From contig NZ_JAZDDH010000001.1 in the NCBI RefSeq assembly GCF_037081715.1, forward strand, positions 2,170,001-2,234,000: 64,000 nt of DNA, written 5' to 3'. Every line of letters starts with the position of its first letter. Position 1 is the stretch's first letter. Positions 1 through 64,000 of this stretch are shown here, piece by piece. The notes beneath the pieces are model-generated. The model did not search any database, was not told the origin of the DNA, and saw only the letters and a list, made by a program, of their open reading frames with translations. The position numbers and the translations under genes are program-made. This DNA is from Halalkalicoccus sp. CG83. GTDB lineage: Archaea; Halobacteriota; Halobacteria; Halobacteriales; Halalkalicoccaceae.

Positions 1-32
1 TACCGTCGGTCCTCGCGGAGCGGGTCTAGCCG

Positions 33-1007
33 ATGAACGTCCTCGTTACGGGCGGCTGTGGCTACGTCGGAAGCGCCCTCCTCCCACACCTGCAGGCGTC
101 CGAGGAGGTCGATCGGCTCATCGTCCTCGATGACCTCTCTACCGGCACTCCGCGAAACCTCTTCGGCCTCGACGTCGCCGACGGGTTCGCCTTCCGATCG
201 GGCGACGTCCGCAACTACGGCGACGTGGAGAACGCGGTCCGCGATGCGGACGCCGTGATCCACCTCGCGGCGATCACCGGCGCGGCGAGCACGCACGACC
301 GGCCCGAGGAGACCCGCGCGGTCAACTACGAGGGGACGAAGAACGTCCTCACGGCCGCCGAGAAGTTCGGCATCGGAAACGTCGTCTTCGCCTCCTCCTG
401 TAACAGCTACGGGCGCGCCGCGAGCGAGGACATCGACGAGAGCGTCGAGCCGGCGCCGATCAACCCCTACGCGGAGACGAAACACGACTCCGAGTCGCTG
501 CTGCGCGAGTTCGTCTCCTCGACCGGCGCCGACGCGACGGCGCTGCGGATGAGCACGAACTACGGGCTCGCTCCCGGGATCCGATTCAACCTCGTGGTCA
601 ACCACTTCGTCTTCCGTGCGCTGACGGGACGCCCGCTCACCGTCTACGGCGACGGCAGCAACTGGCGCCCGTTCATCCACGTCAGGGACGCCGCACGCGC
701 GTTCGCCCACGCCGCGCTCTCGCCGGAGCGGTGGTCACACCTCGTCTACAACGTCGGTTCGAACGACGAGAACTACCGCATCGCCGAGGTCGCACGCGTG
801 GTCCGCGACGAGATCGACGCCGACCTCGACGTCACCTACCTCCAGGACGAACACCCCGGTCCGTCGTACCACATCAACTTCGATCGGCTGGCCGAGACGG
901 GGTTCGAGACGCGATACACCCTCCCGAGGGGGGTTCGCGAACTGGCGGAGGCGTTCTCCGAGAGCCGGAAGGGAACGCTCGAGGGGAAGGGGATGATCGA
1001 GCCATGA
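33..1007 (+). CDS. NAD-dependent epimerase/dehydratase (extended SDR)
   Basis: 324-aa extended short-chain dehydrogenase acting on a nucleotide-activated sugar, probably in the cytoplasm. The Rossmann glycine motif TGGCGYVGS lies at residues 6-14 and the catalytic Tyr/Lys pair YAETK at 146-150. The length is typical of UDP-glucose 4-epimerase relatives. Its stop overlaps the ATG of the next epimerase by 4 nt, so the two are co-translated. With AglB and a glycosyltransferase nearby, a role in making sugar donors for N-glycosylation or surface polysaccharide is likely. The exact substrate cannot be read from the sequence. Confidence 0.9.
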   Translation: MNVLVTGGCGYVGSALLPHLQASEEVDRLIVLDDLSTGTPRNLFGLDVADGFAFRSGDVRNYGDVENAVRDADAVIHLAAITGAASTHDRPEETRAVNYEGTKNVLTAAEKFGIGNVVFASSCNSYGRAASEDIDESVEPAPINPYAETKHDSESLLREFVSSTGADATALRMSTNYGLAPGIRFNLVVNHFVFRALTGRPLTVYGDGSNWRPFIHVRDAARAFAHAALSPERWSHLVYNVGSNDENYRIAEVARVVRDEIDADLDVTYLQDEHPGPSYHINFDRLAETGFETRYTLPRGVRELAEAFSESRKGTLEGKGMIEP

Positions 1008-1996
1008 GCGAGGCCTCGACCGACGAGACGACGCGACCGACCGTCGCCGTCACGGGTGCGGCGGGCTACATCGGAAGCCGCGTCGTCACCCGCCTCCGAG
1101 AGGTCCACCCGGACTGGGAGGTCCGCACGTTCGACAACTTCTACAAGGACGGACTCCGCACGCTCGACGGCCAACCCGTGACGTATCTCGACGTCCGGGA
1201 CCGGTCGCAGTTGGAGGCCGCCCTCGAGGGGACCGACGTCGTCCTCCACCTGGCGGCGGTGAGCGGCGTGGACGACTGCGACGAGAACGCCGACCTGGCC
1301 TACGAGACGAACGTCGTCGGGACGAGCAACGTCGCGTGGTTCTGCCGCAAGAGCGGCGCGGGCCTCGTCTTCCCCTACAGCATGGCGGTCATCGGCACTC
1401 CCGAGTCGTTCCCGATCACGGTCGACGCCAAGCGCGAACCGCTCAACTGGTACGGACGGACGAAGCTCGCGAGCGAGCGCGACATCGAGACGTTCGCCGA
1501 CGGCGCCTTCCCCGCCCACCTCTACATGAAGTCGAACCTCTACGGCGAACACGTCACCGAGGGTCGGCACGTCTCGAAGGGGACGGTGATCAACTTCTTC
1601 GTCGAGCGGGCGCTCGCTGGCGAGCCCCTCACGGTGTACGAGCCCGGAACCCAGTCGCGGAACTACGTCCACGTCAAGGACATCGCGGAGGCGTACGTCC
1701 ATAGCGTCGAGCGGCTGCTCGAGCAGCGCGAGGCCGGCGAGACGGGGACCTGGAAGTACGAGCTCGCGAGCGATCAGGAGATGAGCGTCCGACGGGTGGC
1801 GGAGCTCGTCCGCGACGTCGCCACGGAGGAGCTGGGCGACGCGCCGGAGGTGACGCTGGTCGAGAACCCACGCAGCGACGAGACGCTCGTCGAGGAGTTC
1901 TCCGTCGACACCTCGAAGGCGCGCTCGGAGCTCGGATGGGAGCCGACCCACAGCGTCGAGTCGACCGTTCGGGACCTGCTCCGCGGCGAGGACTGA
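1004..1996 (+). CDS. NAD-dependent epimerase/dehydratase (extended SDR), second copy
   Basis: 330-aa extended SDR enzyme. TGAAGYIGS at residues 17-25 binds NAD(P) and Tyr150/Lys154 (YGRTK) is the catalytic pair. The chosen ATG sits in an ATGA overlap with the upstream epimerase stop. A longer open frame upstream overlaps that gene deeply and is not credible as coding. It differs enough from its neighbour to be a separate enzyme rather than a recent duplicate. It probably works on a sugar nucleotide in the same surface-glycan pathway. Confidence 0.9.
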   Translation: MSEASTDETTRPTVAVTGAAGYIGSRVVTRLREVHPDWEVRTFDNFYKDGLRTLDGQPVTYLDVRDRSQLEAALEGTDVVLHLAAVSGVDDCDENADLAYETNVVGTSNVAWFCRKSGAGLVFPYSMAVIGTPESFPITVDAKREPLNWYGRTKLASERDIETFADGAFPAHLYMKSNLYGEHVTEGRHVSKGTVINFFVERALAGEPLTVYEPGTQSRNYVHVKDIAEAYVHSVERLLEQREAGETGTWKYELASDQEMSVRRVAELVRDVATEELGDAPEVTLVENPRSDETLVEEFSVDTSKARSELGWEPTHSVESTVRDLLRGED

Positions 1997-2102
1997 AGCC
2001 CGATCGCCGTCCGGACGCCAGGACGGCACGTCGTTCCTCCCGGCCCCGCCGGCAGGTCCCGCATCCCGAAGGTTCATATCGATTACCTGTGTACTTCGTT
2101 AC

Positions 2103-2249
2103 ATGACGTTCGACATCGATTCGGAGGAGGACCGGAAACGCCCGGAGCGGCTGGAAGACCTGGAAGGTCTGGAAGAGGGCGCGGGCTGTGTCGAGATCTG
2201 GGAGGCGCTGAGCGAACGCCGGTCGGGAGCGGAGTCAACGGAGGACTGA
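2103..2249 (+). CDS. Small acidic hypothetical protein, 48 aa
   Basis: 48-codon frame starting ATG and ending TGA, rich in Glu/Asp/Arg, with a more hydrophobic segment GCVEIWEAL near residues 28-36. The sequence CATATCGATTAC about 20-30 nt upstream could serve as a promoter A/T box. The composition and GC3 pattern are those of a haloarchaeal gene. No family is recognised. It stands alone between the epimerase pair and the convergent glycosyltransferase. Confidence 0.55.
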   Translation: MTFDIDSEEDRKRPERLEDLEGLEEGAGCVEIWEALSERRSGAESTED

Positions 2250-2348
2250 CGGAGGGAATCCCCCTCGGCCAGCACCTAGCGGCTCGGACTGCGGGGATCG
2301 AGAGTCGCTCCGTCCGAGCCGTCGTGACCCAGAACGCCTCCGCCGTTC

Positions 2349-4421
2349 TCACTCCCCGCGGACGGCACGCAGGATGGAACGGTATCGCTCCACCGCCGCG
2401 GCGTGGCTGTACTCGCGCTCGGCCAGCGCTCGCGCGTTCGCGCCGACGTCCGACAGGTCGTCCCTGGCGAGGATCGACTCCAGATCGCGGCGGATCGCCT
2501 CAGGATCCCTGCTCCGCATGAGAAAGCCGGTCTCGCCGTGTCGAACGACGTCCGGCACGCCCGAGACGGGCGTCGCGTACGCCGGCGTTCCGCAGGCGAG
2601 CGCCTCCAGAATCGTCGTCGGAAGTCCCTCGGTCGGCTGCGAGGGCATGACCAGCAAGCGGAGTCGGGCCAGCTCTGCGGGGACGTCCTCGTGGTCGATC
2701 CAGCCGGTGACCTCGACCGAGCCCCGTTCGATCTCGTCGGCGAGTTCCGATTCGAGCCACGGCCGTAGATCGCCGTCGCCGATGAACCGAAACGTGACTC
2801 CCTCCGGAAGCGACCGGGCGACCGCGGCGAGCTCGCGGATCCCCTTCTCCTCGTCGAGCCGGCCGAGGAAGCCGACGACACGCTCGCGTTCCTCGTACGG
2901 GACCGACGGCGAGAACCGATCGACGTCGACGTATCGCGCGCCCTCGGGGTGGACGGTCGGCGAGTCGGGGTCCAGTCCGAGCTGTCTGGCCATGTTCGGC
3001 GTGTAGGTGACGACGGCGTTCGCGCTCCGGAACCCGGCCCGCTCGAGCGCCCTCACGGCCCCGGCGAGCACTCTCGCCACCGGCGAGGGGAGACGCTGCT
3101 CCCAGTTGAGCCGGAGGGTGAGCGGGACGTCCCCCCGTGGCTCGATCAGGACCGTCTTGCCGTAGAGCCGTGCCGCGAGCACCGGGAGCAGATAGGAGGT
3201 CGCGCCGAAGAACAGCACGACGTCCTCGTCGCGACGGACGACGACGCGACACATCCGGAGCTGGTTGGCCAGAAACCGCGTGGCCGCCACCGGAACGCTG
3301 TCGCCGGCGCCCTTCGACGTGATCTCGACGAGTTCGTACTCCTCTCTGATGGTCGAGTTCGCCGGGAGGTCGGCGGTCACCAGACTGACCGGCGAGACGG
3401 CGGAGAGGACGTCGAGCAGCGTCCTCGTCGCGTTCTCGCCCGACGAGCTCAGCGGATGGGTGACGACGCAGACGCCCCGTTCGCCGACGTCGCCGTCCGA
3501 CGCTCGCCACTTCGTGAACCCGTACAGGTAGCCCGCGGCGACCGCGGCGGTGAAGACGTACAGTGCCACCAGCTGCAGCGCCTTCGCCACGGAGGGCGAG
3601 TCAACCAGCCCCCTGAGACGCCGCGGCGTCGCGCTCGTGAGGAGGTAGCCGAGGAAGTCGGCCTCCTCGCCGCCCTCGTCGTCGACGAGCACCTCCATCG
3701 CCCGCTTCGAGTACCCCTGCCAGAACGCCCGGTCGAGGAGCCAGTCGGGCACCGTGCGGTAGTCGTAGACCTTGTGTGCGACCGTCGCGCTCGGGACGTA
3801 CCAGACGCCCTCGCCGTAGCGCTCGCGCAATCGTGCACAGAGCTCGGTCTCCCCTCCCTGAAGGTTCTCGTCACCCTTTCGTCCCCCGATGCTCGCGTCG
3901 AACCCGCCGAGCTCCAGGAAGACCTCGCGGTCGAACGAGATGTTGGAACCGAACGTGTTCCGGACGTACCCCTCGCCGTCGGCGAAGCCGGCGTGCGTGA
4001 CGCCGACCAGCCAGTGGAACTCCTCCGGGAGGAAGGCCGGTCGTCCGGCGACCCACTCGGGAACCATCCGCCCGCCAACCGCGCGGACGTCACGCGTCTC
4101 GTAGCGCTCGACCAGCTCCTCGATCCAGCGTTCGTCCGCGACGGCGTCGTCGTCGATGAAGGCAACGACGTCACCGGAGGCCAGTTCGGCGCCCGTGTTT
4201 CGACTCTCGAGCAATCCGCGGTTCTCCGCGTTGCAGTGGACCACGACGTCCTCGCGATCGCCGTACTCCTCGCGAACGCGTTCGTAGACCGGTTCGGTTC
4301 CGTCGACGACCACGACGAGTTCGACGTCGTCGTGGCTCTGGGAGAGGACGCTCTCTACGGCCTCGTTGAACTCGTCGTACATGTCCATCGCATACGTACA
4401 GAGAACGACGGAGACTCTCAT
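2349..4421 (-). CDS. Bifunctional glycosyltransferase: GT2 domain fused to GT4 domain
   Basis: 690-aa protein with two transferase modules. Residues about 1-250 are a GT-A fold family 2 domain: VVLCTY near the N-terminus and the acidic FIDDDA near 88-93 for metal and nucleotide-sugar binding. A hydrophobic stretch near 280-305 may anchor or link the halves. Residues about 310-690 are a GT-B family 4 domain, with the donor-site pattern EGLPTTILEALACG near residue 610. ATG at 4421 is chosen; an in-frame GTG lies one codon upstream. Position beside aglB suggests two successive sugar additions to a lipid-linked glycan. Fusion of the two GT types in one chain is uncommon. Confidence 0.88.
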   Translation of the reverse strand: MRVSVVLCTYAMDMYDEFNEAVESVLSQSHDDVELVVVVDGTEPVYERVREEYGDREDVVVHCNAENRGLLESRNTGAELASGDVVAFIDDDAVADERWIEELVERYETRDVRAVGGRMVPEWVAGRPAFLPEEFHWLVGVTHAGFADGEGYVRNTFGSNISFDREVFLELGGFDASIGGRKGDENLQGGETELCARLRERYGEGVWYVPSATVAHKVYDYRTVPDWLLDRAFWQGYSKRAMEVLVDDEGGEEADFLGYLLTSATPRRLRGLVDSPSVAKALQLVALYVFTAAVAAGYLYGFTKWRASDGDVGERGVCVVTHPLSSSGENATRTLLDVLSAVSPVSLVTADLPANSTIREEYELVEITSKGAGDSVPVAATRFLANQLRMCRVVVRRDEDVVLFFGATSYLLPVLAARLYGKTVLIEPRGDVPLTLRLNWEQRLPSPVARVLAGAVRALERAGFRSANAVVTYTPNMARQLGLDPDSPTVHPEGARYVDVDRFSPSVPYEERERVVGFLGRLDEEKGIRELAAVARSLPEGVTFRFIGDGDLRPWLESELADEIERGSVEVTGWIDHEDVPAELARLRLLVMPSQPTEGLPTTILEALACGTPAYATPVSGVPDVVRHGETGFLMRSRDPEAIRRDLESILARDDLSDVGANARALAEREYSHAAAVERYRSILRAVRGE

Positions 4422-4525
4422 CACCGGGGCTCCGCCCGGTGGTGGGTTATTCCTTCCGTTACTTCCGTGGAGATCGAACGGGCGAGCGTACGGATCGCGC
4501 CCCTCCGTACGCCCCGATTACATAA

Positions 4526-4534
4526 GGCTTATAG
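4526..4534 (+). promoter_or_regulatory. Box A (TATA) promoter of aglB
   Basis: GGCTTATAG is centred about 27 nt before the AglB ATG at 4558, the spacing expected for an archaeal TBP site driving a leaderless transcript. It also supports the 4558 start over earlier in-frame codons. Confidence 0.6.
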
Positions 4535-4557
4535 AGAGATTGGACCTCTCCGAGCCA

Positions 4558-7287
4558 ATGCGTGACGAGACCGCCCGGCAGCCCGGGTCGGAACGTCCCG
4601 CGACCGTCCCGACCGCGTTGGAGCGGTGGTACCACGTTCCGGTGCTCGCCGCGCTCCTGGCGTTCATGCTGTGGACGCGGACGCGAGCGTACGACCGGTT
4701 CGTCCGGGCGGACGGGACGATCGTTCTGGACGGCGTCGATCCCTGGTACCACTATCGGACGACCCTCTACACCGTCGTGAACTGGCCGTGGAGCATGCCC
4801 TACGAGGTCTGGTCGGGTCACCCGTTCGGGACCCACGTCGATCACTTCGGCACCCTCTTCGACCTGCTCATCGCCACCGCCGCCCTCGTCGTCGGCCTCG
4901 GCGATCCCTCCTTGGCGACGGTGAACGTCGTCTTCGTGCTCGCGCCCGCCGTCTTCGGGGCGCTCGTCGGCGTTCCGACCTACCTCCTCGGCGAGCGCCT
5001 CGGCGGGCGTCTCGGCGGCCTCTCGTCGGTCGCGCTCCTCGCGCTGTTTCCGGGGACGTTCCTCCGGCGGAGCCTCGTCGGGTTCACGGACCACCACGTC
5101 GCCGAGACGCTGTTCATGGCGATCGCCGTGCTCGCGTACGTGGTCGCGCTGCGCGCGGCCGAGGCCCACGAACCGAGCTACGAGCAGGTCGTGCGACGCG
5201 ACCTCGACGGCCTTCGGACGCCGCTGACCTGCTCGCTGCTCGCCGGCTTCGCCGTGGCGCTCTACGTCTGGACGTGGCCCTCGGCCGTCCTGTTGGTGGG
5301 CGTCCTCGGCCTCTTCTTCGCGGTGGCGCTGACCGCGAGCGTCCTCGTCGGCGACGATCCCGAGGGCGTCGCGTTGGTCGGGGTCGTCAGCCTCGGGTTC
5401 GCGGGACTGCTCGTCCTCCCGACGACGAGCGTCTGGGGCTTCGCCGGATCGACGACCCAGAGCCTCCTCCAGCCGACGCTCGCGTTCGCCGTCGCGCTCG
5501 GCTGTGCGTTCATGGCGTGGCTCGGGCGCCAGTGGGAGCGCCGCGGGATCGCGAAGGCGTTCTATCCGGTCGCGATCGTCGCCATCGGAGTCGTGGCGTT
5601 CGGCGTAACCGCGTCCGCGCTCCCGAACCTCGTCGATACGCTCACGACCAACCTCTCGCGCGTCGTCCCGATCGGCGCGACCGAGTCGACGCTCACCGTC
5701 AGCGAGGCACAGCCCCCGGACGACGCCGTCGACCGAATGGTCGACGAGTACGGTCTTGCGTTCTTCACCGCGGTGGCGGCGCTCGTCCTCATGATCGGGG
5801 AGTACGTCCTCGATCCACGGCGCCGGTCCGAGTACCTCCTCGTCGTGATCTGGGCGGCGTTCGTCACGAGCATGGCGCTCACGCAGATCCGGTTCAACTA
5901 CTACCTCGCCGTCGTCGTGGCCGTCTGCAACGCGCGGCTGATCGGTCTCGTCTTCCGGATCGACCGCTCGATTCTGCCGGACCCTCGGGCCCTCCGGGGG
6001 GCTCACCTGACGCTGCTCGTTGCACTCCTGTTCGTGTTCTTCGCCCCGCTGGTCCCGCTGATCGGCCCCGTACCGAGTACGACCGTCGTCGAGGCCGGCC
6101 AGGCGACGGGTCCGAACGACAATGCGATACGCTGGGAGGGGTCGAACGCGTGGCTCGAGATGAACAGCCCCGCGCCCGGCGCGTGGGGCGGCGCGGACAA
6201 CGAGGACGAACTGGCGTACTACGGCACCTACGACGTCCCCGAGGACCGCGACTTCGCGTATCCGGAGGGGAGCTACGGCGTGATGTCGTGGTGGGACTAC
6301 GGCCACCTGATCACCGTCCAGGCCGAACGCATCCCCCACTCCAATCCGTTCCAGCAGAACGCCAGCTCCGCCGCCGCCTTTCTCACTGCCGACTCCGAGC
6401 AGCGGGCCGAACTCGTTCTCGAAGCGCTGCCCGTTGCCCGGGGTGGGGACCCCCTCTACACCCGCAGCGACGAGGAACTCGCGGCGCTCGCCGACGAGCG
6501 GACCGCCCAACAGGAGAACGAGGAGGTTCGCTACGTCATGATCGACGACGAGATGGCCGGCTTCAAGTTCGGCGCCATCACGACCTACGCCGGCGGCGGG
6601 AACGGCCCGTACGCCAGCTACCGGGAGGTCGAGACGCGCGAGGGCGAGATCATCAGGGCTCCGGCACGCAACCAGGCCTACGCCGACACCACCCTCTCGC
6701 GGCTCTACTACGACGACGCGGACGGAATGGAACGCTACCGTCTCGTCCACGAGAGCGACGGGACGACCCGGTTCGCCAGCGTCGCCGTCTCGCGTAACGA
6801 CGGCGAGAGCTGGCAGTCCAGACGGATCAATCGGGAACTGACGCCGAGCGTCGAACGCTCGATCTCCCGGCTCCGGGAGGATCCGAACGTCGACGTCGCC
6901 GTCTACGACGAGCGCGAGACCTCGAGCGTGAAGACCTACGAGCGCGTCGAGGGCGCCCGGCTGACCGGCAGCGTCGACGCCCCCGAGGGGTCGATCGTCA
7001 CCGCCGAGGTCGAGCTTACCGCCGAGGGGACGGGCCGGACGTTCACGTACACGCAGACGGCGCGCGTGGACGAGGACGGGGAGTTCGCGATGCGGGTGCC
7101 GTACGCAACCGAGGAGGACCGCAGCGTCGAGGAGGGCTACACCGACAGCGACGTTGCCGCAGACGGCCCCTACGAGATCCGGGTCGACGCCACGGACACG
7201 TCGGAGGCCGGGAGCGAGGACGAGTCCGTCGGGACGGCCGAGGTGCCCGAGAGCGCGATCTACGACGGCGAGACCGTCGGGATCTAG
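4558..7287 (+). CDS. aglB: Oligosaccharyltransferase AglB (STT3 family)
   Basis: 909-aa membrane enzyme that moves the assembled glycan from dolichyl (pyro)phosphate to Asn in Asn-X-Ser/Thr on the outer face of the membrane. About a dozen hydrophobic segments fill residues 28-520, followed by a large soluble domain. The first extracytoplasmic loop holds the acidic motif DGVDPWYHYR (58-67). The signature WWDYG is at 578-582, and the haloarchaeal DDEMAGFKF segment follows near residue 665. The end of the protein is a beta-rich domain of surface-layer type. Strong identification. The start is set by the box A at 4526-4534. Regulation may involve the adjacent ribbon-helix-helix gene, which is inference. 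Confidence 0.97.
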   Translation: MRDETARQPGSERPATVPTALERWYHVPVLAALLAFMLWTRTRAYDRFVRADGTIVLDGVDPWYHYRTTLYTVVNWPWSMPYEVWSGHPFGTHVDHFGTLFDLLIATAALVVGLGDPSLATVNVVFVLAPAVFGALVGVPTYLLGERLGGRLGGLSSVALLALFPGTFLRRSLVGFTDHHVAETLFMAIAVLAYVVALRAAEAHEPSYEQVVRRDLDGLRTPLTCSLLAGFAVALYVWTWPSAVLLVGVLGLFFAVALTASVLVGDDPEGVALVGVVSLGFAGLLVLPTTSVWGFAGSTTQSLLQPTLAFAVALGCAFMAWLGRQWERRGIAKAFYPVAIVAIGVVAFGVTASALPNLVDTLTTNLSRVVPIGATESTLTVSEAQPPDDAVDRMVDEYGLAFFTAVAALVLMIGEYVLDPRRRSEYLLVVIWAAFVTSMALTQIRFNYYLAVVVAVCNARLIGLVFRIDRSILPDPRALRGAHLTLLVALLFVFFAPLVPLIGPVPSTTVVEAGQATGPNDNAIRWEGSNAWLEMNSPAPGAWGGADNEDELAYYGTYDVPEDRDFAYPEGSYGVMSWWDYGHLITVQAERIPHSNPFQQNASSAAAFLTADSEQRAELVLEALPVARGGDPLYTRSDEELAALADERTAQQENEEVRYVMIDDEMAGFKFGAITTYAGGGNGPYASYREVETREGEIIRAPARNQAYADTTLSRLYYDDADGMERYRLVHESDGTTRFASVAVSRNDGESWQSRRINRELTPSVERSISRLREDPNVDVAVYDERETSSVKTYERVEGARLTGSVDAPEGSIVTAEVELTAEGTGRTFTYTQTARVDEDGEFAMRVPYATEEDRSVEEGYTDSDVAADGPYEIRVDATDTSEAGSEDESVGTAEVPESAIYDGETVGI

Positions 7288-7404
7288 CTCGGCCGGCGCG
7301 GACGGAGCCGACGGCGACGGGACGAAAACGCCACCGGCGTGGCGTTCGATCGGCCAGTCTACACGACCTACCGAAGCGACGTCGCGTGGCCCCGCCGATC
7401 CCGC

Positions 7405-7614
7405 TCAGCGGAGATAACCCAGGTCCCTGAGCTGGTCTGCGATCTCCTCGAACTCCGCCTCGGTGAGTTCGCCCCGTTTCTGGTGCTGGATCACGATGCT
7501 GCGGAGCAGGAACCGCACGAGGTCGCTCGTGCTCTGGAAGCTCGTCCCCTCGATGGTCTCCTCGACGCGCTCGGCGAGGTCCTTCGGGATCGAAACGGTG
7601 GTGTACTCGGTCAC
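7405..7614 (-). CDS. Ribbon-helix-helix (CopG/Arc-type) DNA-binding protein
   Basis: 69 aa from a GTG start; an upstream in-frame start would give 78 aa. The beginning TEYTTVSIPKDLAERVEE is the classic RHH pattern: a short strand that inserts in the DNA major groove, then two helices (DLVRFLLRSIVIQ is helix 2). The C-terminal third is acidic and helical. Such proteins act as dimeric repressors. It is convergent with aglB and divergent from the DUF368 gene, so it may regulate the latter or itself. The target is not visible. Confidence 0.8.
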   Translation of the reverse strand: MTEYTTVSIPKDLAERVEETIEGTSFQSTSDLVRFLLRSIVIQHQKRGELTEAEFEEIADQLRDLGYLR

Positions 7615-7772
7615 GTGCGGGCGTGAGCACTGCGGACCCAAAGCGGTTGTGCCCCGCGGGACGGCGTCGACGTCGGTCGCGTCGCTCGTGGGGAAGACAC
7701 TCCGTCACGAACTGCGGCGCGGGTCGTCGTCAGAGAGAACGGTTTTCCCCCTCCGTCCGAAACGGCGAGTCG

Positions 7773-8717
7773 ATGAGAGAGTGGGTCGTGATCTATCTGA
7801 AGGGAGTCTGTATGGGCGCCGCCGACATCGTCCCCGGCGTCTCGGGAGGGACGATCGCGCTGATCACCGGCATCTACGACCGGCTGATCGCCGCCATCGC
7901 CGCGATCGACCCGCGCGTGCTCGCCGGGCTGCCGGAGGTGGGAAGCGTGGACGGACGGGCCCGACTCCGCGAGGACCTGCTGGCGATGGACGTGCCCTTT
8001 CTCCTCGCGCTGGGTGCCGGTATCGGTACCGCCTTCGTGCTGATGTCGCGAGTCATCCACGCCGCGTTCGAGGCCTATCCCGCCGTGCTGAACGGCTTCT
8101 TCTTCGGCCTGATCGCCGCGAGCGCCGTGGTGATCTACCGGGCGATCAGGGTCGACACGCCCGGGCGGATCGCCGCCCTGCTCGGCGGTGGCGTCCTCGC
8201 GTTTCTCGTCAGCGGCGCGGCCGAGTCCGGCGGAAGTGCGAGCCTCGCGCTCGTCTTCCTCGCGGGTGCGATCGCCATCTCCGCCATGGTACTGCCGGGG
8301 ATCTCCGGCGCCGCCTTCCTCTACATCCTCGGGCAGTACCAGTACATGCTCGGGGCGCTCACCGAGTTCACCGACGCGCTCGTCGCGATCCCGAGCGGCG
8401 GAAGCGTCGACGCCGCCGTCACCCCGGGAATCCCCGTCGTCGTCTTCCTCGCGGGCGCGTCCGTCGGCCTGCTGACGATGGCTCGGGTGGTGAAGCGCGC
8501 GCTCGAGCGAAACCGGATGGCGACGCTCGGCTTCCTCGTCGGGCTGATGGTCGGAGCGCTTCGCCTCCCCGTCGAGGAGGCCGCCGCCGCCACCGGGACG
8601 CTGACGACGGGCCTGCTCGTCGCGATCGTCCTCGCCGCGGTCGTCGGGGTCGGCGTCATCCTCGCCTTCGACCGGTTCGGCGGGTCGCTCGACTACACCG
8701 AGGACACCGCCGTCTGA
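7773..8717 (+). CDS. DUF368 membrane protein (PopT-type polyprenyl-phosphate transporter candidate)
   Basis: 314-aa polytopic protein with 8-9 predicted membrane segments. The N-terminal signature KGVCMGAADIVPGVSGGTIA, and its repeat-like counterpart AMVLPGISGAAFLYILGQY near residue 170, mark DUF368. In bacteria this family (PopT) has been implicated in returning undecaprenyl phosphate across the membrane. Here it lies 0.5 kb after aglB, so recycling of dolichyl phosphate after N-glycosylation is a reasonable inference. ATG at 7773 is chosen because upstream in-frame codons lack hydrophobic or family-like sequence. Confidence 0.9.
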   Translation: MREWVVIYLKGVCMGAADIVPGVSGGTIALITGIYDRLIAAIAAIDPRVLAGLPEVGSVDGRARLREDLLAMDVPFLLALGAGIGTAFVLMSRVIHAAFEAYPAVLNGFFFGLIAASAVVIYRAIRVDTPGRIAALLGGGVLAFLVSGAAESGGSASLALVFLAGAIAISAMVLPGISGAAFLYILGQYQYMLGALTEFTDALVAIPSGGSVDAAVTPGIPVVVFLAGASVGLLTMARVVKRALERNRMATLGFLVGLMVGALRLPVEEAAAATGTLTTGLLVAIVLAAVVGVGVILAFDRFGGSLDYTEDTAV

Positions 8718-8763
8718 CTTCGGACGCCGAAACTACAGTAGCCTTCGGCTCCGTAGCTACGGT

Positions 8764-9012
8764 ATGGGAGACGCCGATACGGAGCGAGAGGAGACCACCT
8801 GGTTCGACGCGGCCGACTCGGTGATCGATCGGAACCTCGCGCGCGACGAGACGATCGAACTCACCGCCGAGGACCTCACGGTGGACGTCCCGACCGAGTT
8901 CGGTGAGAAACCCCGGGCGACCGTGCGGTTCAACGGCACCGTCAGGATCAGTTCCGAGGGGCTGTCGGGCCCGCTGTTCGCGTGGCTCGACTGGTGGGAC
9001 GAGCGCGAGTGA
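8764..9012 (+). CDS. Hypothetical acidic protein, 82 aa (paralogue of the 21954 gene)
   Basis: 82-aa acidic, soluble protein of unknown function. Its central pattern (D-DR near the middle, then VDVP, then NGTVRIS) matches the 73-aa protein at 21954-22175 (YDRL, VDVPSKTG, DGTLRIT), so the two are members of one small haloarchaeal family. The end WLDWWDERE is tryptophan rich. It starts 46 nt after the DUF368 gene on the same strand and may be co-transcribed. No catalytic motif is visible. Confidence 0.7.
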   Translation: MGDADTEREETTWFDAADSVIDRNLARDETIELTAEDLTVDVPTEFGEKPRATVRFNGTVRISSEGLSGPLFAWLDWWDERE

Positions 9013-9013
9013 G

Positions 9014-10300
9014 CTACCCGAGTAGCGCGTCCTCGACGACCTGGAGGGGATGGCGGATCTCGTAGCCGGTGCCGTGTTCCATCTGCATCGCACACGTCGG
9101 ACACTCGGTCATGCCCGCGTCGGGTTCGGCGTCCTCCATGTGGTGGAACATCTCCGCGCCGATCTTCATCGAGGTGTCGTACTTCTCGGTCTTCCAGCCG
9201 TAGGTGCCGGAGATCCCCGAGCAGGAGTCGCCGACGTCCTCCGCCTCCGCGCCCTCGACGCCCTCGAGCAGTTCGAGCGCCTGGCCCGCGAGCCCCTGGT
9301 TGCGCGCGTGACACGGCGCGTGGTAGGCGAATTTTCGAGAATCGACCTCGCTCTCGGCGAGCGCACCCGAGAGGTCCTCGTGGATCCGCAGGTACTCGAG
9401 CGCCTCGTAGGTGTGTGCCGAGACGTCCTCGATGCCCTCCAAGTCGAACAGTTCGGGATACTCCTGGCGCAGGGAGAGCGAACACGACGTGCAGGAGGCG
9501 ATGACGTCGGCGCCGTCCTCGATCGCTGTGGAAAGCTCCGCGACGTTGGTCTCGGCGGCGCGCCGCGCGTCGGGTAGCATCCCGTTCGCGAACATCGGCG
9601 TCCCCGAACACTTCTGGGGCGGGACCATCACCTCGTAGCCGAACTCCTCGAAGACGCGGACCATCGCCTTGCCGACCTCGGGCGTGTTGTAGTTCGAGTA
9701 GCAGCCGTGGAAGTACGCGACGCGCTTCTCGTCGCTCTGGACCCGTGCGCCGCCCCGCTCTTCCCACCACGCTCGAAAGGTCTGCTCGGCGAACTCGGGG
9801 AACTCCCGCTCGGCGGTGATTCCCATGACCTTCTCGTTTATCGTCTGGACTACCGAACTACTCATCACGGCGTTCGCCAATCGAGGAGCCTTCGAGCCGA
9901 ACCACGCGAGCGTCCCGTAGTTCGAGAGGATCCGGTTCCGGACGTACTCGCGCGAGAACTTCTCCATCCGATTCTCGACGAACGTGCCCCGCGCGGTGTT
10001 GTGCATCTGGCTGAGCGGCACGTCCGAGGGACACGCCGAGTCACAGCGCATGCAGTTCGAGCAGTTCATCACCGAGTCGTCGATGTCCTGGTCACCCTTG
10101 CGCTTGAGGCGCCACTGTTCGGGTCCCTGGAACTTCGGGCCGGGAAAGTCGTCGTCGACGGCCGCGACCGGACACTCGCTGTCGCAGGTCGAGCACTTGT
10201 AACAGTCGTCGGCCCCGCTCCGGAGGTCCATCCCCCCGGACTCGGCCTCGGGGAACACTTCTACCGGTTCGAACTCGTCGGATGTCTCTGCGTCACTCAT
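9014..10300 (-). CDS. glpC: Anaerobic glycerol-3-phosphate dehydrogenase subunit C
   Basis: 428-aa iron-sulfur subunit that passes electrons from GlpAB to the quinone pool. Two ferredoxin-type clusters are visible near the N-terminus, CYKCSTCDSECP (about 34-45) and CSNCMRCDSACP (about 80-91). Two CCG-type cysteine-rich repeats follow, including CHARNQG and MTECPTCAMQMEHG near the C-terminus. The ATG at 10300 overlaps the end of glpB by 8 nt, so translation is coupled. It is the last gene of the glpABC operon. Confidence 0.95.
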   Translation of the reverse strand: MSDAETSDEFEPVEVFPEAESGGMDLRSGADDCYKCSTCDSECPVAAVDDDFPGPKFQGPEQWRLKRKGDQDIDDSVMNCSNCMRCDSACPSDVPLSQMHNTARGTFVENRMEKFSREYVRNRILSNYGTLAWFGSKAPRLANAVMSSSVVQTINEKVMGITAEREFPEFAEQTFRAWWEERGGARVQSDEKRVAYFHGCYSNYNTPEVGKAMVRVFEEFGYEVMVPPQKCSGTPMFANGMLPDARRAAETNVAELSTAIEDGADVIASCTSCSLSLRQEYPELFDLEGIEDVSAHTYEALEYLRIHEDLSGALAESEVDSRKFAYHAPCHARNQGLAGQALELLEGVEGAEAEDVGDSCSGISGTYGWKTEKYDTSMKIGAEMFHHMEDAEPDAGMTECPTCAMQMEHGTGYEIRHPLQVVEDALLG

Positions 10301-11573
10301 TGTGTTGTAGATCCTCGCTCGCTCTTCGGCCGGCGACCAGTCCGGTCGAAAGCGAGACGCCGCTTCCCGATTTCTCGCGCGCCAAGTCGTAATCGCCCAG
10401 CACCGCGCCCGTCGCCCGGAGGTTCGCGAACTCCGGCTTTCCATTCGAACTGAGCGGCCGGAGGTCCTCGTCGACCCGTACGCCGAACCGGGCGTAGGGC
10501 TGGTCGTCGAAGACCTCGTCGTGAAACCACTCGTAGCGGTCCTCGGACTGGGGAACGTGACAGTCGAAGACGGGTTCGGTAACGCCCTCGCGATCGGAGT
10601 CGATCCCCTTGCCGACGAGGCCGCCGGTCGCCAACACGACCTGCTCGGCGTGATAGGGGACCCGTCTGCGTCCACGGTCCACGTACGCCGCGGTGATCCG
10701 GCCGTCGTCCTCGTCGTAGCCGACGACCGGGTTGCCCGCCTCGACGCGCACGCCCTCCTCGTCGAGTGCCCGTTCGAGTCGGTCCTCGAGGCGCATCCCC
10801 GGCAGGCTCGGCGGCCCCATCGGCACCTCGAAGACCGGAACGCCGAGTTCCGATTCGAGGCTCTCCCGCACTTCGCGGGGCTCGTGATCGCCGAGGATCG
10901 CGGGAAATCCCACGCGCTCGGCGTTCCCGAGGTGTTCGGCGACCCGCGCCGCGAGGACCTCGCGGGTTCCGATTCGACGTTGGCGATCGAGGACGTCGTC
11001 GGCGTCGAGTGCCCCCGCTAGCCGGGTGATCCGGGCGTCGGCCCGGTAGTCTCCCGGAAACGGGATCGTGACGCCGCGTACGTCGAAGGGCACCGACGAG
11101 TCGAGCCGTTCGGCCGCGAGCGGCGCGTCGAAGGTCGTGACCGTCTCGAATCCGACGAGCAGCGTCTCCTCGAGCCTGCTCGCGAGTCCCGCCGCCGCAC
11201 TCGCGGGATACCTGCTCGTCGGCTTGACCCGCCCGCCGTAGGTCGGCGAGAGCGCGTTCGTCTCGGTGTGGCTCCCCTCGTAGAAGTCCTCGGTGATCTC
11301 GTCGAACAGGGCAAGGGACTCGCGGACCGCGTCGACGCCGACCTTTCGGTAGGGGTGTTCGTCGGGGAGGTCGGGGATCGCCTCGAACGGCTCCGCGATG
11401 GGCTCGTCGCTCCCGTGGTAACCCAGCACGTCGATCAGCCCGCTGGCGTTGCGCAGGGTGTTCTCCTTGTAGGTCACCAGCCGAACCGCCGCCCCGCCGC
11501 GGGCGGCGGCGATCGCGGCGGTCGCGCCCGCGAGCCCGCCGCCGATCACGAGCACGTCGTCCTCAATCGCCAT
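10293..11573 (-). CDS. glpB: Anaerobic glycerol-3-phosphate dehydrogenase subunit B
   Basis: 426-aa flavoprotein subunit of the GlpABC complex, which oxidises glycerol-3-phosphate to dihydroxyacetone phosphate. The FAD-binding fold [19 protein letters not shown] lies at about residues 9-27. The mid-protein [13 protein letters not shown] and a C-terminal segment ending in STGLVAG match the GlpB/FAD_binding_2 pattern. The ATG at 11573 overlaps the glpA 3' end by 11 nt, and the stop overlaps glpC by 8 nt. The tight overlaps indicate one transcript and fixed subunit ratio. Confidence 0.94.
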
Positions 11574-13377
11574 TCCGACCTCTCCTCGTCCGTCCACCGT
11601 CGGATCGAGGATCCGACGAGGATCGCGAACCATCCTCGGACCGCGAGACGGTCCGATGTGGATCGCGCTCGTCTCGCTCGCGCTCACCGTGGGTTCGCTC
11701 ACCGCCGTCCGTCGCCGTCTCCGCCCCCGAATCGAACGCCTCGAACTCCGACACATCGGGTTCGCGGTCGAGGCTCATCGTCGTTCCGTGGAGCTGGTAG
11801 TTCAGCGCGGCCTGCGAGAGCCCCTCGCCCCACAGCGCGTGGCGCTCGCCCTTCCAGCGCTCCTGGACGAGTTCGTCCCACGCGGCGCTGACGGTCGGCT
11901 CGTCGTACTCCGGGTGGAGCTCGCTCGCCATCCGGTGACAGCAGAAGCCGCCCTGGCAGTTGCCCATCGATGCGCGCGTCCTGATCCGCACGGCGTTGAG
12001 GTCCGAGCCGGCACCCTTGATCGCGTCCTGGATCTCCGCGCGCGTGACCGCCTCGCAGTCACAGATCACCGGGTTCGGATCCGTAGTTTTAAGCACCTCG
12101 TCGGCCCGCGATCCGAGCCGCTGGACGCTCCGTCGGCCGATCGGGGATCGGAGCCCGAACTCGTCCATGTAGTCCCGGAGCACCGAGAAGTCCTCGCTGC
12201 CGGGCAGCGGCTCCTCCGCGGTTCGACAGTCGGCGGTGACGTCGAGCTTCTCACAGACGTGGTTCGAGATCTTCTCGGCCATCAGCCGGTAGGTGGTGAA
12301 CTTCCCGCCGACGATGCTGGTCATGCCGGGCAACGAATCGCGCTCGTCGTGGTCCAGCAGGAAGAAGTCGCGCGTGATGTCGGTCGGGTCCGTCGTGCCG
12401 GTCCCCGGCGGCTCGTACAGCGGCCGGACGCCCCAGAAGGAGCGAATCGTCCGCGCGTCGGCGAGGATCGGCACCAGCCCCGAGAGCTCCTCGATCATCA
12501 TGTCGACCTCCCAGCGCTCCTCGGGGTAGTCCTCGGGGTCGTCGACCTCGACGTCGGTGGTGCCGAGGATGGCGGTCGTCTCGTGGGGGACGATGATGTC
12601 GGCGTCGCCCTTCTTCCGACAGCGGTTCACCACCGTGTCGACCTGCCGGACGTTCATGATCACCATCACGCCCTTCGAGGGACGGACCTCGACGTCGACG
12701 CCGGCCATCTCGCCCACTCGCCCGGCCCACGCGCCGGTCGCGTTGATCACGTGGTCGGCGCGGATCTCCTCGGTCGTCCCCGATTCCCGGTGGACGCGCT
12801 TTCCCGGCCCTGACTCGTGTTCGACCTCGCATCCGACGACCTCGCCGTCCTCGACGAGGACGTCGGTGACCGGCGCGTGGGTCTCGATTCGCGCGCCGTG
12901 TTCCTCGGCGTCGGCGGCGTTCGCGACACAGAGTCGGAACGGATCGACCGCACCGTCGGGAACCGCGATGGCGCGCTTGACCTCGCGGGTGAGGTAGGGC
13001 TCGCGCTCACGAGCCTCCTCGGCGGAGAGGACCTCCGCGGGGATGTCGCACTCGCGACAGCCCTCGAGTTTCCGTTGGAAGTACTCGTCGGGGTCGTCCT
13101 CGAGTTGGACGAACAGCCCGCCGGTCATCTCGACGCAGTGGCCGGCGATCTCCCGTAGTACGCGGTTCTCCTCGATGCACTCGCGCGCGCTCGCCTGGTC
13201 GGAGACGGCGTACCGGCCGCCGCTGTGCAACAGTCCGTGCATCCGTCCCGTCGTCCCGTGCGTCAGGTTACCCTGTTCGACGAGGGTCACCTCTACTCCC
13301 CGCATGGCGAGGTCCCGGGCGATACCACAGCCCGTCGACCCGCCCCCGATCACGAGGGCGGTCGGTGTGTGTGTCAT
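11563..13377 (-). CDS. glpA: Anaerobic glycerol-3-phosphate dehydrogenase subunit A
   Basis: 604-aa catalytic FAD subunit. The N-terminus has the dinucleotide fold [19 protein letters not shown] (9-27) and the family motif HSGGRY near 53-58. A BFD-like [2Fe-2S] domain lies near residues 460-510, with cysteines in CDCEAV and [12 protein letters not shown]. The last ~45 residues are a low-complexity, charged, Ser/Arg/Asp-rich tail with no counterpart in bacterial GlpA. The gene is divergent from glpK, which gives catabolism in two steps: phosphorylation then oxidation. Confidence 0.95.
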
Positions 13378-13433
13378 CGACTGGTTCGACTCTGGTCGCG
13401 GACTACTTCACTTTACCCATCACCCGTCGACGG

Positions 13434-13446
13434 TAGTAAACTACTA
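13434..13446. promoter_or_regulatory. Small inverted repeat upstream of glpA
   Basis: TAGTA-AAC-TACTA is a perfect 5-bp inverted repeat with a 3-nt centre, 57 nt upstream of the glpA ATG in the glpA/glpK divergent region. It may be an operator or part of the glpA promoter upstream element. The assignment is positional only. Confidence 0.3.
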
Positions 13447-13554
13447 GCCACTCGACGGTGAGATGAAGCCGTCGACGTCACCGTCGAGCGGGCGATCCCG
13501 CGAGCGACGCGCACGCGGGGGATCCGATTCGCGCCCTCGGCGACGGTGGCAATC

Positions 13555-13560
13555 TTTATA
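13555..13560 (+). promoter_or_regulatory. Box A (TATA) promoter of glpK
   Basis: TTTATA stands out in GC-rich surroundings 78 nt before the glpK ATG. Archaeal spacing puts the transcription start near 13585, giving a leader of about 50 nt. The leader start falls inside the inverted repeat at 13569-13592. Confidence 0.55.
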
Positions 13561-13568
13561 ATGGACGT

Positions 13569-13592
13569 CCGTATTGTTTACCAGCAATACGG
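13569..13592. promoter_or_regulatory. Perfect 8-bp inverted repeat at the glpK start site (candidate operator)
   Basis: CCGTATTG and CAATACGG are exact reverse complements separated by 8 nt. The element begins 9 nt after the box A, so a bound dimer would block RNA polymerase. This fits a repressor such as the DeoR-family GlpR described for haloarchaeal glycerol and sugar genes. The protein is not encoded in this window, so the link is inferred. Confidence 0.5.
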
Positions 13593-13637
13593 TGCTATCG
13601 GTAAAGAACCGACGGGCGACCGTAGGGATGAACGCAC

Positions 13638-15176
13638 ATGTCAGAACGATACGTCGGTGCGATCGATCAGGGGACGACCGGTACGCGGTTCATGGTGTTC
13701 GACCACAGCGGACAGGTCGTTGCCAACGCGTACGAGAAACACGAACAGATCTACCCGGAGCCCGGCTGGGTCGAACACGACCCTGCCGAGATCTGGGAGA
13801 ACACCAAGTCGGTGATCCAGAAGGCGCTCTCGAACGCAGACCTCGGGCCCGACCAGCTCGCGGCGATCGGCGTCACCAACCAGCGCGAGACGACGCTGCT
13901 GTGGGACGTCGAGTCCGACAGACCGATCCACAACGCCATCGTCTGGCAGGACCGCCGGACGACCGACCGCGTCGAACGACTCGAGAGCGAGGACAAGGTG
14001 GACTGGATCCGCTCGAAGACCGGCCTCGAGGCCGACGCCTACTTCTCGGCGACGAAGGCCGAGTGGCTCCTCGACAACGCCGATCCGATCAAGCTCCAGC
14101 GCTCGCGACCGGAGGACGTGCGCGACCGCTCCGAGGACGGCGAGATCCTCTTCGGCACGATCGACACGTGGCTGATCTACAAGCTCACCGGCAACCACAT
14201 CACCGACGTCACCAACGCCTCGCGGACCATGCTGTTCGACATCCACGAGATGGCGTGGGACGAGGAGCTCTGCGAGGAGTTCTCGGTGCCCATGGCGATG
14301 CTGCCGGAGGTACGGCCGTCGAGCGACGACGACCACTACGGCTCCACCGACCCCGACGGCTTCCTCGGAAGCGAGGTACCCGTCGCGGGGGCGCTCGGCG
14401 ACCAGCAGGCCGCGCTGTTCGGCCAGACCTGCTTCGACGAGGGCGACGCGAAGAACACCTACGGGACCGGGTCGTTCTTCCTGATGAACACGGGCAACGA
14501 GGCCGTCGAGAGCGAACACGGCCTGCTCACGACGGTCGGCTTCCAGCGCTCGGGCGAGCCGGTCAACTACGCGCTCGAGGGCGCGATCTTCATCACCGGC
14601 GCGGCGATCGAGTGGCTCGAGGACATCGATCTCATCGACGACGCCGCCCAGACCGCCGAGCTCGCTCGCAGCGTCGACTCGACCGACGGCGTCTACGTGG
14701 TCCCGGCGTTCACGGGGCTGGGCGCGCCCCACTGGGACCAGCGTGCCCGCGGTACCGTCCTCGGCATGACCCGCGGCACCCGCAAGGAACACGTCGTCCG
14801 GGCGACCCTGGAGTCGATCGCCTTCCAGACCCGCGACGTCGCGGAGGCGATGGAGGCCGATTCGGGCATCGAGCTCGGCGATCTCCGCGTCGACGGCGGC
14901 GCGGTGAAGAACAACTTCCTCTGTCAGCTCCAGGCGAACATCATCGACACGACGATCCTCCGTCCCGAGGTGGACGAGACGACCGCGCTCGGCTCGGCGT
15001 ACGCCGCGGGGCTCGCGGTCGGCTACTGGGAGACGATCGACGAGCTTCGTGACAACTGGCAGATCGATCGGGAGTTCGAGTCGGAGGGTGACGCCGAAGA
15101 CGTCGACAGGCGCTACGCCCGCTGGGGCGAGGCGGTCGAACGGTCGAAGGACTGGGCCCGCGACGGTGGTGAGTGA
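13638..15176 (+). CDS. glpK: Glycerol kinase
   Basis: 512-aa FGGY-family kinase that converts glycerol to glycerol-3-phosphate with ATP. The N-terminal phosphate-binding motif GAIDQGTTGTRFMVFD (8-23), the segment NAIVWQDRRT near 93-102 and the C-terminal RVDGGAVKNNFLCQLQA are typical, and the length equals the family norm. It is first in a rightward unit with glpX. Haloarchaea meet abundant glycerol from Dunaliella, and this route feeds it into central metabolism through GlpABC. Confidence 0.97.
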   Translation: MSERYVGAIDQGTTGTRFMVFDHSGQVVANAYEKHEQIYPEPGWVEHDPAEIWENTKSVIQKALSNADLGPDQLAAIGVTNQRETTLLWDVESDRPIHNAIVWQDRRTTDRVERLESEDKVDWIRSKTGLEADAYFSATKAEWLLDNADPIKLQRSRPEDVRDRSEDGEILFGTIDTWLIYKLTGNHITDVTNASRTMLFDIHEMAWDEELCEEFSVPMAMLPEVRPSSDDDHYGSTDPDGFLGSEVPVAGALGDQQAALFGQTCFDEGDAKNTYGTGSFFLMNTGNEAVESEHGLLTTVGFQRSGEPVNYALEGAIFITGAAIEWLEDIDLIDDAAQTAELARSVDSTDGVYVVPAFTGLGAPHWDQRARGTVLGMTRGTRKEHVVRATLESIAFQTRDVAEAMEADSGIELGDLRVDGGAVKNNFLCQLQANIIDTTILRPEVDETTALGSAYAAGLAVGYWETIDELRDNWQIDREFESEGDAEDVDRRYARWGEAVERSKDWARDGGE

Positions 15177-15179
15177 TCG

Positions 15180-16211
15180 ATGGTCGACGTGAGCACGCTG
15201 CTGGTCAACGTCATCGCCGCCTTCGCGGGCGGCGCGTTCGGCGCTGCCCTCGGCGCGCTGCCGGCGTTCATCTTCACCGGATTCATGGTGATCGCCGGCG
15301 AGACGGCCGCCTACGTCGACGGCGAGTTCGACGCCATCACGGGCCTGATCGCCTTCGGGCCGATGTTCGGCCCGCACGTGAGCTTCGCGGGCGGCGCGGC
15401 CGCGGCGGCCTACGCCGCGAAGCGGGGCTACATGGACACCGGCTTCGACTTCCACGAGGCGAAGAACATCCTCTACGCCCACGGCACCAAACCCGACGTG
15501 CTCGCCGTCGGCGGCGCGTTCGGCATCTTCGGCTACCTGGTCTTCTTCGCCTTCGCCGAACTCGCGATGCCGTGGGACCCGATCGCGATGACCGTCGCGG
15601 TCTCGGCGGTCGCCCACCGAGTCGTCTTCGGTTACCCGCTGATCGGCCCCGCGAAGGAGGGGCTGTTGAACATGGAGCCGTTCGAGGCCGAGGAACGGCG
15701 CGTCATGACTGACCACGCGACCGACGGCGGGACGACCGAACCCCTCGGACGGTTCGTCGTCGAGCCGTGGCTCCCACACCAGTACCGCTGGAGCGGGGTC
15801 CTGATGATCGGGCTCGTCGTCGGACTGGTCGGCGCGTACATCGGGCTCGCGACCGGTAGCGCCTTCCTCGCGTTCGGCATCAGCGCGGCCAGCCTGCTGT
15901 TTCTGAACTGTGGGGTCGAGAAGATCCCGGTCACCCACCACATCTCGCTGCCGGCGAGCACTGCCGCATTGGCCGTGTTCGCGAGCGGCGCCGAGCCGAC
16001 GCTCGGCCTCGTTCCGCTGCTGGTGGGCGCCGCGTTCGGGATCTTCGGCGCGCTCGCGGGCGAGGTGATCCAGCGCGTCTTCTACGCCCACTCCGATACG
16101 CACTTCGACCCGCCGGCGGCCTCTATCGCGGTGAGCACGTTCGTCATCGCGATCCTCACGATCCTGGGCGTGCTCCCGCAGTCGGTGTGGGTGCCGACGC
16201 TCGGTCTCTGA
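15180..16211 (+). CDS. glpX: Haloarchaeal GlpX-type membrane protein, putative glycerol facilitator
   Basis: 343-aa polytopic membrane protein with roughly eight hydrophobic, glycine/alanine-rich segments. It starts 3 nt after the glpK stop. The same gene order occurs in other haloarchaea, where this gene has been called glpX and proposed to help glycerol entry. It is unrelated to the fructose-bisphosphatase also named GlpX. A soluble loop near residues 90-105 (FHEAKNILYAHGTKPD) separates the early segments. Function is inferred from context; no aquaporin NPA motif is present. Confidence 0.75.
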   Translation: MVDVSTLLVNVIAAFAGGAFGAALGALPAFIFTGFMVIAGETAAYVDGEFDAITGLIAFGPMFGPHVSFAGGAAAAAYAAKRGYMDTGFDFHEAKNILYAHGTKPDVLAVGGAFGIFGYLVFFAFAELAMPWDPIAMTVAVSAVAHRVVFGYPLIGPAKEGLLNMEPFEAEERRVMTDHATDGGTTEPLGRFVVEPWLPHQYRWSGVLMIGLVVGLVGAYIGLATGSAFLAFGISAASLLFLNCGVEKIPVTHHISLPASTAALAVFASGAEPTLGLVPLLVGAAFGIFGALAGEVIQRVFYAHSDTHFDPPAASIAVSTFVIAILTILGVLPQSVWVPTLGL

Positions 16212-16287
16212 TTCGCGTCGCTCGACGATGCGGCGAACCGGACGTCCGGTTCCCGTGACGATCCGAACGTCCCCCCGTTTCCGACCG

Positions 16288-17448
16288 ATGAACCTCAGAG
16301 AACGCATCGCCAGACGCCAACGGACCGACCACGCGCCGCGGCTCGTCCACGACTACGACGCACTGAACCCGGTCGTCCACCTCGATGAGCCGATCGGCCG
16401 CGGGCCGGCGCTCGAACGCCTGCTCGATCACGTCGAACCGGCGTTCGAGGGGGTACTGCCCTCGAACGGCTACGTATACGGTCCGAAGGGATCGGGCAAG
16501 TCGGCGGTCGTCTCCGCGCTCTTCTCACAGCTGACCGAGATGACCGGGACGGGCCGCTCCGCGATCTTCACCACCACCCGCGGCGGAACGGCCTCGCCCG
16601 CCGAGTTCGTCTACGTCGACGCGCGCGGCGCGAACAGCGATTTCGGGCTTCACCACGCGGTGTTGGACGCGCTGAGCGACGAGTCGGTGCCCGAACAGGG
16701 ACTCGGCACCGCCCAGTTGCGCGAGCGGCTCCGGGAGGAGCTCCGCGCGTACGACCGCAGCGTAATGGTGGCGGTCGATCACGTCTGCGAACCCGAGACC
16801 CACGAGGCGACCGACGTTGCGGCGCTGTTCTCGCCGCTACCGTCGCTGTCGTGGCTCTGCATCGGACGCGAGCACCCCGACGACGTCGCGCCCGACGTCC
16901 GAACGCTCGAGTTCGCCACGTACCGTCACCACGCATTGGTCGACGTCCTGACCGGCCGGGTCTCCTCGGGGCTGGCCCGACACGCGCTGACCCACGAGCA
17001 GGTTCGCGAACTCGCCGAGTGGGCCGACGGCGACGCCCACGACGCGCTCGCGGCGACGTTCGGCGCCGCGGACGCCGCGCTCCTCGCGGGCCACGGGAGC
17101 GTCCTCCCGGACGACGTGGACGAGGGGATGGCGGCGGTCCCCCGTCCCTGCGTCTCGCTCGGGCGCGTGCTCGCGCTTCCGGAGAACCGAAGGCGGGTGC
17201 TGCGGGCGCTGATCGACCTCGAGGACGACCAGCGCGACTCCGTGGGAAGCGCGGCCGACGCGATCGCCGCCGGCGGGAGCGTCGACCTCTCGGCAACGAC
17301 CGTGAAGCGGGTCCTCTACGAACTCTCCGAGGCGGGAATCATCCGCCGAGTCACCCGGAACTCGGAGGGGATCGGTCGGCCGCCGAGCCGGCTCGAGACC
17401 CGGTTTCCCACGCGCGTGTTCAGGCGGCTGTTCGACGGCGAGCACTGA
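16288..17448 (+). CDS. Orc1/Cdc6-family AAA+ ATPase
   Basis: 386-aa protein with AAA+ fold and C-terminal winged helix. Walker A is GPKGSGKSA at about residues 69-77. The Walker B-like VMVAVDHV near 160-167 has a single Asp followed by His instead of the usual DE/DD. The winged helix is near 310-370 (TTVKRVLYELSEAGIIRRV). ATG at 16288 is chosen because the preceding 20 in-frame codons lack family sequence. It lies 76 nt after glpX. No A/T-rich origin or origin-recognition-box array is seen next to it, so it may be a divergent paralogue with another role. Confidence 0.8.
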   Translation: MNLRERIARRQRTDHAPRLVHDYDALNPVVHLDEPIGRGPALERLLDHVEPAFEGVLPSNGYVYGPKGSGKSAVVSALFSQLTEMTGTGRSAIFTTTRGGTASPAEFVYVDARGANSDFGLHHAVLDALSDESVPEQGLGTAQLRERLREELRAYDRSVMVAVDHVCEPETHEATDVAALFSPLPSLSWLCIGREHPDDVAPDVRTLEFATYRHHALVDVLTGRVSSGLARHALTHEQVRELAEWADGDAHDALAATFGAADAALLAGHGSVLPDDVDEGMAAVPRPCVSLGRVLALPENRRRVLRALIDLEDDQRDSVGSAADAIAAGGSVDLSATTVKRVLYELSEAGIIRRVTRNSEGIGRPPSRLETRFPTRVFRRLFDGEH

Positions 17449-17467
17449 GCACGGACCGGCGAACGTC

Positions 17468-17926
17468 TCAGGATCGGCGGAACATCGAGGAGGGGGGATC
17501 GATTCCGACCGAGACGTCCTCGAGCGCGGGCTCCTCGGCGAGCCGTTCGAACAGTTCGCGTTGATCGGCGCCGGCCTTCGTGTTGTGGAGCGTCATCGAG
17601 GTTGGCTCGCCGTCCTCGTCGACCCACTCGATCTCGACTCGCGCGCGCCGAAAGCGCGTTCCACGGACCAGCCGAACGCCCTCGAGCGTCGAGAGCGGGA
17701 CCGAGAAGTTCTTCGGATCGTACGCGGCGGCCTCCTCGAGCGTCTGGTCGCCGAGCGCCGCCCGGTCGCGCTCGCCCATGTCGGCACGCAGGAGCGCCGA
17801 GGAGAACGTCTCGCCGACGAAACACCAGAGCAGCCGATCGCTCGTGACGAACACCTCCCAGAACTCGAGCGAGCTCGGGCGCCGCCGAAACCACTCGGTG
17901 AGGCGCCCGAGTCGCTGCTCGCTCAT
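17468..17926 (-). CDS. Hypothetical protein, 152 aa
   Basis: Soluble 152-aa protein, no known family recognised. The pattern of alternating short strands (FWEVFVTSDRLLWCFVG, then FSVPLSTLEGVRLVRG, then RVEIEWVDEDG) resembles a PH-like beta fold. Its ATG overlaps the stop of the sodium:solute symporter gene by 4 nt, so it is translated with, and downstream of, the transporter. It may modulate the transporter, but this rests only on gene order. Confidence 0.7.
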   Translation of the reverse strand: MSEQRLGRLTEWFRRRPSSLEFWEVFVTSDRLLWCFVGETFSSALLRADMGERDRAALGDQTLEEAAAYDPKNFSVPLSTLEGVRLVRGTRFRRARVEIEWVDEDGEPTSMTLHNTKAGADQRELFERLAEEPALEDVSVGIDPPSSMFRRS

Positions 17927-19503
17927 CGTTCGAGGAGAGCGTGGAGGTCGGCGGGGAGTTCGTTGCCGGCACGATCCTGCGTGGCGATCGAAACGCCGAT
18001 GAACAGGATCATCGCCACGAGCAACGCGACCGTTCCGACGGGGAACCCCTCACTGAAGGGGTAGAGCGCGAGGACGCCCGCCGCGAACCCGCCGAAGCCC
18101 GCGACCTCGGCGGCCATCGGAACGGCGCTGTAGAGGATGTTGACGACGAGTCCGCCGACGATGGCGGCGATCGCGCCCTCCTTGGTCGCACCCTTCCAGT
18201 TCAGCCCGAGGACGGCGATCGGAACGAACGCGGCGGCGAAGAAGCCCCAACCGATCGTCCCGAGGATGCCCACGAGCGTCTCGGAGTAGTAGACGACGCC
18301 GGTCGAGAGCAGCGTGAGGCCGGTGAGTGCACCCTGGGTGACCCGCAGCTCCGTCTTGTCGTCCGTGATAGGCCTGCCCATCGCCCGCGGGATGTCACGC
18401 GAGATCGCCGCCGCGCCGATGTTGAGGAACGAGTCGCTCGTCGACATGATCGCCGCGAGCAGTGCCGCGAGGATCAGTGCGGCGACGATGCTGGGGGTGA
18501 ACTCGAGGACGAACACCGGTCCGACCTCGCTCGCGCTGAAGGTCTGCTCGATCGCGCCGGCCTCGACCTGGGCGCGCATCGAGAGCCCCGCGGAGAAGGC
18601 GATCAGGCTCGAGATCGCGTAGGAGAACGCGGCGATCGGCGCGCCCCACTTCAGGATCGTCAGGTTACGGCTCATGTAGAACTTCGTGATCAGGTGGGGC
18701 TGGCCGGCCGTGCCGATCGAGAAGAGGATCCACCAACCGATGGCGACGAAGATCGCCGCGGTCGGGGTTCCGAGTCCGCCGAACGGCGAGATCAGGGTCG
18801 GGTCGGCGGTCGCGAGGTTCCGCGAGATCCCCTCCATGCCGCCGCCGAACGACAGCGCGTAGGCGAAGACGAACACCGCGCCAATGATCATCGTGATCGC
18901 CTGGATGAAGTCGGTCCAGACGCCGGCGATCATCCCGCCGAGCACGCTGTAGAGCAGCAGAATGAACGCGCCGCCGAATAGCCCCCAGATGACGGGGATG
19001 CCGAAGATCGCCCGCATGACGAACTGCAGCGCCGCGAGGTTGGTCGCGAGGTACGCGATCACGCCGACCGCGACCGCGAGACCGGTCAGCCCGCGCACCC
19101 AGTCGCTCTCGTAGCGGACGTACATGCCGTCCGCGAGCGTCAGCGTGTGGCGAATGTCCGCGAGTACGCGCATCCGTTTCGCGAGCACGACCCACGTGAT
19201 CAGGAAGCCGAGCGGCGCGGTGAAGAAGATCCACAGCGCGGTGGTGCCGAACTCGAAGACGAGCTCGGGCCCACCGACGAAGCCGAAGCCCGACTGGATC
19301 ACGGAGAAGGCTGTCATTGCTAGTACCCACGTCCCGACGCTCTTCCCGGTGATAAGGAAGTCGTCGGTCGAGTTGGTCTGGAGGTAGCCCCAGACGCCGA
19401 TCAGGACGACGATCAGCAGGTAGATCGACCCGAACGCGAGGATGACCGGGTCGTCCGCGACCGGGATCCCCCCCTCCTGGAGGGGAAGTAGCGTCTCAAT
19501 CAT
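17923..19503 (-). CDS. Sodium:solute symporter (SSS family)
   Basis: 526-aa transporter with about 13 membrane segments coupling Na+ entry to uptake of an organic solute. SSS landmarks include the early segment FSVIQSGFGFVGGPELVFEFG near residues 67-88 and the serine-rich unwound-helix region AAIMSTSDSFLNIGAAAISRD near 352-372. The N-terminal helix follows a short leader. It overlaps the small membrane gene upstream by 8 nt and the 152-aa gene downstream by 4 nt, giving a three-gene operon. The substrate is not determined; pantothenate, proline, acetate and sugars are all transported by this family. Confidence 0.93.
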   Translation of the reverse strand: MIETLLPLQEGGIPVADDPVILAFGSIYLLIVVLIGVWGYLQTNSTDDFLITGKSVGTWVLAMTAFSVIQSGFGFVGGPELVFEFGTTALWIFFTAPLGFLITWVVLAKRMRVLADIRHTLTLADGMYVRYESDWVRGLTGLAVAVGVIAYLATNLAALQFVMRAIFGIPVIWGLFGGAFILLLYSVLGGMIAGVWTDFIQAITMIIGAVFVFAYALSFGGGMEGISRNLATADPTLISPFGGLGTPTAAIFVAIGWWILFSIGTAGQPHLITKFYMSRNLTILKWGAPIAAFSYAISSLIAFSAGLSMRAQVEAGAIEQTFSASEVGPVFVLEFTPSIVAALILAALLAAIMSTSDSFLNIGAAAISRDIPRAMGRPITDDKTELRVTQGALTGLTLLSTGVVYYSETLVGILGTIGWGFFAAAFVPIAVLGLNWKGATKEGAIAAIVGGLVVNILYSAVPMAAEVAGFGGFAAGVLALYPFSEGFPVGTVALLVAMILFIGVSIATQDRAGNELPADLHALLER

Positions 19504-19996
19504 CGGCCTCCACCTCCATGTCCGTGGTTCGCTCGACCCGTTCGGGCGTCAGCGGCAGGTTCGCACCCTGCTGAGCCTCGCGGGCGTCCTCGAGAATGCT
19601 GTCGACGATCTCCTCGCTCCCGATCCGATCGAAGATCAGCGAGTAGTAGATCGCCCCCACCGGCGGCAGCAGCCAGAGGAACAGGAAGTAGACGAACGTC
19701 GACACCGGAACGCCCAGTACGTAGGAGTCGTAGGTGATCTCCGCCGCGTTCGGGTCCCAGAGCAGCCAGATTCCAGTGAGCCCGATCAGGAACACCGCCG
19801 TCAGCCCGGCGATCATGCCGGTGTACGGCGCGAGCGACCATTCACGCTCGTTCGTCTCGATCGACGCTGTAGCGATCGTTCCGAGAATGAGCAGGGCGGC
19901 CAGATACGAGAACAGCCGGTAGGTGCCGATCGCGGCCGTCACCAACAGGGCGGCCGAGAGCAGTCCGACCAGTCCCATGATCGTATTTCGTGCCAT
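19496..19996 (-). CDS. Small membrane protein linked to the symporter
   Basis: 166-aa protein with four hydrophobic segments in residues about 5-125 and a soluble acidic C-terminal tail. The ATG at 19996 gives MARNTIMG; an upstream TTG is ignored because the box A at 20019-20030 sits about 28 nt before this ATG, as for a leaderless gene. Small four-helix partner proteins commonly precede large SSS permeases. Here the overlap of 8 nt supports a two-component or accessory role. No enzymatic motif is present. Confidence 0.75.
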   Translation of the reverse strand: MARNTIMGLVGLLSAALLVTAAIGTYRLFSYLAALLILGTIATASIETNEREWSLAPYTGMIAGLTAVFLIGLTGIWLLWDPNAAEITYDSYVLGVPVSTFVYFLFLWLLPPVGAIYYSLIFDRIGSEEIVDSILEDAREAQQGANLPLTPERVERTTDMEVEADD

Positions 19997-20018
19997 CGCC
20001 CGTCCCAACAGATTCGAG

Positions 20019-20030
20019 ATACATAACTAT
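20019..20030 (-). promoter_or_regulatory. Box A promoter of the symporter operon
   Basis: On the minus strand ATAGTTATGTAT is centred about 28 nt upstream of the ATG at 19996, the classic leaderless spacing. It is the only A/T-rich stretch in the intergenic region. Confidence 0.5.
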
Positions 20031-20087
20031 TGATCCAACCGGCCCCGGAACCGGGGGGCCTATTCGTCTGCGGGCGAACCGGAGGAC

Positions 20088-20762
20088 ATGGTTCCGCCGA
20101 TCGTCGTCGACATCGACGGCACGATCACCCGGGGGGACGGATCGAGCGCGATCGATCCACGCCTCTTCGAGGAGCTGCGCGAGTGGCCCGAGCCGGTCGT
20201 GATCGCGACCGGCAAGGCGTTCCCCTACCCGGTGGCGCTCTGTCAGTTCGTCGGGATTCCCGCGCTGGTGATCGCCGAGAACGGGGGGATCGTGCTCGTC
20301 GACGAGGAAGTGCGGATCACCGGCGACGCCCGCGCCGCCCGCGCGGTCAGCGAGGAGTACCGCGAGGCCGGCTACGACCTCGGCTGGGGGGAGACCGACC
20401 TCGTGAACCGCTGGCGCGAGACCGAGGTCGCCGTCGACCGCGCGTCGCCGCTTGCACCCCTGGAGGCGCTCGCCGAGGACTACGGCCTCGAGGTGGTCGA
20501 CACCGGCTACGCCTACCACGTCAAGGACCCGGCGATCACGAAGGGCGAGGGACTGCGCGCGATCTGTACGGTCCTCGATCGGGACCCCGAGGAGTTCGCC
20601 GCGATCGGCGACTCGGAGAACGACGTTTCGACGTTCGCGGTCGTCGGACGCTCGTTCGCGGTCGCGAACGCGGACGAACTCGCCCGGACGAGCGCCGACG
20701 AGATCACCGAACGTTCCTACTCGGAGGGCGCCCTCGAGGCGCTCTCGGCGATCCGTTCGTAG
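20088..20762 (+). CDS. HAD-superfamily phosphatase, archaeal phosphoglycolate phosphatase type
   Basis: 224-aa Cof-type HAD hydrolase. Motif I is VVDIDGTIT (6-14) with nucleophile Asp8 and acid Asp10. The Lys of motif III is in the KGEGLRAI stretch near 150, and motif IV is GDSENDVSTF near 180-189, which binds Mg2+. The single-domain cap is that of archaeal phosphoglycolate phosphatases. It would remove 2-phosphoglycolate, but related HAD enzymes act on sugar phosphates. It is divergent from the symporter operon. Confidence 0.88.
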   Translation: MVPPIVVDIDGTITRGDGSSAIDPRLFEELREWPEPVVIATGKAFPYPVALCQFVGIPALVIAENGGIVLVDEEVRITGDARAARAVSEEYREAGYDLGWGETDLVNRWRETEVAVDRASPLAPLEALAEDYGLEVVDTGYAYHVKDPAITKGEGLRAICTVLDRDPEEFAAIGDSENDVSTFAVVGRSFAVANADELARTSADEITERSYSEGALEALSAIRS

Positions 20763-20842
20763 CTCATAGGAGCCGTCACGGAAACCGTCCTGTGGATCGA
20801 TCCATCCGGTCGTGCGGTCTCTCGTGTACGGACGTTCAACCG

Positions 20843-21148
20843 CTAACCGTCGGTCGACTCCTCGATCCAGTCGGCGAACGCCGGGAGGACGTCGTCCTCC
20901 TCGAAGCGCTCGATACAGGGGACGTCGTAGGGGTGTTCGGCCTCGACGCGCTCGACGAGGTCGGGGTAGCGCTCGTCGGTCGTCTTCGCGAGCAGGATCT
21001 CCTCGTCGTCGTCGATCACCTCGCCGTCCCAGCGGTACGTGGAGCGACAGGGGACCCGGTTGACGCAGGCGGCGAGGCGTTCCTCGACGAGGATGCGGGC
21101 GAGCGACGGGGCTACCTCGTTGGGAGCGGTGACGTAGACCGTCGGCAT
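20843..21148 (-). CDS. cutA: Divalent-cation tolerance protein CutA
   Basis: 101-aa small protein of the CutA1 family, which forms a trimeric ferredoxin-like fold. Conserved blocks are LVEERLAACVNRVP (about 20-33), the segment YRWDGEVIDDDEEILLAKTT (43-62) and HPYDVPCI (71-78 region). The length is the family norm. CutA is associated with copper and heavy-metal tolerance in bacteria, but its molecular role is unsettled. It ends close to the HEWD gene on the same strand. Confidence 0.93.
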   Translation of the reverse strand: MPTVYVTAPNEVAPSLARILVEERLAACVNRVPCRSTYRWDGEVIDDDEEILLAKTTDERYPDLVERVEAEHPYDVPCIERFEEDDVLPAFADWIEESTDG

Positions 21149-21152
21149 CGCG

Positions 21153-21338
21153 TCACTCGAACGGGCTGAAGGTGCCGTCGATGTCCCACTCGTGGATGCA
21201 GTGAGGGTTGCCGACCTTTCGGTCGTCGTCCTCGACGTCGATCCGCCAGCTGCCGTTTCGCTCGTTCCATACCTCCCGTCGCTCGCAGCGTTCGCAACCG
21301 CGCTGCCGTGGCGTTCTGAGTTCGGTACGTGTCAACAT
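21153..21338 (-). CDS. HEWD family small protein
   Basis: 61-aa protein with the CERCERREVWNER motif and the C-terminal HEWDIDGTFSPFE that names this haloarchaeal family. The two N-terminal cysteines and the Cys/His in NPHCIHEWD form a probable zinc site. ATG at 21338 is chosen: a box A-like GTTATCTG on the minus strand (around 21362-21369) lies about 28 nt upstream. A further 22-codon upstream extension lacks family sequence. Function unknown. It is followed at 4 nt by cutA. Confidence 0.85.
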   Translation of the reverse strand: MLTRTELRTPRQRGCERCERREVWNERNGSWRIDVEDDDRKVGNPHCIHEWDIDGTFSPFE

Positions 21339-21491
21339 GATCGTGACGACGGACCCCATGCAGATAACCGTAGCGACTTCGAACGGCGAGAGAGGGGACG
21401 ACACGGCGAAAAATCCAGGGAAAGAGATCTGGATGATCTGGTATATTCCCTTACCGAAACTCGAAGATCGACTACTCGTCGTCTTCGAGAG

Positions 21492-21851
21492 CTACCGTTC
21501 GTCCTCGACGACGCCGTCGTCCTTGACGTTCGGCGCACCGATCACCAGAATTCGGGACTCCTCACGAGCGGTGAGTCGGCGCCAGGCGTCGGGTTCCACT
21601 ACGACCACGTCGCCGGTCTCGAGGTCGAGACGGTCCTCCTCGACCTCCATCTCGAAGTGCCCCGAGAGGACGACGTAGAGCTCCTCCTGTTGCTCGTGGC
21701 GGTGGCGGTTGTTCGACTCGCCCTCCTCGTACTCCCAGACGCCGGGGCGCATCTCCTTCGGTCGAAGCTCGTAGCCGATCGCCCGCAGCCTCGGCTCGAT
21801 GCCGTCGATCTCCCGGGGCTCGACCTCGTCGATGGCACGGCGTTCGTACAT
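21492..21851 (-). CDS. Cupin domain protein
   Basis: 119-aa single-domain cupin with a beta-barrel metal site. Motif 1 reads NNRHRHEQQEELYVVLSG, giving His, His and Glu ligands, and motif 2 is LETGDVVVVEPDAWRRL, in which the usual His is replaced by Trp/Arg. This suggests weak metal binding or a sensor/binding role rather than a dioxygenase. It stands alone between two divergent neighbours. Substrate unknown. Confidence 0.88.
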   Translation of the reverse strand: MYERRAIDEVEPREIDGIEPRLRAIGYELRPKEMRPGVWEYEEGESNNRHRHEQQEELYVVLSGHFEMEVEEDRLDLETGDVVVVEPDAWRRLTAREESRILVIGAPNVKDDGVVEDER

Positions 21852-21953
21852 GGGAGATCATCGCCCGGAGCACGCAAAAAGATCCACCCTCGTATCAACG
21901 GATCGGATAGGACCTAACAATGAGGTCACGCCCGTCCTACTCCCGAACGCATC

Positions 21954-22175
21954 ATGGGTACTAACGACGAGGCGAGCGAACGGATCGAGGAGACGGAGAC
22001 GTGGCCCGACCTCGCGATCGGACTGTACGATCGACTGACCGGCCGTGGCGCCGAGATCACCTACGAGTTCGAGGAGATGGAGGTCGACGTGCCGAGCAAG
22101 ACCGGCGACGACGCCGACCACGCCCACTGGCGGGTCGACGGAACCCTCCGCATCACCACCCGCGAGAACGAGTAA
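21954..22175 (+). CDS. Hypothetical acidic protein, 73 aa (paralogue of the 8764 gene)
   Basis: 73-aa acidic soluble protein. It shares the order W-D-A, DR(L/N), VDVP, (N/D)GT-RI(S/T) with the 82-aa protein at 8764. It lies 4 nt before the 114-aa gene on the same strand, so they are probably one operon. No motif suggests a catalytic role. Both paralogues are short, single-domain and beta-strand rich. Confidence 0.7.
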   Translation: MGTNDEASERIEETETWPDLAIGLYDRLTGRGAEITYEFEEMEVDVPSKTGDDADHAHWRVDGTLRITTRENE

Positions 22176-22179
22176 CCGA

Positions 22180-22524
22180 ATGTCACGGTCGCTCGCCGTC
22201 GAGGCGGACCTCCGGCTTACCGTCGACGGAGAGGAGATCACGGTCTCCGGTGTGGACAACCATCTGACGGTCGCCGTGCCGACCGTCGCCGCGGGGCGGC
22301 GGACGCTGCGAGCGCTCGACGCGCTACCGACGGAGTTCGCGACGGCGGGAACACGGGCGCGCGACTCGGGACTGTCGGTCGACGTCACGTTCGAGGGAGT
22401 CACCGTCGCCCGACTGGGTCCGTTCGTCGAACCCGACGCCCTCTCACGGGCGCTCGGGATCGCGCCGGCACGGGTCCGGCCGGGTGCGATCGTGCGTGCG
22501 CTCGGTCGCCGTCTCATCCGGTGA
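22180..22524 (+). CDS. Hypothetical protein, 114 aa
   Basis: 114-aa soluble protein with ATG just 4 nt after the previous stop. The first 60 residues are beta-rich (LRLTVDGEEITVSGVDNHLTV would be two to three strands). The end is helical and basic (ALGIAPARVRPGAIVRALGRR). I do not recognise a family. Co-transcription with the 73-aa protein suggests a shared small pathway, or that the two are partners. Confidence 0.6.
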   Translation: MSRSLAVEADLRLTVDGEEITVSGVDNHLTVAVPTVAAGRRTLRALDALPTEFATAGTRARDSGLSVDVTFEGVTVARLGPFVEPDALSRALGIAPARVRPGAIVRALGRRLIR

Positions 22525-23047
22525 GGACGTAGACGTCCTCGTCGCATGGATCGCCCTCGACCGGTCGTGCCGACGCAGACCCGTTCGAACCCGTAGCCTC
22601 GATGGAGGGCGGTACCGAGTGCTCCACCCGCGAACGATTTCCTCCGATCGGAAGTGACCGCGCTCGTCGACCCGTTCGCATGCCGTCTCGAGCGGTCGCG
22701 GTCGCGTCCCGGAGCGTCGCTCGCGGCGGTCGGGAGGGGGATACGGGCGAGGCCTTCAGATAGTCCTCGGGCGTAGGCTCCCGATCGAGTCCCGCAGGCA
22801 CAAACGTCATACCGGAGGGCGTCCCCCTCCCCCGAGATCCAACCGTTACACGGCCAGCCGTCCACGCGCCGGCGGTAGACGTCGATCTGCCGTCCGAGCC
22901 GCCGCAATCGCTTCTCGACCGAGGACGGCATGGCTACCGCTTACGGACCGCCGACGAGCGTCAATCTTCCGCGATCCGAGCAGTTCGGCTTCGCTATCCC
23001 GCGTTCGAGTCCGGACCAGCTAAGCGGTCCGCACGCGTAGTCGTCCC
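22525..23047. other. Intergenic region with a possible decayed coding sequence on the minus strand
   Basis: No intact gene is seen. On the minus strand a plausible protein start (MPSSVEKRLRRLGRQIDVY) begins at 22931. Around 22800 a protein-like reading changes frame, to a segment containing LDREPTPEDYLKA. Near 22540 a GNAT-like fragment (ALGTALHRGYGFERV) sits in the first frame. This would fit a frameshifted relic, but chance high-GC coding potential is equally possible. The last 120 nt before 23048 are the promoter region of the methyltransferase. Confidence 0.25.
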
Positions 23048-23599
23048 ATGGGATTTCACACCTATCCGGTCGAGCGTGCTCCCGGTCTCGAGGAGCCCTC
23101 GCGCTATCGCTACCTCTCGCGAGAGGAGCTGCTCTCCACCCTCGACCTGCGGGGTGACGAGCAGGTCGTCGATCTGGGCAGCGGCACCGGCTTCTACACC
23201 GACGACGTCGCGCCCTTCGCGAGGCGTATCCACGCCGTCGACCTCCAGGCGGAGATGCACGAGCGCTATCGCGAGAAGGGGGTGCCGGGGAACGTCACGC
23301 TCGTCACGGCGGACGTCGCCGCCCTCCCGCTTCCGGACGGCGCCTTCGACGCTGCGATGACGACGATGACCTATCACGAGTTCCAGAGCCCCGACGCGCT
23401 CGCGGAGGTCCGGCGCGTCCTCCGGTCGGGCGGTCGATTCGTCGTCGCGGACTGGTCGGCCGCCGGGACCGGCGAGGACGGCCCGCCGACCGACGAGCGT
23501 TACGACCTCGCGACCGCCCGCGACCAGCTCCGGACGGCGGGGTTCTCGATCGAGCGGGCGGACGAACGTCCGGAGACGTTCCTGCTGGTCGCTCGCTGA
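23048..23599 (+). CDS. Class I SAM-dependent methyltransferase
   Basis: 183-aa methyltransferase of the Methyltransf_11 group. The SAM-binding motif I is VVDLGSGTGFYTDDV at about residues 40-54. The acidic end of strand 2 is IHAVDLQ, motif II-like is ADVAALPLPDGAFDAAMT, and motif III is VLRSGGRFVVADW. Substrate unknown; relatives methylate quinones, sterols and small thiols. It is monocistronic. Confidence 0.9.
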   Translation: MGFHTYPVERAPGLEEPSRYRYLSREELLSTLDLRGDEQVVDLGSGTGFYTDDVAPFARRIHAVDLQAEMHERYREKGVPGNVTLVTADVAALPLPDGAFDAAMTTMTYHEFQSPDALAEVRRVLRSGGRFVVADWSAAGTGEDGPPTDERYDLATARDQLRTAGFSIERADERPETFLLVAR

Positions 23600-23846
23600 G
23601 TCCTGTATGCTATGAAATCATACCCTCCGTATCGGGACAAGGATTACGTTCCGAACGCCGACTATCACGGGACGGGATCCGTACGATCCATCCGAATCGT
23701 CCTACGAACGTACGGTCTGTCAGTCGAGAACCGTCAGCTCCGACCACCGCGGTCGATGTCCCGACCGCGGTGAGACGGTCCGTAACCTCGCGGTCGGACG
23801 GGAGTGAACCGAACCGGGGACCCCGGCGCCCGATCGGCCGCGAGCA

Positions 23847-24305
23847 CTACGAGAAGTCCGGGAGATCGTCGGGCGGTTCGTAGTCGGACTCCCAGTCGAT
23901 GTACTCGTCCTTCAGGACGTCGCAGACGATCTGGCCGAGTTCGGTCATTCCGGCGTTGATCGAGGAGACGGTGCTCCAGCTGTCGAGTTCGGGGTGGAGG
24001 TCCCGCTCCTTCCAGTCCTCCGGAAGCCCGGGGGCGTGATAGCCCACGCGCTCGGCGAACGCGTCCCAGAAGAAGTCGAAACGCCGGATCAGCTCGAGGT
24101 CCCGGACGATCGCGAACTCCTCCTCGTCGACGTCGGTGTGTGCTGCCCACTCGTCCCACGCCTGATCCCAGGCGCCGTCGCGGAGAAACCCCTCGAGCTC
24201 GTCGCGCCGGTAGTCGGTGTCGCCCACCACCTCGGCGTCGTCGTACTCCGCGGGATCGATCTCGCGCAGTTCGGGCGGTTCGGGCATCTCCACGTTCAGG
24301 CTCAT
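23847..24305 (-). CDS. Hypothetical acidic protein, 152 aa
   Basis: 152-aa very acidic soluble protein with many aromatic residues (WDQAWDEWAAH, FDFFWDAFAERVGYHAPGLP). The ATG at 24305 begins MSLNVEMPEPPELREID; the longer upstream frame is composition noise. The C-terminal part ends DWESDYEPPDDLPDFS. No family is recognised. Its high helix content and acidic surface are those of a typical haloarchaeal cytosolic protein. Confidence 0.7.
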   Translation of the reverse strand: MSLNVEMPEPPELREIDPAEYDDAEVVGDTDYRRDELEGFLRDGAWDQAWDEWAAHTDVDEEEFAIVRDLELIRRFDFFWDAFAERVGYHAPGLPEDWKERDLHPELDSWSTVSSINAGMTELGQIVCDVLKDEYIDWESDYEPPDDLPDFS

Positions 24306-24454
24306 GTCCTCCGGTAGCACCGCTCGGCCGATAAGGGTTCGCTCCCGATCGGTCGTGAGCGCTCGCGCGGTCCACGGGGACGATGACGTGGACTGGCGAC
24401 CGTGGCGGCGACCGGATCCGCCAGCTTTCTCTCCCCCAGCCGCGAATCGTGGGC

Positions 24455-24895
24455 ATGGAGCTGCTGAAGACCCGCATCGAGAACCGCGAGATGGTCCAGC
24501 CGAACCACGCAAACAGCCTCGACACCGCCCACGGTGGGAACGTGCTCCACTGGATGGACGAGGTGGGCGCCATGTCGGCCATGCGGTTCGCCGGCGAGAC
24601 CTGCGTCACCGCCCGGATCAACCAGGTGAACTTCGAGCGGCCGATCCAGGTCGGGGACGTCGCGCTGATCCGAGCGTACGTCTACGAGGCCGGCGAGACG
24701 AGCGTCCGCGTCCGGCTCCAGACGTTCCGCGAGGACCTCCGGACCGGCGAGCACGAACAGACCACCGAGTCGTACTTCGTCTACGTTGCGATCGACGAGG
24801 ACCGCACGCCGACGACGGTTCCCGAGTTGACGGTCGAGAGCGAGGAGGCGGAACGCCTGCGCGAGGAGGCGCTCGCCGGCGAGAACGGCGACTGA
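24455..24895 (+). CDS. Acyl-CoA thioesterase, hotdog fold
   Basis: 146-aa hotdog thioesterase of the YciA/ACOT type, which hydrolyses acyl-CoA to acid and CoA. The conserved NHANSLDTAHGGNVLHWMDE (23-42) starts the core helix, with the catalytic acid near its end. TARINQVNFERPIQVGD is the following strand pair. ATG at 24455 is chosen since upstream in-frame codons lack family match. It is convergent with the zinc-ribbon gene, with the stops 2 nt apart. Confidence 0.92.
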   Translation: MELLKTRIENREMVQPNHANSLDTAHGGNVLHWMDEVGAMSAMRFAGETCVTARINQVNFERPIQVGDVALIRAYVYEAGETSVRVRLQTFREDLRTGEHEQTTESYFVYVAIDEDRTPTTVPELTVESEEAERLREEALAGENGD

Positions 24896-24896
24896 C

Positions 24897-25880
24897 CTAC
24901 TGGCCCTTCCAGGCGGGGACGTCGACGGCGGCGGTGATTCGTCGGAAGAACCCCCGCTGATCCGGTACGTTCTCGACGACGTCGTAGTCCGCCTCGAGCG
25001 TGCCGCCCTCGCGGAAGGAGAGCAGCGTCACCTCCGAGGTCTCCGCGCGCGCCGCGACGCCCTCCTCGACGGTACCCGAGGTCGTGACGACGATCGGATG
25101 CGCGTCGACGGACTCCGCGAACGCGCAGAACGAATCGATGCGCTCGGTGCTCGGCGTCTCGTGGATCGCCACCAGACGCCGATCGCCCATCAGGTCGTCC
25201 TCCGCGAGGACGTGGACCGGAACCGGATTGCCGGTCCCGTCGTCGACGGTCGCATCGATTTCGGTCTCGAAGCTCCGCTCCTCGAGGCTCTCCGCGATCG
25301 TCTCCCGGGCGGTCCGCTGTCGGTCGAGCCAGCGCTCGCCGTCGGCCGTGAGAGCGTACCGATACAGCACCCGTTCGATCGTCTCGTCGGGCGGGAACAT
25401 GTAGAGACAGTCCCGACACCAGAGCCGGTGGTCGGGCGTATCGAACACCTCCGTACACTCCTCGCAGACGTAACGGTCCGCCTCGGTCACGTTCTCCGGC
25501 TGGAGGCGCTCCTCGCAGTTCGGACAGCGGCTGCGGCCGTCCGCCTCGAACTCCTGCTCGGTGCCCACGTAGCCGCAGACGTGCTCGACGACCGTCCTCT
25601 CGACGGCGTGTGCGGCCTCGCATGCCGGACAGACGGTGGTGTACTGCATCCCCTCCGCGGAACACTCCGGACAGACGTACACCTTCGAGACGAACTCGTT
25701 GGCCAGTACGCCGCGGGCGGCGAACCGCTCGAGGACGTCGGCCGGATCGCCGTCGGCGTCGTCGAGGAGCCGCGCCGCCTCGGGATAACTGACCGCGCCG
25801 CTCTCGGCTATCTCGGGCTCGAACTCCGTGCCGTCCTCCGTCAAACTGTCAACCAATCGCAGCTCCCCTGGTGAGACCAT
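24897..25880 (-). CDS. Multi-zinc-ribbon protein, possibly TackOD1-like
   Basis: 327-aa soluble protein. An N-terminal helical/wHTH-like region (residues 1-70, with DVLERFAARGVLANEF) is followed by five CxxC pairs between about 70 and 180: VCPECSAEG, VCPACEAAH, RCPNCEERL, VCEECTEVF and WCRDCLYMF, plus HVCGYVG. The last 140 residues look like an alpha/beta domain of restriction-endonuclease or receiver type (PVHVLAEDDL, PIVVTTSGTVEEGV). The knuckle pattern recalls the TackOD1 output domain, but this is from memory. The ATG at 25880 is divergent from the TraB-like gene. Confidence 0.7.
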   Translation of the reverse strand: MVSPGELRLVDSLTEDGTEFEPEIAESGAVSYPEAARLLDDADGDPADVLERFAARGVLANEFVSKVYVCPECSAEGMQYTTVCPACEAAHAVERTVVEHVCGYVGTEQEFEADGRSRCPNCEERLQPENVTEADRYVCEECTEVFDTPDHRLWCRDCLYMFPPDETIERVLYRYALTADGERWLDRQRTARETIAESLEERSFETEIDATVDDGTGNPVPVHVLAEDDLMGDRRLVAIHETPSTERIDSFCAFAESVDAHPIVVTTSGTVEEGVAARAETSEVTLLSFREGGTLEADYDVVENVPDQRGFFRRITAAVDVPAWKGQ

Positions 25881-25991
25881 GGCTCGGTCGGTACGTTCTC
25901 CCGGACCCACATGAACGTGCGTTTCTCTCCGGTTGGACGGACAGTCGATCGCTTCGACACGGCTAAACCACGTGGCGAACAAAGGCCGGTG

Positions 25992-27287
25992 ATGAGTGAC
26001 CGTCCGGCGTCGATGCAGCGCGAGCGGGAGGGCTCGGTTCGGCTCCTGGGGACCGCCCACGTCTCCGCCGACAGCGTCACCGAGGTCGAGGAGGCCATCG
26101 AGACCGATCGTCCGGACGTCGTCGCGGTCGAACTCGACGAGGGACGCTACCGACAGCTGAAGGGCGAGCTTCCCGATGACCTCGACGCCGGGGATCTGTT
26201 GCGTGGCAACACCGTCTTCCAGTTCCTCGCCTACTGGATGCTCTCGTACGTCCAGACGCGCCTGGGCGAGCGCTTCGACATCGAACCCGGCGCGGACATG
26301 CGCGCGGCCGTCGAGACCGCCGAATCGCTCGGGCTGGGCGTCGCGCTCGTCGACCGCGAGATCCAGACGACGATGCAGCGCTTCTGGGCGCGGATGACGC
26401 TGCTCGAGAAGCTGAAGCTGGTCGGCGGGCTCTTCCTCGGCGTCTTCGGCATCGGGGGCACGGACGAGGAACCCCTCGACGTGGAGGAGCTCACGGACGC
26501 CGACGTCGTCACCGCGATGATGGCCGAGTTCCGCCGCTTCTCCCCGGGCGGCGCGGAGGCGCTGATCGATGAGCGCGACGCCTACATCGCTCACGAACTC
26601 CTCGCGCTTCGCGAGCGCGGCCACGACGTGCTCGCGGTCGTCGGCGCGGGCCACCGCGAGGGGATCGAACGCTACCTCGAGGAGCCCGAGCGGCTCCCCC
26701 CGATGGAGTCGCTCGTCGGCACCGCCCGAGAAGGACGCTTCTCGTGGTACAAACTGATCGGCTATCTGATCGCCTTCGGCTTTCTCGCCTTCTTCTTCCT
26801 GCTCGCGATGGCCGGAGTTCGTGACGGCTTTCTCCTCCGGTTGTTCGCGGCGTGGTTCCTCTTCAACGGGGTCTTCGCGTTCACGTTGGCGAAGGTCGCA
26901 GGCGCCCACTGGTCGAGCGCGGGCGTCGGCGGGGCGATCGCCTGGATGACCAGCGTCAACCCGCTGCTCGCGCCGGGCTGGTTCGCGGGCTACGTCGAGC
27001 TGCGTCACATCTCGGTGAACGTCGCCGACATCGGCCGGCTCAACGAGATCATCGCCGACGAGGAGAGCCCGATCACGGAGCTGTTCGGGCGGATGCTCGA
27101 GGTACCCCTCTTCCGGCTGATCGCGGTGGTCGCGGCGACGAACGTCGGCAGCATCATCGCGACGCTGCTGTTCCCGGTCGTCGTGCTGCCGTGGCTCGCT
27201 GCGGACATCGGTGGCGTCGGTGCCGTCGCGGATCGAATGCTCGCGGGCGCACGCAACAGCGCCGAGCTCATCTGGGGGCTGGTCTGA
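25992..27287 (+). CDS. TraB/PrgY family membrane protein
   Basis: 431-aa protein with an N-terminal TraB/GumN/Tiki-type domain (residues about 12-230) containing the signature LLGTAHVSADSV and VVAVELDEGR. A C-terminal region has four to five membrane segments. Family members include the enterococcal pheromone-shutdown proteins and are probable metalloproteases. It overlaps the M50 protease gene by 1 nt (TGATG), pointing to coupled translation. The start ATG at 25992 is the first with family sequence. Confidence 0.88.
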   Translation: MSDRPASMQREREGSVRLLGTAHVSADSVTEVEEAIETDRPDVVAVELDEGRYRQLKGELPDDLDAGDLLRGNTVFQFLAYWMLSYVQTRLGERFDIEPGADMRAAVETAESLGLGVALVDREIQTTMQRFWARMTLLEKLKLVGGLFLGVFGIGGTDEEPLDVEELTDADVVTAMMAEFRRFSPGGAEALIDERDAYIAHELLALRERGHDVLAVVGAGHREGIERYLEEPERLPPMESLVGTAREGRFSWYKLIGYLIAFGFLAFFFLLAMAGVRDGFLLRLFAAWFLFNGVFAFTLAKVAGAHWSSAGVGGAIAWMTSVNPLLAPGWFAGYVELRHISVNVADIGRLNEIIADEESPITELFGRMLEVPLFRLIAVVAATNVGSIIATLLFPVVVLPWLAADIGGVGAVADRMLAGARNSAELIWGLV

Positions 27288-27901
27288 TGAGCGTCGTCAC
27301 CGTCGGCTCGATCCGCTTCAGCGGCGGAGAGCTCCGCGACCTCCTGCTCGCGTGGCTCGCCCTCGGCGTCGCCTTCGCGCTGTTCTTCGCGGGCGGCGCC
27401 GAGGGCGTTGCCCGAGGCGCGTTCCTTCCGCTACTCTTCATCAGCATGCTCACCGCCGGCGTCGGCTTCCTGCTCCACGAGATCGCACACAAGGTCGTCG
27501 CCGTCCGCTTCGGCCAGCGCGCGGCGTTCAAGGCCGACTACGGCATGCTCTTCATCGCGATCGTCAGCGCGATGGCGGGTTTCATCTTCGCCGCGCCCGG
27601 CGCGGTCCACCACCGCGGGCGGATCACGAAACGCGAGAACGGGCTGATCGCGCTCGCCGGACCCGTCACGAACCTCGTTCTCGCCGTCGCGTTCGTGCCG
27701 CTGCTGCTCGGCGGCGGCTTTCTCGCCCGATTGGGGCTCTACGGCGTCGGTATCAACCTGCTGCTCGCGGCGTTCAACATGATCCCGTTCGGCCCCCTCG
27801 ACGGGAAGACGGTGCTCTCCTGGAGCCTACCGGTCTTCCTCGCGGCGTTCGGCGTCAGCGTCGCGCTCGCGCTCGGAGCGGCCTCCGTGTTCCTGTTCTG
27901 A
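27287..27901 (+). CDS. M50-type intramembrane metalloprotease
   Basis: 204-aa polytopic protease of the site-2/peptidase M50 family. The zinc motif HEIAHKVVA is within the second or third membrane segment (around residue 64-68). The second metal motif NMIPFGPLDGK is near 165-175. It cleaves substrates inside the membrane. It starts within the stop of the TraB-like gene, so the pair likely acts together at the membrane. No PDZ domain is present, which makes it a minimal form. Confidence 0.92.
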   Translation: MSVVTVGSIRFSGGELRDLLLAWLALGVAFALFFAGGAEGVARGAFLPLLFISMLTAGVGFLLHEIAHKVVAVRFGQRAAFKADYGMLFIAIVSAMAGFIFAAPGAVHHRGRITKRENGLIALAGPVTNLVLAVAFVPLLLGGGFLARLGLYGVGINLLLAAFNMIPFGPLDGKTVLSWSLPVFLAAFGVSVALALGAASVFLF

Positions 27902-27985
27902 GCGGGAATCCCCGTACGATGGACGAGAGGTGCTCACGACTCTACAGGCGTAGTGGGAGCCGGACGAGAAGCGGCGGCCGCCGGA

Positions 27986-28147
27986 TCAGAACTCGAACGT
28001 CCCGATCCAGCGGTCGCTACCGTGGGCCGGACAGAACGACTCGTGGTTCCGCTTACAGTTGGGATCCATACACCACCCACACTCACACCAGTGGCGTAGC
28101 GATCGCTCCGGGATCGCACGTCGACAGAGCGTGCATTTCGCCACCAT
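27986..28147 (-). CDS. Small zinc-finger protein, 53 aa
   Basis: 53-aa Cys/His-rich protein with pairs CTLC, CECGWC, CKRNH and CPAH, enough for two zinc sites. It is basic rather than acidic. The ATG at 28147 lies between two copies of ACCATATG, one overlapping the start and one 14 nt upstream; an in-frame ATG 5 codons upstream is also possible. No partner gene is co-directional. A DNA/RNA-binding or adaptor role is plausible but unproven. Confidence 0.65.
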   Translation of the reverse strand: MVAKCTLCRRAIPERSLRHWCECGWCMDPNCKRNHESFCPAHGSDRWIGTFEF

Positions 28148-28276
28148 ATGTAGTGTTACCATATGACACATCAAAGTCCTTTCGGCGCGAATCAGCCACG
28201 AGGGCCGAGTCCGCGCCAGCCTCGCGCTCGGCGGACCGTTCGCGCCTCCCGTCTTTCGGCGAACGGACGAACGCCG

Positions 28277-29230
28277 TCAACGGTTTCGGGCGGGAGCCGG
28301 CGATCGTCGGTCGTCTCCTCGCTCGACCGGCACCCGCCGACCCTTCGCCCGCTCGGCCAGTCGCTCGACGCGCTCGTCGGTCGGCGGGTGGGTCGAGAGG
28401 ATGCGTTCGAGGGGGTGTTCGTCGCGCTCGACGGGAATCCGGAACGGACCGATTCGGGGCATCGACGCGCGCTCGATCTTTCGCAACGCCCGCGCGAGCG
28501 CGAGCGGGTCGCCGGTCACCTCGGCCGCACGGTCGTCGGCCGCGAACTCACGACGACGCGAGCGAGAGCGGGCGAACGCCGTCACCAGGAACACCCCGAG
28601 GCCGACCACCGCGCCGATCGCCGCACGAATCCGCAGCGCGAGGTTGTCGGGCCGGCCGGTGATCCAGACGAGCCCGCGGCCGATGCCGGTCAGCGCGAGC
28701 GCGACCGGGGCTGCGACGACCAGCGCGACGCCCACGAGGGTCTGTACCGTGGCGTAGACCATCGCCCTGACGAGACCGTCGTCGTTCTCGAGGTGGGCAA
28801 GTTCGTGAGCGAGGATCCCGGTCAGTTCGTTGCCGTCGAGCAGCTGAAAGAGCCAGACGTCGAGGACGAGCGCACCGCGTCGGGAGCTACCCAGTGCGAG
28901 GGCGTTCGGCGCGCCGAGCGACGCCACGAGCAGGTCGGGCCGATCGAGGTCCATGCGCTCGACGAGCCGATCGACGCGGCGGTGGATCCCCGGGGCCCGC
29001 CCGCGCGGGAGCGCCCGGGCGTCGAGGCTCCGCAGCAGTCCGACGGTGCCGAAGCGGTAACTGAAATAACCCGAAAGGACGGTTCCGAGGACCAACGCCG
29101 TGACCAGCACGGCCGGATCGGGCCGGCCGGCGACGATCGTGGCGAGCAGCAGATAGCCCAGGGAGGCGGCGACGAGATAGCCCGCCAGCACGAACAGCCC
29201 GATCAGGACGGCGAGCGTGCGGCGTCCCAT
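28277..29230 (-). CDS. M48 family metalloprotease (HtpX-like)
   Basis: 317-aa membrane zinc protease for quality control of membrane proteins. Two N-terminal membrane segments cover residues 5-65. The zinc motif HELAHLEND is near residue 140-148, two further hydrophobic segments follow, and the downstream ligand region EFAADDRAA is near 225-235. ATG at 29230 (MGRRTLAVL) is chosen as the immediate start of the first membrane segment. It is divergent from purM. Confidence 0.92.
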   Translation of the reverse strand: MGRRTLAVLIGLFVLAGYLVAASLGYLLLATIVAGRPDPAVLVTALVLGTVLSGYFSYRFGTVGLLRSLDARALPRGRAPGIHRRVDRLVERMDLDRPDLLVASLGAPNALALGSSRRGALVLDVWLFQLLDGNELTGILAHELAHLENDDGLVRAMVYATVQTLVGVALVVAAPVALALTGIGRGLVWITGRPDNLALRIRAAIGAVVGLGVFLVTAFARSRSRRREFAADDRAAEVTGDPLALARALRKIERASMPRIGPFRIPVERDEHPLERILSTHPPTDERVERLAERAKGRRVPVERGDDRRSPAPARNR

Positions 29231-29315
29231 AGTGGCGAGTAGGGATCGGGGACCGAAACGCCTGTCGGACGGCCGAAACGGTGGGCTTTTGCCCGCACCG
29301 CGCGCGCACTCGGCC

Positions 29316-30290
29316 ATGACCGAGGACGGAGACGAACTCACGTATTCGGACGCAGGGGTCGACATCGCCGACAGCGAGGCGGCGACCGCGGCGCTGGTCT
29401 CGGCCGTCGGGGAGTCGGCGGGCGACTACGCGGGGTTGCTCGACATCGGCGATCGGTATCTCGCGCTGGCGACCGACGGCGTCGGCACCAAACTACTGGT
29501 CGCGGAGGCTCTAGAGGATTACTCGACGATCGGCATCGACTGCATCGCGATGAACGCGAACGACCTCGTCGCGGCGGGGATCGGACCGGTCGCGTTCGTC
29601 GACTACCTCGCGGTCGAGGCGCCCGACGAGACGGACGCCGAGCAGATCGGTGAGGGACTCTCCGCGGGCGCCTCGGCGGCCGGCGTCGAACTCGTCGGCG
29701 GCGAGACGGCGGTGATGCCCGAGGTGATCTCGGGGCTCGACCTGGCGGGTACGTGTGCGGGGCTAGCCCCGAAGGACGCGGTCTTCGAGGGGCGAGCCGA
29801 GCCCGGCGACGCGCTCGTGGGCTGGGCATCGAGCGGAATCCACTCGAACGGGCTGACGCTCGCCAGGAAGGCCGCGACCCGCGAGGGCGGGTACGACGAC
29901 CCGTTCCCCGGCTCCGACGACGACCGAAGCGTCGGCGAGATCCTCCTGGAGCCGACCCGGATCTACGCCGACCTGCTCGAACCGATGCGTTCCCACGGGG
30001 TTCGCGGGGCCGCCCACGTCACCGGCGGCGGGTGGACCAACCTCGAACGGCTCGGCGAACACCGCTACGTCGTCGACGACCCCTTTCCGGCCCAGCCAGT
30101 CTTCGAGTACGTTCAGGAGCGGGGCAACGTCTCCGAGGCGGAGATGCACCGAACGTTCAACATGGGGACGGGCTTCGTCGCCGCGCTTCCCGAGGACGCC
30201 GCCGAGTCGTTGGCCGACGAGACGGACGGCCGGGTGATCGGCCGCGTCGAGGAGGGCGACGGCGTCGAGATCCGCGGGCTCTCGCTGTAG
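29316..30290 (+). CDS. purM: Phosphoribosylformylglycinamidine cyclo-ligase
   Basis: 324-aa AIR synthetase, fifth step of de novo purine synthesis, closing the imidazole ring with ATP. Landmarks are YSDAGVDIADSE near the N-terminus, the ATP-binding VGTKLLVAEAL, the IDCIAMNANDLVAAGIGP segment and HVTGGGWTNLERL toward the C-terminus. The length and start match the family. It lies alone and converges with the RNA ligase gene (stops 2 nt apart). Confidence 0.95.
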   Translation: MTEDGDELTYSDAGVDIADSEAATAALVSAVGESAGDYAGLLDIGDRYLALATDGVGTKLLVAEALEDYSTIGIDCIAMNANDLVAAGIGPVAFVDYLAVEAPDETDAEQIGEGLSAGASAAGVELVGGETAVMPEVISGLDLAGTCAGLAPKDAVFEGRAEPGDALVGWASSGIHSNGLTLARKAATREGGYDDPFPGSDDDRSVGEILLEPTRIYADLLEPMRSHGVRGAAHVTGGGWTNLERLGEHRYVVDDPFPAQPVFEYVQERGNVSEAEMHRTFNMGTGFVAALPEDAAESLADETDGRVIGRVEEGDGVEIRGLSL

Positions 30291-30292
30291 GC

Positions 30293-31399
30293 CTACTCGC
30301 GAACGATCGTTCCGTCGAGATACGTGCGGATCTTATCGTTCGTCGACTGGGTCCGCTTGAGAAAGGTGACGACCCGCTCGCCGTCCTCGCGGCGGTCCTC
30401 CTCGATCTCGACCGTCAGCCCCTGATCGCGGAGGTGGTCGAGCAGCGCGTCGAGGACGCCGCTATCGCCACGAACCGTGTGACGCTCGCCGACCCGCCCG
30501 CCGGATTCGACGGTCTCGACGGCGTCGGCCATCGGGAGCAGGATCGCCTCACCGAGCGCCCGGGCGCGCTCCTCGCGGGTCGTGGCCCCTTCCTCGAACT
30601 CGACGGACTGGAACGCCTCGCGGATCAGCCGCCGGAAGAGGAACTCGCGGCCGTAGTCGAACGGCAGCGAGAAGGCGAACGCGAGGTCGCTCCGATGGGT
30701 CGCCGAGGTCGTGTACTTGAGCTGTTCGGAGCCGTCGAGCGACTTCATCACCACCCCCTCACGGCCCTCCTCGTCGAGCGCCTCGACGATCGCCGGGAGC
30801 TCGCGGACGGCCTCCCTTTGCTCGTAGGTTCCGAACAACGGCGTCTGGCCGATCCCGTACTCCTCACAGAGCTCGCGGCGCTCGCGGACCGACAGCGGCT
30901 CGCCGGTCTCCCGGTGGCGGACGTCGAACGCCCGGAGCGCGATCGAGTTCACCCCGGGGTAGTCGTGGGCGGTGTAGGGGTTCTCGGGGCCGATCGCCTC
31001 CATGCAGAGCATCCGCTCGGGGTGATCCTCGAAGAACCCCTCGAGCCCCAGCCCGTCGGCCAACCACGACGTGTACGGACAGACGATCCCGCTTCGCGTG
31101 AACGCGAGCGTCCGACCCTCGATCCGGGCGATCCGGACGTTGTAGCCGTTCAACTTCTCCTCGACGGCGATCCGACCGTCGAACCGTTCGGGGACGCCGG
31201 GATCGATCACGAGCGTCCGGGGCACCTTCGGAAAGCCCCGCACGGCGGTGTCGGCGATCAGGACCGTCCCCCGCTCGAGCCCCCGTCGACCGTCAGGGAG
31301 GTGGCGGTACTCGAGGCCGTCGTAGCGGCGCTCGGTGAACTCATCGCGGAGCTCCTCGAACGTCTCCCGGGAGACGCCGAGGAGTTCGTGCTCTCCCAT
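30293..31399 (-). CDS. ATP-dependent RNA ligase, Rnl3 type
   Basis: 368-aa nucleotidyltransferase that seals RNA ends through a lysyl-AMP intermediate. The adenylation motif I is EKLNGYNVRI near residues 95-104 with nucleophile Lys. Motif IV-like EGVVMKS is near 210 and motif V LKYTT near 220-230. The C-terminal helical extension is typical of archaeal Rnl3 (DUF/TIGR RNA ligase) enzymes. It is divergent from its probable partner at 31508, with 108 nt between starts. The substrate is unknown; tRNA splicing is handled by another ligase in archaea, so a repair role is likely. Confidence 0.9.
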   Translation of the reverse strand: MGEHELLGVSRETFEELRDEFTERRYDGLEYRHLPDGRRGLERGTVLIADTAVRGFPKVPRTLVIDPGVPERFDGRIAVEEKLNGYNVRIARIEGRTLAFTRSGIVCPYTSWLADGLGLEGFFEDHPERMLCMEAIGPENPYTAHDYPGVNSIALRAFDVRHRETGEPLSVRERRELCEEYGIGQTPLFGTYEQREAVRELPAIVEALDEEGREGVVMKSLDGSEQLKYTTSATHRSDLAFAFSLPFDYGREFLFRRLIREAFQSVEFEEGATTREERARALGEAILLPMADAVETVESGGRVGERHTVRGDSGVLDALLDHLRDQGLTVEIEEDRREDGERVVTFLKRTQSTNDKIRTYLDGTIVRE

Positions 31400-31507
31400 G
31401 GGATCAATTAGCACGCGGACGCCAAAAACCTGCGGCGCCGTCGCGGCGGCCCTCTCGATCGGGTTCGCGGTGGTAGCTATTTGTGGATCGGCCCGAATAC
31501 CACGGGT

Positions 31508-32161
31508 ATGCCCGATCACCCGCTCAAACAGCGGTTCGTCCTCGACACGTCGGCGTTTCTCACCAACGAGATCCGCCGCGAGGACGAGGAGCTGGACGAG
31601 ACGCTCCACCGACTGCTCGATCTGGTCGCGGCGGCGAAGCTCGAGCTCAACATCTCCTGTTACATGCCGCCGTCGATCCACACGGAGCTCACGACGATGC
31701 TCGAGGGACGCGACGTCGACGAGGAGGTGTTCTCGAAGCTCAACACGTGGGTGATCAAGAAGAACCCCGCGCGCTTCGAGCTGATGATCCCCGCGGAGAT
31801 CGTCTACGGCTTCATCGACGAGATGAGCGACCGCGTCGATCGCGGGCTACGCGTCTCGGAGAAGGCCGTCCGCAAGGCCGAGGAGTCCCGATCCGAGCCG
31901 GTCGAGGACCGCGATCACGTGACCGAGGTGGACCAGGTGATCAGCGACCTGCGCGAGGAGTACCGCCGGACGCTCAGACAGGGAGTGCTCGACTCGCGGG
32001 AGGACTTCGACCTGCTGATCCTCGCACGCGAGCTCGAAGCGGGCGTCGTCACCGAGGACACCGGCATCGTCGGCTGGGCCGAGGACTTCGGGCTTCGCTA
32101 CCTGAAGGGACGTGACTTCCCGGCGCTGCTGGAGGAGTATCTGCGTACCGCCGACCGCTAG
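31508..32161 (+). CDS. RNA ligase partner protein, PIN-like
   Basis: 217-aa protein of the RNA-ligase-partner family. The PIN-domain acidic residues are visible in [13 protein letters not shown] (9-21), with downstream acidic [11 protein letters not shown] and [17 protein letters not shown] near 165-200. PIN domains cut single-stranded RNA, so cutter and ligase are encoded back to back. ATG at 31508 is chosen because it is the first Met before the conserved [10 protein letters not shown]. It shares a divergent promoter region with the ligase. Confidence 0.9.
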
Positions 32162-32334
32162 ATGATCGAGCGGTCCCTGTTGGTCTCGACCTCCTCGTTG
32201 ATGACCGCGATGAGGTTCCCGTACGGGACGAACGCGATCATCTCGTCGTCGTCCGTGTAGAGTTCGACGCCGAAGTCGGTCTCCTCGTAGCGCTCGCAGT
32301 CGAGTTCTCCGTCCGGGAGGATTGCACGGAACAT
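32158..32334 (-). CDS. Small hypothetical protein, 58 aa
   Basis: 58-aa acidic protein ([20 protein letters not shown]). The middle [23 protein letters not shown] resembles a small beta-barrel. It overlaps the ligase-partner gene by 4 nt in convergent orientation. Related short proteins are common in haloarchaea, but I do not know a function. An in-frame upstream extension is rejected because its composition is not protein-like. Confidence 0.6.
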
Positions 32335-32467
32335 ACTAGATGACTGATCGTCCACGTACTTCAAGCTACCACCGTCGCCCTGCCGGTTCGACGGGGAGGC
32401 GCTCGGAGGATAGCGGCGCAACGGCGACGGCCCGTCGCCCGTGATCCGTCGGGAGAGACGGGGGTTC

Positions 32468-32809
32468 TCAGGGGGCCGGCTCGGGGGAGATCGTCTCGAG
32501 GACCGTCGAGACGCGCTGGAGGAGTCGCTCGACTCGGGGCCGTTCGGTCTCCCAACAGTCGTTCGAGGGATGGTGGGTGGCGAGGACGTCCCGAATCGCC
32601 TCGAGTTGGGCGGCGGTGAACCGGCTCTCGCCCCCGTCGAGCGCGTCGAACGCCTGAAAGACCTCGAGGGGTGGCGGCTCGATTCCGGTCGTGTCGCTTG
32701 CGGTCCCTTCCTGCTCGATTCGGTGGAGGAGCACGTGATGGAGCGTCCAGAGCTCTTCCGGCGGGAGCGAGAGCGTGGTCGGACGGTCCGATCGGGGGTG
32801 GGTGGACAT
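32468..32809 (-). CDS. Hypothetical haloarchaeal protein, 113 aa
   Basis: 113-aa soluble protein, mostly helical. The LSLPPEELWTLHHVLLHRIEQEG segment and the C-terminal heptad-like RVERLLQRVSTVLETI suggest a helical bundle. Similar proteins are widespread in haloarchaea, and their function is unknown. Upstream on the minus strand, GGCTTATGAT around 32848-32857 could be a promoter box A, implying a short leader. Confidence 0.7.
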   Translation of the reverse strand: MSTHPRSDRPTTLSLPPEELWTLHHVLLHRIEQEGTASDTTGIEPPPLEVFQAFDALDGGESRFTAAQLEAIRDVLATHHPSNDCWETERPRVERLLQRVSTVLETISPEPAP

Positions 32810-32998
32810 GTCGGGGTGTACGTCGTGGCCGTATGCACCTATCCATCATAAGCCTTGTTAACAGATCACATCAACCGAGACAGTTCGGACGCCAGGAGTC
32901 AGGCGAGGTGTCGTAAGCGGGACGCGAACGTCAACGCGAGCCGTACCGGTGGCGGAACGATGCGATCGCCGTTCGAGAACCGAAGGTGGGAGGTCTGG

Positions 32999-33295
32999 CT
33001 ACTCCGACAGACCGCCGATGACCTCGCGGTACTCATCTTCCGTGAAGGCCCTGAACGTCTCCGTCTCCACGGCACCGCCGCGGCCGATGGTGAGGACGGC
33101 CTGGGCCGCCGCCTCGTCATCGGGCATCTCGGCGATGTAAACGAGGTCGTATTGGCCGAACGTGAGGTAGAAGTCCCTGAACTCACCGCCGAACTTCTCC
33201 GACACCTGCTTAGCCTGTTCAAGCCGCTCCGGACTCTCGTCCACGTTCCCTATCCCCTCTGATGTCCACTTCGTGAGCGTGATGTACGTTGGCAT
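32999..33295 (-). CDS. GYD domain protein
   Basis: 98-aa protein of the GYD family, a ferredoxin-like fold. The beginning MPTYITLTKWTSEGIGNVD and the mid-protein FYLTFGQYDLVYIAEMPDD (the GxYD signature) identify it. The start at 33295 is preceded by a GGAGG Shine-Dalgarno sequence 8 nt upstream, so the transcript is leadered; a strongly A/T-rich segment about 80-100 nt upstream (33370-33395) could be the promoter. Function is not established. Confidence 0.88.
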   Translation of the reverse strand: MPTYITLTKWTSEGIGNVDESPERLEQAKQVSEKFGGEFRDFYLTFGQYDLVYIAEMPDDEAAAQAVLTIGRGGAVETETFRAFTEDEYREVIGGLSE

Positions 33296-33558
33296 TGTCT
33301 CGTCCTCCCCGGGATTGTACCCTGTCGGCGCTCTCACCGCCGCACCGCTCAAGGTATGAACCTATAGACGAAGTTATATTACTTATAATTATGTACGTTT
33401 GGAGGTGACGACGGAGACGACCAATCGGTGAGGGACCGTGAAACGTCGACGAGAGTATGATATCCCGTCACTACGACGAAACGACGGCAGGCTTCAGTCG
33501 AGCCGGCGGCTACGATCGGTTTGAGAAGGGATTACGGCGAGGACGGATACAACCACAT

Positions 33559-33987
33559 CTAACACCGCCGCTCGCAGACCCGCTCGATGATCCGGCCGGT
33601 CGAGAGCAGCTCGTCGTCGTAGTCCGGCTCCCGCGGGGAGGCGCGTCTGACCTCGCAGGTGATCCCGCGTTCGGCGAGCGCGCGCTCGATCCCCTCGTCG
33701 TCGTGGTGCTGGTCGTGGCCGAGCACGATCACGTCGGGTTCGATCCGCTCGATGGGGACGAAGATGTCCTCCTCGTGGCCCAGCAGGGCGCGATCGACGA
33801 CCTCGAGGGCGGCGACCACGTCCCGGCGCTGACGACCGTCGAGCAGCGGCGGCCGTTTGTGGGTGACGTTCGAGCGGCGAGCGACGATGACGTAGAGCTC
33901 GTCGCCCATGTCGGCGGCCTCCTCGAGGTAGTGAACGTGGCCCGGATGCAACAGGTCGAACGTACCCTGGGCGAGCGCCCTCACCAT
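33559..33987 (-). CDS. ribL: Archaeal FAD synthase (RibL-type cytidylyl/adenylyltransferase)
   Basis: 142-aa nucleotidyltransferase-fold enzyme that transfers AMP from ATP to FMN to make FAD. The N-terminal HxGH motif [14 protein letters not shown] (7-20) binds ATP. ISSTG-type motif appears as [11 protein letters not shown] near the C-terminus. The length equals the archaeal RibL family. It starts inside the 3' end of the JAMM gene (7-nt overlap), so the two are co-translated. Related glycerol-3-phosphate cytidylyltransferases share the motif, so the substrate is probable rather than certain. Confidence 0.88.
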
Positions 33988-34493
33988 CGCGGCCGCCCCT
34001 CGTCCTTGAGTTCGCGGTCGATGTCCTGCTGGTCGAAGTCGAAGAAGGACTCCTCGGGGAGCGAGACGTCGAGCACCTCGAGCTCGCGGGGCTCGCCCCG
34101 GCGGTCGAACGCCCGCCAACAGTCCCGTTCGTAGGGCGCGCCGAGGATCACGTGGACCGATCCGCGGCCGAACGTCTGCAGGTCGGCGTCGCTTGGCTCC
34201 AGTACGCCGTTGGGGTGGGAGTGGATCGAGCCCACCCCCGTGAGATCGTTCGGGATCATGTTCGTCCGCACGGTCGCGCTCACGGGGTTCGACTCGGTTC
34301 CGGGGATCACGAGCACGTCGGTGACGACGGTGCCGTCACGATCGAGTCCGAGCGTTCGGGCCTTCTCACCCCGGAGCATCCCCATGTACTCGTCGGGATG
34401 CGTCTCGGCGGAGGCCTCCAGGGCGAACGTGAGGGTGTCGGCCGCGATACCGATGACCTCGTCGGCTCGGAACAGCGACCCGAACAGTCCCAT
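33981..34493 (-). CDS. JAMM/Mov34 metallopeptidase
   Basis: 170-aa JAB1/MPN-type zinc isopeptidase. The motif [16 protein letters not shown] near residues 112-127 gives the two His and the Asp of the JAMM site, with the upstream catalytic Glu in DEYMGML near 37-43. In haloarchaea such enzymes remove SAMP ubiquitin-like proteins. The start is [12 protein letters not shown] at 34493. The coupling to ribL by a 7-nt overlap suggests a shared operon, with no obvious metabolic link. Confidence 0.9.
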
Positions 34494-34552
34494 ACTCACC
34501 ATCGCCGCCTCCGGATGCTAAACGTTGCGGAACCCCTGACTCGCTTGATAAC

Positions 34553-34560
34553 GGTTAAAC
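34553..34560 (+). promoter_or_regulatory. Box A promoter of the RecJ-like gene
   Basis: GGTTAAAC is centred about 27 nt before the ATG at 34584 in otherwise GC-rich DNA, consistent with a leaderless mRNA and supporting that start. Confidence 0.45.
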
Positions 34561-34583
34561 GGCCCCCACCCAAATGGGGGGCA

Positions 34584-36476
34584 ATGACAGCCAACTCCGG
34601 CTCGGACGGCGACGATCGCGTCGTCTACGAGCTACAGTCCGAGTGTACGGTCGAGGAGGTCGACGAGGACGCACGCTATCTCGCCACGGTCAACGGCGTC
34701 GTCGAGTACGGCGTGTTCGTCGACCTCTCGGAGCACGTCTCGGGGCTCGTCCACGAGTCGACGCTCTCGACGGACTACGCGGTCGGCGACCGGCTCGTGG
34801 TGACGCTCGATCAGATCCGCGAGAACGGCGATCTGTCGTTCTCGCCGGCCGACGTCGACCCCGAAGAGGCGACGGTCGAGACCGTCGAGCACCGCTACGA
34901 GGTCACCCGGAGCGAGGACCTGGTCGAGAACGATGAGGTCCACCTCGAGGGAGAGGTCGTCCAGATCAAACAGACCGGCGGCCCGACGGTGTTCCAGCTG
35001 AGCGACGAGGCCGGCGTCGTTCCCTGTACGGCGTTCGAGGAGGCGGGCGTGCGCGCCTACCCCGGAATCGAGGTCGGCGACGTCGTCCGCGTCTCGGGGG
35101 CCGTCGAGCTTCGCGAGGGCGCGCGCCAAGTCGAGGTCGGGAGCCTCGAACGGCTCGAGGGCGAGGCCGCGTCGGACGTACGTGAGCGGCTGGAGGCCGC
35201 GATCGAGGAGTGCGCCGAGCCCCACGAGATCGAGCCGCTGATCGAGTGGCCCGCGATGGAGCCGATGTTCGAGGGGCTGGAGGAGGTCGCTCGGCTGATC
35301 CGTCGTACGGTGATCGAGGGACGCCCAATCCGGATGCGCCACCACGCCGATGGCGACGGGATGTGCGCGAGCGTGCCGGTCGAACTCGCGATCGAACGGT
35401 TCATCGATCAGACTCACGAGGACTCCGAGAACTCGCAACACCTGCTCAAGCGCCTCCCGAGCAAGGCGCCGTTCTACGAGATGGAGGACGCCACCCGCGA
35501 CCTCAACTACGCGCTCGGCGACCGGGCGCGCCACGGCCAGAAGCTGCCGCTCCTGTTGATGCTCGACAACGGCTCGACGGAGGAGGACGTCCCCGCCTAC
35601 GAGACGCTCGCCCACTACGACATCCCGATCGCGACGGTCGACCACCACCACCCCGACCCCGAGGCGGTCGAGCCGTTGCTCGATGCCCACGTCAATCCCT
35701 ACCTCCACGGCGAGGACTACCGGATCACGACGGGCATGCTCTGTGTGGAGCTCGCGCGGATGATCGACCCGACCGTGACCGAGGAACTGCGTCACGTTCC
35801 CGCGGTCGCTGGCATCGCGGACCGCTCGAAGGCCGACGCGATGGACGACTACCTCGAACTGGCTCGGCAGGAGGGGTACGACGAGAACGACCTCCGCGAG
35901 ATCAGCGAGGCGCTCGACTACGCCGCCCACTGGCTGAAGTACAGCGCCGGCCGGCGGGTCATCGCCGACGTGCTCAACGTCGCGGGCGACGAGGAGCGCC
36001 ACCCCGCGCGCGGCGAGTTCCTCGCCGAGCGCGCGCGCCGTGACATCGACGAACAGCTCGAGGCCGCGATGCCCCACGTCGAACGGGATCGACTGGAGAA
36101 CGGCGCCCACCTCTGTCGGATCGACGTCGAGAACCACGCCCACCGCTTCACCTTCCCCGCGCCGGGTAACACGACCGGTGCGATCCACGACCGGGTCGTC
36201 GAGGAGACGGGCGACCCCGTCATCACGATCGGCTACGGCCCCGACTTCGCCGTCCTTCGAAGCGACGGCGTCCGTCTGGACATCCCGACGATGGTGAGCG
36301 AGCTCGTCGAGGAGATCGACGGTGGCGGCGTCTCGGGCGGCGGTCACCTCGTCGTCGGGTCGATCAAGTTCGTCAAGGGGATGCGCAAGGAGGTGCTCGA
36401 CGCGCTGGTCGAGAAGATGGGCGACGCCGAGATCGACGAGGAGCTCTCGAGCACCGCGGTGGTGCCCGAACAGTAG
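34584..36476 (+). CDS. S1/OB-fold DHH-family phosphoesterase (archaeal RecJ-like)
   Basis: 630-aa protein. An S1-type RNA/ssDNA-binding domain covers residues about 20-85 (NGVVEYGVFVDLSEHVSGLVH), followed by an OB-fold around 110-185. A DHH phosphoesterase domain follows: MRHHADGDGMCASV near 250 and VDHHHPDPEA near 350 for Mn2+ binding. The C-terminal DHHA1 region has GGGVSGGGHLVVGSIKF near 590. This architecture is that of haloarchaeal RecJ paralogues, which act as ssDNA or RNA exonucleases in replication and repair. The gene is monocistronic and leaderless. Confidence 0.92.
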   Translation: MTANSGSDGDDRVVYELQSECTVEEVDEDARYLATVNGVVEYGVFVDLSEHVSGLVHESTLSTDYAVGDRLVVTLDQIRENGDLSFSPADVDPEEATVETVEHRYEVTRSEDLVENDEVHLEGEVVQIKQTGGPTVFQLSDEAGVVPCTAFEEAGVRAYPGIEVGDVVRVSGAVELREGARQVEVGSLERLEGEAASDVRERLEAAIEECAEPHEIEPLIEWPAMEPMFEGLEEVARLIRRTVIEGRPIRMRHHADGDGMCASVPVELAIERFIDQTHEDSENSQHLLKRLPSKAPFYEMEDATRDLNYALGDRARHGQKLPLLLMLDNGSTEEDVPAYETLAHYDIPIATVDHHHPDPEAVEPLLDAHVNPYLHGEDYRITTGMLCVELARMIDPTVTEELRHVPAVAGIADRSKADAMDDYLELARQEGYDENDLREISEALDYAAHWLKYSAGRRVIADVLNVAGDEERHPARGEFLAERARRDIDEQLEAAMPHVERDRLENGAHLCRIDVENHAHRFTFPAPGNTTGAIHDRVVEETGDPVITIGYGPDFAVLRSDGVRLDIPTMVSELVEEIDGGGVSGGGHLVVGSIKFVKGMRKEVLDALVEKMGDAEIDEELSSTAVVPEQ

Positions 36477-36542
36477 ACCTCACTTGAGGACCCGGCCCGT
36501 ACAGTCGATTCTTTTACCGCCCGGGAACCGTGAACCGGGCCC

Positions 36543-37505
36543 ATGGAACGCGATCGGACGGCCGACGCGGACGACCGGGACGGACGGCGGCCGAGCCGTC
36601 GGCGCGTACTCGAGGCCATCGGGGCCGCGACCGCGGCCGGTACGGCGGGGGTCGCCGGAACGGGCGTCACGGGCGCCGACCCCGAGGAGGAGGGCGACGA
36701 CGAGCTCGCGGGCCTACAGCTCGCGACGGGCGATCCCTGCGAGTGGGAGCGAACCGACGACTCCCGTCTCCCGTTCGAGACTGAGGGCTACGGCGGCTGG
36801 GGCGGCCACGAGTTTCTCGACACCGAATCGGGGCTCGATCACTACCCCGTCGTCCTCGCCCACGGCAACACCCGCGACGCGTGTGACTTCCTCGACCACG
36901 CGGAGTACTTCATGGAACGGGGGTTCGGAGGCGACGCGCTGTGGGCCATCACCTTCGGCCGCGAAGGAAGCACCCACGACGAGATGCGAAACCAGCTCGA
37001 GGACTTCGTGACGCAGATTCTCGAGTACACCGGCGTCAACAAGGTACAGGTCCTTGGCCACAGCCTCGGCGTGACGGGCCTGCGCTACTGGATGGACGGA
37101 CTCGACGACTACCCTGACCGGTACGACCGCGTCGAGACGCTCGTCGGCCTCGCGGGCGCGAACGACGGCACCTGGACCTGCGGTCCGGGTTGCGAGGAGG
37201 GGCCGGACAACACCCGCGTCTGTCAGTTCATCTCCCACGACTGTGCGGACACGCCCGGCGAGCCGCTCTACGAGCTCAACACGCCCGATGAGACGCCCCA
37301 CGACGAGGAGATCGACTACCACACGCTGCGGGGCAGCGCCGACGAGTTCTTCCTCGTCCGCCCGGAGAGCCCGACGCTCGAGGGGGCGGAGAACGTCGAA
37401 ATGGCGACCGACCACGATGGCGTTCGAACGGAGGAGGCCGCGAAGCAGCTCGCCTACGAGTGGCTCTCGACGCCGCTCTCGCCCGATGCCCGCCGGCAGG
37501 ACTGA
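36543..37505 (+). CDS. Tat-exported lipase/esterase (alpha/beta hydrolase)
   Basis: 320-aa predicted secreted hydrolase. The N-terminus SRRRVLEAIGAATAAGTAG (residues about 19-37) is a Tat signal. The nucleophile elbow GHSLG is near 175-179, and upstream VVLAHGN is the oxyanion strand. The mature N-terminus is highly acidic. Cysteines in WTCGPGCEE and SHDCAD could form disulfides outside the cell. A class 2 lipase is the best match. The downstream pseudogene is unrelated. Confidence 0.85.
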   Translation: MERDRTADADDRDGRRPSRRRVLEAIGAATAAGTAGVAGTGVTGADPEEEGDDELAGLQLATGDPCEWERTDDSRLPFETEGYGGWGGHEFLDTESGLDHYPVVLAHGNTRDACDFLDHAEYFMERGFGGDALWAITFGREGSTHDEMRNQLEDFVTQILEYTGVNKVQVLGHSLGVTGLRYWMDGLDDYPDRYDRVETLVGLAGANDGTWTCGPGCEEGPDNTRVCQFISHDCADTPGEPLYELNTPDETPHDEEIDYHTLRGSADEFFLVRPESPTLEGAENVEMATDHDGVRTEEAAKQLAYEWLSTPLSPDARRQD

Positions 37506-37569
37506 TCGGTTCGGACCGTCACGACGATCGAACGGGCTCCGGCGACGGGGACTCGGCCTCCTCCACGAC

Positions 37570-38130
37570 CGACCGAGGAGCCGTCCCCAGGTTCGGCGTC
37601 AGGGTGGAACGGAAGCGGGACGATCTTCCTCGCGAACTGTGGGGAGCTACGAACGGGTGGAGATCCTCGAACGCCTAGATGGCATCGCCGACATTTACAT
37701 GCCCGACGTCAAGTGGCCCGACGACGCGGCCGCGGCCACGTACTCGAAGGCGCCGGAGTACTGGGAGAACGTCACGGACTCGCTCCGAGAGATGCACCGA
37801 CAGGTCGGCGATCTCCGGATGGATGACCGCGGCCTGGCTACCGGTGGATTGCTCGTTCGTCATCTCGTCATGCCGAACCACGTCGAGAGCGCGAACGGCG
37901 TGATGGAGTACGTCGCGGGGCTCTCCGAGGACACGTTCGTGGACGTCATAGCGCAGTACCAACCCTACTCCAGGGCCAGGAGCGAGGAGTTCTACGACGA
38001 GATCGATCGCGGGAGCACCGAGGAGGAGTACCGCGAGGTCGTCGACCACGCCCGGGAGGCCGGCCTCGAGCGCCTCTCCCTCGATGAGTCGATGCTCTCG
38101 TCCCGATCCGGGTTCTTGGACGCGTCCTGA
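37570..38130 (+). pseudogene. Relic of a radical-SAM protein (PflA-like), internal deletion and frameshift
   Basis: Two fragments of one protein family in different frames. The first reads EEPSPGSASGWNGSGTIFLA then NCG up to about 37643; intact relatives continue with NLRCVFCQN, the Cx3Cx2C iron-sulfur motif. The second frame starts near 37648 and runs to the stop at 38130 with ERVEILERLDGIADIYMPD, EMHRQVGDL, LLVRHLVMPNH and FVDVIAQYQPYSRA, all typical of the C-terminal half. Thus about 100 codons holding most of the cluster motif and SAM site are gone, and the frame is broken at 37644-37647. The gene cannot make an active activase. Confidence 0.8.
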
Positions 38131-38282
38131 GCCCGCTTCGACGCGGCACTTCGCTCGGCCGGTCCCGACGCGACGCGCTCCCGTGGCGCCCGGGCGACGG
38201 CGGCCCTGGCGGCCGACCCGCCGCTCGGTCGGCGAAGACCTCGTCACCCGGAGTTATGTTCCCTCACGCGGATCGCCCCCGT

Positions 38283-39077
38283 ATGGAACGAGTCGGCACG
38301 GGGCTGGTTGGGATCGATCGGGAGGACCGCCGGGCGGACGTCTACCTCTCGCGACCCGAGAAGCGAAACGCGATGACGGTCGAGCTCATGCGTGACCTGA
38401 CGGAGGCGTTCGAACGGATCGACGCCGATGAGGACGTGTGGGCCGTCGCGCTACTCGGGAAGGGGTCCGTGTTCTGTGCGGGGATGGACCTCGAGATGAT
38501 GCGGGACCGATCGGGGTCGAGCGCCGCCGTGGATCCGACGATGGAGGTATTCCCCGAGTTGCTCTCCGCGATCGAGACGACCCGTCAGCCGGTCGTCGCC
38601 GGGATCAAGCGGGCCGCGCCCGCGGGCGCGTTCGAGCTGACCCTTCCCTGTGACCTCCGGGTCATCGGACGGGACGCGACCTACGGCCTGTTCGAGGTCG
38701 GACTCGGCACCTTTCCTCACGGCGGCGGCACCCAGCGGCTCCCCCGGCTGGTCGGGCTCTCGAGGGCAAAGGAGATCGTGCTCACCGGCGAGCCGATCGA
38801 TCCCGAGGAGGCGGAGCGGATCGGCCTCGTCCACGAGGTGTGTGAACCCGACGAGGTCGACGACCGGGCGAGGGCGTTTGCCGACCGCCTCTGCGAGAAC
38901 GCCCCCCTCGCGCTCCGTCAGGGTAAGCGCGCGCTCGACGCAGCGCTCGAGACGCCCCTGGAGACGGGGCTGCGCTACGAGCGAAGCCTCGCCCGCCAGC
39001 TGGACGACACCCACGACTATCGCGAGGGGTTCGACGCACGCCTCGAGGGGCGTCAACCGAAGTTTCGCGGCGAGTGA
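38283..39077 (+). CDS. Enoyl-CoA hydratase/isomerase family protein
   Basis: 264-aa crotonase-fold enzyme. The N-terminal RPEKRNAMT, the oxyanion-hole segment GSVFCAGMDL near 61-70 and the second active-site loop ATYGLFEVGLGTFPHGGGTQRLPRLVG near 135-160 identify it. It would hydrate or isomerise an acyl-CoA, but substrates vary within the family. The ATG at 38283 is preceded by an untranslated upstream region. It is monocistronic. Confidence 0.92.
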   Translation: MERVGTGLVGIDREDRRADVYLSRPEKRNAMTVELMRDLTEAFERIDADEDVWAVALLGKGSVFCAGMDLEMMRDRSGSSAAVDPTMEVFPELLSAIETTRQPVVAGIKRAAPAGAFELTLPCDLRVIGRDATYGLFEVGLGTFPHGGGTQRLPRLVGLSRAKEIVLTGEPIDPEEAERIGLVHEVCEPDEVDDRARAFADRLCENAPLALRQGKRALDAALETPLETGLRYERSLARQLDDTHDYREGFDARLEGRQPKFRGE

Positions 39078-39433
39078 TCGTCCCAGCGGACGTCCCGCTC
39101 ATACGGACGGTCGCGTCACCGACGCCTCGTCGACGACCCTCGTAACGGTACCACGCGTCGCATCGTCCGGGGCGGGCGGCGGGTTACGATCGTCGACCGA
39201 TCCGTTCGACGCTCACGGAGGCTCGAACTCGACCGATCGCTTACCGACGAGGACGGCCCCGCCGGCTGCGCTCGCAACGCCGAGATCGACGAGGAGTTCT
39301 CGAGTGCCGCGACGACGCTCGAACAGGAGACACGGCCAGGTCGTGGAGGACGATGAGCCGTCGGTCGTGTTCCGATCGGCGTGAACGTCCCGACCCAGCC
39401 GTACTGCACGTCGACGTCGAACGCCGAGAGCGA
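39078..39433. other. Intergenic region with a fragment resembling the end of the RecJ-like gene
   Basis: No complete gene is seen. The interval is GC-rich and codon-like in several frames. A stretch at 39274-39326 nearly repeats the end of the RecJ-like gene (see separate repeat entry). Nothing else recognisable. The downstream gene faces it on the minus strand. Confidence 0.5.
39274..39326 (+). repeat. Degenerate copy of the RecJ-like gene 3' end
   Basis: About 52 nt of direct similarity to 36422-36473. Both read GCCGAGATCGACGAGGAG followed by a Ser-Ser stretch and end in GAACAG. The first protein ends NAEIDEELSSTAVVPEQ-like (GDAEIDEELSS), while this one would read NAEIDEEFSSAATTLEQ. It is probably a leftover of a duplicated or lost paralogue. 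The similarity does not extend upstream. Confidence 0.5.
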
Positions 39434-40390
39434 TCAGTCGTCGATCCCGCAGCCTTCGGTCGTCGTTTGCGCGGTCTCGGACGACGCGGAACCTCCATCG
39501 ACGGTCTCCGCCCCGTCTTCGTCGTCCCCGGACCCGTCCTCCGCGACGTTGATCGTCAGCCGATAGGTCTCCTTCGAGAGAAAGTCGGCGGCCGTCGTCT
39601 GATCGTCAGGGCCGACGTGGAGGAGGTAGGTGCCGCTCGTCCGTGCCGCCACCGTCGCCTGCGAGCCGTCGATCTCGACGGTCTCGTCGTCTGGCGTGTA
39701 CAGGACGAGCGCCTGATCGAACAGGTTGACCTCCCGGACGACCTCGTAGTCGATCGTGAACTCGTCGCCCGCACTCGCCTCGATCGCGAACCAGTCGTGG
39801 TCGTAGCCGGCGATGACGCCCTCGACGGTCTCGCCCGATTCGATCGGAGTGGCGCTCTCCCGGCCCTCGTTCGGGTCGAACCGGTCGAGTTCGACCGTCC
39901 GTATCGTCAGCGCGTACTCGATCGGTTCGTCGACGGTACCGTCGGCGCCGGTCACGCGGACGCAGTAGCCGCCCGTCAGTTCGGCGACGTCGCCACCGAC
40001 GACCGAGTTACCGAGATCGGGGTTCTCCGCGTTGGTTACGTACGCACCCCGGTTCGGGTTGTCTGTCGGGAGTTCGCCGATCTCCGTTCCGTCGGGATCG
40101 ACGAGCGTCATCCTCGCGTCGCGACCCGGCTCGAGGTTCAGGACCGTCATCTCGAGCTCGATTCCCTCCCCGGCGGTCGCCTCGACCGAGTACGTATCCC
40201 GCTGGTTGTCCTCGTCGAGCCTCCCCTCGTAGGTCGTTTGCGTTCCGTCGGTTCCGAGCGTATCACCGGAGTCGCCTTCCACGCCGCGCTCGTGTTTCTC
40301 CCCGTTTGCGGATCCCGCCAGCGCGCTGCCCGTGATCATCCCTCCGATTCCCCACAGCACGCGTCGCCTGCCGAACGTTGGTCGTCTCAT
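39434..40390 (-). CDS. Secreted beta-sandwich protein with PPC-like domains
   Basis: 318-aa predicted exported protein. The start MRRPTFGRRRVLWGIGG has a twin-arginine and hydrophobic stretch. Two acidic beta-rich repeats follow with the pattern D-YSVEATAGEGIELEM and DWFAIEASAGDEFTIDY, typical of PPC (bacterial pre-peptidase C-terminal) domains. The end is a Ser/Thr/Asp-rich linker finishing TTTEGCGIDD. It is likely a cell-surface or secreted structural module without an enzymatic domain. Confidence 0.8.
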   Translation of the reverse strand: MRRPTFGRRRVLWGIGGMITGSALAGSANGEKHERGVEGDSGDTLGTDGTQTTYEGRLDEDNQRDTYSVEATAGEGIELEMTVLNLEPGRDARMTLVDPDGTEIGELPTDNPNRGAYVTNAENPDLGNSVVGGDVAELTGGYCVRVTGADGTVDEPIEYALTIRTVELDRFDPNEGRESATPIESGETVEGVIAGYDHDWFAIEASAGDEFTIDYEVVREVNLFDQALVLYTPDDETVEIDGSQATVAARTSGTYLLHVGPDDQTTAADFLSKETYRLTINVAEDGSGDDEDGAETVDGGSASSETAQTTTEGCGIDD

Positions 40391-40790
40391 GGTCGTCGTC
40401 CTCCCCGGAAGGGGATACCGTGCCTCGACGCCGTGTCACGAGTTATCTCTTCCTCAAAAACTTCACCAAGAGATGTGTTTTAGGAAACAGTTTGGGATCG
40501 GTTCGACGGTGGAGCGGCCGATCATCGACGGGACGGCACTCGTAATGGGTATCGGGATTCGGATCAGGAAGGGCAGGGCTTGGCGAGTACTTGCTACGGG
40601 TTTCGTCAAGGTCACCGATGGACGGACCCGGAACTCGATCAAATATGACTCAGTTGATACAATCTCGCCAGCTGAGTCGAGGCCAGGAGAGCCGCGAACA
40701 ATAAATCGATGGAAGGGTACGATCCCATAGATAACTTTTTATTATTATAGTTACTAATGGTACATCGATTTCGGAGGATCGTATTAGGGT
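40391..40790. other. A/T-rich intergenic region before the PhoD-like gene
   Basis: 400 nt with lower G+C than the rest of the region. The 40640-40770 part contains A/T tracts (TTTTTATTATTATAG at about 40736-40750) that are a probable promoter for the gene at 40791, with a possible GGAGG ribosome site near 40773. A short open frame in the middle lacks protein-like composition. No RNA gene is recognised. Confidence 0.5.
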
Positions 40791-42662
40791 ATGAATCGAG
40801 GAGAAAGCATTTCGCGACGGATGGAGCAAACGATGGGCGAACTCCAGGCGTGGAGACGTCGGGGGAAAGCGGTCGACTGGACGCTCGAGCTACGCCAGCC
40901 AGTACGAGTGGCGGATCTCAAACCGGCCGATGAACGGTGGTTGGCGACGCGGTTGGTGGGCGACTCGAAGACCCGTCGGACGTTCCCCCAGTCGGTCGCG
41001 AGTGGCGACCCCTCAGAGACCGGCGTTGTCCTCTGGACGCGGATCGCCCCCGATGCGTACGATGCGGGGACGTCCCTGCTCCTCGAGGTCGCGGAGGACG
41101 GGCGGTTCGCGCGGGGACGGCGCTGCTACGAGATCGGAGTCGGGGAGATTACACCGAAACACGACTACACGGTCAAGGTCGACCTCGACGGGACGCTCGA
41201 ACCCGATCGACGGTACTACTACCGGTTTGGGTACGACGATACGACAAGCAAGACCGGCCGGTGCCGAACGCTCCCAGCAGCGGAGTCGAGCCCGGAGAGC
41301 GTTCGATTCGGCGTCTTCACCTGCCAGAACTACCTGGACGGCTACTTCGGTGCCCACCACCACCTCGCACGGGAAGACGTCGACTTCCTCCTCGACCTCG
41401 GGGACTCGATCTACGAGGTCGGCGACCTGCCGGGAACGCGGGAGAAGTACGCCGGCCATCGAGTCGATCTCGAGAGCCAGCAGAGGTTCGTCAACACGCT
41501 TGAGGACTACCGCGGAATCTACCGCACCTATCGATCGAACCGCTTCTTCCAGGAGGCGCTCGAGCGACACACCCGGATCCACGTCTGGGACGACCACGAG
41601 TTCGTGAACGACATCTACTGGGAGGAGGATCCGGAGTCCAGGATCGTCGTTCCGAGAGCGAGGGAGCACTCGGCAAGCCACCCAAAAAGGAGCGACACGG
41701 CGTTCATGCTCGCCCTCATTGCGGGCGCCATCCAGGCGTGGTCGGAGTATACGCCCGCCCGCTTCGAGTGCGGTTCCGAGACGGGACCACTCAACGAGCG
41801 AATCAAACTCTATCGGCGGTTCCAGTTCGGCGACCTTCTCGCCCTGATTAGGACCGACGAGCGGCTCTACAAGTCTTGGACGCAGCCCCACTGGACGGAG
41901 TACTGGATCGAACACGCCCCCTCAGAGCTGCTGGAGCAGTTATTGCGGCGCTTGGCGTCGAGCCCGGCTGACGAGGAGGATCACCGATCCATGCTCGGCG
42001 AGACACAGCAAGAGTGGTTCCTCAAGGAAGTGACGAAACCGGGGTCGATCTGGACCGTCTGGGCCAACGAAGTACTGACGCTGCCGATACCCATTCCGGT
42101 GCCACTACCCGTTCCTTTAGAGGAGTACATGCATGACGCCTGGGACGGCTATCGTAGCGAGCGGCGGGCGATCATGGACGCGGTAGCGAACGCGCGTAGA
42201 AACGGAGACGTGAAGAACTTCGTGACGCTCACCGGCGACATGCACTCACATCTCGCCGGCTACCAGTGTCGGCGCTATCCGGTTCGCGACCTGCTCAGGA
42301 GGCCGAGGTCGGAGAACCGGGTCGGGGTCGAACTGATGACGCCGGCGGTGACGAGCGGCAACATCAGCGAAAAGGCCGCGGAGACGGTCGTGAAGAAGGA
42401 GGGTCCGGTCGGCGACGCGATGCGGTCCGCGTTCGCCTGGGTCATCGGATTGGTACTCCCTGTCGTCATCGAAAACCTCCGCTACATCGTGTCCTTCGAC
42501 AGCCGCAAATGGGGCTACTCGGTCGTCGAGTTCACGCCGGACTACTGCATCCACCGGACCTACAGCGTCGACAAGCGGACGAACGCGAGAGACGCGAAAC
42601 GGAAGCTGTTCAAGGAGTTCCGGATTCCGAACGGCGAGATAGCGATCGAGGAGGTCGCGTGA
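40791..42662 (+). CDS. Alkaline phosphatase D (PhoD)-like phosphoesterase
   Basis: 623-aa metallophosphoesterase. The N-terminal beta-sandwich of PhoD, with FPQSVASGDPSETGVVLWTRI around residue 64-84, precedes the catalytic domain. Metal motifs include LLDLGDSIYEVG near 200, VWDDHEFVNDIYW near 263-275 and LTGDMHSHLAGYQ near 480. Most PhoD enzymes carry a Tat signal. Here the N-terminus (MNRGESISRRMEQTMGEL) has no hydrophobic core, so the protein is probably cytoplasmic. It would hydrolyse phosphodiesters or monoesters. Its codon use is less GC-biased than its neighbours. Confidence 0.88.
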   Translation: MNRGESISRRMEQTMGELQAWRRRGKAVDWTLELRQPVRVADLKPADERWLATRLVGDSKTRRTFPQSVASGDPSETGVVLWTRIAPDAYDAGTSLLLEVAEDGRFARGRRCYEIGVGEITPKHDYTVKVDLDGTLEPDRRYYYRFGYDDTTSKTGRCRTLPAAESSPESVRFGVFTCQNYLDGYFGAHHHLAREDVDFLLDLGDSIYEVGDLPGTREKYAGHRVDLESQQRFVNTLEDYRGIYRTYRSNRFFQEALERHTRIHVWDDHEFVNDIYWEEDPESRIVVPRAREHSASHPKRSDTAFMLALIAGAIQAWSEYTPARFECGSETGPLNERIKLYRRFQFGDLLALIRTDERLYKSWTQPHWTEYWIEHAPSELLEQLLRRLASSPADEEDHRSMLGETQQEWFLKEVTKPGSIWTVWANEVLTLPIPIPVPLPVPLEEYMHDAWDGYRSERRAIMDAVANARRNGDVKNFVTLTGDMHSHLAGYQCRRYPVRDLLRRPRSENRVGVELMTPAVTSGNISEKAAETVVKKEGPVGDAMRSAFAWVIGLVLPVVIENLRYIVSFDSRKWGYSVVEFTPDYCIHRTYSVDKRTNARDAKRKLFKEFRIPNGEIAIEEVA

Positions 42663-43035
42663 GTATCGCCGGGTGTTGGTCGTCGGTCGCAGTCGTTCGA
42701 GGTAGAGAGGCGAAACGACCGAGTCCGGGAGGGCCTACGATGAAGACGACTCAGTCGCTGACGGAGACGTTCCTTCGGCCGTCTTCGGACCGCTCATCAG
42801 ATCCCACCACCGCGGCGGGAGGAGTGGTGCGGCTTCTCGAACTTCCTCGGGTTCCTCTCGTCCGAGATGGATCCCGTTTTCCCGATGAAACCCCGATATC
42901 GGGTCGTGTTCGGCCTTCGAAGAGCGACCCTGTCGTTGCTCAGGCTCGTCTCTAGATTCGAGAGATGAACGCAGAGGAGGAACGCGTGATCGACGGGTCC
43001 GGACGAGGGCGACGGTCGAGTCGGTCGTTCCGAAC
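42663..43035. other. Intergenic region, no gene recognised
   Basis: 373 nt between convergent genes. It lacks a gene-like frame with a plausible start and lacks RNA motifs. A minus-strand open frame through 42735-43100 is composition noise as far as I can tell. No terminator is recognised. Confidence 0.5.
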
Positions 43036-44667
43036 TCAGTCTCCGGCCTCGAACTCGATGAGTCGTGAACCGACGAACGCCGCCCCGCCGATCGCACCGG
43101 CGACGGCGAGGCCGACGCCGACCGGGATCGACGGCCGCCCTCCCCGCCAGTCCGCATCGAACACAGCGGCGTAGTAGGCGGCGGCCGCCTCGCTCTCGAG
43201 GATTACCGCCACTTCACGGTTGTTCCGCACCGAGTTGTCGTTCCAGTTGACGCTTCCGACGAGCGTCCGGCGGTCGTCGACGACGACGCCCTTCGCGTGG
43301 ATCTTCTCGAACTCCCCGCGTGAGTCGACCAGCCGCGCCTCGATCGGCAGTCCGTCCCGTTCCGCACGGCTCTCGAGTCGCTCGACGAGCGCGCGGTTCT
43401 CCCGTTCGACGTACCAGGAGTCGTCGAGCAGAATCCGGACGTGAACGCCGCGTTCAGCCGCGTCGATCGCGGCCTGGAGGAAGGCGTGATCCGGGTGGAT
43501 CGCCACCTGCTCGATACGGATCGACTCCTCCGCACCCTCGAGCAGGGCGATGATCTCCCTCTCGGCGTTGTCGGGCGCGGTGACCAGGCGTACCGAGTCG
43601 ACCTCGACGGGTTCGGGATCGAACCGTGACGGGTACGAACCGGTCGCCGGGTCGTCCTCGACGAACCGGCGCTCCCGCCCCTCGCGGTACCGTTCCCAGG
43701 GAACGGTGTCCTCCCAACCTGCGTCGGCCTCGAAGACGGCGACGACCGCGTCGGCGACGGGTGCGCTCTCGACGACGACGCCCCAGCCGCGACTGGCGCG
43801 CCCGCCGGTTCCGGCGGGCTTCCAGTTCTCCGTCAGGACGATCACGCGGTCGTCGACGACGGCGTACTTCGCGTGATGGAACCGGTAGCGCGTCACCGGC
43901 CCGTCGAAGACCCGAACCGGGATTCCCGCGTCGGCCAGCGAGTCGAGCGCGTTCGCTTCGGCCGTGGTCTGGCCGCCCACGGGCGTCCCGTCGACCAGTA
44001 CGCGGACCTCGATGCCGCGCTCGGCCGCGACTCGAAGCTCCTCGGCCGTCGGTTCGGAGCTGAAGGTGTAGCCGGCGAGCAGGACCCGCTCGTCGGCCCC
44101 GCGAATCGTCTCGATCGGAACGCCGGGCGAGTCGGGGAGGACGAACGCGAGCGCACTCCGGGCGGGCAGGTCGCGGGCCTCGAACGTCGTCGCACCACGG
44201 GGACGCCACTCCCAGCCGTCGTCCGTGCGGAGCCACCGTTGGGCGCGCGGCGCGCGTTCGTAGGTGGTCTGATCGACGATACGACCCTCGTAGCGAAGCT
44301 GAACGGTCTCGCCCGTCTGGGCGAGCACGAAGTGATCACGGAGCTCCAATACGGGATCGTCGACCTTCTCCCGGGCGACCGCCGGGTCCCGGCTGAACGC
44401 GACCCGCCCGGCGACGGTCTCGTCCCCGAGTCGAGTCGTCGTCTCCCCGTCCGTGAGCGTCCACCCCGTCAGCGTCGTCGGCTCCGGAAACGACAGCGTG
44501 ACGTACTCCCCGACGTCGTTCGGGACCGACGTGTTGGGGTAAAGCTCGACGATGTGGGGCTCGACCGGGACCGCTGCTTGGGTCGTTGCCGTCGCTCCCA
44601 GCGAGGCCGTGAGGAACACGACACAACAGAGCGCGAGGACGAACGACACACGGACGGATCGCGACAC
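43036..44667 (-). CDS. Secreted lamin-tail / phospholipase D-like protein
   Basis: 543-aa exported protein starting at GTG. A signal peptide covers residues 1-32 (FVLALCCVVFLTASLGA). Residues about 35-150 form a lamin-tail-like beta domain (VEPHIVELYPN, GEYVTLSFPEP, LTGWTLTDGE). Two PLD half-sites follow: HHAKYAVVDDRVIVLTEN near 270 and HAKGVVVDDRRTLVGSVNWND near 460, both with the HxK core. A C-terminal membrane helix (PVGVGLAVAGAIGGAAFVG) anchors it. It would cut phosphodiesters (lipid or nucleic acid) outside the cell. Confidence 0.85.
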   Translation of the reverse strand: MSRSVRVSFVLALCCVVFLTASLGATATTQAAVPVEPHIVELYPNTSVPNDVGEYVTLSFPEPTTLTGWTLTDGETTTRLGDETVAGRVAFSRDPAVAREKVDDPVLELRDHFVLAQTGETVQLRYEGRIVDQTTYERAPRAQRWLRTDDGWEWRPRGATTFEARDLPARSALAFVLPDSPGVPIETIRGADERVLLAGYTFSSEPTAEELRVAAERGIEVRVLVDGTPVGGQTTAEANALDSLADAGIPVRVFDGPVTRYRFHHAKYAVVDDRVIVLTENWKPAGTGGRASRGWGVVVESAPVADAVVAVFEADAGWEDTVPWERYREGRERRFVEDDPATGSYPSRFDPEPVEVDSVRLVTAPDNAEREIIALLEGAEESIRIEQVAIHPDHAFLQAAIDAAERGVHVRILLDDSWYVERENRALVERLESRAERDGLPIEARLVDSRGEFEKIHAKGVVVDDRRTLVGSVNWNDNSVRNNREVAVILESEAAAAYYAAVFDADWRGGRPSIPVGVGLAVAGAIGGAAFVGSRLIEFEAGD

Positions 44668-44716
44668 GACCCGTGCTGGAGCCGGTATCGCATATGAACG
44701 TTCGTTGCCGGCGCGA

Positions 44717-46234
44717 TCAGCCGGCCTTCTCGGCTTCGGACTGGACGAGGTACGCTCGGTCGTCGGCGTACTTCCCGACCTCCTCGAGCGCCTCCTCGAT
44801 CCCGATCTGGTTGAGCGCCCACGCGGCGCTCGCCCGAACCGTATCGGAGTCGTCGTCGGCGAGCACGTCCGAGAGCGGCGCGATGGCCCGGGTGTCGCCG
44901 ATCATCCCGAGCGCGCGGGCCGCGCGGCTGCGTACCTCGGGGTTATCGGAGGTGAGCCGGTCCGCGACCCCCTGGGTCGCCTCCTCGCTGCCGATCTCGC
45001 CGAGCGCCGTGAGCGTGGTCAGCTGGAGCTGCGGGTCGCTGTCGGCCTCGGCGTACTCGAGCAGCATCTCGAGGGGTTCGTCGCTGCCGATCTTTCCGAG
45101 CACCTCGATCGCCGCCTTGTCGCGCTTGTCGGCACGCTGGGTCATCGCGTCGAGCGCGGCCGGGTGGCCCATCAGCTTCAGCGCGTGGATGCAGTGCTCC
45201 TCCATGAAGTCCGAGCCGAGCATCTCGAGCGCGAGCAGGATCGGCTCGGGCTCGTTTCGCTTCTCGTAGATCTTGAGCGCCTGCCACTCGGGCGGGTAGT
45301 CCTTGCGATGGTCGAGGACGTCGTAGAAGCCGTGGGCGTCGAGCTTCTCGCGGACGGTGAGGTCGTCCCACTCCTCCGCGTCGTCGATCCCCGTCTGGAG
45401 CTCGTCGACCGCCTCGAGCAGTTCGGCGATCGTCTTCTCGTCCTCATCGGGGTGGAGTTCCGCGTCGCCGACGAGCTTTGCGGCGGTCTCGAGCGTGGAG
45501 ACGAGGGCCTCGGGCTCGCGCCCGTCGAGATCGACGTCCGTCCCGAGCGCCGCGTTCAGCGACTCGACGAACGACTCGACGGGTGCGACGAGCTCTCCCT
45601 CTCCCTTCTCGGTCCACTCGGTCCCGTCGATGGTCGTCCCCGCCTCCTCGATCCCCTCGATGACGTCCTCGGCGTAGGGGCCGCGCTGCTCCTCGAGCTC
45701 GTCGCGCAGCTCCGAGAGCCGTGATTCGAGCTCCTCGCGGGGGTCCTCCGCGTCCTCGTCGTCCTCGTCCGGTTCGGGGAGCTCTGCATCCTCGAGGTCG
45801 GCCTCGATCGAGTCGAGCGACGCCTCCACGTCGTCGAGGTCGTCCTCGGTTTCGGCCTCCTCGAGGGCGGCTTCGACGCCGTCGAGACGGTCCGGAAGCG
45901 TCTGCTCGGGGAGCCGTTCGTCCGACTCCTCCGCTTCGTCGGGGTCGTCGACCTCGTCCTCGGATTCCTCGTCGGTCTCCTCGGACTCCGCCGACTCGTC
46001 GTCTCCCTCCGTTTCCGGGTCGGGTTCCCCGTCCTCACCCTCGCCGTCTTCGGCTTCGGACTCCTCGCTCTCGGACTCCCCGTCCGCGTCGTCGGGCGTG
46101 TCCTCGGCCTCCTCGGTTTCGGGCTCCCCGTCTCCCTCCGAGGACGGATCGCTCGGGTCGTCCGCCGGCTGTTCGTCGGACGCGTCGGCTTCCGCCTCGG
46201 GTGCGTCCTCGGCGTGCTCCTCGTCCTCGCTCAT
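44717..46234 (-). CDS. Acidic HEAT-repeat protein
   Basis: 505-aa protein. The first about 160 residues are almost only Glu, Asp, Ser and Ala, an extreme low-complexity stretch. A middle helical region around residues 165-300 precedes C-terminal HEAT/PBS-type repeats, for example EEATQGVADRLTSDNPEVR and AARALGMIGDTRAIAPLSDVL. The repeats form a solenoid for protein binding. It ends with a YLVQSEAEKAG tail. Probably a scaffold, since no enzyme motif is present. Confidence 0.85.
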   Translation of the reverse strand: MSEDEEHAEDAPEAEADASDEQPADDPSDPSSEGDGEPETEEAEDTPDDADGESESEESEAEDGEGEDGEPDPETEGDDESAESEETDEESEDEVDDPDEAEESDERLPEQTLPDRLDGVEAALEEAETEDDLDDVEASLDSIEADLEDAELPEPDEDDEDAEDPREELESRLSELRDELEEQRGPYAEDVIEGIEEAGTTIDGTEWTEKGEGELVAPVESFVESLNAALGTDVDLDGREPEALVSTLETAAKLVGDAELHPDEDEKTIAELLEAVDELQTGIDDAEEWDDLTVREKLDAHGFYDVLDHRKDYPPEWQALKIYEKRNEPEPILLALEMLGSDFMEEHCIHALKLMGHPAALDAMTQRADKRDKAAIEVLGKIGSDEPLEMLLEYAEADSDPQLQLTTLTALGEIGSEEATQGVADRLTSDNPEVRSRAARALGMIGDTRAIAPLSDVLADDDSDTVRASAAWALNQIGIEEALEEVGKYADDRAYLVQSEAEKAG

Positions 46235-46258
46235 GGATCATACGTCCGGCGGAACGAC

Positions 46259-46969
46259 CTATGAGCGTTTCCCTTCCAGGCCGTGTCGCTCGGTCTCACC
46301 CCAGTAGAAACGCGGGCCCAGGACCAGATACGCGAGCGCGAGCGTCACCAGCGCGACCGGGAACATCCCGCCCTGGTAGTCGGGGACGAGAACGGCCAGC
46401 ACGTGGACGACGCCCATCAGCAGGGCGTCGCGCGCGAGCAGGTCGGGGTACTGGATCGGCGAGACCATCAGATAGCAGAAGGCGGCGGTGACGGCCAGCA
46501 CGGCGACCGGCTCGTCGATCCCGGCGAGGATCCCGGCGGCGAGCGTCGTCGCCGCGAGCGTCGTCGGGACGCCGACGGTCCGGGTGTGGTCGGTGTCGTA
46601 GGCGGTGTAGAGCCCCAGCCGGACGACGGCCATCGTGACGAACAGCGCCGGGATACCGAACCCCAGCGCGGCGTGGATCGCACCCGACGACGTCCCCTCG
46701 ACGACGCCGACGACGAGCATGGCGGGCGCGACCGCGAAGGAGGCGACGTCCGAGAGCGAGTCGAGATACGGGCCCGCGGGAGTGCCGCCGAAGCGTCTGG
46801 CGAGCACGCCGTCGAGACCGTCGGCGACCGCAGCGAGCAGGACGAACTGGGCGGCCACCCGGACGTCGACGATCGCGATCGCCGCGGCGAGAAAGCCGAG
46901 GGCAGCGTTGCCGGCGGTGACGGCGTCGGCGACGCCGAGCCGCCCGACGAACCGCGGAGCCAGCTCCAT
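46259..46969 (-). CDS. pssA: CDP-alcohol phosphatidyltransferase (archaetidylserine synthase type)
   Basis: 236-aa membrane enzyme with about seven hydrophobic segments. The CDP-alcohol motif ADGLDGVLARRFGGTPAGPYL plus DSLSD is complete, with the conserved Asp/Gly/Ala/Arg, Gly and the paired Asp residues. It would couple CDP-archaeol to a polar alcohol, most often L-serine, in making archaeal polar lipids. The next gene downstream on the same strand is the HEAT-repeat gene, with 25 nt between. The exact substrate is inferred. Confidence 0.9.
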   Translation of the reverse strand: MELAPRFVGRLGVADAVTAGNAALGFLAAAIAIVDVRVAAQFVLLAAVADGLDGVLARRFGGTPAGPYLDSLSDVASFAVAPAMLVVGVVEGTSSGAIHAALGFGIPALFVTMAVVRLGLYTAYDTDHTRTVGVPTTLAATTLAAGILAGIDEPVAVLAVTAAFCYLMVSPIQYPDLLARDALLMGVVHVLAVLVPDYQGGMFPVALVTLALAYLVLGPRFYWGETERHGLEGKRS

Positions 46970-47064
46970 ATCCGCGGGTCGTACAGGTCGCTCTTACCTG
47001 TTGTGGATCCGCGCCTCCGCCCGAAACCAGCGGAGCTATAGGCCTCACGCACCTACCCGTGGCC

Positions 47065-47478
47065 ATGCATCGGCGTGCCGTTCTCGCCGCCGGGAGCGCG
47101 GTCGCGGCCGGCCTCGCCGGCTGTACTGCCCTCGCGGACCGCACGGCGGACCACGACGTCGGGATGAGCGCCCACGCCTTCCGCCCCGACTCGCTGGTCG
47201 TCGAGGTCGGCGACACCGTGATCTGGGAGAACACCGGCTCGCGCGCCCACACCGTCACCGCCTACGACGGCGGCCAGCCCGAAGGAGCGACGTACTTCGG
47301 AACCGGCGACTTCGAGAGCGAGGCCGAGGCGCGCGAGGCGTGGTACGCGGACCGCGCGGGGTCGATCTACACCGGCGACCGGTTCGAACACACCTTCAAG
47401 GTGGCGGGCACCCACCGGTACTACTGCATCCCACACGAGCGCGGCGGGATGATCGGGGAGATAGTCATCGAAGAATAG
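47065..47478 (+). CDS. Blue copper (halocyanin/plastocyanin-like) lipoprotein
   Basis: 137-aa membrane-attached copper protein for electron transfer. A twin-arginine and hydrophobic stretch (HRRAVLAAGSAVAAGLAG) leads to the lipobox Cys in LAGCTA at residue 20 area. Copper ligands are a His in SRAHTVTAYD, and the Cys, His and Met in YYCIPHERGGMIG near the C-terminus. The start at 47065 is ATG; a GTG two codons earlier is not favoured. It is likely an electron carrier between bc-type complexes and oxidases. Confidence 0.92.
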   Translation: MHRRAVLAAGSAVAAGLAGCTALADRTADHDVGMSAHAFRPDSLVVEVGDTVIWENTGSRAHTVTAYDGGQPEGATYFGTGDFESEAEAREAWYADRAGSIYTGDRFEHTFKVAGTHRYYCIPHERGGMIGEIVIEE

Positions 47479-47500
47479 CCGATCGGCCCCGTCGGGTTCG

Positions 47501-47932
47501 CTACCCGCGCCAAGCGACGGACGTGGAGACGAACCGTGCCGCGCGACCGCCGGCGAACGCGACCGTCCCGAGGACGAGCGCCGAGACCCCGAAGAACGCG
47601 AGCCCGTCCGGGGAGACGAGGAACGCGATCCTGTCCGCGAGCGGACGGCCCGAAAGGCCGAAGACGGCCCACTCCGCGTGGAAGCCGAAATATGAAGCGT
47701 AGACGGCAGCCCACGCGATCGGGAGCGCGCCTGTCCGATAGCCGATCCACGCGCCGACGATCGCCCCGACCGACGCGGCGTGGACCGGCACGAAGACGAC
47801 GCCACCACCGACCTCGAAGGCGCCGGTGGCGTACCCGACGAACGCCACCACGAACGAGCCGACCACGAACGCGAGGTGGCGTGGTTGGCCTCGGTGGTCG
47901 CCGAGAAGCGTCGGACGGAGGGCCCGTGCCAT
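47501..47932 (-). CDS. Four-helix membrane protein, unknown
   Basis: 143-aa hydrophobic protein with four membrane segments (residues about 20-40, 45-65, 70-90, 110-130) and few charged residues inside. I do not recognise the family. It converges with the copper protein gene, with a 22-nt spacer. No motif suggests a substrate or partner. Confidence 0.65.
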   Translation of the reverse strand: MARALRPTLLGDHRGQPRHLAFVVGSFVVAFVGYATGAFEVGGGVVFVPVHAASVGAIVGAWIGYRTGALPIAWAAVYASYFGFHAEWAVFGLSGRPLADRIAFLVSPDGLAFFGVSALVLGTVAFAGGRAARFVSTSVAWRG

Positions 47933-48016
47933 GCGGCATTAGCTACGTGTCGGATGTTGTATCTTTCGGCAGGGGCTCCTCACCGCGAGCCACAAAGGGA
48001 CCGCTCGAGGGTCTGC

Positions 48017-48664
48017 CTACGCTTCCTCGTCGACCGCGACGTCGGTCTCGTCGACGTCGACCGCGGTCTCCTCCTCCTCGGCGACCTCCTCGGGTCGGGC
48101 CTCGAGGGTGAGCTTCTTGATCTCGACGCGTCGAAGCGGGTAGATCGTCTTCGCCTCGCCGTAGATCGCACTCGAGAGGCGACCTTCGACGACGCTGTCG
48201 ACGAGTCCCTCGAAGGTGCGCTCCGAGGCGGCCTCGCGGACCATCTCGATCATCCTCTTGCGGATGGCGTGCTCCTGGCTGTGATCGGCCTTCTTAGTGG
48301 TGAAGGCGACCGGCTGGATCTGCACGCGGTAGTCGTCGGTCGTCAGGACGGTGACGTAGGCGTCGATCTTCGAGGCGCCCCGGCGGACGAGGCTGCGCAG
48401 GTAGTCGCGCGTGAGTTCGTGCTTCGTGAACTCGGTGTACGCCGTATCGCTGCCGACGTCGTTGATCTTGAACGTGAGCTTGATGTTGTTCTCGCTCGCG
48501 TTGTTCGTGATCTCGCCGAGCGTCGTCTCGAGGTTACGCTCGAGGAGCTGCTCTGGTTCGTTCGCGGGGCTCCGTCCGAGCTCGGCCCGGTCGAACTGCT
48601 CGGGCGCGAGTACGGTGTACCACCGCTTCTCTCTCTGCTTTCTGGAAACTGATCGTTCACTCAT
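48017..48664 (-). CDS. rps3ae: 30S ribosomal protein S3Ae (eS1)
   Basis: 215-aa archaeal/eukaryotic small-subunit protein. Conserved blocks include WYTVLAPEQFDRAELG (15-30), KLTFKINDVGSDTAYTEF and DYLRSLVRRGASKIDAYVTV. The acidic tail is a haloarchaeal addition. The ATG at 48664 overlaps the pcc1 stop, so it follows pcc1 in a four-gene operon with rps15. Confidence 0.97.
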   Translation of the reverse strand: MSERSVSRKQREKRWYTVLAPEQFDRAELGRSPANEPEQLLERNLETTLGEITNNASENNIKLTFKINDVGSDTAYTEFTKHELTRDYLRSLVRRGASKIDAYVTVLTTDDYRVQIQPVAFTTKKADHSQEHAIRKRMIEMVREAASERTFEGLVDSVVEGRLSSAIYGEAKTIYPLRRVEIKKLTLEARPEEVAEEEETAVDVDETDVAVDEEA

Positions 48665-48900
48665 GATTGGGTTTCGTGGGGTTGGTTCGCTCGCTGTACT
48701 TCGCTCGCCACCGTGAGGTTCACGACGTAGTCGTCGACCGTCGTTCGGAGCCCGCCGGTCGTCTCGCGCTCGATCGTCGTCACGACCTGCTCGTCTCGAA
48801 CGCGGGTGTCCATCTCGGGGGTGTTGTCCGGGCGCAGCGCCCGCGCGACGACCTCGGGATCGTCGTGGCTCGTCCGGATCTCCGCACGGCGCCGGCTCAC
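48661..48900 (-). CDS. pcc1: KEOPS complex subunit Pcc1
   Basis: 79-aa KEOPS subunit, which helps place threonylcarbamoyl-A37 on tRNA. The beginning RRRAEIRTSHDDPEVVARAL and VDDYVVNLTVASEVQ match the small dimerisation fold. It starts at GTG (48900) and overlaps the neighbours on both sides by 4 nt. Its place between a DHH gene and rps3ae is common in haloarchaea. Confidence 0.85.
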   Translation of the reverse strand: MSRRRAEIRTSHDDPEVVARALRPDNTPEMDTRVRDEQVVTTIERETTGGLRTTVDDYVVNLTVASEVQRANQPHETQS

Positions 48901-50006
48901 GCCATCGCCCCCCGGACGGCGTCGACGAACGCCGACGGCTCCGCGTCGAACTCGGCCGTCCCGCGGCTCGCCGTGCCGCCGCCGATACCGCCGACCGCGT
49001 TCGTGGCCTCCTCCATCGTCTCGCCGATCGAGGCGTCCTCGACGCTCGCTGCGGCGGCCTCGCCGCCGGCGACGGCAAGCGCGATCGGCTCCGGTGACCG
49101 GAACTCGAGGGACAGCCGGGCGATCGTCTCGAGGGGGACGCTCGGTCGCGGGCCGTCGGCGTCGGACGCCGAATCCCGAACCGGCCCGTCGACGCGTGCG
49201 ACGAACAGGCCGTCGTACCGGTCGGTCGTCGCCTCGCGAAGGCCGCGGTGGGCGGCCTTCGCGTGTGCACGCCAGGTCTCGAGGGCCTCGACGCGGACGT
49301 CGTGGCCCATCGCGAGCGCGAGCGCGAGACCCGGCGTCTCGTGGGCGAGACAGTCGAGCACGTCCGCGTAGCCCTCCAGGCTCTCGAACGGCCCGTCGGG
49401 AGTCGCGTGCGGACGCAGCGCCCGCTCGACCCGCTCGGCGGCGCGGGAGGTCGCTCCTTCCGTACCGACCGTCTCGAGCGCGAGCAGCGAGGCGACCGAT
49501 CGGCCGTCGTCGTTCGACAGCTCGGCGAGCGCCGCGGCGACCCTTTCCTCGTCGCCCGAGAACCCGGCGTGGACGAGCGTCGAATGGGCGAGTCCGTCGG
49601 CCAGGTCGGCCGTGGGGATCCCGACGCCGTCTCGCCGTTCGAACGGAACGTCGAGGTCGAGCGTGCTCGGCGACGCACCCGCGAGATAACAGCCCGCGAG
49701 CGCGAGCGCCGGGTCCGGCTCGCAGTCGAGGTCGCGAACGGCCTCGGCCACGACGGCGCTCGCCGGACGGTCGCCGGGAGCGGGGCCGTCGTCGAAGCCG
49801 ATCGGGATCGTCGCGTCGTCCACCGGCGGATCGGCCGTCGGCGCGACGACGCGGGCCTGAAACGGGATCGATCGGTCGGCGAGGGCTCGAAGCAGCAGCC
49901 CCGCTGCGGCGATCGCGTCGCCGTCGGCTCGCGGCGCTACCCGGACGAAGGGCGCATCCGCGAGCCTGGCGGCGAGATCGCCGGCCGATCGACCCGTGGC
50001 GGCCAT
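48897..50006 (-). CDS. DHH-family RecJ-like phosphoesterase
   Basis: 369-aa protein with a degenerate DHH domain. The N-terminal segment PFVRVAPRADGDAIAAAGLLL is the DHH metal-binding strand-helix, with one acidic residue in place of two. The C-terminal half (PEPIALAVAGGEAAAASVEDA, GGIGGGTASRGTAEFDAEP) resembles the DHHA1 GG motif. It is smaller than canonical RecJ. Its start overlaps the rps15 stop (TAATG), placing it in a translation operon; such proteins are suggested RecJ-like exonucleases or GINS-associated factors, but activity is unclear. Confidence 0.8.
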   Translation of the reverse strand: MAATGRSAGDLAARLADAPFVRVAPRADGDAIAAAGLLLRALADRSIPFQARVVAPTADPPVDDATIPIGFDDGPAPGDRPASAVVAEAVRDLDCEPDPALALAGCYLAGASPSTLDLDVPFERRDGVGIPTADLADGLAHSTLVHAGFSGDEERVAAALAELSNDDGRSVASLLALETVGTEGATSRAAERVERALRPHATPDGPFESLEGYADVLDCLAHETPGLALALAMGHDVRVEALETWRAHAKAAHRGLREATTDRYDGLFVARVDGPVRDSASDADGPRPSVPLETIARLSLEFRSPEPIALAVAGGEAAAASVEDASIGETMEEATNAVGGIGGGTASRGTAEFDAEPSAFVDAVRGAMA

Positions 50007-50470
50007 TACTCGAGGAGCTCCTTGGCGTTCCGGTAGGTGTAGCGGAACTCCCGGTCGATCTCGTCGCCGCGGTAGTAGTTCGCGAGCCGGCGCACCTTCG
50101 CCTCGGTGTTCTGCAGCGCGCGCTTGTTCTGGGCGTCCTGCGGGTTCTCGTCGACGTGCTCGTGCAGGCGGACCGCGCGTTCGAGGAGGTTGCGAAGGTC
50201 CTCCGGGAACTCCGGGGACGCGTCGTTCTCCTCGAGGATCTCGCCGACCTTCTTTCCGGTCGCGAGTTTGACGTTCGGGACCGGCGTGCCCTTCACGCCC
50301 TCGTCGCGCAGTTTCATGCCGATCTCGCTGGCGCTGTGGCCCTGTTCTGCGAGTTCGACGACGCGGGATTCGACCTCCTCCGCGTCGACGTCGCTCCACT
50401 CCGGTGGTTCGTCCGTCGCCGGGCGGTCCGAACCGGACGAACCGCGGCGGCGAGTATGCATTCGTGCCAT
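50006..50470 (-). CDS. rps15: 30S ribosomal protein S15
   Basis: 154-aa archaeal S15 (uS15). The start MARMHTRRRGSSGSDRP, the segment VESRVVELAEQGHSASEIG, and the 16S-binding helices NLLERAVRLHEHVDEN and NTEAKVRRLANYYRG identify it. The ATG at 50470 is chosen over an upstream frame because MARMH is the conserved start. It opens the operon rps15 - DHH gene - pcc1 - rps3ae. Confidence 0.97.
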   Translation of the reverse strand: MARMHTRRRGSSGSDRPATDEPPEWSDVDAEEVESRVVELAEQGHSASEIGMKLRDEGVKGTPVPNVKLATGKKVGEILEENDASPEFPEDLRNLLERAVRLHEHVDENPQDAQNKRALQNTEAKVRRLANYYRGDEIDREFRYTYRNAKELLE

Positions 50471-50627
50471 GATTGAGGATAGGAACCGCACGAACCGCAG
50501 ACAGCACTTCCGATGCACTACCGCAATCCCAAGTCCGCAGATCGGACGAGTCGGATTTACGGCCGTGCCGTTCCCACTCGCCGTAACCCGCGCGTCGGAC
50601 TAAAGGGTTGCTACTCGGGTTCGAAGC

Positions 50628-50635
50628 GTTTATCA
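50628..50635 (+). promoter_or_regulatory. Box A promoter of tRNA-Ala
   Basis: GTTTATCA lies about 30 nt before the mature tRNA 5' end at 50662, consistent with a short 5' leader. Confidence 0.5.
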
Positions 50636-50661
50636 TTCCACCCGGGGAACTGAAAGTGCGA

Positions 50662-50733
50662 GGGCTCGTAGATCAGTGGTAGATCACTCCCTTGGCATGG
50701 GAGAGGCCCCGGGTTCAAATCCCGGCGAGTCCA
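50662..50733 (+). tRNA. tRNA-Ala (anticodon GGC)
   Basis: 72-nt cloverleaf. Acceptor GGGCTCG pairs with CGAGTCC, including the G3:U70 pair that marks alanine tRNAs. The anticodon stem CTCCC/GGGAG encloses loop TTGGCAT with anticodon GGC. The T arm is CCGGG-TTCAAAT-CCCGG, and the discriminator base is A. CCA is not encoded. The 3' end borders a stretch of mobile-element-like DNA, and tRNA genes are common integration sites. Confidence 0.97.
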
Positions 50734-50843
50734 CTACCATTCCTCCGTCATACCCAGGGTTCCAGACCGCAAGGTACGGACCTTGATGCGGACGGATTCG
50801 CCACTTTTGGGTTAGTGATTGCTCCCTCGCAGAGGGGAGTTCA

Positions 50844-50885
50844 ACAGAATTGTAAGCGCGGGTCGTCGCTTGCTTGCAATTCTGT
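50844..50885. repeat. 14-nt inverted repeat upstream of the small-ORF operon
   Basis: ACAGAATTGTAAGC (50844-50857) pairs with GCTTGCAATTCTGT (50872-50885) with one mismatch, around a 14-nt spacer. It ends 8 nt before a Shine-Dalgarno sequence at 50894-50900. It could be an operator, a hairpin in the leader RNA, or an origin element of a former plasmid or virus. Confidence 0.6.
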
Positions 50886-50906
50886 GAGGGAACGGAGGTG
50901 GTCAAC

Positions 50907-51026
50907 GTGAGCGTTCACCAGAACGCCGTTGGCCGAACTTCGCCCATCTGCGAGTTCTGCGGCTGCGCAATCGACTGTCTCGAAAAGCGCTGCTCGGCGC
51001 TTGAGGACGGGAGGTGTCAGCCGTGA
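50907..51026 (+). CDS. Small Cys-rich protein, 39 aa, GTG start
   Basis: 39-aa protein with cysteine pattern ICEFCGCAIDCLEKRC and a final CQP, a probable zinc knuckle. The GTG start has a strong Shine-Dalgarno GGAGGTG at 50894-50900. Its stop overlaps the next GTG start by 2 nt. Cys-rich mini proteins of this kind are frequent in haloarchaeal viruses and plasmids; the exact role is unknown. Confidence 0.65.
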   Translation: MSVHQNAVGRTSPICEFCGCAIDCLEKRCSALEDGRCQP

Positions 51027-51118
51027 CGCAAAAGCCGAACCAGAGGGCCCCCAACTGTTCCAAAGTTCAGGCCCTCCTCGGCTCCATACCCCGACCGGAG
51101 GTGGTCGGGCGTGCCTGA
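51023..51118 (+). CDS. Very small protein, 31 aa, GTG start
   Basis: 31-aa basic peptide (MTQKPNQRAPNCSKVQALLG). Its GTG lies within the end of the previous ORF and has its own Shine-Dalgarno GGGAGGTG at 51009-51016. Its stop overlaps the start of the next ORF. The tight chain of overlaps and repeated ribosome sites support it being translated, though it is too short for family recognition. Confidence 0.45.
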   Translation: MTQKPNQRAPNCSKVQALLGSIPRPEVVGRA

Positions 51119-51314
51119 CGAGTCGGCCAACCGAGTTGAGCGTTTCGCCGGAATCTGCGAAGATTCTGGCGCTCGGTTATACCCACTCGGTTTCGATACT
51201 ATTGCGGCATCCAGCAATCAGCTTGGATCGCCGATTCGTTTCAAACGTCGCAGGTACACGTATACGCCCAATCAGTTGGTAGTGAGCGTGGCGTGTCCGG
51301 GGTGGTCGGCGTGA
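51111..51314 (+). CDS. Small protein, 67 aa, GTG start
   Basis: 67-aa protein (PDESANRVERFAGICEDSG at the start, a basic FKRRRYTYT in the middle). The Shine-Dalgarno GGAGGTG at 51097-51103 sets the GTG at 51111. Its stop overlaps the GTG of the 544-aa gene (GTGA). It is probably a coupled partner of that gene. Function unknown. Confidence 0.55.
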   Translation: MPDESANRVERFAGICEDSGARLYPLGFDTIAASSNQLGSPIRFKRRRYTYTPNQLVVSVACPGWSA

Positions 51315-52945
51315 CCGGCTACGTCGAGCCAGTACCCCACGAGTTCGCAGCAAACTACCTCTTCGACGCGAACGGGCTGGCGCCCTTCTTCGCTGCCGAC
51401 TCACAAGTGAAAGCCGGCGGTGGAAGTCAGTGCTCCGAGTTCTACGACCGGGGAGAGCGATGGACAGTCACGCTGTACTATCAGGATAGCAATATCGTCC
51501 ATCCCGGTTCTCAGCTGCTAACCGGCACCGAGTGGCGACTCGAGGAGATGCGCGAGTTTCGGCTGAAAGTCAAGCGTCACGAAGAGGAGGACCCGGTCGG
51601 ACAACAGAGCTTCAATGCCCACATCACGCCCCGGTGGCAGGGCATGAAAGTCGAGAAGCGCGACGGGACAGTCTCCAGCTACTCGGTTCCGGACGGGATT
51701 CGCGAAGCTGTCAACGTGAAGGTTCAGGGGTCGAATATCGACTTCAGTCGCTATCTGCAGCTACTCCAGTCGGCTGCGTTAGCCGTCGGAATCCGGGCCG
51801 ATTACTTCGAAGAACCGCATGAGTACAGCAATGTTCAGGACGCTGAACGGTACGTACGCGTCCATGAGGACGCCAGTGGTCCGGTACACGCTCGTGATGG
51901 TCCAATAGCGTCGATGGGACACCTGCTCGAATCAGATCGGCAAGGCTACCGTAAAGTAGTGCAGAACGACGACGACGATCACGGCCGGAATCTCCCGGGG
52001 TACTATCACACTGTGACGCTCGGCCCCCGTCGCATCCGCGAAGCATTCCCAGACCACTCGCTACCCAAGGAGATTAAGCACTACTACGCGAGAGAAGCCC
52101 TGAGCCAGGGCGACGATTCGCCTCTCGCCCATCCAAAGATCGGCGCATCCTATCAGGTGAATCGATGGGACGAGAAGTTGGGAGTGACCTCAGAAGAATT
52201 GAACCAACTGGAGCACGAGCTCGACCAGACGGTCCTGTCTGTCCTCGCTGACGCTGGCCTTGACGTGGCACCGTTACGAGGGACCGGTCCGTTCGTTCGA
52301 GATACGTACTTCGAGGTGGAGACGACCGAGGACGGACCTGACCCGATTGGGCTCGATCTGACACACATCCGGAGCACCCAGGAGAGCGTCGTCATTCGCT
52401 ACCTTGTCGACGGTCTCGGCCCCGTCCAGTGGGAGAGTCTGCAGACGCTCGTTACTGACGGCGGTGAGGTTTCGCCGGCCAACATCGCAGACGAGCACGA
52501 CCGTCACGTTGAGAGTGTCAGGCGGGCATTGCGCGGTATCGAGGACCTCGTGGTTCGCGAGTACGCGAAGGTGAGCCTTCGGTCGACCTACGTTGCTGAG
52601 CTCGTCCACGACGCCGTGCAGGAAGCGGAGGAAGCTGTCAAACGAGCTGCTGAGACCGGAGCGAAGGCCATTCGGGTCGCCGAGCAGGGGATGGAGGAGA
52701 CGATGAGCGTCTTCATCGCTTGGGCCGCTCGCCACGGCATCGACGTGGACGACGCGCTGAGTCGGCGCGAGGCGCGGATGAAGCTTCGCGTTGGGGAGCC
52801 CGGGAGAGAGACACGCCGGGCGATCAAAGAAGGGTTCCGCATCTGGAAAGAGGCTGGTCTCCCAGAAGAGCGCTTCCGGATGGCAAAAATTCGGTTTAGA
52901 GACGGTGGGCTGTCGGATGCGTGGCGGTATCTGAACCCGGGATAG
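51311..52945 (+). CDS. Provirus/plasmid-type protein, 544 aa, unknown function
   Basis: Large soluble protein beginning VTGYVEPVPHEFAANYLFDA; GTG at 51311 is chosen because it overlaps the preceding stop and follows a GGGGTGG ribosome site. The N-terminal 130 residues are conserved-looking (LAPFFAADSQVKAGGGS, WTVTLYYQDSNIVHPGS). A winged-helix-like region lies around residues 370-430 (VIRYLVDGLGPVQWESLQTL, VESVRRALRGIEDLVVREY), and a helical C-terminus follows. Similar proteins (a DUF7845-like family, from memory) occur in haloarchaeal proviruses beside tRNA genes. A replication or regulatory role is possible. Codon use is less GC-biased than the core genome. Confidence 0.75.
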   Translation: MTGYVEPVPHEFAANYLFDANGLAPFFAADSQVKAGGGSQCSEFYDRGERWTVTLYYQDSNIVHPGSQLLTGTEWRLEEMREFRLKVKRHEEEDPVGQQSFNAHITPRWQGMKVEKRDGTVSSYSVPDGIREAVNVKVQGSNIDFSRYLQLLQSAALAVGIRADYFEEPHEYSNVQDAERYVRVHEDASGPVHARDGPIASMGHLLESDRQGYRKVVQNDDDDHGRNLPGYYHTVTLGPRRIREAFPDHSLPKEIKHYYAREALSQGDDSPLAHPKIGASYQVNRWDEKLGVTSEELNQLEHELDQTVLSVLADAGLDVAPLRGTGPFVRDTYFEVETTEDGPDPIGLDLTHIRSTQESVVIRYLVDGLGPVQWESLQTLVTDGGEVSPANIADEHDRHVESVRRALRGIEDLVVREYAKVSLRSTYVAELVHDAVQEAEEAVKRAAETGAKAIRVAEQGMEETMSVFIAWAARHGIDVDDALSRREARMKLRVGEPGRETRRAIKEGFRIWKEAGLPEERFRMAKIRFRDGGLSDAWRYLNPG

Positions 52946-53078
52946 CAGGACGGTTCGCGAGTGGCAACACTATCTGAACATCTATTTTCCAGTTTTTCCG
53001 GTGGTAATTAACCACCCAACGGTCAGTTTTCGATTCTTTGAGGACAATCCTTGCGTCACACAGGACTACCACCTGGCT

Positions 53079-53106
53079 GGAATCCAACCCGGGGGGTTTG
53101 GATTCC
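53079..53106. repeat. Inverted repeat, 9-bp arms
   Basis: GGAATCCAA (53079-53087) and TTGGATTCC (53098-53106) are exact reverse complements around a CCC/GGG-rich centre that can extend the stem. It lies just 8 nt before a second hairpin. It could be a terminator or a mobile-element end. Confidence 0.6.
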
Positions 53107-53114
53107 TATTAGGG

Positions 53115-53132
53115 GTGTGCCTAAAGGCACAC
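53115..53132. repeat. Perfect 7-bp hairpin GTGTGCC-TAAA-GGCACAC
   Basis: A short perfect hairpin with a 4-nt TAAA loop, followed by TATCAAAA. The tandem arrangement with the previous repeat is unusual in a haloarchaeal intergenic region. Subterminal hairpins of this kind bound IS200/IS605-type elements, but no transposase is present. Confidence 0.55.
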
Positions 53133-53385
53133 TATCAAAATACCCTCCCCACATGGCTTTCCAGCCTATGCAGTCGAGACGAAGGTATATGATTATTTGA
53201 TTATATTCGTCTAATAGACTCTTGCCGCAGCATTAGTCCATTAAATCGTTCCTATCGTTCTACTAAAGGACAATAACACGGCAATGATGTTGGCCTGTCG
53301 TCTAACGCAGTCAGACCTCTATCGACACTATCTTAATATGGCTGGTGCTGACTGTACTACCAAGAAGTAACCTTCCACTCTACAT

Positions 53386-55527
53386 ATGAGCGAGGCTATA
53401 ACCATAATTTCTGTCATCGAGGATGTTGCCGAAGATATCCAGACTGAGCTCGATTCTGATTTCCCGCTCTTCCGAAAGGTCGAGAAATGGATGGAAGACC
53501 ACGGCCTCACACGGCTGGTCGACCCAGAACGAACCGTCTGTAAATTGGCCGCCTACAACCGTCTTCTTAAAACCACGCTCTACAAGATCTACCGCGACGG
53601 GAACGACGACCTGCCACCGCTCTCCGGTGACACGGACATCTACGCACAGCTGTTAAAGGCGTTTACCGAAACTGGGGACCAGGCGTTCGACGAGAACGTA
53701 CTTGACGGCATCATCGAAGCCGTTCCCGACAACGTATTTGTTCCGTTGCTTGACGTCCGGCAGAATCTAATCACCCAGAAGGTCTCGACTGAAGAGATTG
53801 GACGGATCTTCGAATCACTAGTGCCGCAGGAGGCACGACGTCGTCTCGGTCAGTTCCGGACCCCGATGTACATAGCCGAGTTCATGGCAAACTGGGCCAT
53901 CCAGCGCGGTGACGACCGCGTCCTTGACCCCGGGATTGGGGCCGGTGTGTTGACTGCGGCGATGTATGACGCCAAGCATGCTGCCGACGGCCAGGCCCAT
54001 ATCGACGACATGTGGGGCGTGGACCTGAGTGAGCTGGCAGTCGTGATGTCGTCGACGGCGTTGAAACTCACCAACGGCGAGGGATCACCAAATTTTATTC
54101 AGGACAATTTTATAGACATTCTAGCGGAAGGTCAAGCACAGCGGATCGATCAAAAGAACCCGAAGATCCTCCCGAAGATGGATGCCGTCGTCTCCAACCC
54201 GCCGTACTCTCGCAGCCATGAATTGTGTAGTAAAGAGAAGAACCGGATCAACCGGATCGCCGCAGCCGAGGCCGCGATGGAAATCCCACAGAAAGCGCCG
54301 ATGTATCACTACTTCTTCGTCCACGCGACGCAGTTCCTAAGTGACAGCGGCCGGATGGCGTTCGTCACTCCGGCTCGGTTCCTAGAAACGAACTACGGTA
54401 TCACCCTGCGGACGTTTCTGCTAAACCATTTCGATATCCACGGCATGATCCTACTGGATAGTGATATTCCGGTGTTCGAGGATGCCGACACGGATCCGTG
54501 CATCACGTTCTTGGAGAAACGCGACGGCGGGGAGAGCGACTGCACGACAACATTCGTACAAGCCGAGGAATGGCCGGATGCCGAACGTCTGTTTGACGCG
54601 GTAGCCGGTGGCGTGCAGGGCGAGACGTCATACGGGTTTGTAAATCAGGTCGCTCAGCAGGAGCTCGTGGCCGAGTACAACTGGACCGAGTACCTGAACC
54701 CCCAATCAGTCGACGCCATTCCCGGGTTGAAATCGTTCCGGGAAATCGCCGATATCAAGCGCGGGATCGCGACTGGGAAGAACGATTACTTCTGCCTGAC
54801 ACAAGACGAGGTCGACGAATGGGGGCTTGACGAAAAGTATCTTGTCCCATTGATCCGGCGGATGCAGGGCGTCTCTGGTTACGATCTCCAGGAATACGAG
54901 GACTGGCGGCAATGGCTGCGTGACGGTGATGAGGCGTGGTTGCTATACTGTTATGATGAGGACAGGGAACCGATCATCAACGTTGACAATCCGGAACTAC
55001 AGGACTATCTCAAGCACGGTGAGGATGTCGGAGCCGCCGATAGTTATCTGGCGCAGAATCGGTCGCCTTGGTACGTCGTCGACCAGCGGGATCCAGCATC
55101 GGTTCTAGTCACGTACATGAGCAAAGATGGATTCCGATTCATCTACAACAAAGCCGGTGTGGTCAGCCTCAACAATCTACACAACGTCTTCCTCGATGGT
55201 TACGAGGACTGGCAGGTCGAAGCCCTGCTTGCCTATCTGAACAGTAGTGTGGCGAACGAAATCGCCAAACGGAGTGGCCGCACCTATTCTCGTGGCCTGC
55301 ACAAGATCGAGCCGGACGAGCTGAAAGATCTTCCAGTAGTCGATCCCAACGACCTCTCCACAAGCGAGGCGATGACGCTGTCTCAGAAGTTCCGGGACCT
55401 GTGTGAGGCGTCGCGCAATGAGGACAGTGATGTTGAGGCGGTGATACGGGAACTTGACGAAAAGGTGATTGAGGTAATCAGTCCCGGACAGCAGATGCTG
55501 GATCTGCCGCGGCGGGGAACTGATTAA
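53386..55527 (+). CDS. N6-adenine DNA methyltransferase (Eco57I/type IIG-like, with target recognition domain)
   Basis: 713-aa modification enzyme. A helical N-terminal region (1-150) precedes the GQFRTP motif (155-160). SAM motif I is VLDPGIGAGVL (179-189), and the catalytic NPPYSRS starts at 271. The C-terminal third resembles a TaqI/Eco57I target recognition region, ending with VEALLAYLNSSVANEIAKRSG and LKDLPVVDP. It is the first gene of a cluster with helicase and ATPase genes. It would protect host DNA by methylating adenine in one site; the recognition sequence is unknown. Codon use differs from the upstream core genes. Confidence 0.92.
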   Translation: MSEAITIISVIEDVAEDIQTELDSDFPLFRKVEKWMEDHGLTRLVDPERTVCKLAAYNRLLKTTLYKIYRDGNDDLPPLSGDTDIYAQLLKAFTETGDQAFDENVLDGIIEAVPDNVFVPLLDVRQNLITQKVSTEEIGRIFESLVPQEARRRLGQFRTPMYIAEFMANWAIQRGDDRVLDPGIGAGVLTAAMYDAKHAADGQAHIDDMWGVDLSELAVVMSSTALKLTNGEGSPNFIQDNFIDILAEGQAQRIDQKNPKILPKMDAVVSNPPYSRSHELCSKEKNRINRIAAAEAAMEIPQKAPMYHYFFVHATQFLSDSGRMAFVTPARFLETNYGITLRTFLLNHFDIHGMILLDSDIPVFEDADTDPCITFLEKRDGGESDCTTTFVQAEEWPDAERLFDAVAGGVQGETSYGFVNQVAQQELVAEYNWTEYLNPQSVDAIPGLKSFREIADIKRGIATGKNDYFCLTQDEVDEWGLDEKYLVPLIRRMQGVSGYDLQEYEDWRQWLRDGDEAWLLYCYDEDREPIINVDNPELQDYLKHGEDVGAADSYLAQNRSPWYVVDQRDPASVLVTYMSKDGFRFIYNKAGVVSLNNLHNVFLDGYEDWQVEALLAYLNSSVANEIAKRSGRTYSRGLHKIEPDELKDLPVVDPNDLSTSEAMTLSQKFRDLCEASRNEDSDVEAVIRELDEKVIEVISPGQQMLDLPRRGTD

Positions 55528-55558
55528 GACCCCACATATCGAATATAAGCGCGATTAG

Positions 55559-57676
55559 ATGGGGCTTCGCGATCGACAATGGGACGGATATTATCCCGGT
55601 CACCGTGATCATCTGCAGGACGTGTTCATTCCGGCGCTGGAGAGCAGTATCCAGTATGACCGCATCACTGGTGACTTTAGCTCTGCAGTGTTCTCGATTT
55701 TCGCGAACGGACTGGAGACCTTCGTCGACAATGGCGGCGTGGTGCGGATCATGACGGGGGTCGAGCTGTTCGAAGAGGACGTGGACGCGATCGAACGTGG
55801 GCAGGCCGATGATGTTCTGGTTGATGCGATCAACTGGGATGCCGTCCAAGACGGGCACTCGGACGCGGTCTTGGAAGCGTTAGCCTGGCTGGTCGCCGAA
55901 GGATATCTCGAGTTCAAGCTCGGGGCGGTCCGTGACGAGGACGGGAATGTCCGTGGCAACGAGTACGGTGCGTGGCACCAGAAGATGGCCGTGTTCACGG
56001 ATACCGACGGCGACAGTATCTCGATCGTGGGCTCGCCGAACGAGTCGTTCAAGGCATTACGTCGAAACCGGGAGTCAATCAGCGTCAACCGGAACTGGGT
56101 GGCGAACGCAGACGAGGAATGGGATGAGCAGCGGCGGGTTGCCAGTCATCGGGAGGAGTTCGAGCAGCTGTGGCGTGACAATGCCCCGGACTCGATAGTA
56201 ATCGAACTGCCGGAGGCGATCGAACAAGACCTCCTCCAGTACAAGCCTGCTTCTGAACCAGACTGGGAAGCAGTCGTGGCCGAAATCAACGAGGAGTTTC
56301 GGGGTAATGAGGACGCCGACAGTGATGGAGAGCTGCCTGACCCGTACGACTATCAGCAGCAGGCGATAGACCGGTTCAAAGAGAACGGAAACCGGATCCT
56401 GCTGGAGCACGCGACGGGCGCGGGAAAGACGTGGACTTCCCTATTTGCAACACGAGACATCGCAGACACGGACAGCGTCGTCATTGTCTTGGCACCGACC
56501 ACGGACTTGGTGGAGCAGTGGGACAGCCGGGATAACGTCGGGCAGTTCTTCCCTGAGTCCCGGGTCATCCGGTGTGTCGGCGAGAACCCGAGCTGGCGGA
56601 AACTGCTCTACCAGGCGTTGGTTTCGGAGCAGTCGGCAGCGCTGGTCGCGGTCTCGACGATGCATCCGACGACAATGCGTGACCTGTTCGATATCGTGGA
56701 AGACCACACTGCACCAAGAGAGCGGATCCTCATTGCTGACGAGGTTCATAATATGGGAGCGGAACAACGACGTGAAGCACTAAGTGGGTTCAACGCGGCC
56801 GGCGGCCGCCTCGGACTGAGCGCGACACCGGAACGGGATGATGAGGGTGACCAGTTCATTGAGTCCTATTTCGGGTCGGTGCGGGATGTGATCACGCTAG
56901 AGGAGGCGATCCATGACTACGAGGTGCTGAGCGAGTACCGGTACTACATCCACGTTGTGTCCCTGACCGGGTACGAACGCGACGAGTACCTCAAACTGTC
57001 GCAACAGATCATGAACATGTACCAGAAGAATCGGGACTACGACGACCAGCCGCTGCTGGAGACGGCGGACCAGCACCAGCCGCTCCGCGGGAAGATTATG
57101 AAGCGGGCGAACATCGCGAAGGAAGCAGCGGCGAAAGACCCGATCGTTGCCGACGTGATTGATGATGTTGGGGAGAAGACGATGGTCTTCTGCAATACCA
57201 GGGCACATGCGCGGCGAATCAAACGTGCGATCGACGAAAACTCCACACGTCGCGTCGGACTGTTTTTCGGGAATCTGTCGTCGGAGGACCGTGATAACTT
57301 CCGGGAAGATTTCGAGAACGGGACAATTGATACCTTAGCGTCGATCGACGTCCTAACGGAAGGAGTGGACGTCCCGGAATGCGATTCTGCCATCCTGGTG
57401 GCAAATTCACTGTCAGAACGCGAAGCGGTTCAGCGCCGCGGACGGGTGCTCCGCAAGTCCGGAGATGGTCGGAAAGCGGTCATCCACGATTTCGTCACAC
57501 TACCGGTTCCACGGGAACTGCTGGAAAGCAGCGATGCTAAACTCTCAGGCTACGAAATCGGATTGATCAAGAAAGAGATCAACCGGGTACGGCGGATGAA
57601 CGAGGAAGCGTATAATTGGGAATATAATGACCTGACGCTTATTAGGTTACAAAATGCATTAGCGATGTACCAATAA
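55559..57676 (+). CDS. SF2 helicase with N-terminal phospholipase D nuclease domain
   Basis: 705-aa protein. Residues 1-230 form a PLD-type nuclease domain, with the HxK site AWHQKMAVF (His140, Lys142) and GSPNES (158-163). The helicase core has Walker A HATGAGKT (284-291), DEVH box LIADEVHNM (391-399), motif III SATPERDDEG (421-430) and a motif VI arginine finger in QRRGRVLRKSGDG near the C-terminus. PLD chains pair to cut DNA. It would translocate on and cut unmodified DNA. The gene starts 31 nt after the methyltransferase stop, so the two form a restriction-modification pair. Confidence 0.92.
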   Translation: MGLRDRQWDGYYPGHRDHLQDVFIPALESSIQYDRITGDFSSAVFSIFANGLETFVDNGGVVRIMTGVELFEEDVDAIERGQADDVLVDAINWDAVQDGHSDAVLEALAWLVAEGYLEFKLGAVRDEDGNVRGNEYGAWHQKMAVFTDTDGDSISIVGSPNESFKALRRNRESISVNRNWVANADEEWDEQRRVASHREEFEQLWRDNAPDSIVIELPEAIEQDLLQYKPASEPDWEAVVAEINEEFRGNEDADSDGELPDPYDYQQQAIDRFKENGNRILLEHATGAGKTWTSLFATRDIADTDSVVIVLAPTTDLVEQWDSRDNVGQFFPESRVIRCVGENPSWRKLLYQALVSEQSAALVAVSTMHPTTMRDLFDIVEDHTAPRERILIADEVHNMGAEQRREALSGFNAAGGRLGLSATPERDDEGDQFIESYFGSVRDVITLEEAIHDYEVLSEYRYYIHVVSLTGYERDEYLKLSQQIMNMYQKNRDYDDQPLLETADQHQPLRGKIMKRANIAKEAAAKDPIVADVIDDVGEKTMVFCNTRAHARRIKRAIDENSTRRVGLFFGNLSSEDRDNFREDFENGTIDTLASIDVLTEGVDVPECDSAILVANSLSEREAVQRRGRVLRKSGDGRKAVIHDFVTLPVPRELLESSDAKLSGYEIGLIKKEINRVRRMNEEAYNWEYNDLTLIRLQNALAMYQ

Positions 57677-57678
57677 TT

Positions 57679-57864
57679 ATGCCCAGTATAGACCCGGATC
57701 TAGAGCGTCTTATTGACGAGAAAATCACCGATATGAGCGAACAGAATCTTCTGAAAAATATATTGGACTGGCAGGTCGACAAGATCCAGCAACCACGGTA
57801 CGGTAAATTGGACCAGATGGACGAATATATTGAGGAGTACCTCAACGACGCTGAGGATATTTAG
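57679..57864 (+). CDS. Small acidic helical protein, 61 aa
   Basis: 61-aa protein (MPSIDPDLERLIDEKITDM; the end is MDEYIEEYLNDAEDI). It is almost entirely helical and acidic, with no Cys. ATG is 2 nt after the helicase stop, and the ATPase ATG follows 13 nt later. Placement inside the operon argues that it is real and probably a small subunit or adaptor of the helicase or ATPase. No family recognised. Confidence 0.7.
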   Translation: MPSIDPDLERLIDEKITDMSEQNLLKNILDWQVDKIQQPRYGKLDQMDEYIEEYLNDAEDI

Positions 57865-57877
57865 CGAGGTATTGTCG

Positions 57878-59830
57878 ATGCAGCTTCGCCATATCGAAAT
57901 CACCAATTTCCGGCCGTACCGGGCAGCCGAAGTCGATTTGACTGATGCGGACGGCCATATCCACATCATTGAGGGACCACAAGGCGCTGGAAAGACCAGC
58001 TTCCATCGGGCAGTCCAGTGGGGGCTGTACGGCGGTGAAGGCCCGACTACGAACTACAAGACGAACTGGAACGAAACCGCCCGGGAAGAAGGCAACGAGC
58101 GGATGGGTGTCCGGATCAAGTTCGAAGAGGAGGGCCGCGATCACATCCTTCACCGAGAGATAGATCGGTTCAACCATAACCGCAAGGAAGCTCATGAGAA
58201 ACGGGTGCTGATCATCGACGGTGCTACCCGACGGGAAGGCGAGAATGCGGACGAATACATCCGTGACCTGCTGCCCGAGCAACTGAAGGATTTCTTCTTT
58301 CTGGACGGTGAGATGATCCAGAACCTGATCGATGACGACACCGGGGTTGAGGTAAAGGAGGACATCGAGACGGTTCTGAAACACGAGGCAATCATCAATG
58401 CCCGTGAGGATCTGCAGTCACTGATCAAGGATCGGTACGAGCCGGAACGTGACCGGATCGAAAACGAGCGTGATGAGCGCAGCGAACTTGACGACCGTAT
58501 CAGTGATTTGCGGGGGGAACGCCGCGAGCTCCGGGAGCGCCGCGAGGAACTGCGCGAAGAAAGGCAAGAGGTTGCGGACAATATTGAAGAGACCCGAGAG
58601 GAACTGGAGCAATACAACGAGGAGTTGATTGAGGAGCTGAATACGTACGACGAGGAGATCCGAGATCTGGAACGCGAACAGCGTGAGACCGCAGAGCAGA
58701 TGAAGGAGTCTTGGGAGGAGATCCATGTCGGCATCCTGTCCAGGCCGATAGAAGAAGCGCAAGAGCAGCTGCGGGAACAGGAGGAACACTACGAGGAGTT
58801 GCGGTCGACGCTCCAGAAACAAGATCTCGTCCAACGACTGCAGCAGCAGGTTCAGAAGGAAGGTGAGTGCCCGATCTGCGGAAACGACCACGTCCAGGAT
58901 GTTCCTGATGTCAGTTTCAAAGACGAAATTGAGGAGTCGGAGGTAGAGCTGACGCGGAGGATTACGGACTGCCGAGAGAAGCATCGGCGGCTGGCAAATG
59001 CGCCGCGACCGGATGTCTCCCCGGTCAAGGCGGCCAACCGGGTGCAAGAACTCCGGGAGGAAATCCGGACGAAAGAGCAGGAACAGGACGAACTGTTGCA
59101 GGAGTACGGTGGCCGGCCGCAGGAAGGGCAAAAGGAGCAATACGAAGAGATGCTGCGGAGTCTGAACCGAAAGCAGGAGAATCTCGACGAGGAGTGGGAC
59201 GAGGTCCGTGGACGCATCCAAGAACTGGACGACGAAATCGAGCAGAAGCGAAATGAGAAGCAGCGAAAGGACGGCGAACAGGCGTATAAGCGGATCCGGG
59301 CGAAGATCAAAGCGGCCGAGATGGCGATCGACCATCTCGACGCGATCCGCCACGAGCACATCCAGCAGAAACGCGATAACATCAAGGAGGAGATGAACGC
59401 GGTGTTCAAGCAGGTGTCGCAGTCGGAGTTCATCAAGGGCCGGTACGAGGGTATCGATTTCCGGGGCGAACCCGGGGATGAGGATTCCTTCGTGCTGGAG
59501 CTAATCAAGCAAGGCGGGGAACGCAAAGCAATGGACGACCGACCGCCGTCCGCCGGTGAGGCCCAACTCACAGCCCTGAGTTTTATTTTTGGATTGAACG
59601 AGTGGGCTAAGTATTCGACCACAATCGTCTTTGACACGGTGGCTGGCCGGCTTGACCTGCAGAACAGTAAGGCACAGGGTGACTTCTTCACCACGTTGGA
59701 TGAAGGATTGATCCTGCTCGTGACGGACGCGGAGCTGCAGAAGCTGCGGCCGGCGATCAAAGCAGATATCGGAAAGCACTATCGGATCCGGCCAGATGCA
59801 GAGATGAATTCGAAACTGGAGGTGAAGTAG
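57878..59830 (+). CDS. DndD/Rad50-like zinc-hook ATPase
   Basis: 650-aa SMC-type protein. Walker A is GPQGAGKTS (33-41). A QDGE-like element, KDFFFLDGEMIQ (about 137-148), is typical of DndD and related ATPases. A long coiled coil follows with a CPIC hook at 331-334, which dimerises through zinc. The signature is PPSAGEAQLTALSF near 565-578 and Walker B IVFDTVAGRLD near 593-603. It lies 13 nt after the 61-aa gene. It may load on or clamp DNA to gate nuclease activity. DndD itself belongs to phosphorothioate systems, whose other genes are absent here. Confidence 0.9.
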   Translation: MQLRHIEITNFRPYRAAEVDLTDADGHIHIIEGPQGAGKTSFHRAVQWGLYGGEGPTTNYKTNWNETAREEGNERMGVRIKFEEEGRDHILHREIDRFNHNRKEAHEKRVLIIDGATRREGENADEYIRDLLPEQLKDFFFLDGEMIQNLIDDDTGVEVKEDIETVLKHEAIINAREDLQSLIKDRYEPERDRIENERDERSELDDRISDLRGERRELRERREELREERQEVADNIEETREELEQYNEELIEELNTYDEEIRDLEREQRETAEQMKESWEEIHVGILSRPIEEAQEQLREQEEHYEELRSTLQKQDLVQRLQQQVQKEGECPICGNDHVQDVPDVSFKDEIEESEVELTRRITDCREKHRRLANAPRPDVSPVKAANRVQELREEIRTKEQEQDELLQEYGGRPQEGQKEQYEEMLRSLNRKQENLDEEWDEVRGRIQELDDEIEQKRNEKQRKDGEQAYKRIRAKIKAAEMAIDHLDAIRHEHIQQKRDNIKEEMNAVFKQVSQSEFIKGRYEGIDFRGEPGDEDSFVLELIKQGGERKAMDDRPPSAGEAQLTALSFIFGLNEWAKYSTTIVFDTVAGRLDLQNSKAQGDFFTTLDEGLILLVTDAELQKLRPAIKADIGKHYRIRPDAEMNSKLEVK

Positions 59831-59831
59831 G

Positions 59832-60245
59832 ATGCCGAACGGGAGTTTCGACGATATCGAAGGCGGGTTCACGATCCGTGCCAGTCGGGATGCCTGGGAG
59901 ACCGTTCGGAAGGATATCTTCGAAGAGTTTCAGGGCGAGGACGTGAGCATCAATACTGGCCGGGTTGTAGATGCGGCGATCGCAGTCGGGATTGCTGAGG
60001 AGGAGATGCGGGAGTCGAGTGGGCCAGATCCATATCGGACGTCGACGGAGTCGGTCGATCCGTACGATGCGCTGAAGACGTTAATTGAGATCCGGCATCC
60101 AGATCGGGATGCGAATAGGCTGCAGGAGGCGATGATACAATATTTCGAGGGCGGATTGCAAGTGATCTCGGAAGAGATCGAGGAGAACGGATACTTCGAC
60201 TACGAGCAGTATCTGTCGGACGAAATTTCCGGCGCTGAACTCTGA
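59832..60245 (+). CDS. Hypothetical protein, 137 aa, RHH-like start
   Basis: 137-aa soluble protein. The segment GGFTIRASRDAWETVRKDI followed by VVDAAIAVGIAEEEM resembles a ribbon-helix-helix pattern. The acidic C-terminal half ends YLSDEISGAEL. Its ATG follows the ATPase stop by 1 nt. Small proteins in this position accompany DndD-like ATPases (DndE); whether it is a distant DndE or an autoregulator cannot be told. Confidence 0.7.
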   Translation: MPNGSFDDIEGGFTIRASRDAWETVRKDIFEEFQGEDVSINTGRVVDAAIAVGIAEEEMRESSGPDPYRTSTESVDPYDALKTLIEIRHPDRDANRLQEAMIQYFEGGLQVISEEIEENGYFDYEQYLSDEISGAEL

Positions 60246-60373
60246 CTGAGGGCGTGTTACTGCTATTCGTTCCGTTCTGATTGGCTGTCGATGTTCGGCA
60301 GTTGGATATCTAGTTCTTGCTGTGACAACCACTTCGCTATCTGGTGAGTCTACCCTCGAACGGCCGACTACAA

Positions 60374-60382
60374 TATTTATTA
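60374..60382 (+). promoter_or_regulatory. Box A promoter of the sensor-kinase gene
   Basis: TATTTATTA is centred about 35 nt before the ATG at 60413. It suggests that the kinase, receiver-like protein and next gene form their own transcription unit inside the cluster. Confidence 0.5.
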
Positions 60383-60412
60383 GCTACGGCCATCGTAGAC
60401 TACGCAACTACC

Positions 60413-62635
60413 ATGTCTGAGTCCCAGCAAATCATCAAGCAGGAGCAAACGCGATTCTCCAGCGACAGCCAACTCCTGTCAGAGCTGGGAGAACGTCTGA
60501 TCGCCACCCGCCACGTTGCCCTCGCCGAACTTATCAAGAACGCCTACGATGCTGACGCAACACGATGCAACATCTGGCTCGAAAACGATGACAACGAACT
60601 CGTTATCAAAGACGACGGCCACGGAATGACCGAGGCGGAATTCGAGGACTTCTGGATGACCATTGCCACCTCGAACCGGGATAGAAACCCCGAATCACGG
60701 CGATACGGCCGAGAAGTCCAGGGTTCTAAAGGTGTCGGCCGGTTCGCCGTACGGAATCTCGGACTGTTCCTCGAACTCCGGACCGTCGCTTATGACGAAG
60801 ACGCTGACGAGTACCGCCGCCTCGTCGCCAATTTCGATTGGGAAGAGTTTGAAAGCGGGACCGGACTCCAGGAAATGGAAATCCGCTACCGGATCGAGGT
60901 CGACGCAACCGCAGAAGAGGAAGGAACAACCCTCCAGATCTCCGATCTACAGGACGACTGGACCGACAAGGAACTCAAAGAAGTCTCGGACAAGGTACTT
61001 GACATCGTCTCGGCCCCGTACGAATCCTCACCCTCAGAAATTGAGGGAAGCGGCGATGAAGACCCCGGCTTCAACGTCTACTTCGCCCCGCCTGGCAAAG
61101 GCTCACCGCGAACCAGCGTGGCACAGGAGATTTACGACCGGTACGTCGCCAAGATCGAGATCAGCATCGACCACAACACGCTAACCTATGAGTATGACTA
61201 CAAGGATGGCGAGTTCCGCACCTACAAATATGAACTCGATGAGAATCTCGTCGGCGACATCGACGGCGAAATCCGGTGGATACCAAACCGGAAAGGCGTA
61301 TTAGCTGAGATGAGGACCGCCGACGGACGAAAAGCCCGTAGCTGGCTAAGAGATAACGGCGGCGTCCGCGTCGTCGACAACAACTTTCGTATGCCACCGT
61401 ATGGAGACCAAGGCAACGACTGGCTCGGTCTCTCCCAGTCGCAGGCCCGACGCGCCCGGAACTGGGAGTCACCTGTCACCAAGGCGTTGTTTCCGGAAGG
61501 TGACCGAGAAATCTCTGAAAGCCAGGCCATGCTGCAGCTGCCGCGAAAAAGCCAGCTTCTCGGCGCGGTCCAAGTCTCCAGTTACCGGTCCCAGGAAGCT
61601 GCCAGCGCGATGTTGAAAGACCGGCTTATGCCGGCGATGGACCGACAGGGATTCGTCGAGAACGACGCCTACGAACAACTCGTCGACATCACGCGGGGCA
61701 GCCTCGAAATCCTCGGGGTAATCGACCGGCTCGAACAACAAAAGCAGAAGACGGAGAAAGCCAAGGAAAAAAAGGACGAGACGAAGTCGGTGATCGATTC
61801 GACCAGGGATTACGTCCAGGAAAGCGACGATATCGAGGAATCTGCGCGGGAGGAGTTGCTCTACCAGGTTGAGGACATCGAGTCTCAGGTGGAGGAGACC
61901 CACGAAGCCCAGAAAGAGGCACGGGAAGCCGTCGAGTCGATGAACCTGCTCGGTGTCGTATCCGCGTTCATGAGTCACGAGACGACCCTGATCCTGGATT
62001 CGGCCCGAGATATGCTGGATCGTTGGAAGCAGGTCCCCTCAGAGAACCGGAGCGACGAGTTTCAGGAGCGGATCGAGCAGACAGAGCAAGCGGTCGAAGA
62101 TTTCGAAAACCATCTACGCTATGCGAAGATGTTCCTCCAGCAGATTTCGGAGGGCGAGGACTCTCAGTTCCAGCCAAAGCCGCAGGTTACCAAGATTATC
62201 GAGAACTTCGAACGGTATACCGATCAACGCAGAATCGAGGTAGAGAACGCGATTCCGTTCGGGCTGGAGACGCCCGAAGTGAACGTCGGGCTCTACACCG
62301 GCGTTCTGATCAACCTATATACTAACGCTATCAAAGCCGTCGTAGAGGACGGAATCGGGGACGATGGTCGTCATGTACGGTTCGAAGCTGAGAACACTAG
62401 TAACTGGCACAAGATTCGGGTAATCGATAACGGCGTCGGCATCTCAGAAGAGGAACGGACCCGGATCTTCGAGCCAATGTATTCAACAACTAACGTGGAA
62501 GGACCGACGAGTGTTGGCACAGGGCTCGGTCTATACATCGTGCAACAGGTAATTGAACGCGCTGGCGGCGAAATCGCCTTGGTTGAGCCACCGAACGGAT
62601 TTGAAACTGCGTTCGAGGTGAGGTTACCACGATGA
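60413..62635 (+). CDS. Double-headed GHKL protein: MORC/Hsp90-like ATPase fused to a histidine kinase
   Basis: 740-aa soluble protein with two ATP-binding domains. The N-terminal MORC/MutL/Hsp90-like domain has N-box LAELIKNAYDADA (37-49), VIKDDGHGM (64-72) and GSKGVGRFA (104-112). A middle region runs to about 430, then a coiled coil (KQKTEKAKEKKDETKS). A DHp-like SAFMSHETTLIL (about 520) holds the likely phospho-His. The C-terminal kinase ATPase has N-box LINLYTNAIKAV, DNGVGIS and GTGLGLYIV. No membrane segment or PAS domain exists. It overlaps the receiver-like gene by 4 nt. Confidence 0.88.
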   Translation: MSESQQIIKQEQTRFSSDSQLLSELGERLIATRHVALAELIKNAYDADATRCNIWLENDDNELVIKDDGHGMTEAEFEDFWMTIATSNRDRNPESRRYGREVQGSKGVGRFAVRNLGLFLELRTVAYDEDADEYRRLVANFDWEEFESGTGLQEMEIRYRIEVDATAEEEGTTLQISDLQDDWTDKELKEVSDKVLDIVSAPYESSPSEIEGSGDEDPGFNVYFAPPGKGSPRTSVAQEIYDRYVAKIEISIDHNTLTYEYDYKDGEFRTYKYELDENLVGDIDGEIRWIPNRKGVLAEMRTADGRKARSWLRDNGGVRVVDNNFRMPPYGDQGNDWLGLSQSQARRARNWESPVTKALFPEGDREISESQAMLQLPRKSQLLGAVQVSSYRSQEAASAMLKDRLMPAMDRQGFVENDAYEQLVDITRGSLEILGVIDRLEQQKQKTEKAKEKKDETKSVIDSTRDYVQESDDIEESAREELLYQVEDIESQVEETHEAQKEAREAVESMNLLGVVSAFMSHETTLILDSARDMLDRWKQVPSENRSDEFQERIEQTEQAVEDFENHLRYAKMFLQQISEGEDSQFQPKPQVTKIIENFERYTDQRRIEVENAIPFGLETPEVNVGLYTGVLINLYTNAIKAVVEDGIGDDGRHVRFEAENTSNWHKIRVIDNGVGISEEERTRIFEPMYSTTNVEGPTSVGTGLGLYIVQQVIERAGGEIALVEPPNGFETAFEVRLPR

Positions 62636-63714
62636 CAGCATTCGACGACCGGGTCCTGGTGTTTGAAGACCGAGACGATAATTACGAGGAGATCCGGGCA
62701 CCCCTCGAAAGGACATTGCCGGACGGACTGACGCTCGAACGGTTCAACCATGATATGCCGATAGAATCGAACGAAGTCCTACATGAACTAGAAGATCGGG
62801 TCAAAGACCCACATTTTCCTTTACTCATCATCCTTGACTATGATTTGACAGTGGCGTATAACCAAATCCGGCGGGAACACGTACGGCAGCTCTGTGAAGA
62901 CCACGATCTACCACTCTGTATCTACCACCGTATCAACTCCACGCCCGAGGACAGACTGCAGGTACAGGAATACGAGGAGGACCGGATCAAGATCAATCCC
63001 AGCAAGGGTGCGGAGGAGGTCGCTCGCGACGCGGCGAACATCGCCAAAGGATTTGACCAGATTAGGCACTCGTTGGCCGAAGCGCTTGGAAACGAGTCCC
63101 GGCCAGCCATACCGGAGATTCTGGATGCGCCACGCAATGTCCGTGGAAAACTGGACCAGTATTCATGGGGGAATCCCGGTGCATTGATGGGCGGTGGCCC
63201 GAACATGGACCAGGACGCTCTCATCCGCCGGTCGACCACCCATCTAGGGTACTGGATCCGCAACGAACTCCTCGAGTTCCCGGGCGCCCTGCTCAACTCG
63301 GTCGCTCTGGCTGCTTACTTGGATGTCGACCACGACGCATTACGCGAAGACCCGCAGTACCAAGAGCCGTTCAACGATGCCCTGTACAACGGCCCGTTTG
63401 CAGAGCTCGGTCGGTGGTGGTGGACGCCGAAGATCGACGAAATTCGGGCATTGCATATGACTGAAGATGATACGGAGATGCCGCTAGGTCAGGTCATCTT
63501 CGAGCGATTGAAGTTGCCAGAAATCGGGCGGGCAATCTGTCACGACGGTGAATCGGAAAACCACGGTGGCGCCCGGTATTACTGTATAATCAAAGAAGAA
63601 CCAGTGTGCGAGGAGCATTCGAAGAATCCTGAAGGATGGATCCCGATGGGTGCTACCCGTTCGCGAATTTCGCGGGATGAGCTTGCCAGACTGGAACCCT
63701 GGACGCTGAGCTAA
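62632..63714 (+). CDS. Receiver-like protein with unknown C-terminal domain
   Basis: 360-aa protein. Residues 1-150 look like a response-regulator receiver: RVLVFEDRDDNYEE (acidic pocket), LLIILDYDL near 63-71 with the candidate phospho-Asp, then CIYHRIN and RIKINPSKG, whose Lys may be the conserved one. Residues about 160-360 are a novel domain with W and C/H clusters (LGRWWWTPKID, RYYCIIKEEPVCEEHSKN). It overlaps the kinase stop (ATGA). I infer that it receives a phosphoryl group and drives the effector. It is not a HTH transcription factor. Confidence 0.8.
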   Translation: MTAFDDRVLVFEDRDDNYEEIRAPLERTLPDGLTLERFNHDMPIESNEVLHELEDRVKDPHFPLLIILDYDLTVAYNQIRREHVRQLCEDHDLPLCIYHRINSTPEDRLQVQEYEEDRIKINPSKGAEEVARDAANIAKGFDQIRHSLAEALGNESRPAIPEILDAPRNVRGKLDQYSWGNPGALMGGGPNMDQDALIRRSTTHLGYWIRNELLEFPGALLNSVALAAYLDVDHDALREDPQYQEPFNDALYNGPFAELGRWWWTPKIDEIRALHMTEDDTEMPLGQVIFERLKLPEIGRAICHDGESENHGGARYYCIIKEEPVCEEHSKNPEGWIPMGATRSRISRDELARLEPWTLS

Positions 63715-63721
63715 CCCTACA

Positions 63722-64000
63722 ATGTCTAGAGAACCCGTCAATCTGGAGAGTGAGGACTTATATCAGATTAAGCAAGCCTACGGGTCGTTCTGGGATATGT
63801 TCCAGAGTTCGCAAGGCGTGAAAGCCGAGGGGAACTCCGACGATATCCAGGTCATGTTGGATGACGGAGATGTTCGAGTCGAGATCCCGGGTTATTTCAA
63901 GATCAGTGAACTGCAGTACCGGCGGGACAGGTCTGATGACCTGTGCGATGTCTGTTTCCAGCCGGAGCTACTTATCCATGGTCGAGAATACGATGGTGGT
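63722..64000 (+). CDS. Partial gene after the receiver-like gene (cut by window end)
   Basis: 93 codons are visible, beginning MSREPVNLESEDLYQIKQAY and ending within the window without a stop. It contains a CDVC pair near residue 80 and the pattern VEIPGYFKISELQYRR. The start follows the receiver-like stop by 7 nt, so it is in the same unit. No family is recognised, and its full length is unknown. Confidence 0.7.
   Translation, partial: MSREPVNLESEDLYQIKQAYGSFWDMFQSSQGVKAEGNSDDIQVMLDDGDVRVEIPGYFKISELQYRRDRSDDLCDVCFQPELLIHGREYDGG

Follow-up and report, generated by a model that had tools for sequence, protein, structure and literature searches.

A DUF368 membrane protein gene kept behind aglB in most haloarchaeal genomes sampled suggests a candidate for dolichyl-phosphate return

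In the 64,000-nucleotide stretch of the Halalkalicoccus sp. CG83 genome that was analyzed here (the window), a gene encoding a DUF368 membrane protein follows aglB in the same orientation. This arrangement was found in 55 of 78 haloarchaeal genomes and in a separate lineage of Thermoplasmata, on the basis of which we consider a functional tie between DUF368 and AglB likely. It is not an obligatory tie, since DUF368 was located apart from aglB in 23/78 haloarchaeal genomes and in 18/18 methanogen-side loci. DUF368 probably acts in the step after AglB, returning the released dolichyl phosphate to the inner leaflet. A first-pass annotation of this DNA had already proposed such recycling; of that proposal, the link to AglB is supported, while recycling itself is still deduced from gene context.

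aglB, DUF368, and their surroundings in the window

The aglB gene (positions 4558 to 7287, plus strand) encodes a 909-residue archaeal oligosaccharyltransferase of the STT3 family. In a profile search against NCBIfam, its product scored 802.5 bits with TIGR04154 (cutoff, 450); it also scored 83.2 bits with PF02516 (cutoff, 24.5) and exceeded the cutoffs of PF22627 and PF18079 (AglB_core-like and AglB_L1), so that both the NCBIfam and the Pfam profile identify it as AglB. The translation contains the stretch SWWDYGH, with SWW at residue 577, which we take to be the WWDYG motif expected of an archaeal STT3 protein. A tRNA-Glu predicted by ARAGORN antisense to aglB (6711 to 6786) was dismissed as false, because it was absent among the Rfam matches above the gathering score.

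On the far side of aglB, a gene on the minus strand (2349 to 4424) encodes a glycosyltransferase in which an AglG-like GT2 domain (Glycos_transf_2) is fused to a GT4 domain (Glycos_transf_1); it scored 510 bits with the AglG profile NF041394 (cutoff, 440), and its two halves were separate matches in nine other loci. Two genes on the plus strand (33 to 1007 and 1004 to 1996), resembling NDP-sugar epimerases/dehydratases (PF01370, 165 and 136.5 bits), are, judging by sequence, the sugar-nucleotide part of this agl-like neighborhood.

The DUF368 gene (7773 to 8717, plus strand), with its likely ATG start at 7773 and its stop at 8717, encodes a polytopic membrane protein of 314 residues that matched PF04018 with 214 bits (cutoff, 26). 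The protein carries two PG[VI]SG motifs, at residues 21 and 175, of which P21, G22, S24, G25, P175, G176, S178, and G179 were invariant in an alignment of 43 archaeal and bacterial DUF368 rows, and an AlphaFold2 model (mean pLDDT, 91.6) contains 14 helices; the product is thus, as expected of the family, a polytopic helical protein with a repeated PG[VI]SG element. Since its scores with the two polyprenyl-phosphate transporter equivalogs, NF052564 (VCA0040 type; 182.7 bits) and NF052563 (PopT; 77.4 bits), both stayed below the cutoff of 400, we assigned it to the PF04018 superfamily only. A Foldseek search with the model yielded no confident fold match (best E value, 0.069), with BacA/UppP (5oon) among the matches at an E value of 0.43, and a sequence search for a relative with a solved structure returned none at E values up to 1. 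The best VIA-align row, a ZIP transporter (Z score, 9.2; root mean square deviation, 4.4; 174 residues), was unconvincing for a helical protein and was rejected.

The first-pass annotation placed the DUF368 gene 0.5 kb from aglB, and the spacer indeed measures 485 bp (7288 to 7772), with both genes on the plus strand; what went unmentioned there is a small antisense open reading frame in between. This gene (about 7405 to 7614, minus strand; outer limit at 7641 with an earlier TTG start in the list of open reading frames) is predicted to encode a ribbon-helix-helix protein (PF01402, RHH_1; 22.7 bits, cutoff 20.5). A tblastn search matched it in the window (7614 to 7408) and once adjoining DUF368 in genus-mate G001 (locus L021); no match was obtained in L022 and L024, the loci of two further genus-mates (G003 and G004), where aglB and DUF368 are 39 bp apart. 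The window therefore resembles the conserved pair in order and strand, with DUF368 a short distance behind aglB, and lacks the operon-like spacing, that is, a short gap with nothing in between; with an antisense gene within the 485-bp spacer, the two genes do not form a simple operon here.

Linkage of DUF368 to aglB across Halobacteria

DUF368 is near-universal in Halobacteria (386/391 genomes). Its distance to aglB was determined in 80 genomes representing 76 genera, out of 96 chosen (the remaining 16 were 15 fragmented assemblies and a surplus genome from a genus that was otherwise represented), and aglB was counted only as TIGR04154 matches above the cutoff, to the exclusion of weaker STT3 relatives; in five genomes (G019, G058, G067, G190, and G334), two rows of one reading frame were joined by hand. 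Among the matches listed, both genes were present in 78/80 genomes, and DUF368 lay less than 3 kb from aglB in 55 of these 78. Without exception (55/55), the linked DUF368 gene was downstream of aglB and on the same strand. Nine of 11 sampled families contained the pair. Of the 55 linked loci, 38 had no more than 100 bp between the aglB stop codon and the DUF368 match, and in 30 of them this gap did not exceed 60 bp. The neighborhood suggested by the first-pass annotation is thus conserved well beyond this genome. Among the 80 loci listed in a named survey, tblastn recovered aglB in 12, including L157 from Thermoplasmata and a short fragment, L155.

By our own arithmetic, random placement in a genome of 3 to 4 Mb would bring about such same-strand downstream proximity in approximately 0.05% of cases, and a chance neighborhood was ruled out by the 55/78 linkage, the control described below, and the recurrence in Thermoplasmata. 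Shared descent is the real null hypothesis and was therefore tested by that control and by the second lineage. For the control, we compared the two sides of DUF368 in 60 loci outside the unlinked clade (see below), using gene families from our own clustering, in which glp, Orc, UGD, and RfbX are names that we assigned ourselves unless a Pfam match is cited. Within two genes upstream, aglB was present in 53/60 loci, whereas the commonest family downstream reached 15/60 and the next 13/60; an AglG-like glycosyltransferase on the far side of aglB was present in 24/60. In several families, the pair was kept while the flanks on both sides varied.

Unlinked copies and losses

Among the matches listed, 23/78 genomes showed no link between the two genes. 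Unlinked DUF368 copies mostly belong to a single clade of 22 loci, and in 20 of these 23 genomes DUF368 is represented by that clade only; genomes that lack the linked copy thus almost always have a different DUF368. In 6 of 20 AglB loci surveyed in unlinked genomes (all but those of G045, G068, and G162), the old downstream genes follow aglB without DUF368. On the haloarchaeal part of a DUF368 tree (98 rows, with SH-aLRT support only), adjacency to aglB needs only six changes; the tree omits the linked loci L028 and L094, which were lost in open reading frame selection, and L119 is without DUF368. Two loci on a very long branch of this tree (L117 and L118) were omitted from a second one.

The two genomes without both genes differ: G001 has kept DUF368 and shows no STT3 match, and G020 contains AglB and shows no DUF368 match. 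Of the five Halobacteria without DUF368 among the 391, four (G198, G215, G312, and G387) also lack an STT3 match, and their assemblies are fragmented (90 to 180 contigs). The contig ends at the corresponding flank in G312; in G198 and G215, the contig continues without the pair, but this flank is also rearranged in the congener G216. DedA-type (PF09335) matches were obtained in 79/80 genomes, so DUF368 need not be the sole carrier-lipid route. In one genome (G222), a DedA match was noticed a few kilobases downstream of aglB; with this single case, DedA as a substitute for DUF368 at the aglB locus was not adopted as a reading.

A second lineage in Thermoplasmata and the methanogen side

In one order of Thermoplasmata, DUF368 was detected in 12/52 genomes. 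In 9 of 13 loci (not counting the second piece of a split gene in G630 and a weak match in G618, which at 20.4 bits fell below the cutoff), aglB was located upstream on the same strand, and in the other four the contig ended first. The gene order around the pair differs from the haloarchaeal one, and 11 of the 12 DUF368 rows from this order formed a clade far from the haloarchaeal clade in the second tree (31 hand-picked haloarchaeal rows, without the partial DUF368 of L251; SH-aLRT support only).

On the methanogen side, aglB was near DUF368 in none of 18 loci, one per genome and covering 18 of the 34 nonhalobacterial genomes of the phylum with DUF368. When 57 methanogen-side and unlinked loci were searched with five AglB queries (tblastn) and a WWDYG-type motif scan, without a methanogen AglB as a positive control, three weak matches (E values, 0.002 to 0.007) were returned, all in L063. 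A GalE-like epimerase family recurred in 12/18 methanogen-side loci, and the genome of locus L158, a Methanobrevibacter metagenome-assembled genome, contains DUF368 and shows no STT3 match.

Proposed role and alternative explanations

AglB acts at the outer membrane face, and its glycan donors in Haloferax are linked to dolichol phosphate, as described in the accessible part of PMC3871713; dolichyl phosphate can therefore be expected to remain on the outer leaflet once the glycan has been transferred. The polytopic DUF368 protein, with its repeated PG[VI]SG element, would then move the carrier back to the inner leaflet, where glycosyltransferases could reload it. With DUF368 directly behind aglB, usually at operon-like spacing, the genes might be cotranscribed, which would match recycling capacity to use. 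As to how the arrangement arose, we consider it an even call that a DUF368 translocase was built into the aglB gene string in Halobacteria and in the Thermoplasmata order as a dedicated return step for dolichyl phosphate, which would close the archaeal N-glycosylation cycle, and was later displaced by a transferred, unlinked DUF368 in roughly a quarter of haloarchaeal genera (20/76).

A more general role would also account for part of these data. DUF368 might be a carrier-lipid translocase for all users of dolichyl phosphate (N-glycans, mannosyl transfer, and exopolysaccharide), with aglB as merely the largest user or a convenient site. The retention of DUF368 where no aglB was found (G001) or far from it (23/78), the methanogen-side loci with their recurrent GalE-like epimerase and no aglB nearby, and the L158 genome all fit this idea; the uniform orientation and close spacing of the pair where it is linked (55 genomes), along with the repeat in Thermoplasmata, point to AglB specifically, and we regard a purely general translocase as rather unlikely. 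The pair could, alternatively, be a remnant of an ancestral order of aglB, DUF368, an Orc/Cdc6-like AAA gene, and glp-like genes that decays slowly and has no functional meaning. Some ancestral synteny evidently survives, since glp-like (15/60) and Orc-like (13/60) genes recur within two genes downstream and the AglG-like gene recurs upstream (24/60), and the mere six adjacency changes on the tree are in line with inheritance. However, retention of aglB exceeded that of the downstream families approximately 3.5- to 4-fold and that of the AglG-like gene about 2-fold, the pair persists amid differing flanks, and Thermoplasmata show it separately; this explanation is thereby weakened, and we consider it improbable.

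Finally, gene neighborhood alone gives neither direction nor substrate, and DUF368 could move something else, such as a glycan-charged carrier outward, or mainly serve sodium or pH tolerance; the family is tied to alkaline and salt fitness and appears enriched in Halobacteria, according to the accessible text of PMC9876793. Against this, AglR and Agl15 have been proposed as outward flippases (PMC3871713, in the part available), genes that we read as RfbX-like flippases are present in several of these loci, and bare undecaprenyl phosphate is the substrate of the bacterial homologues, as stated in the available portion of PMC12826051; we consider this explanation very unlikely. For the dedicated return step, the substrate would be bare dolichyl phosphate and the direction inward.

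Comparison with known systems

The first-pass annotation held that the pairing suggests a function for archaeal DUF368 proteins. The likely tie to AglB partly supports this, but the idea is not entirely new: the accessible text of PMC9876793 reports that DUF368 from Haloferax volcanii at least partly complements a Vibrio cholerae vca0040 mutant and raises dolichol phosphate in its discussion. In the part of PMC10127716 at hand, DUF368 is mentioned once, without AglB, and our search of partially accessible literature, which did not include the companion PopT paper (10.1038/s41586-022-05587-z), found no published account of an AglB-DUF368 link. Nor was a gene for return of the spent carrier to the cytoplasmic side assigned in the archaeal N-glycosylation literature searched, as far as its text was accessible; there, the cycle is described up to AglB. 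The conserved pair thus provides a candidate for this step in organisms amenable to genetic manipulation and hints at a way in which archaea might recharge their glycosylation machinery, and linked versus displaced DUF368 copies amount to a natural swap experiment. If the proposal is true, one protein family for carrier recycling ties bacterial cell wall synthesis to archaeal protein glycosylation.

Like the agl cluster of H. volcanii, the window contains AglB, an AglG-like glycosyltransferase, and sugar-nucleotide genes. The published cluster (aglJ to aglM) ends at aglM, and its descriptions in the accessible parts of PMC3871713 and PMC5867893 name no carrier-recycling gene. In three f5 genomes (L038, L075, and L085), a gene that we read as encoding an AglM-like UDP-glucose dehydrogenase is located between aglB and DUF368; in a Haloferax-like order, DUF368 would accordingly come next after aglM. 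DedA/UptA (PF09335) is proposed to do the same carrier-lipid flipping job in bacteria but is a different protein family. With VCA0040 and PopT, the undecaprenyl-phosphate translocases known from bacteria, finally, the window protein shares the Pfam family, both PG[VI]SG motifs, and the invariant residues of the bacterial rows; it differs from them in scoring below the NCBIfam equivalog cutoffs, in its archaeal carrier, which would be dolichyl rather than undecaprenyl phosphate, and in the placement of its gene behind aglB.

Genes in the window

The archaeal oligosaccharyltransferase gene aglB (positions 4558 to 7287, plus strand; TIGR04154, 802.5 bits against a cutoff of 450) is followed by a gene encoding a DUF368 (PF04018; VCA0040-like) membrane protein (7773 to 8717, plus strand; 214 bits against a cutoff of 26), for which the ATG at 7773 is the most likely start. 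The first-pass annotation had placed the two genes 0.5 kb apart, and this proximity was borne out, with 485 bp separating the aglB stop at 7287 from that start. Because this gap harbors a small antisense ribbon-helix-helix (RHH) gene (7405 to 7614, minus strand), the two genes do not form a simple operon in this species. The RHH gene itself is strongly conserved: copies with 88 to 96% identity were present in four other fetched loci, adjoining DUF368 in one (L021, from a genus-mate, G001) and located elsewhere in the fetched stretch in the other three (L060, L079, and L084). A tRNA-Glu called by ARAGORN antisense to aglB (6711 to 6786, minus strand) had no Rfam match at the gathering score and was rejected.

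Upstream of aglB, a single 691-amino-acid open reading frame (ORF) (2349 to 4424, minus strand) fuses an AglG-like GT2 glycosyltransferase to a GT4 enzyme and is preceded by two NDP-sugar epimerase-like genes. This fusion suggests that the two enzymes act together. The two halves were separate matches within one locus in nine other fetched loci, side by side in seven of them, and a single match spans both in L137 (genome G077). On the 3' side of DUF368 lie a small ORF, putative glycerol-3-phosphate dehydrogenase subunits and a glycerol kinase (assigned from their domains), and an AAA gene read as Orc/Cdc6-like. Farther along the window, we observed an S15-Halobacteria ribosomal protein leader RNA (50515 to 50577, minus strand; 70.2 bits), with a tRNA-Ala gene close by at 50662. 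A second AglB (TIGR04154, 807.9 bits) is encoded on another contig of the same genome (L119; G000:C2:515936-518584), and no DUF368 gene was found near it in the fetched stretch.

Conservation of the aglB-DUF368 pair

PF04018 is present in 386 of 391 Halobacteria genomes. Linkage was assessed in 80 genomes from 76 genera, with PF04018 in 79, TIGR04154 in 79, and both in 78. The suggested pairing proved to be widely conserved among haloarchaea: the genes were less than 3 kb apart ("linked") in 55 of the 78 genomes with both, always on the same strand and always with DUF368 downstream. By family code, and with all 80 genomes (including the two lacking one or the other gene) as denominators, linkage was found in 4/5 (f1), 9/14 (f4), 20/21 (f5), 2/2 (f6), 3/3 (f7), 9/24 (f8), 0/1 (f10), 1/2 (f11), 0/1 (f12), 5/5 (f13), and 2/2 (f14) genomes. 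Measured from the end of aglB to the beginning of the DUF368 match, the gap did not exceed 100 bp in 38 of the 55 loci, and in 30 of them it did not exceed 60 bp. The corresponding distance in genus-mates G003 and G004 is 39 bp, and the 485 bp of the window is unusual. Five loci had gaps of 1.6 to 2.5 kb with intervening genes, among them, in three cases, a putative UDP-glucose dehydrogenase gene. A survey of at least 80 named loci added examples of adjacency in, among others, Haladaptatus salinisoli, Halorhabdus amylolytica, Halostagnicola, Halorubrum, Haloglomus, and Halolamina; in its Natronorubrum, Natrarchaeobius, and Halobellus loci, aglB was not found beside DUF368.

Might the pair merely reflect inherited gene order? 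Some old synteny does survive around it. As a control, both sides of DUF368, taken as the anchor, were compared in 60 loci whose DUF368 does not belong to the unlinked clade (see below). Within two genes upstream, aglB was present in 53 of these loci, whereas the commonest downstream families within the same distance, glp-like and Orc-like, reached 15 and 13, respectively, and the AglG-like gene, on aglB's side, lay within two genes in 24. Retention of aglB thus far exceeded that of every other neighbour in this control, and locus listings showed that the flanks of the pair differ between haloarchaeal families.

Elsewhere in the phylum, PF04018 was detected in 34 of 203 genomes searched, and aglB was not found nearby in any of the 18 loci fetched from 18 of those genomes. 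These methanogen-side loci (L101 to L118) contained a GalE-like epimerase family in 12 cases and a phosphoglycerate-mutase-like family (named from sequence) in 13. The survey of named loci also yielded a Thermoplasmata metagenome-assembled genome (L157) that has, tightly packed on a single strand, aglB, AMMECR1, an amidohydrolase gene, DUF368, an inositol-phosphatase-like gene, and enolase. DUF368 occurs in 12 of 52 genomes of this order; of the 13 loci examined from these genomes, nine have a same-strand aglB upstream, and four are cut off by a contig end before that position. In a second tree, which took in 12 loci from the order, 11 of the 12 proteins grouped as a clade (98) well separated from that of the haloarchaea (100); L243 lay outside, and the methanogen and bacterial proteins grouped on the Thermoplasmata side. 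A second linkage, arising separately in Thermoplasmata, would explain this most simply; a very old linkage, later lost in methanogens, is possible.

Unlinked DUF368 copies

In a tree of 98 DUF368 proteins (80 haloarchaeal), 22 unlinked haloarchaeal copies clustered in a single clade (SH-aLRT, 99) next to the linked f5 copies, and the haloarchaeal rows required six changes of adjacency. This kind was the sole one in 20 genomes from 20 genera, and two genomes, G003 (from the window's genus) and G023, carried both kinds; three unlinked genomes (G019, G045, and G068) had an unlinked copy from outside the clade. For 20 of the 23 unlinked genomes, the 20-kb stretch fetched at the AglB locus showed no DUF368 gene; in six of these stretches (L122, L123, L124, L134, L139, and L140) aglB is followed by gene families that trail the pair in linked relatives, minus DUF368. 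Our reading, in which the direction of events is inferred, is displacement, the linked gene having dropped out where an unlinked copy, acquired by transfer, was at hand. This pattern suggests that both kinds share one job, itself rarely abandoned. In Haladaptatus pallidirubidus, a DUF368 relative is encoded on a large plasmid (L196; NZ_CP085307.1), which might be one means by which unlinked copies spread.

Proposed function

Bacterial DUF368 proteins are reported to bring undecaprenyl phosphate back to the inner leaflet (PMC12826051). Haloferax volcanii HVO_RS12060 (DUF368) is reported to complement, at least in part, a Vibrio cholerae vca0040 mutant impaired in alkaline growth; the same study remarks on an apparent enrichment of DUF368 among Halobacteria, and its discussion brings up dolichol phosphate (PMC9876793). 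The Haloferax glycan is assembled on dolichol phosphate, flipped, and then delivered by AglB, and one of the Halobacterium salinarum glycans has a pyrophosphate carrier (PMC3871713). In Haloferax, the AglB by-product should accordingly be dolichyl monophosphate on the outer leaflet, with no diphosphate needing prior removal, and DUF368 would provide its return, a role that fits the position of its gene directly behind aglB. Across 43 archaeal and bacterial DUF368 proteins, 23 residues are invariant. The structure model of the window protein is confident (mean pLDDT, 91.6), and no convincing match to it was found among solved structures. Since the protein scored well under the cutoffs of both NCBIfam polyprenyl-phosphate transporter equivalog models, we file it, by sequence, as a PF04018 member only.

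Several observations speak against a strict partnership. G001 (estimated completeness, 97%) keeps DUF368 beside the same RHH gene, and its genome gave no TIGR04154 or PF02516 match for an STT3 protein, possibly through AglB loss or else an assembly gap; G020 has AglB without DUF368. DedA proteins, present in 79 of the 80 genomes, could share the carrier-return work with DUF368.

Relation to published systems

As far as our literature searches reach, no published report of an aglB-DUF368 link was found. As published, the Haloferax agl cluster ends at aglM (PMC3871713, PMC5867893) and the Halobacterium cluster at VNG1068G, aglB. The DUF368 family and its bacterial function were already known, and its archaeal function had been touched on; what appears to be new, within the reach of the same searches, is the conserved tie to AglB, its occurrence in a second lineage, and the pattern of displacement.
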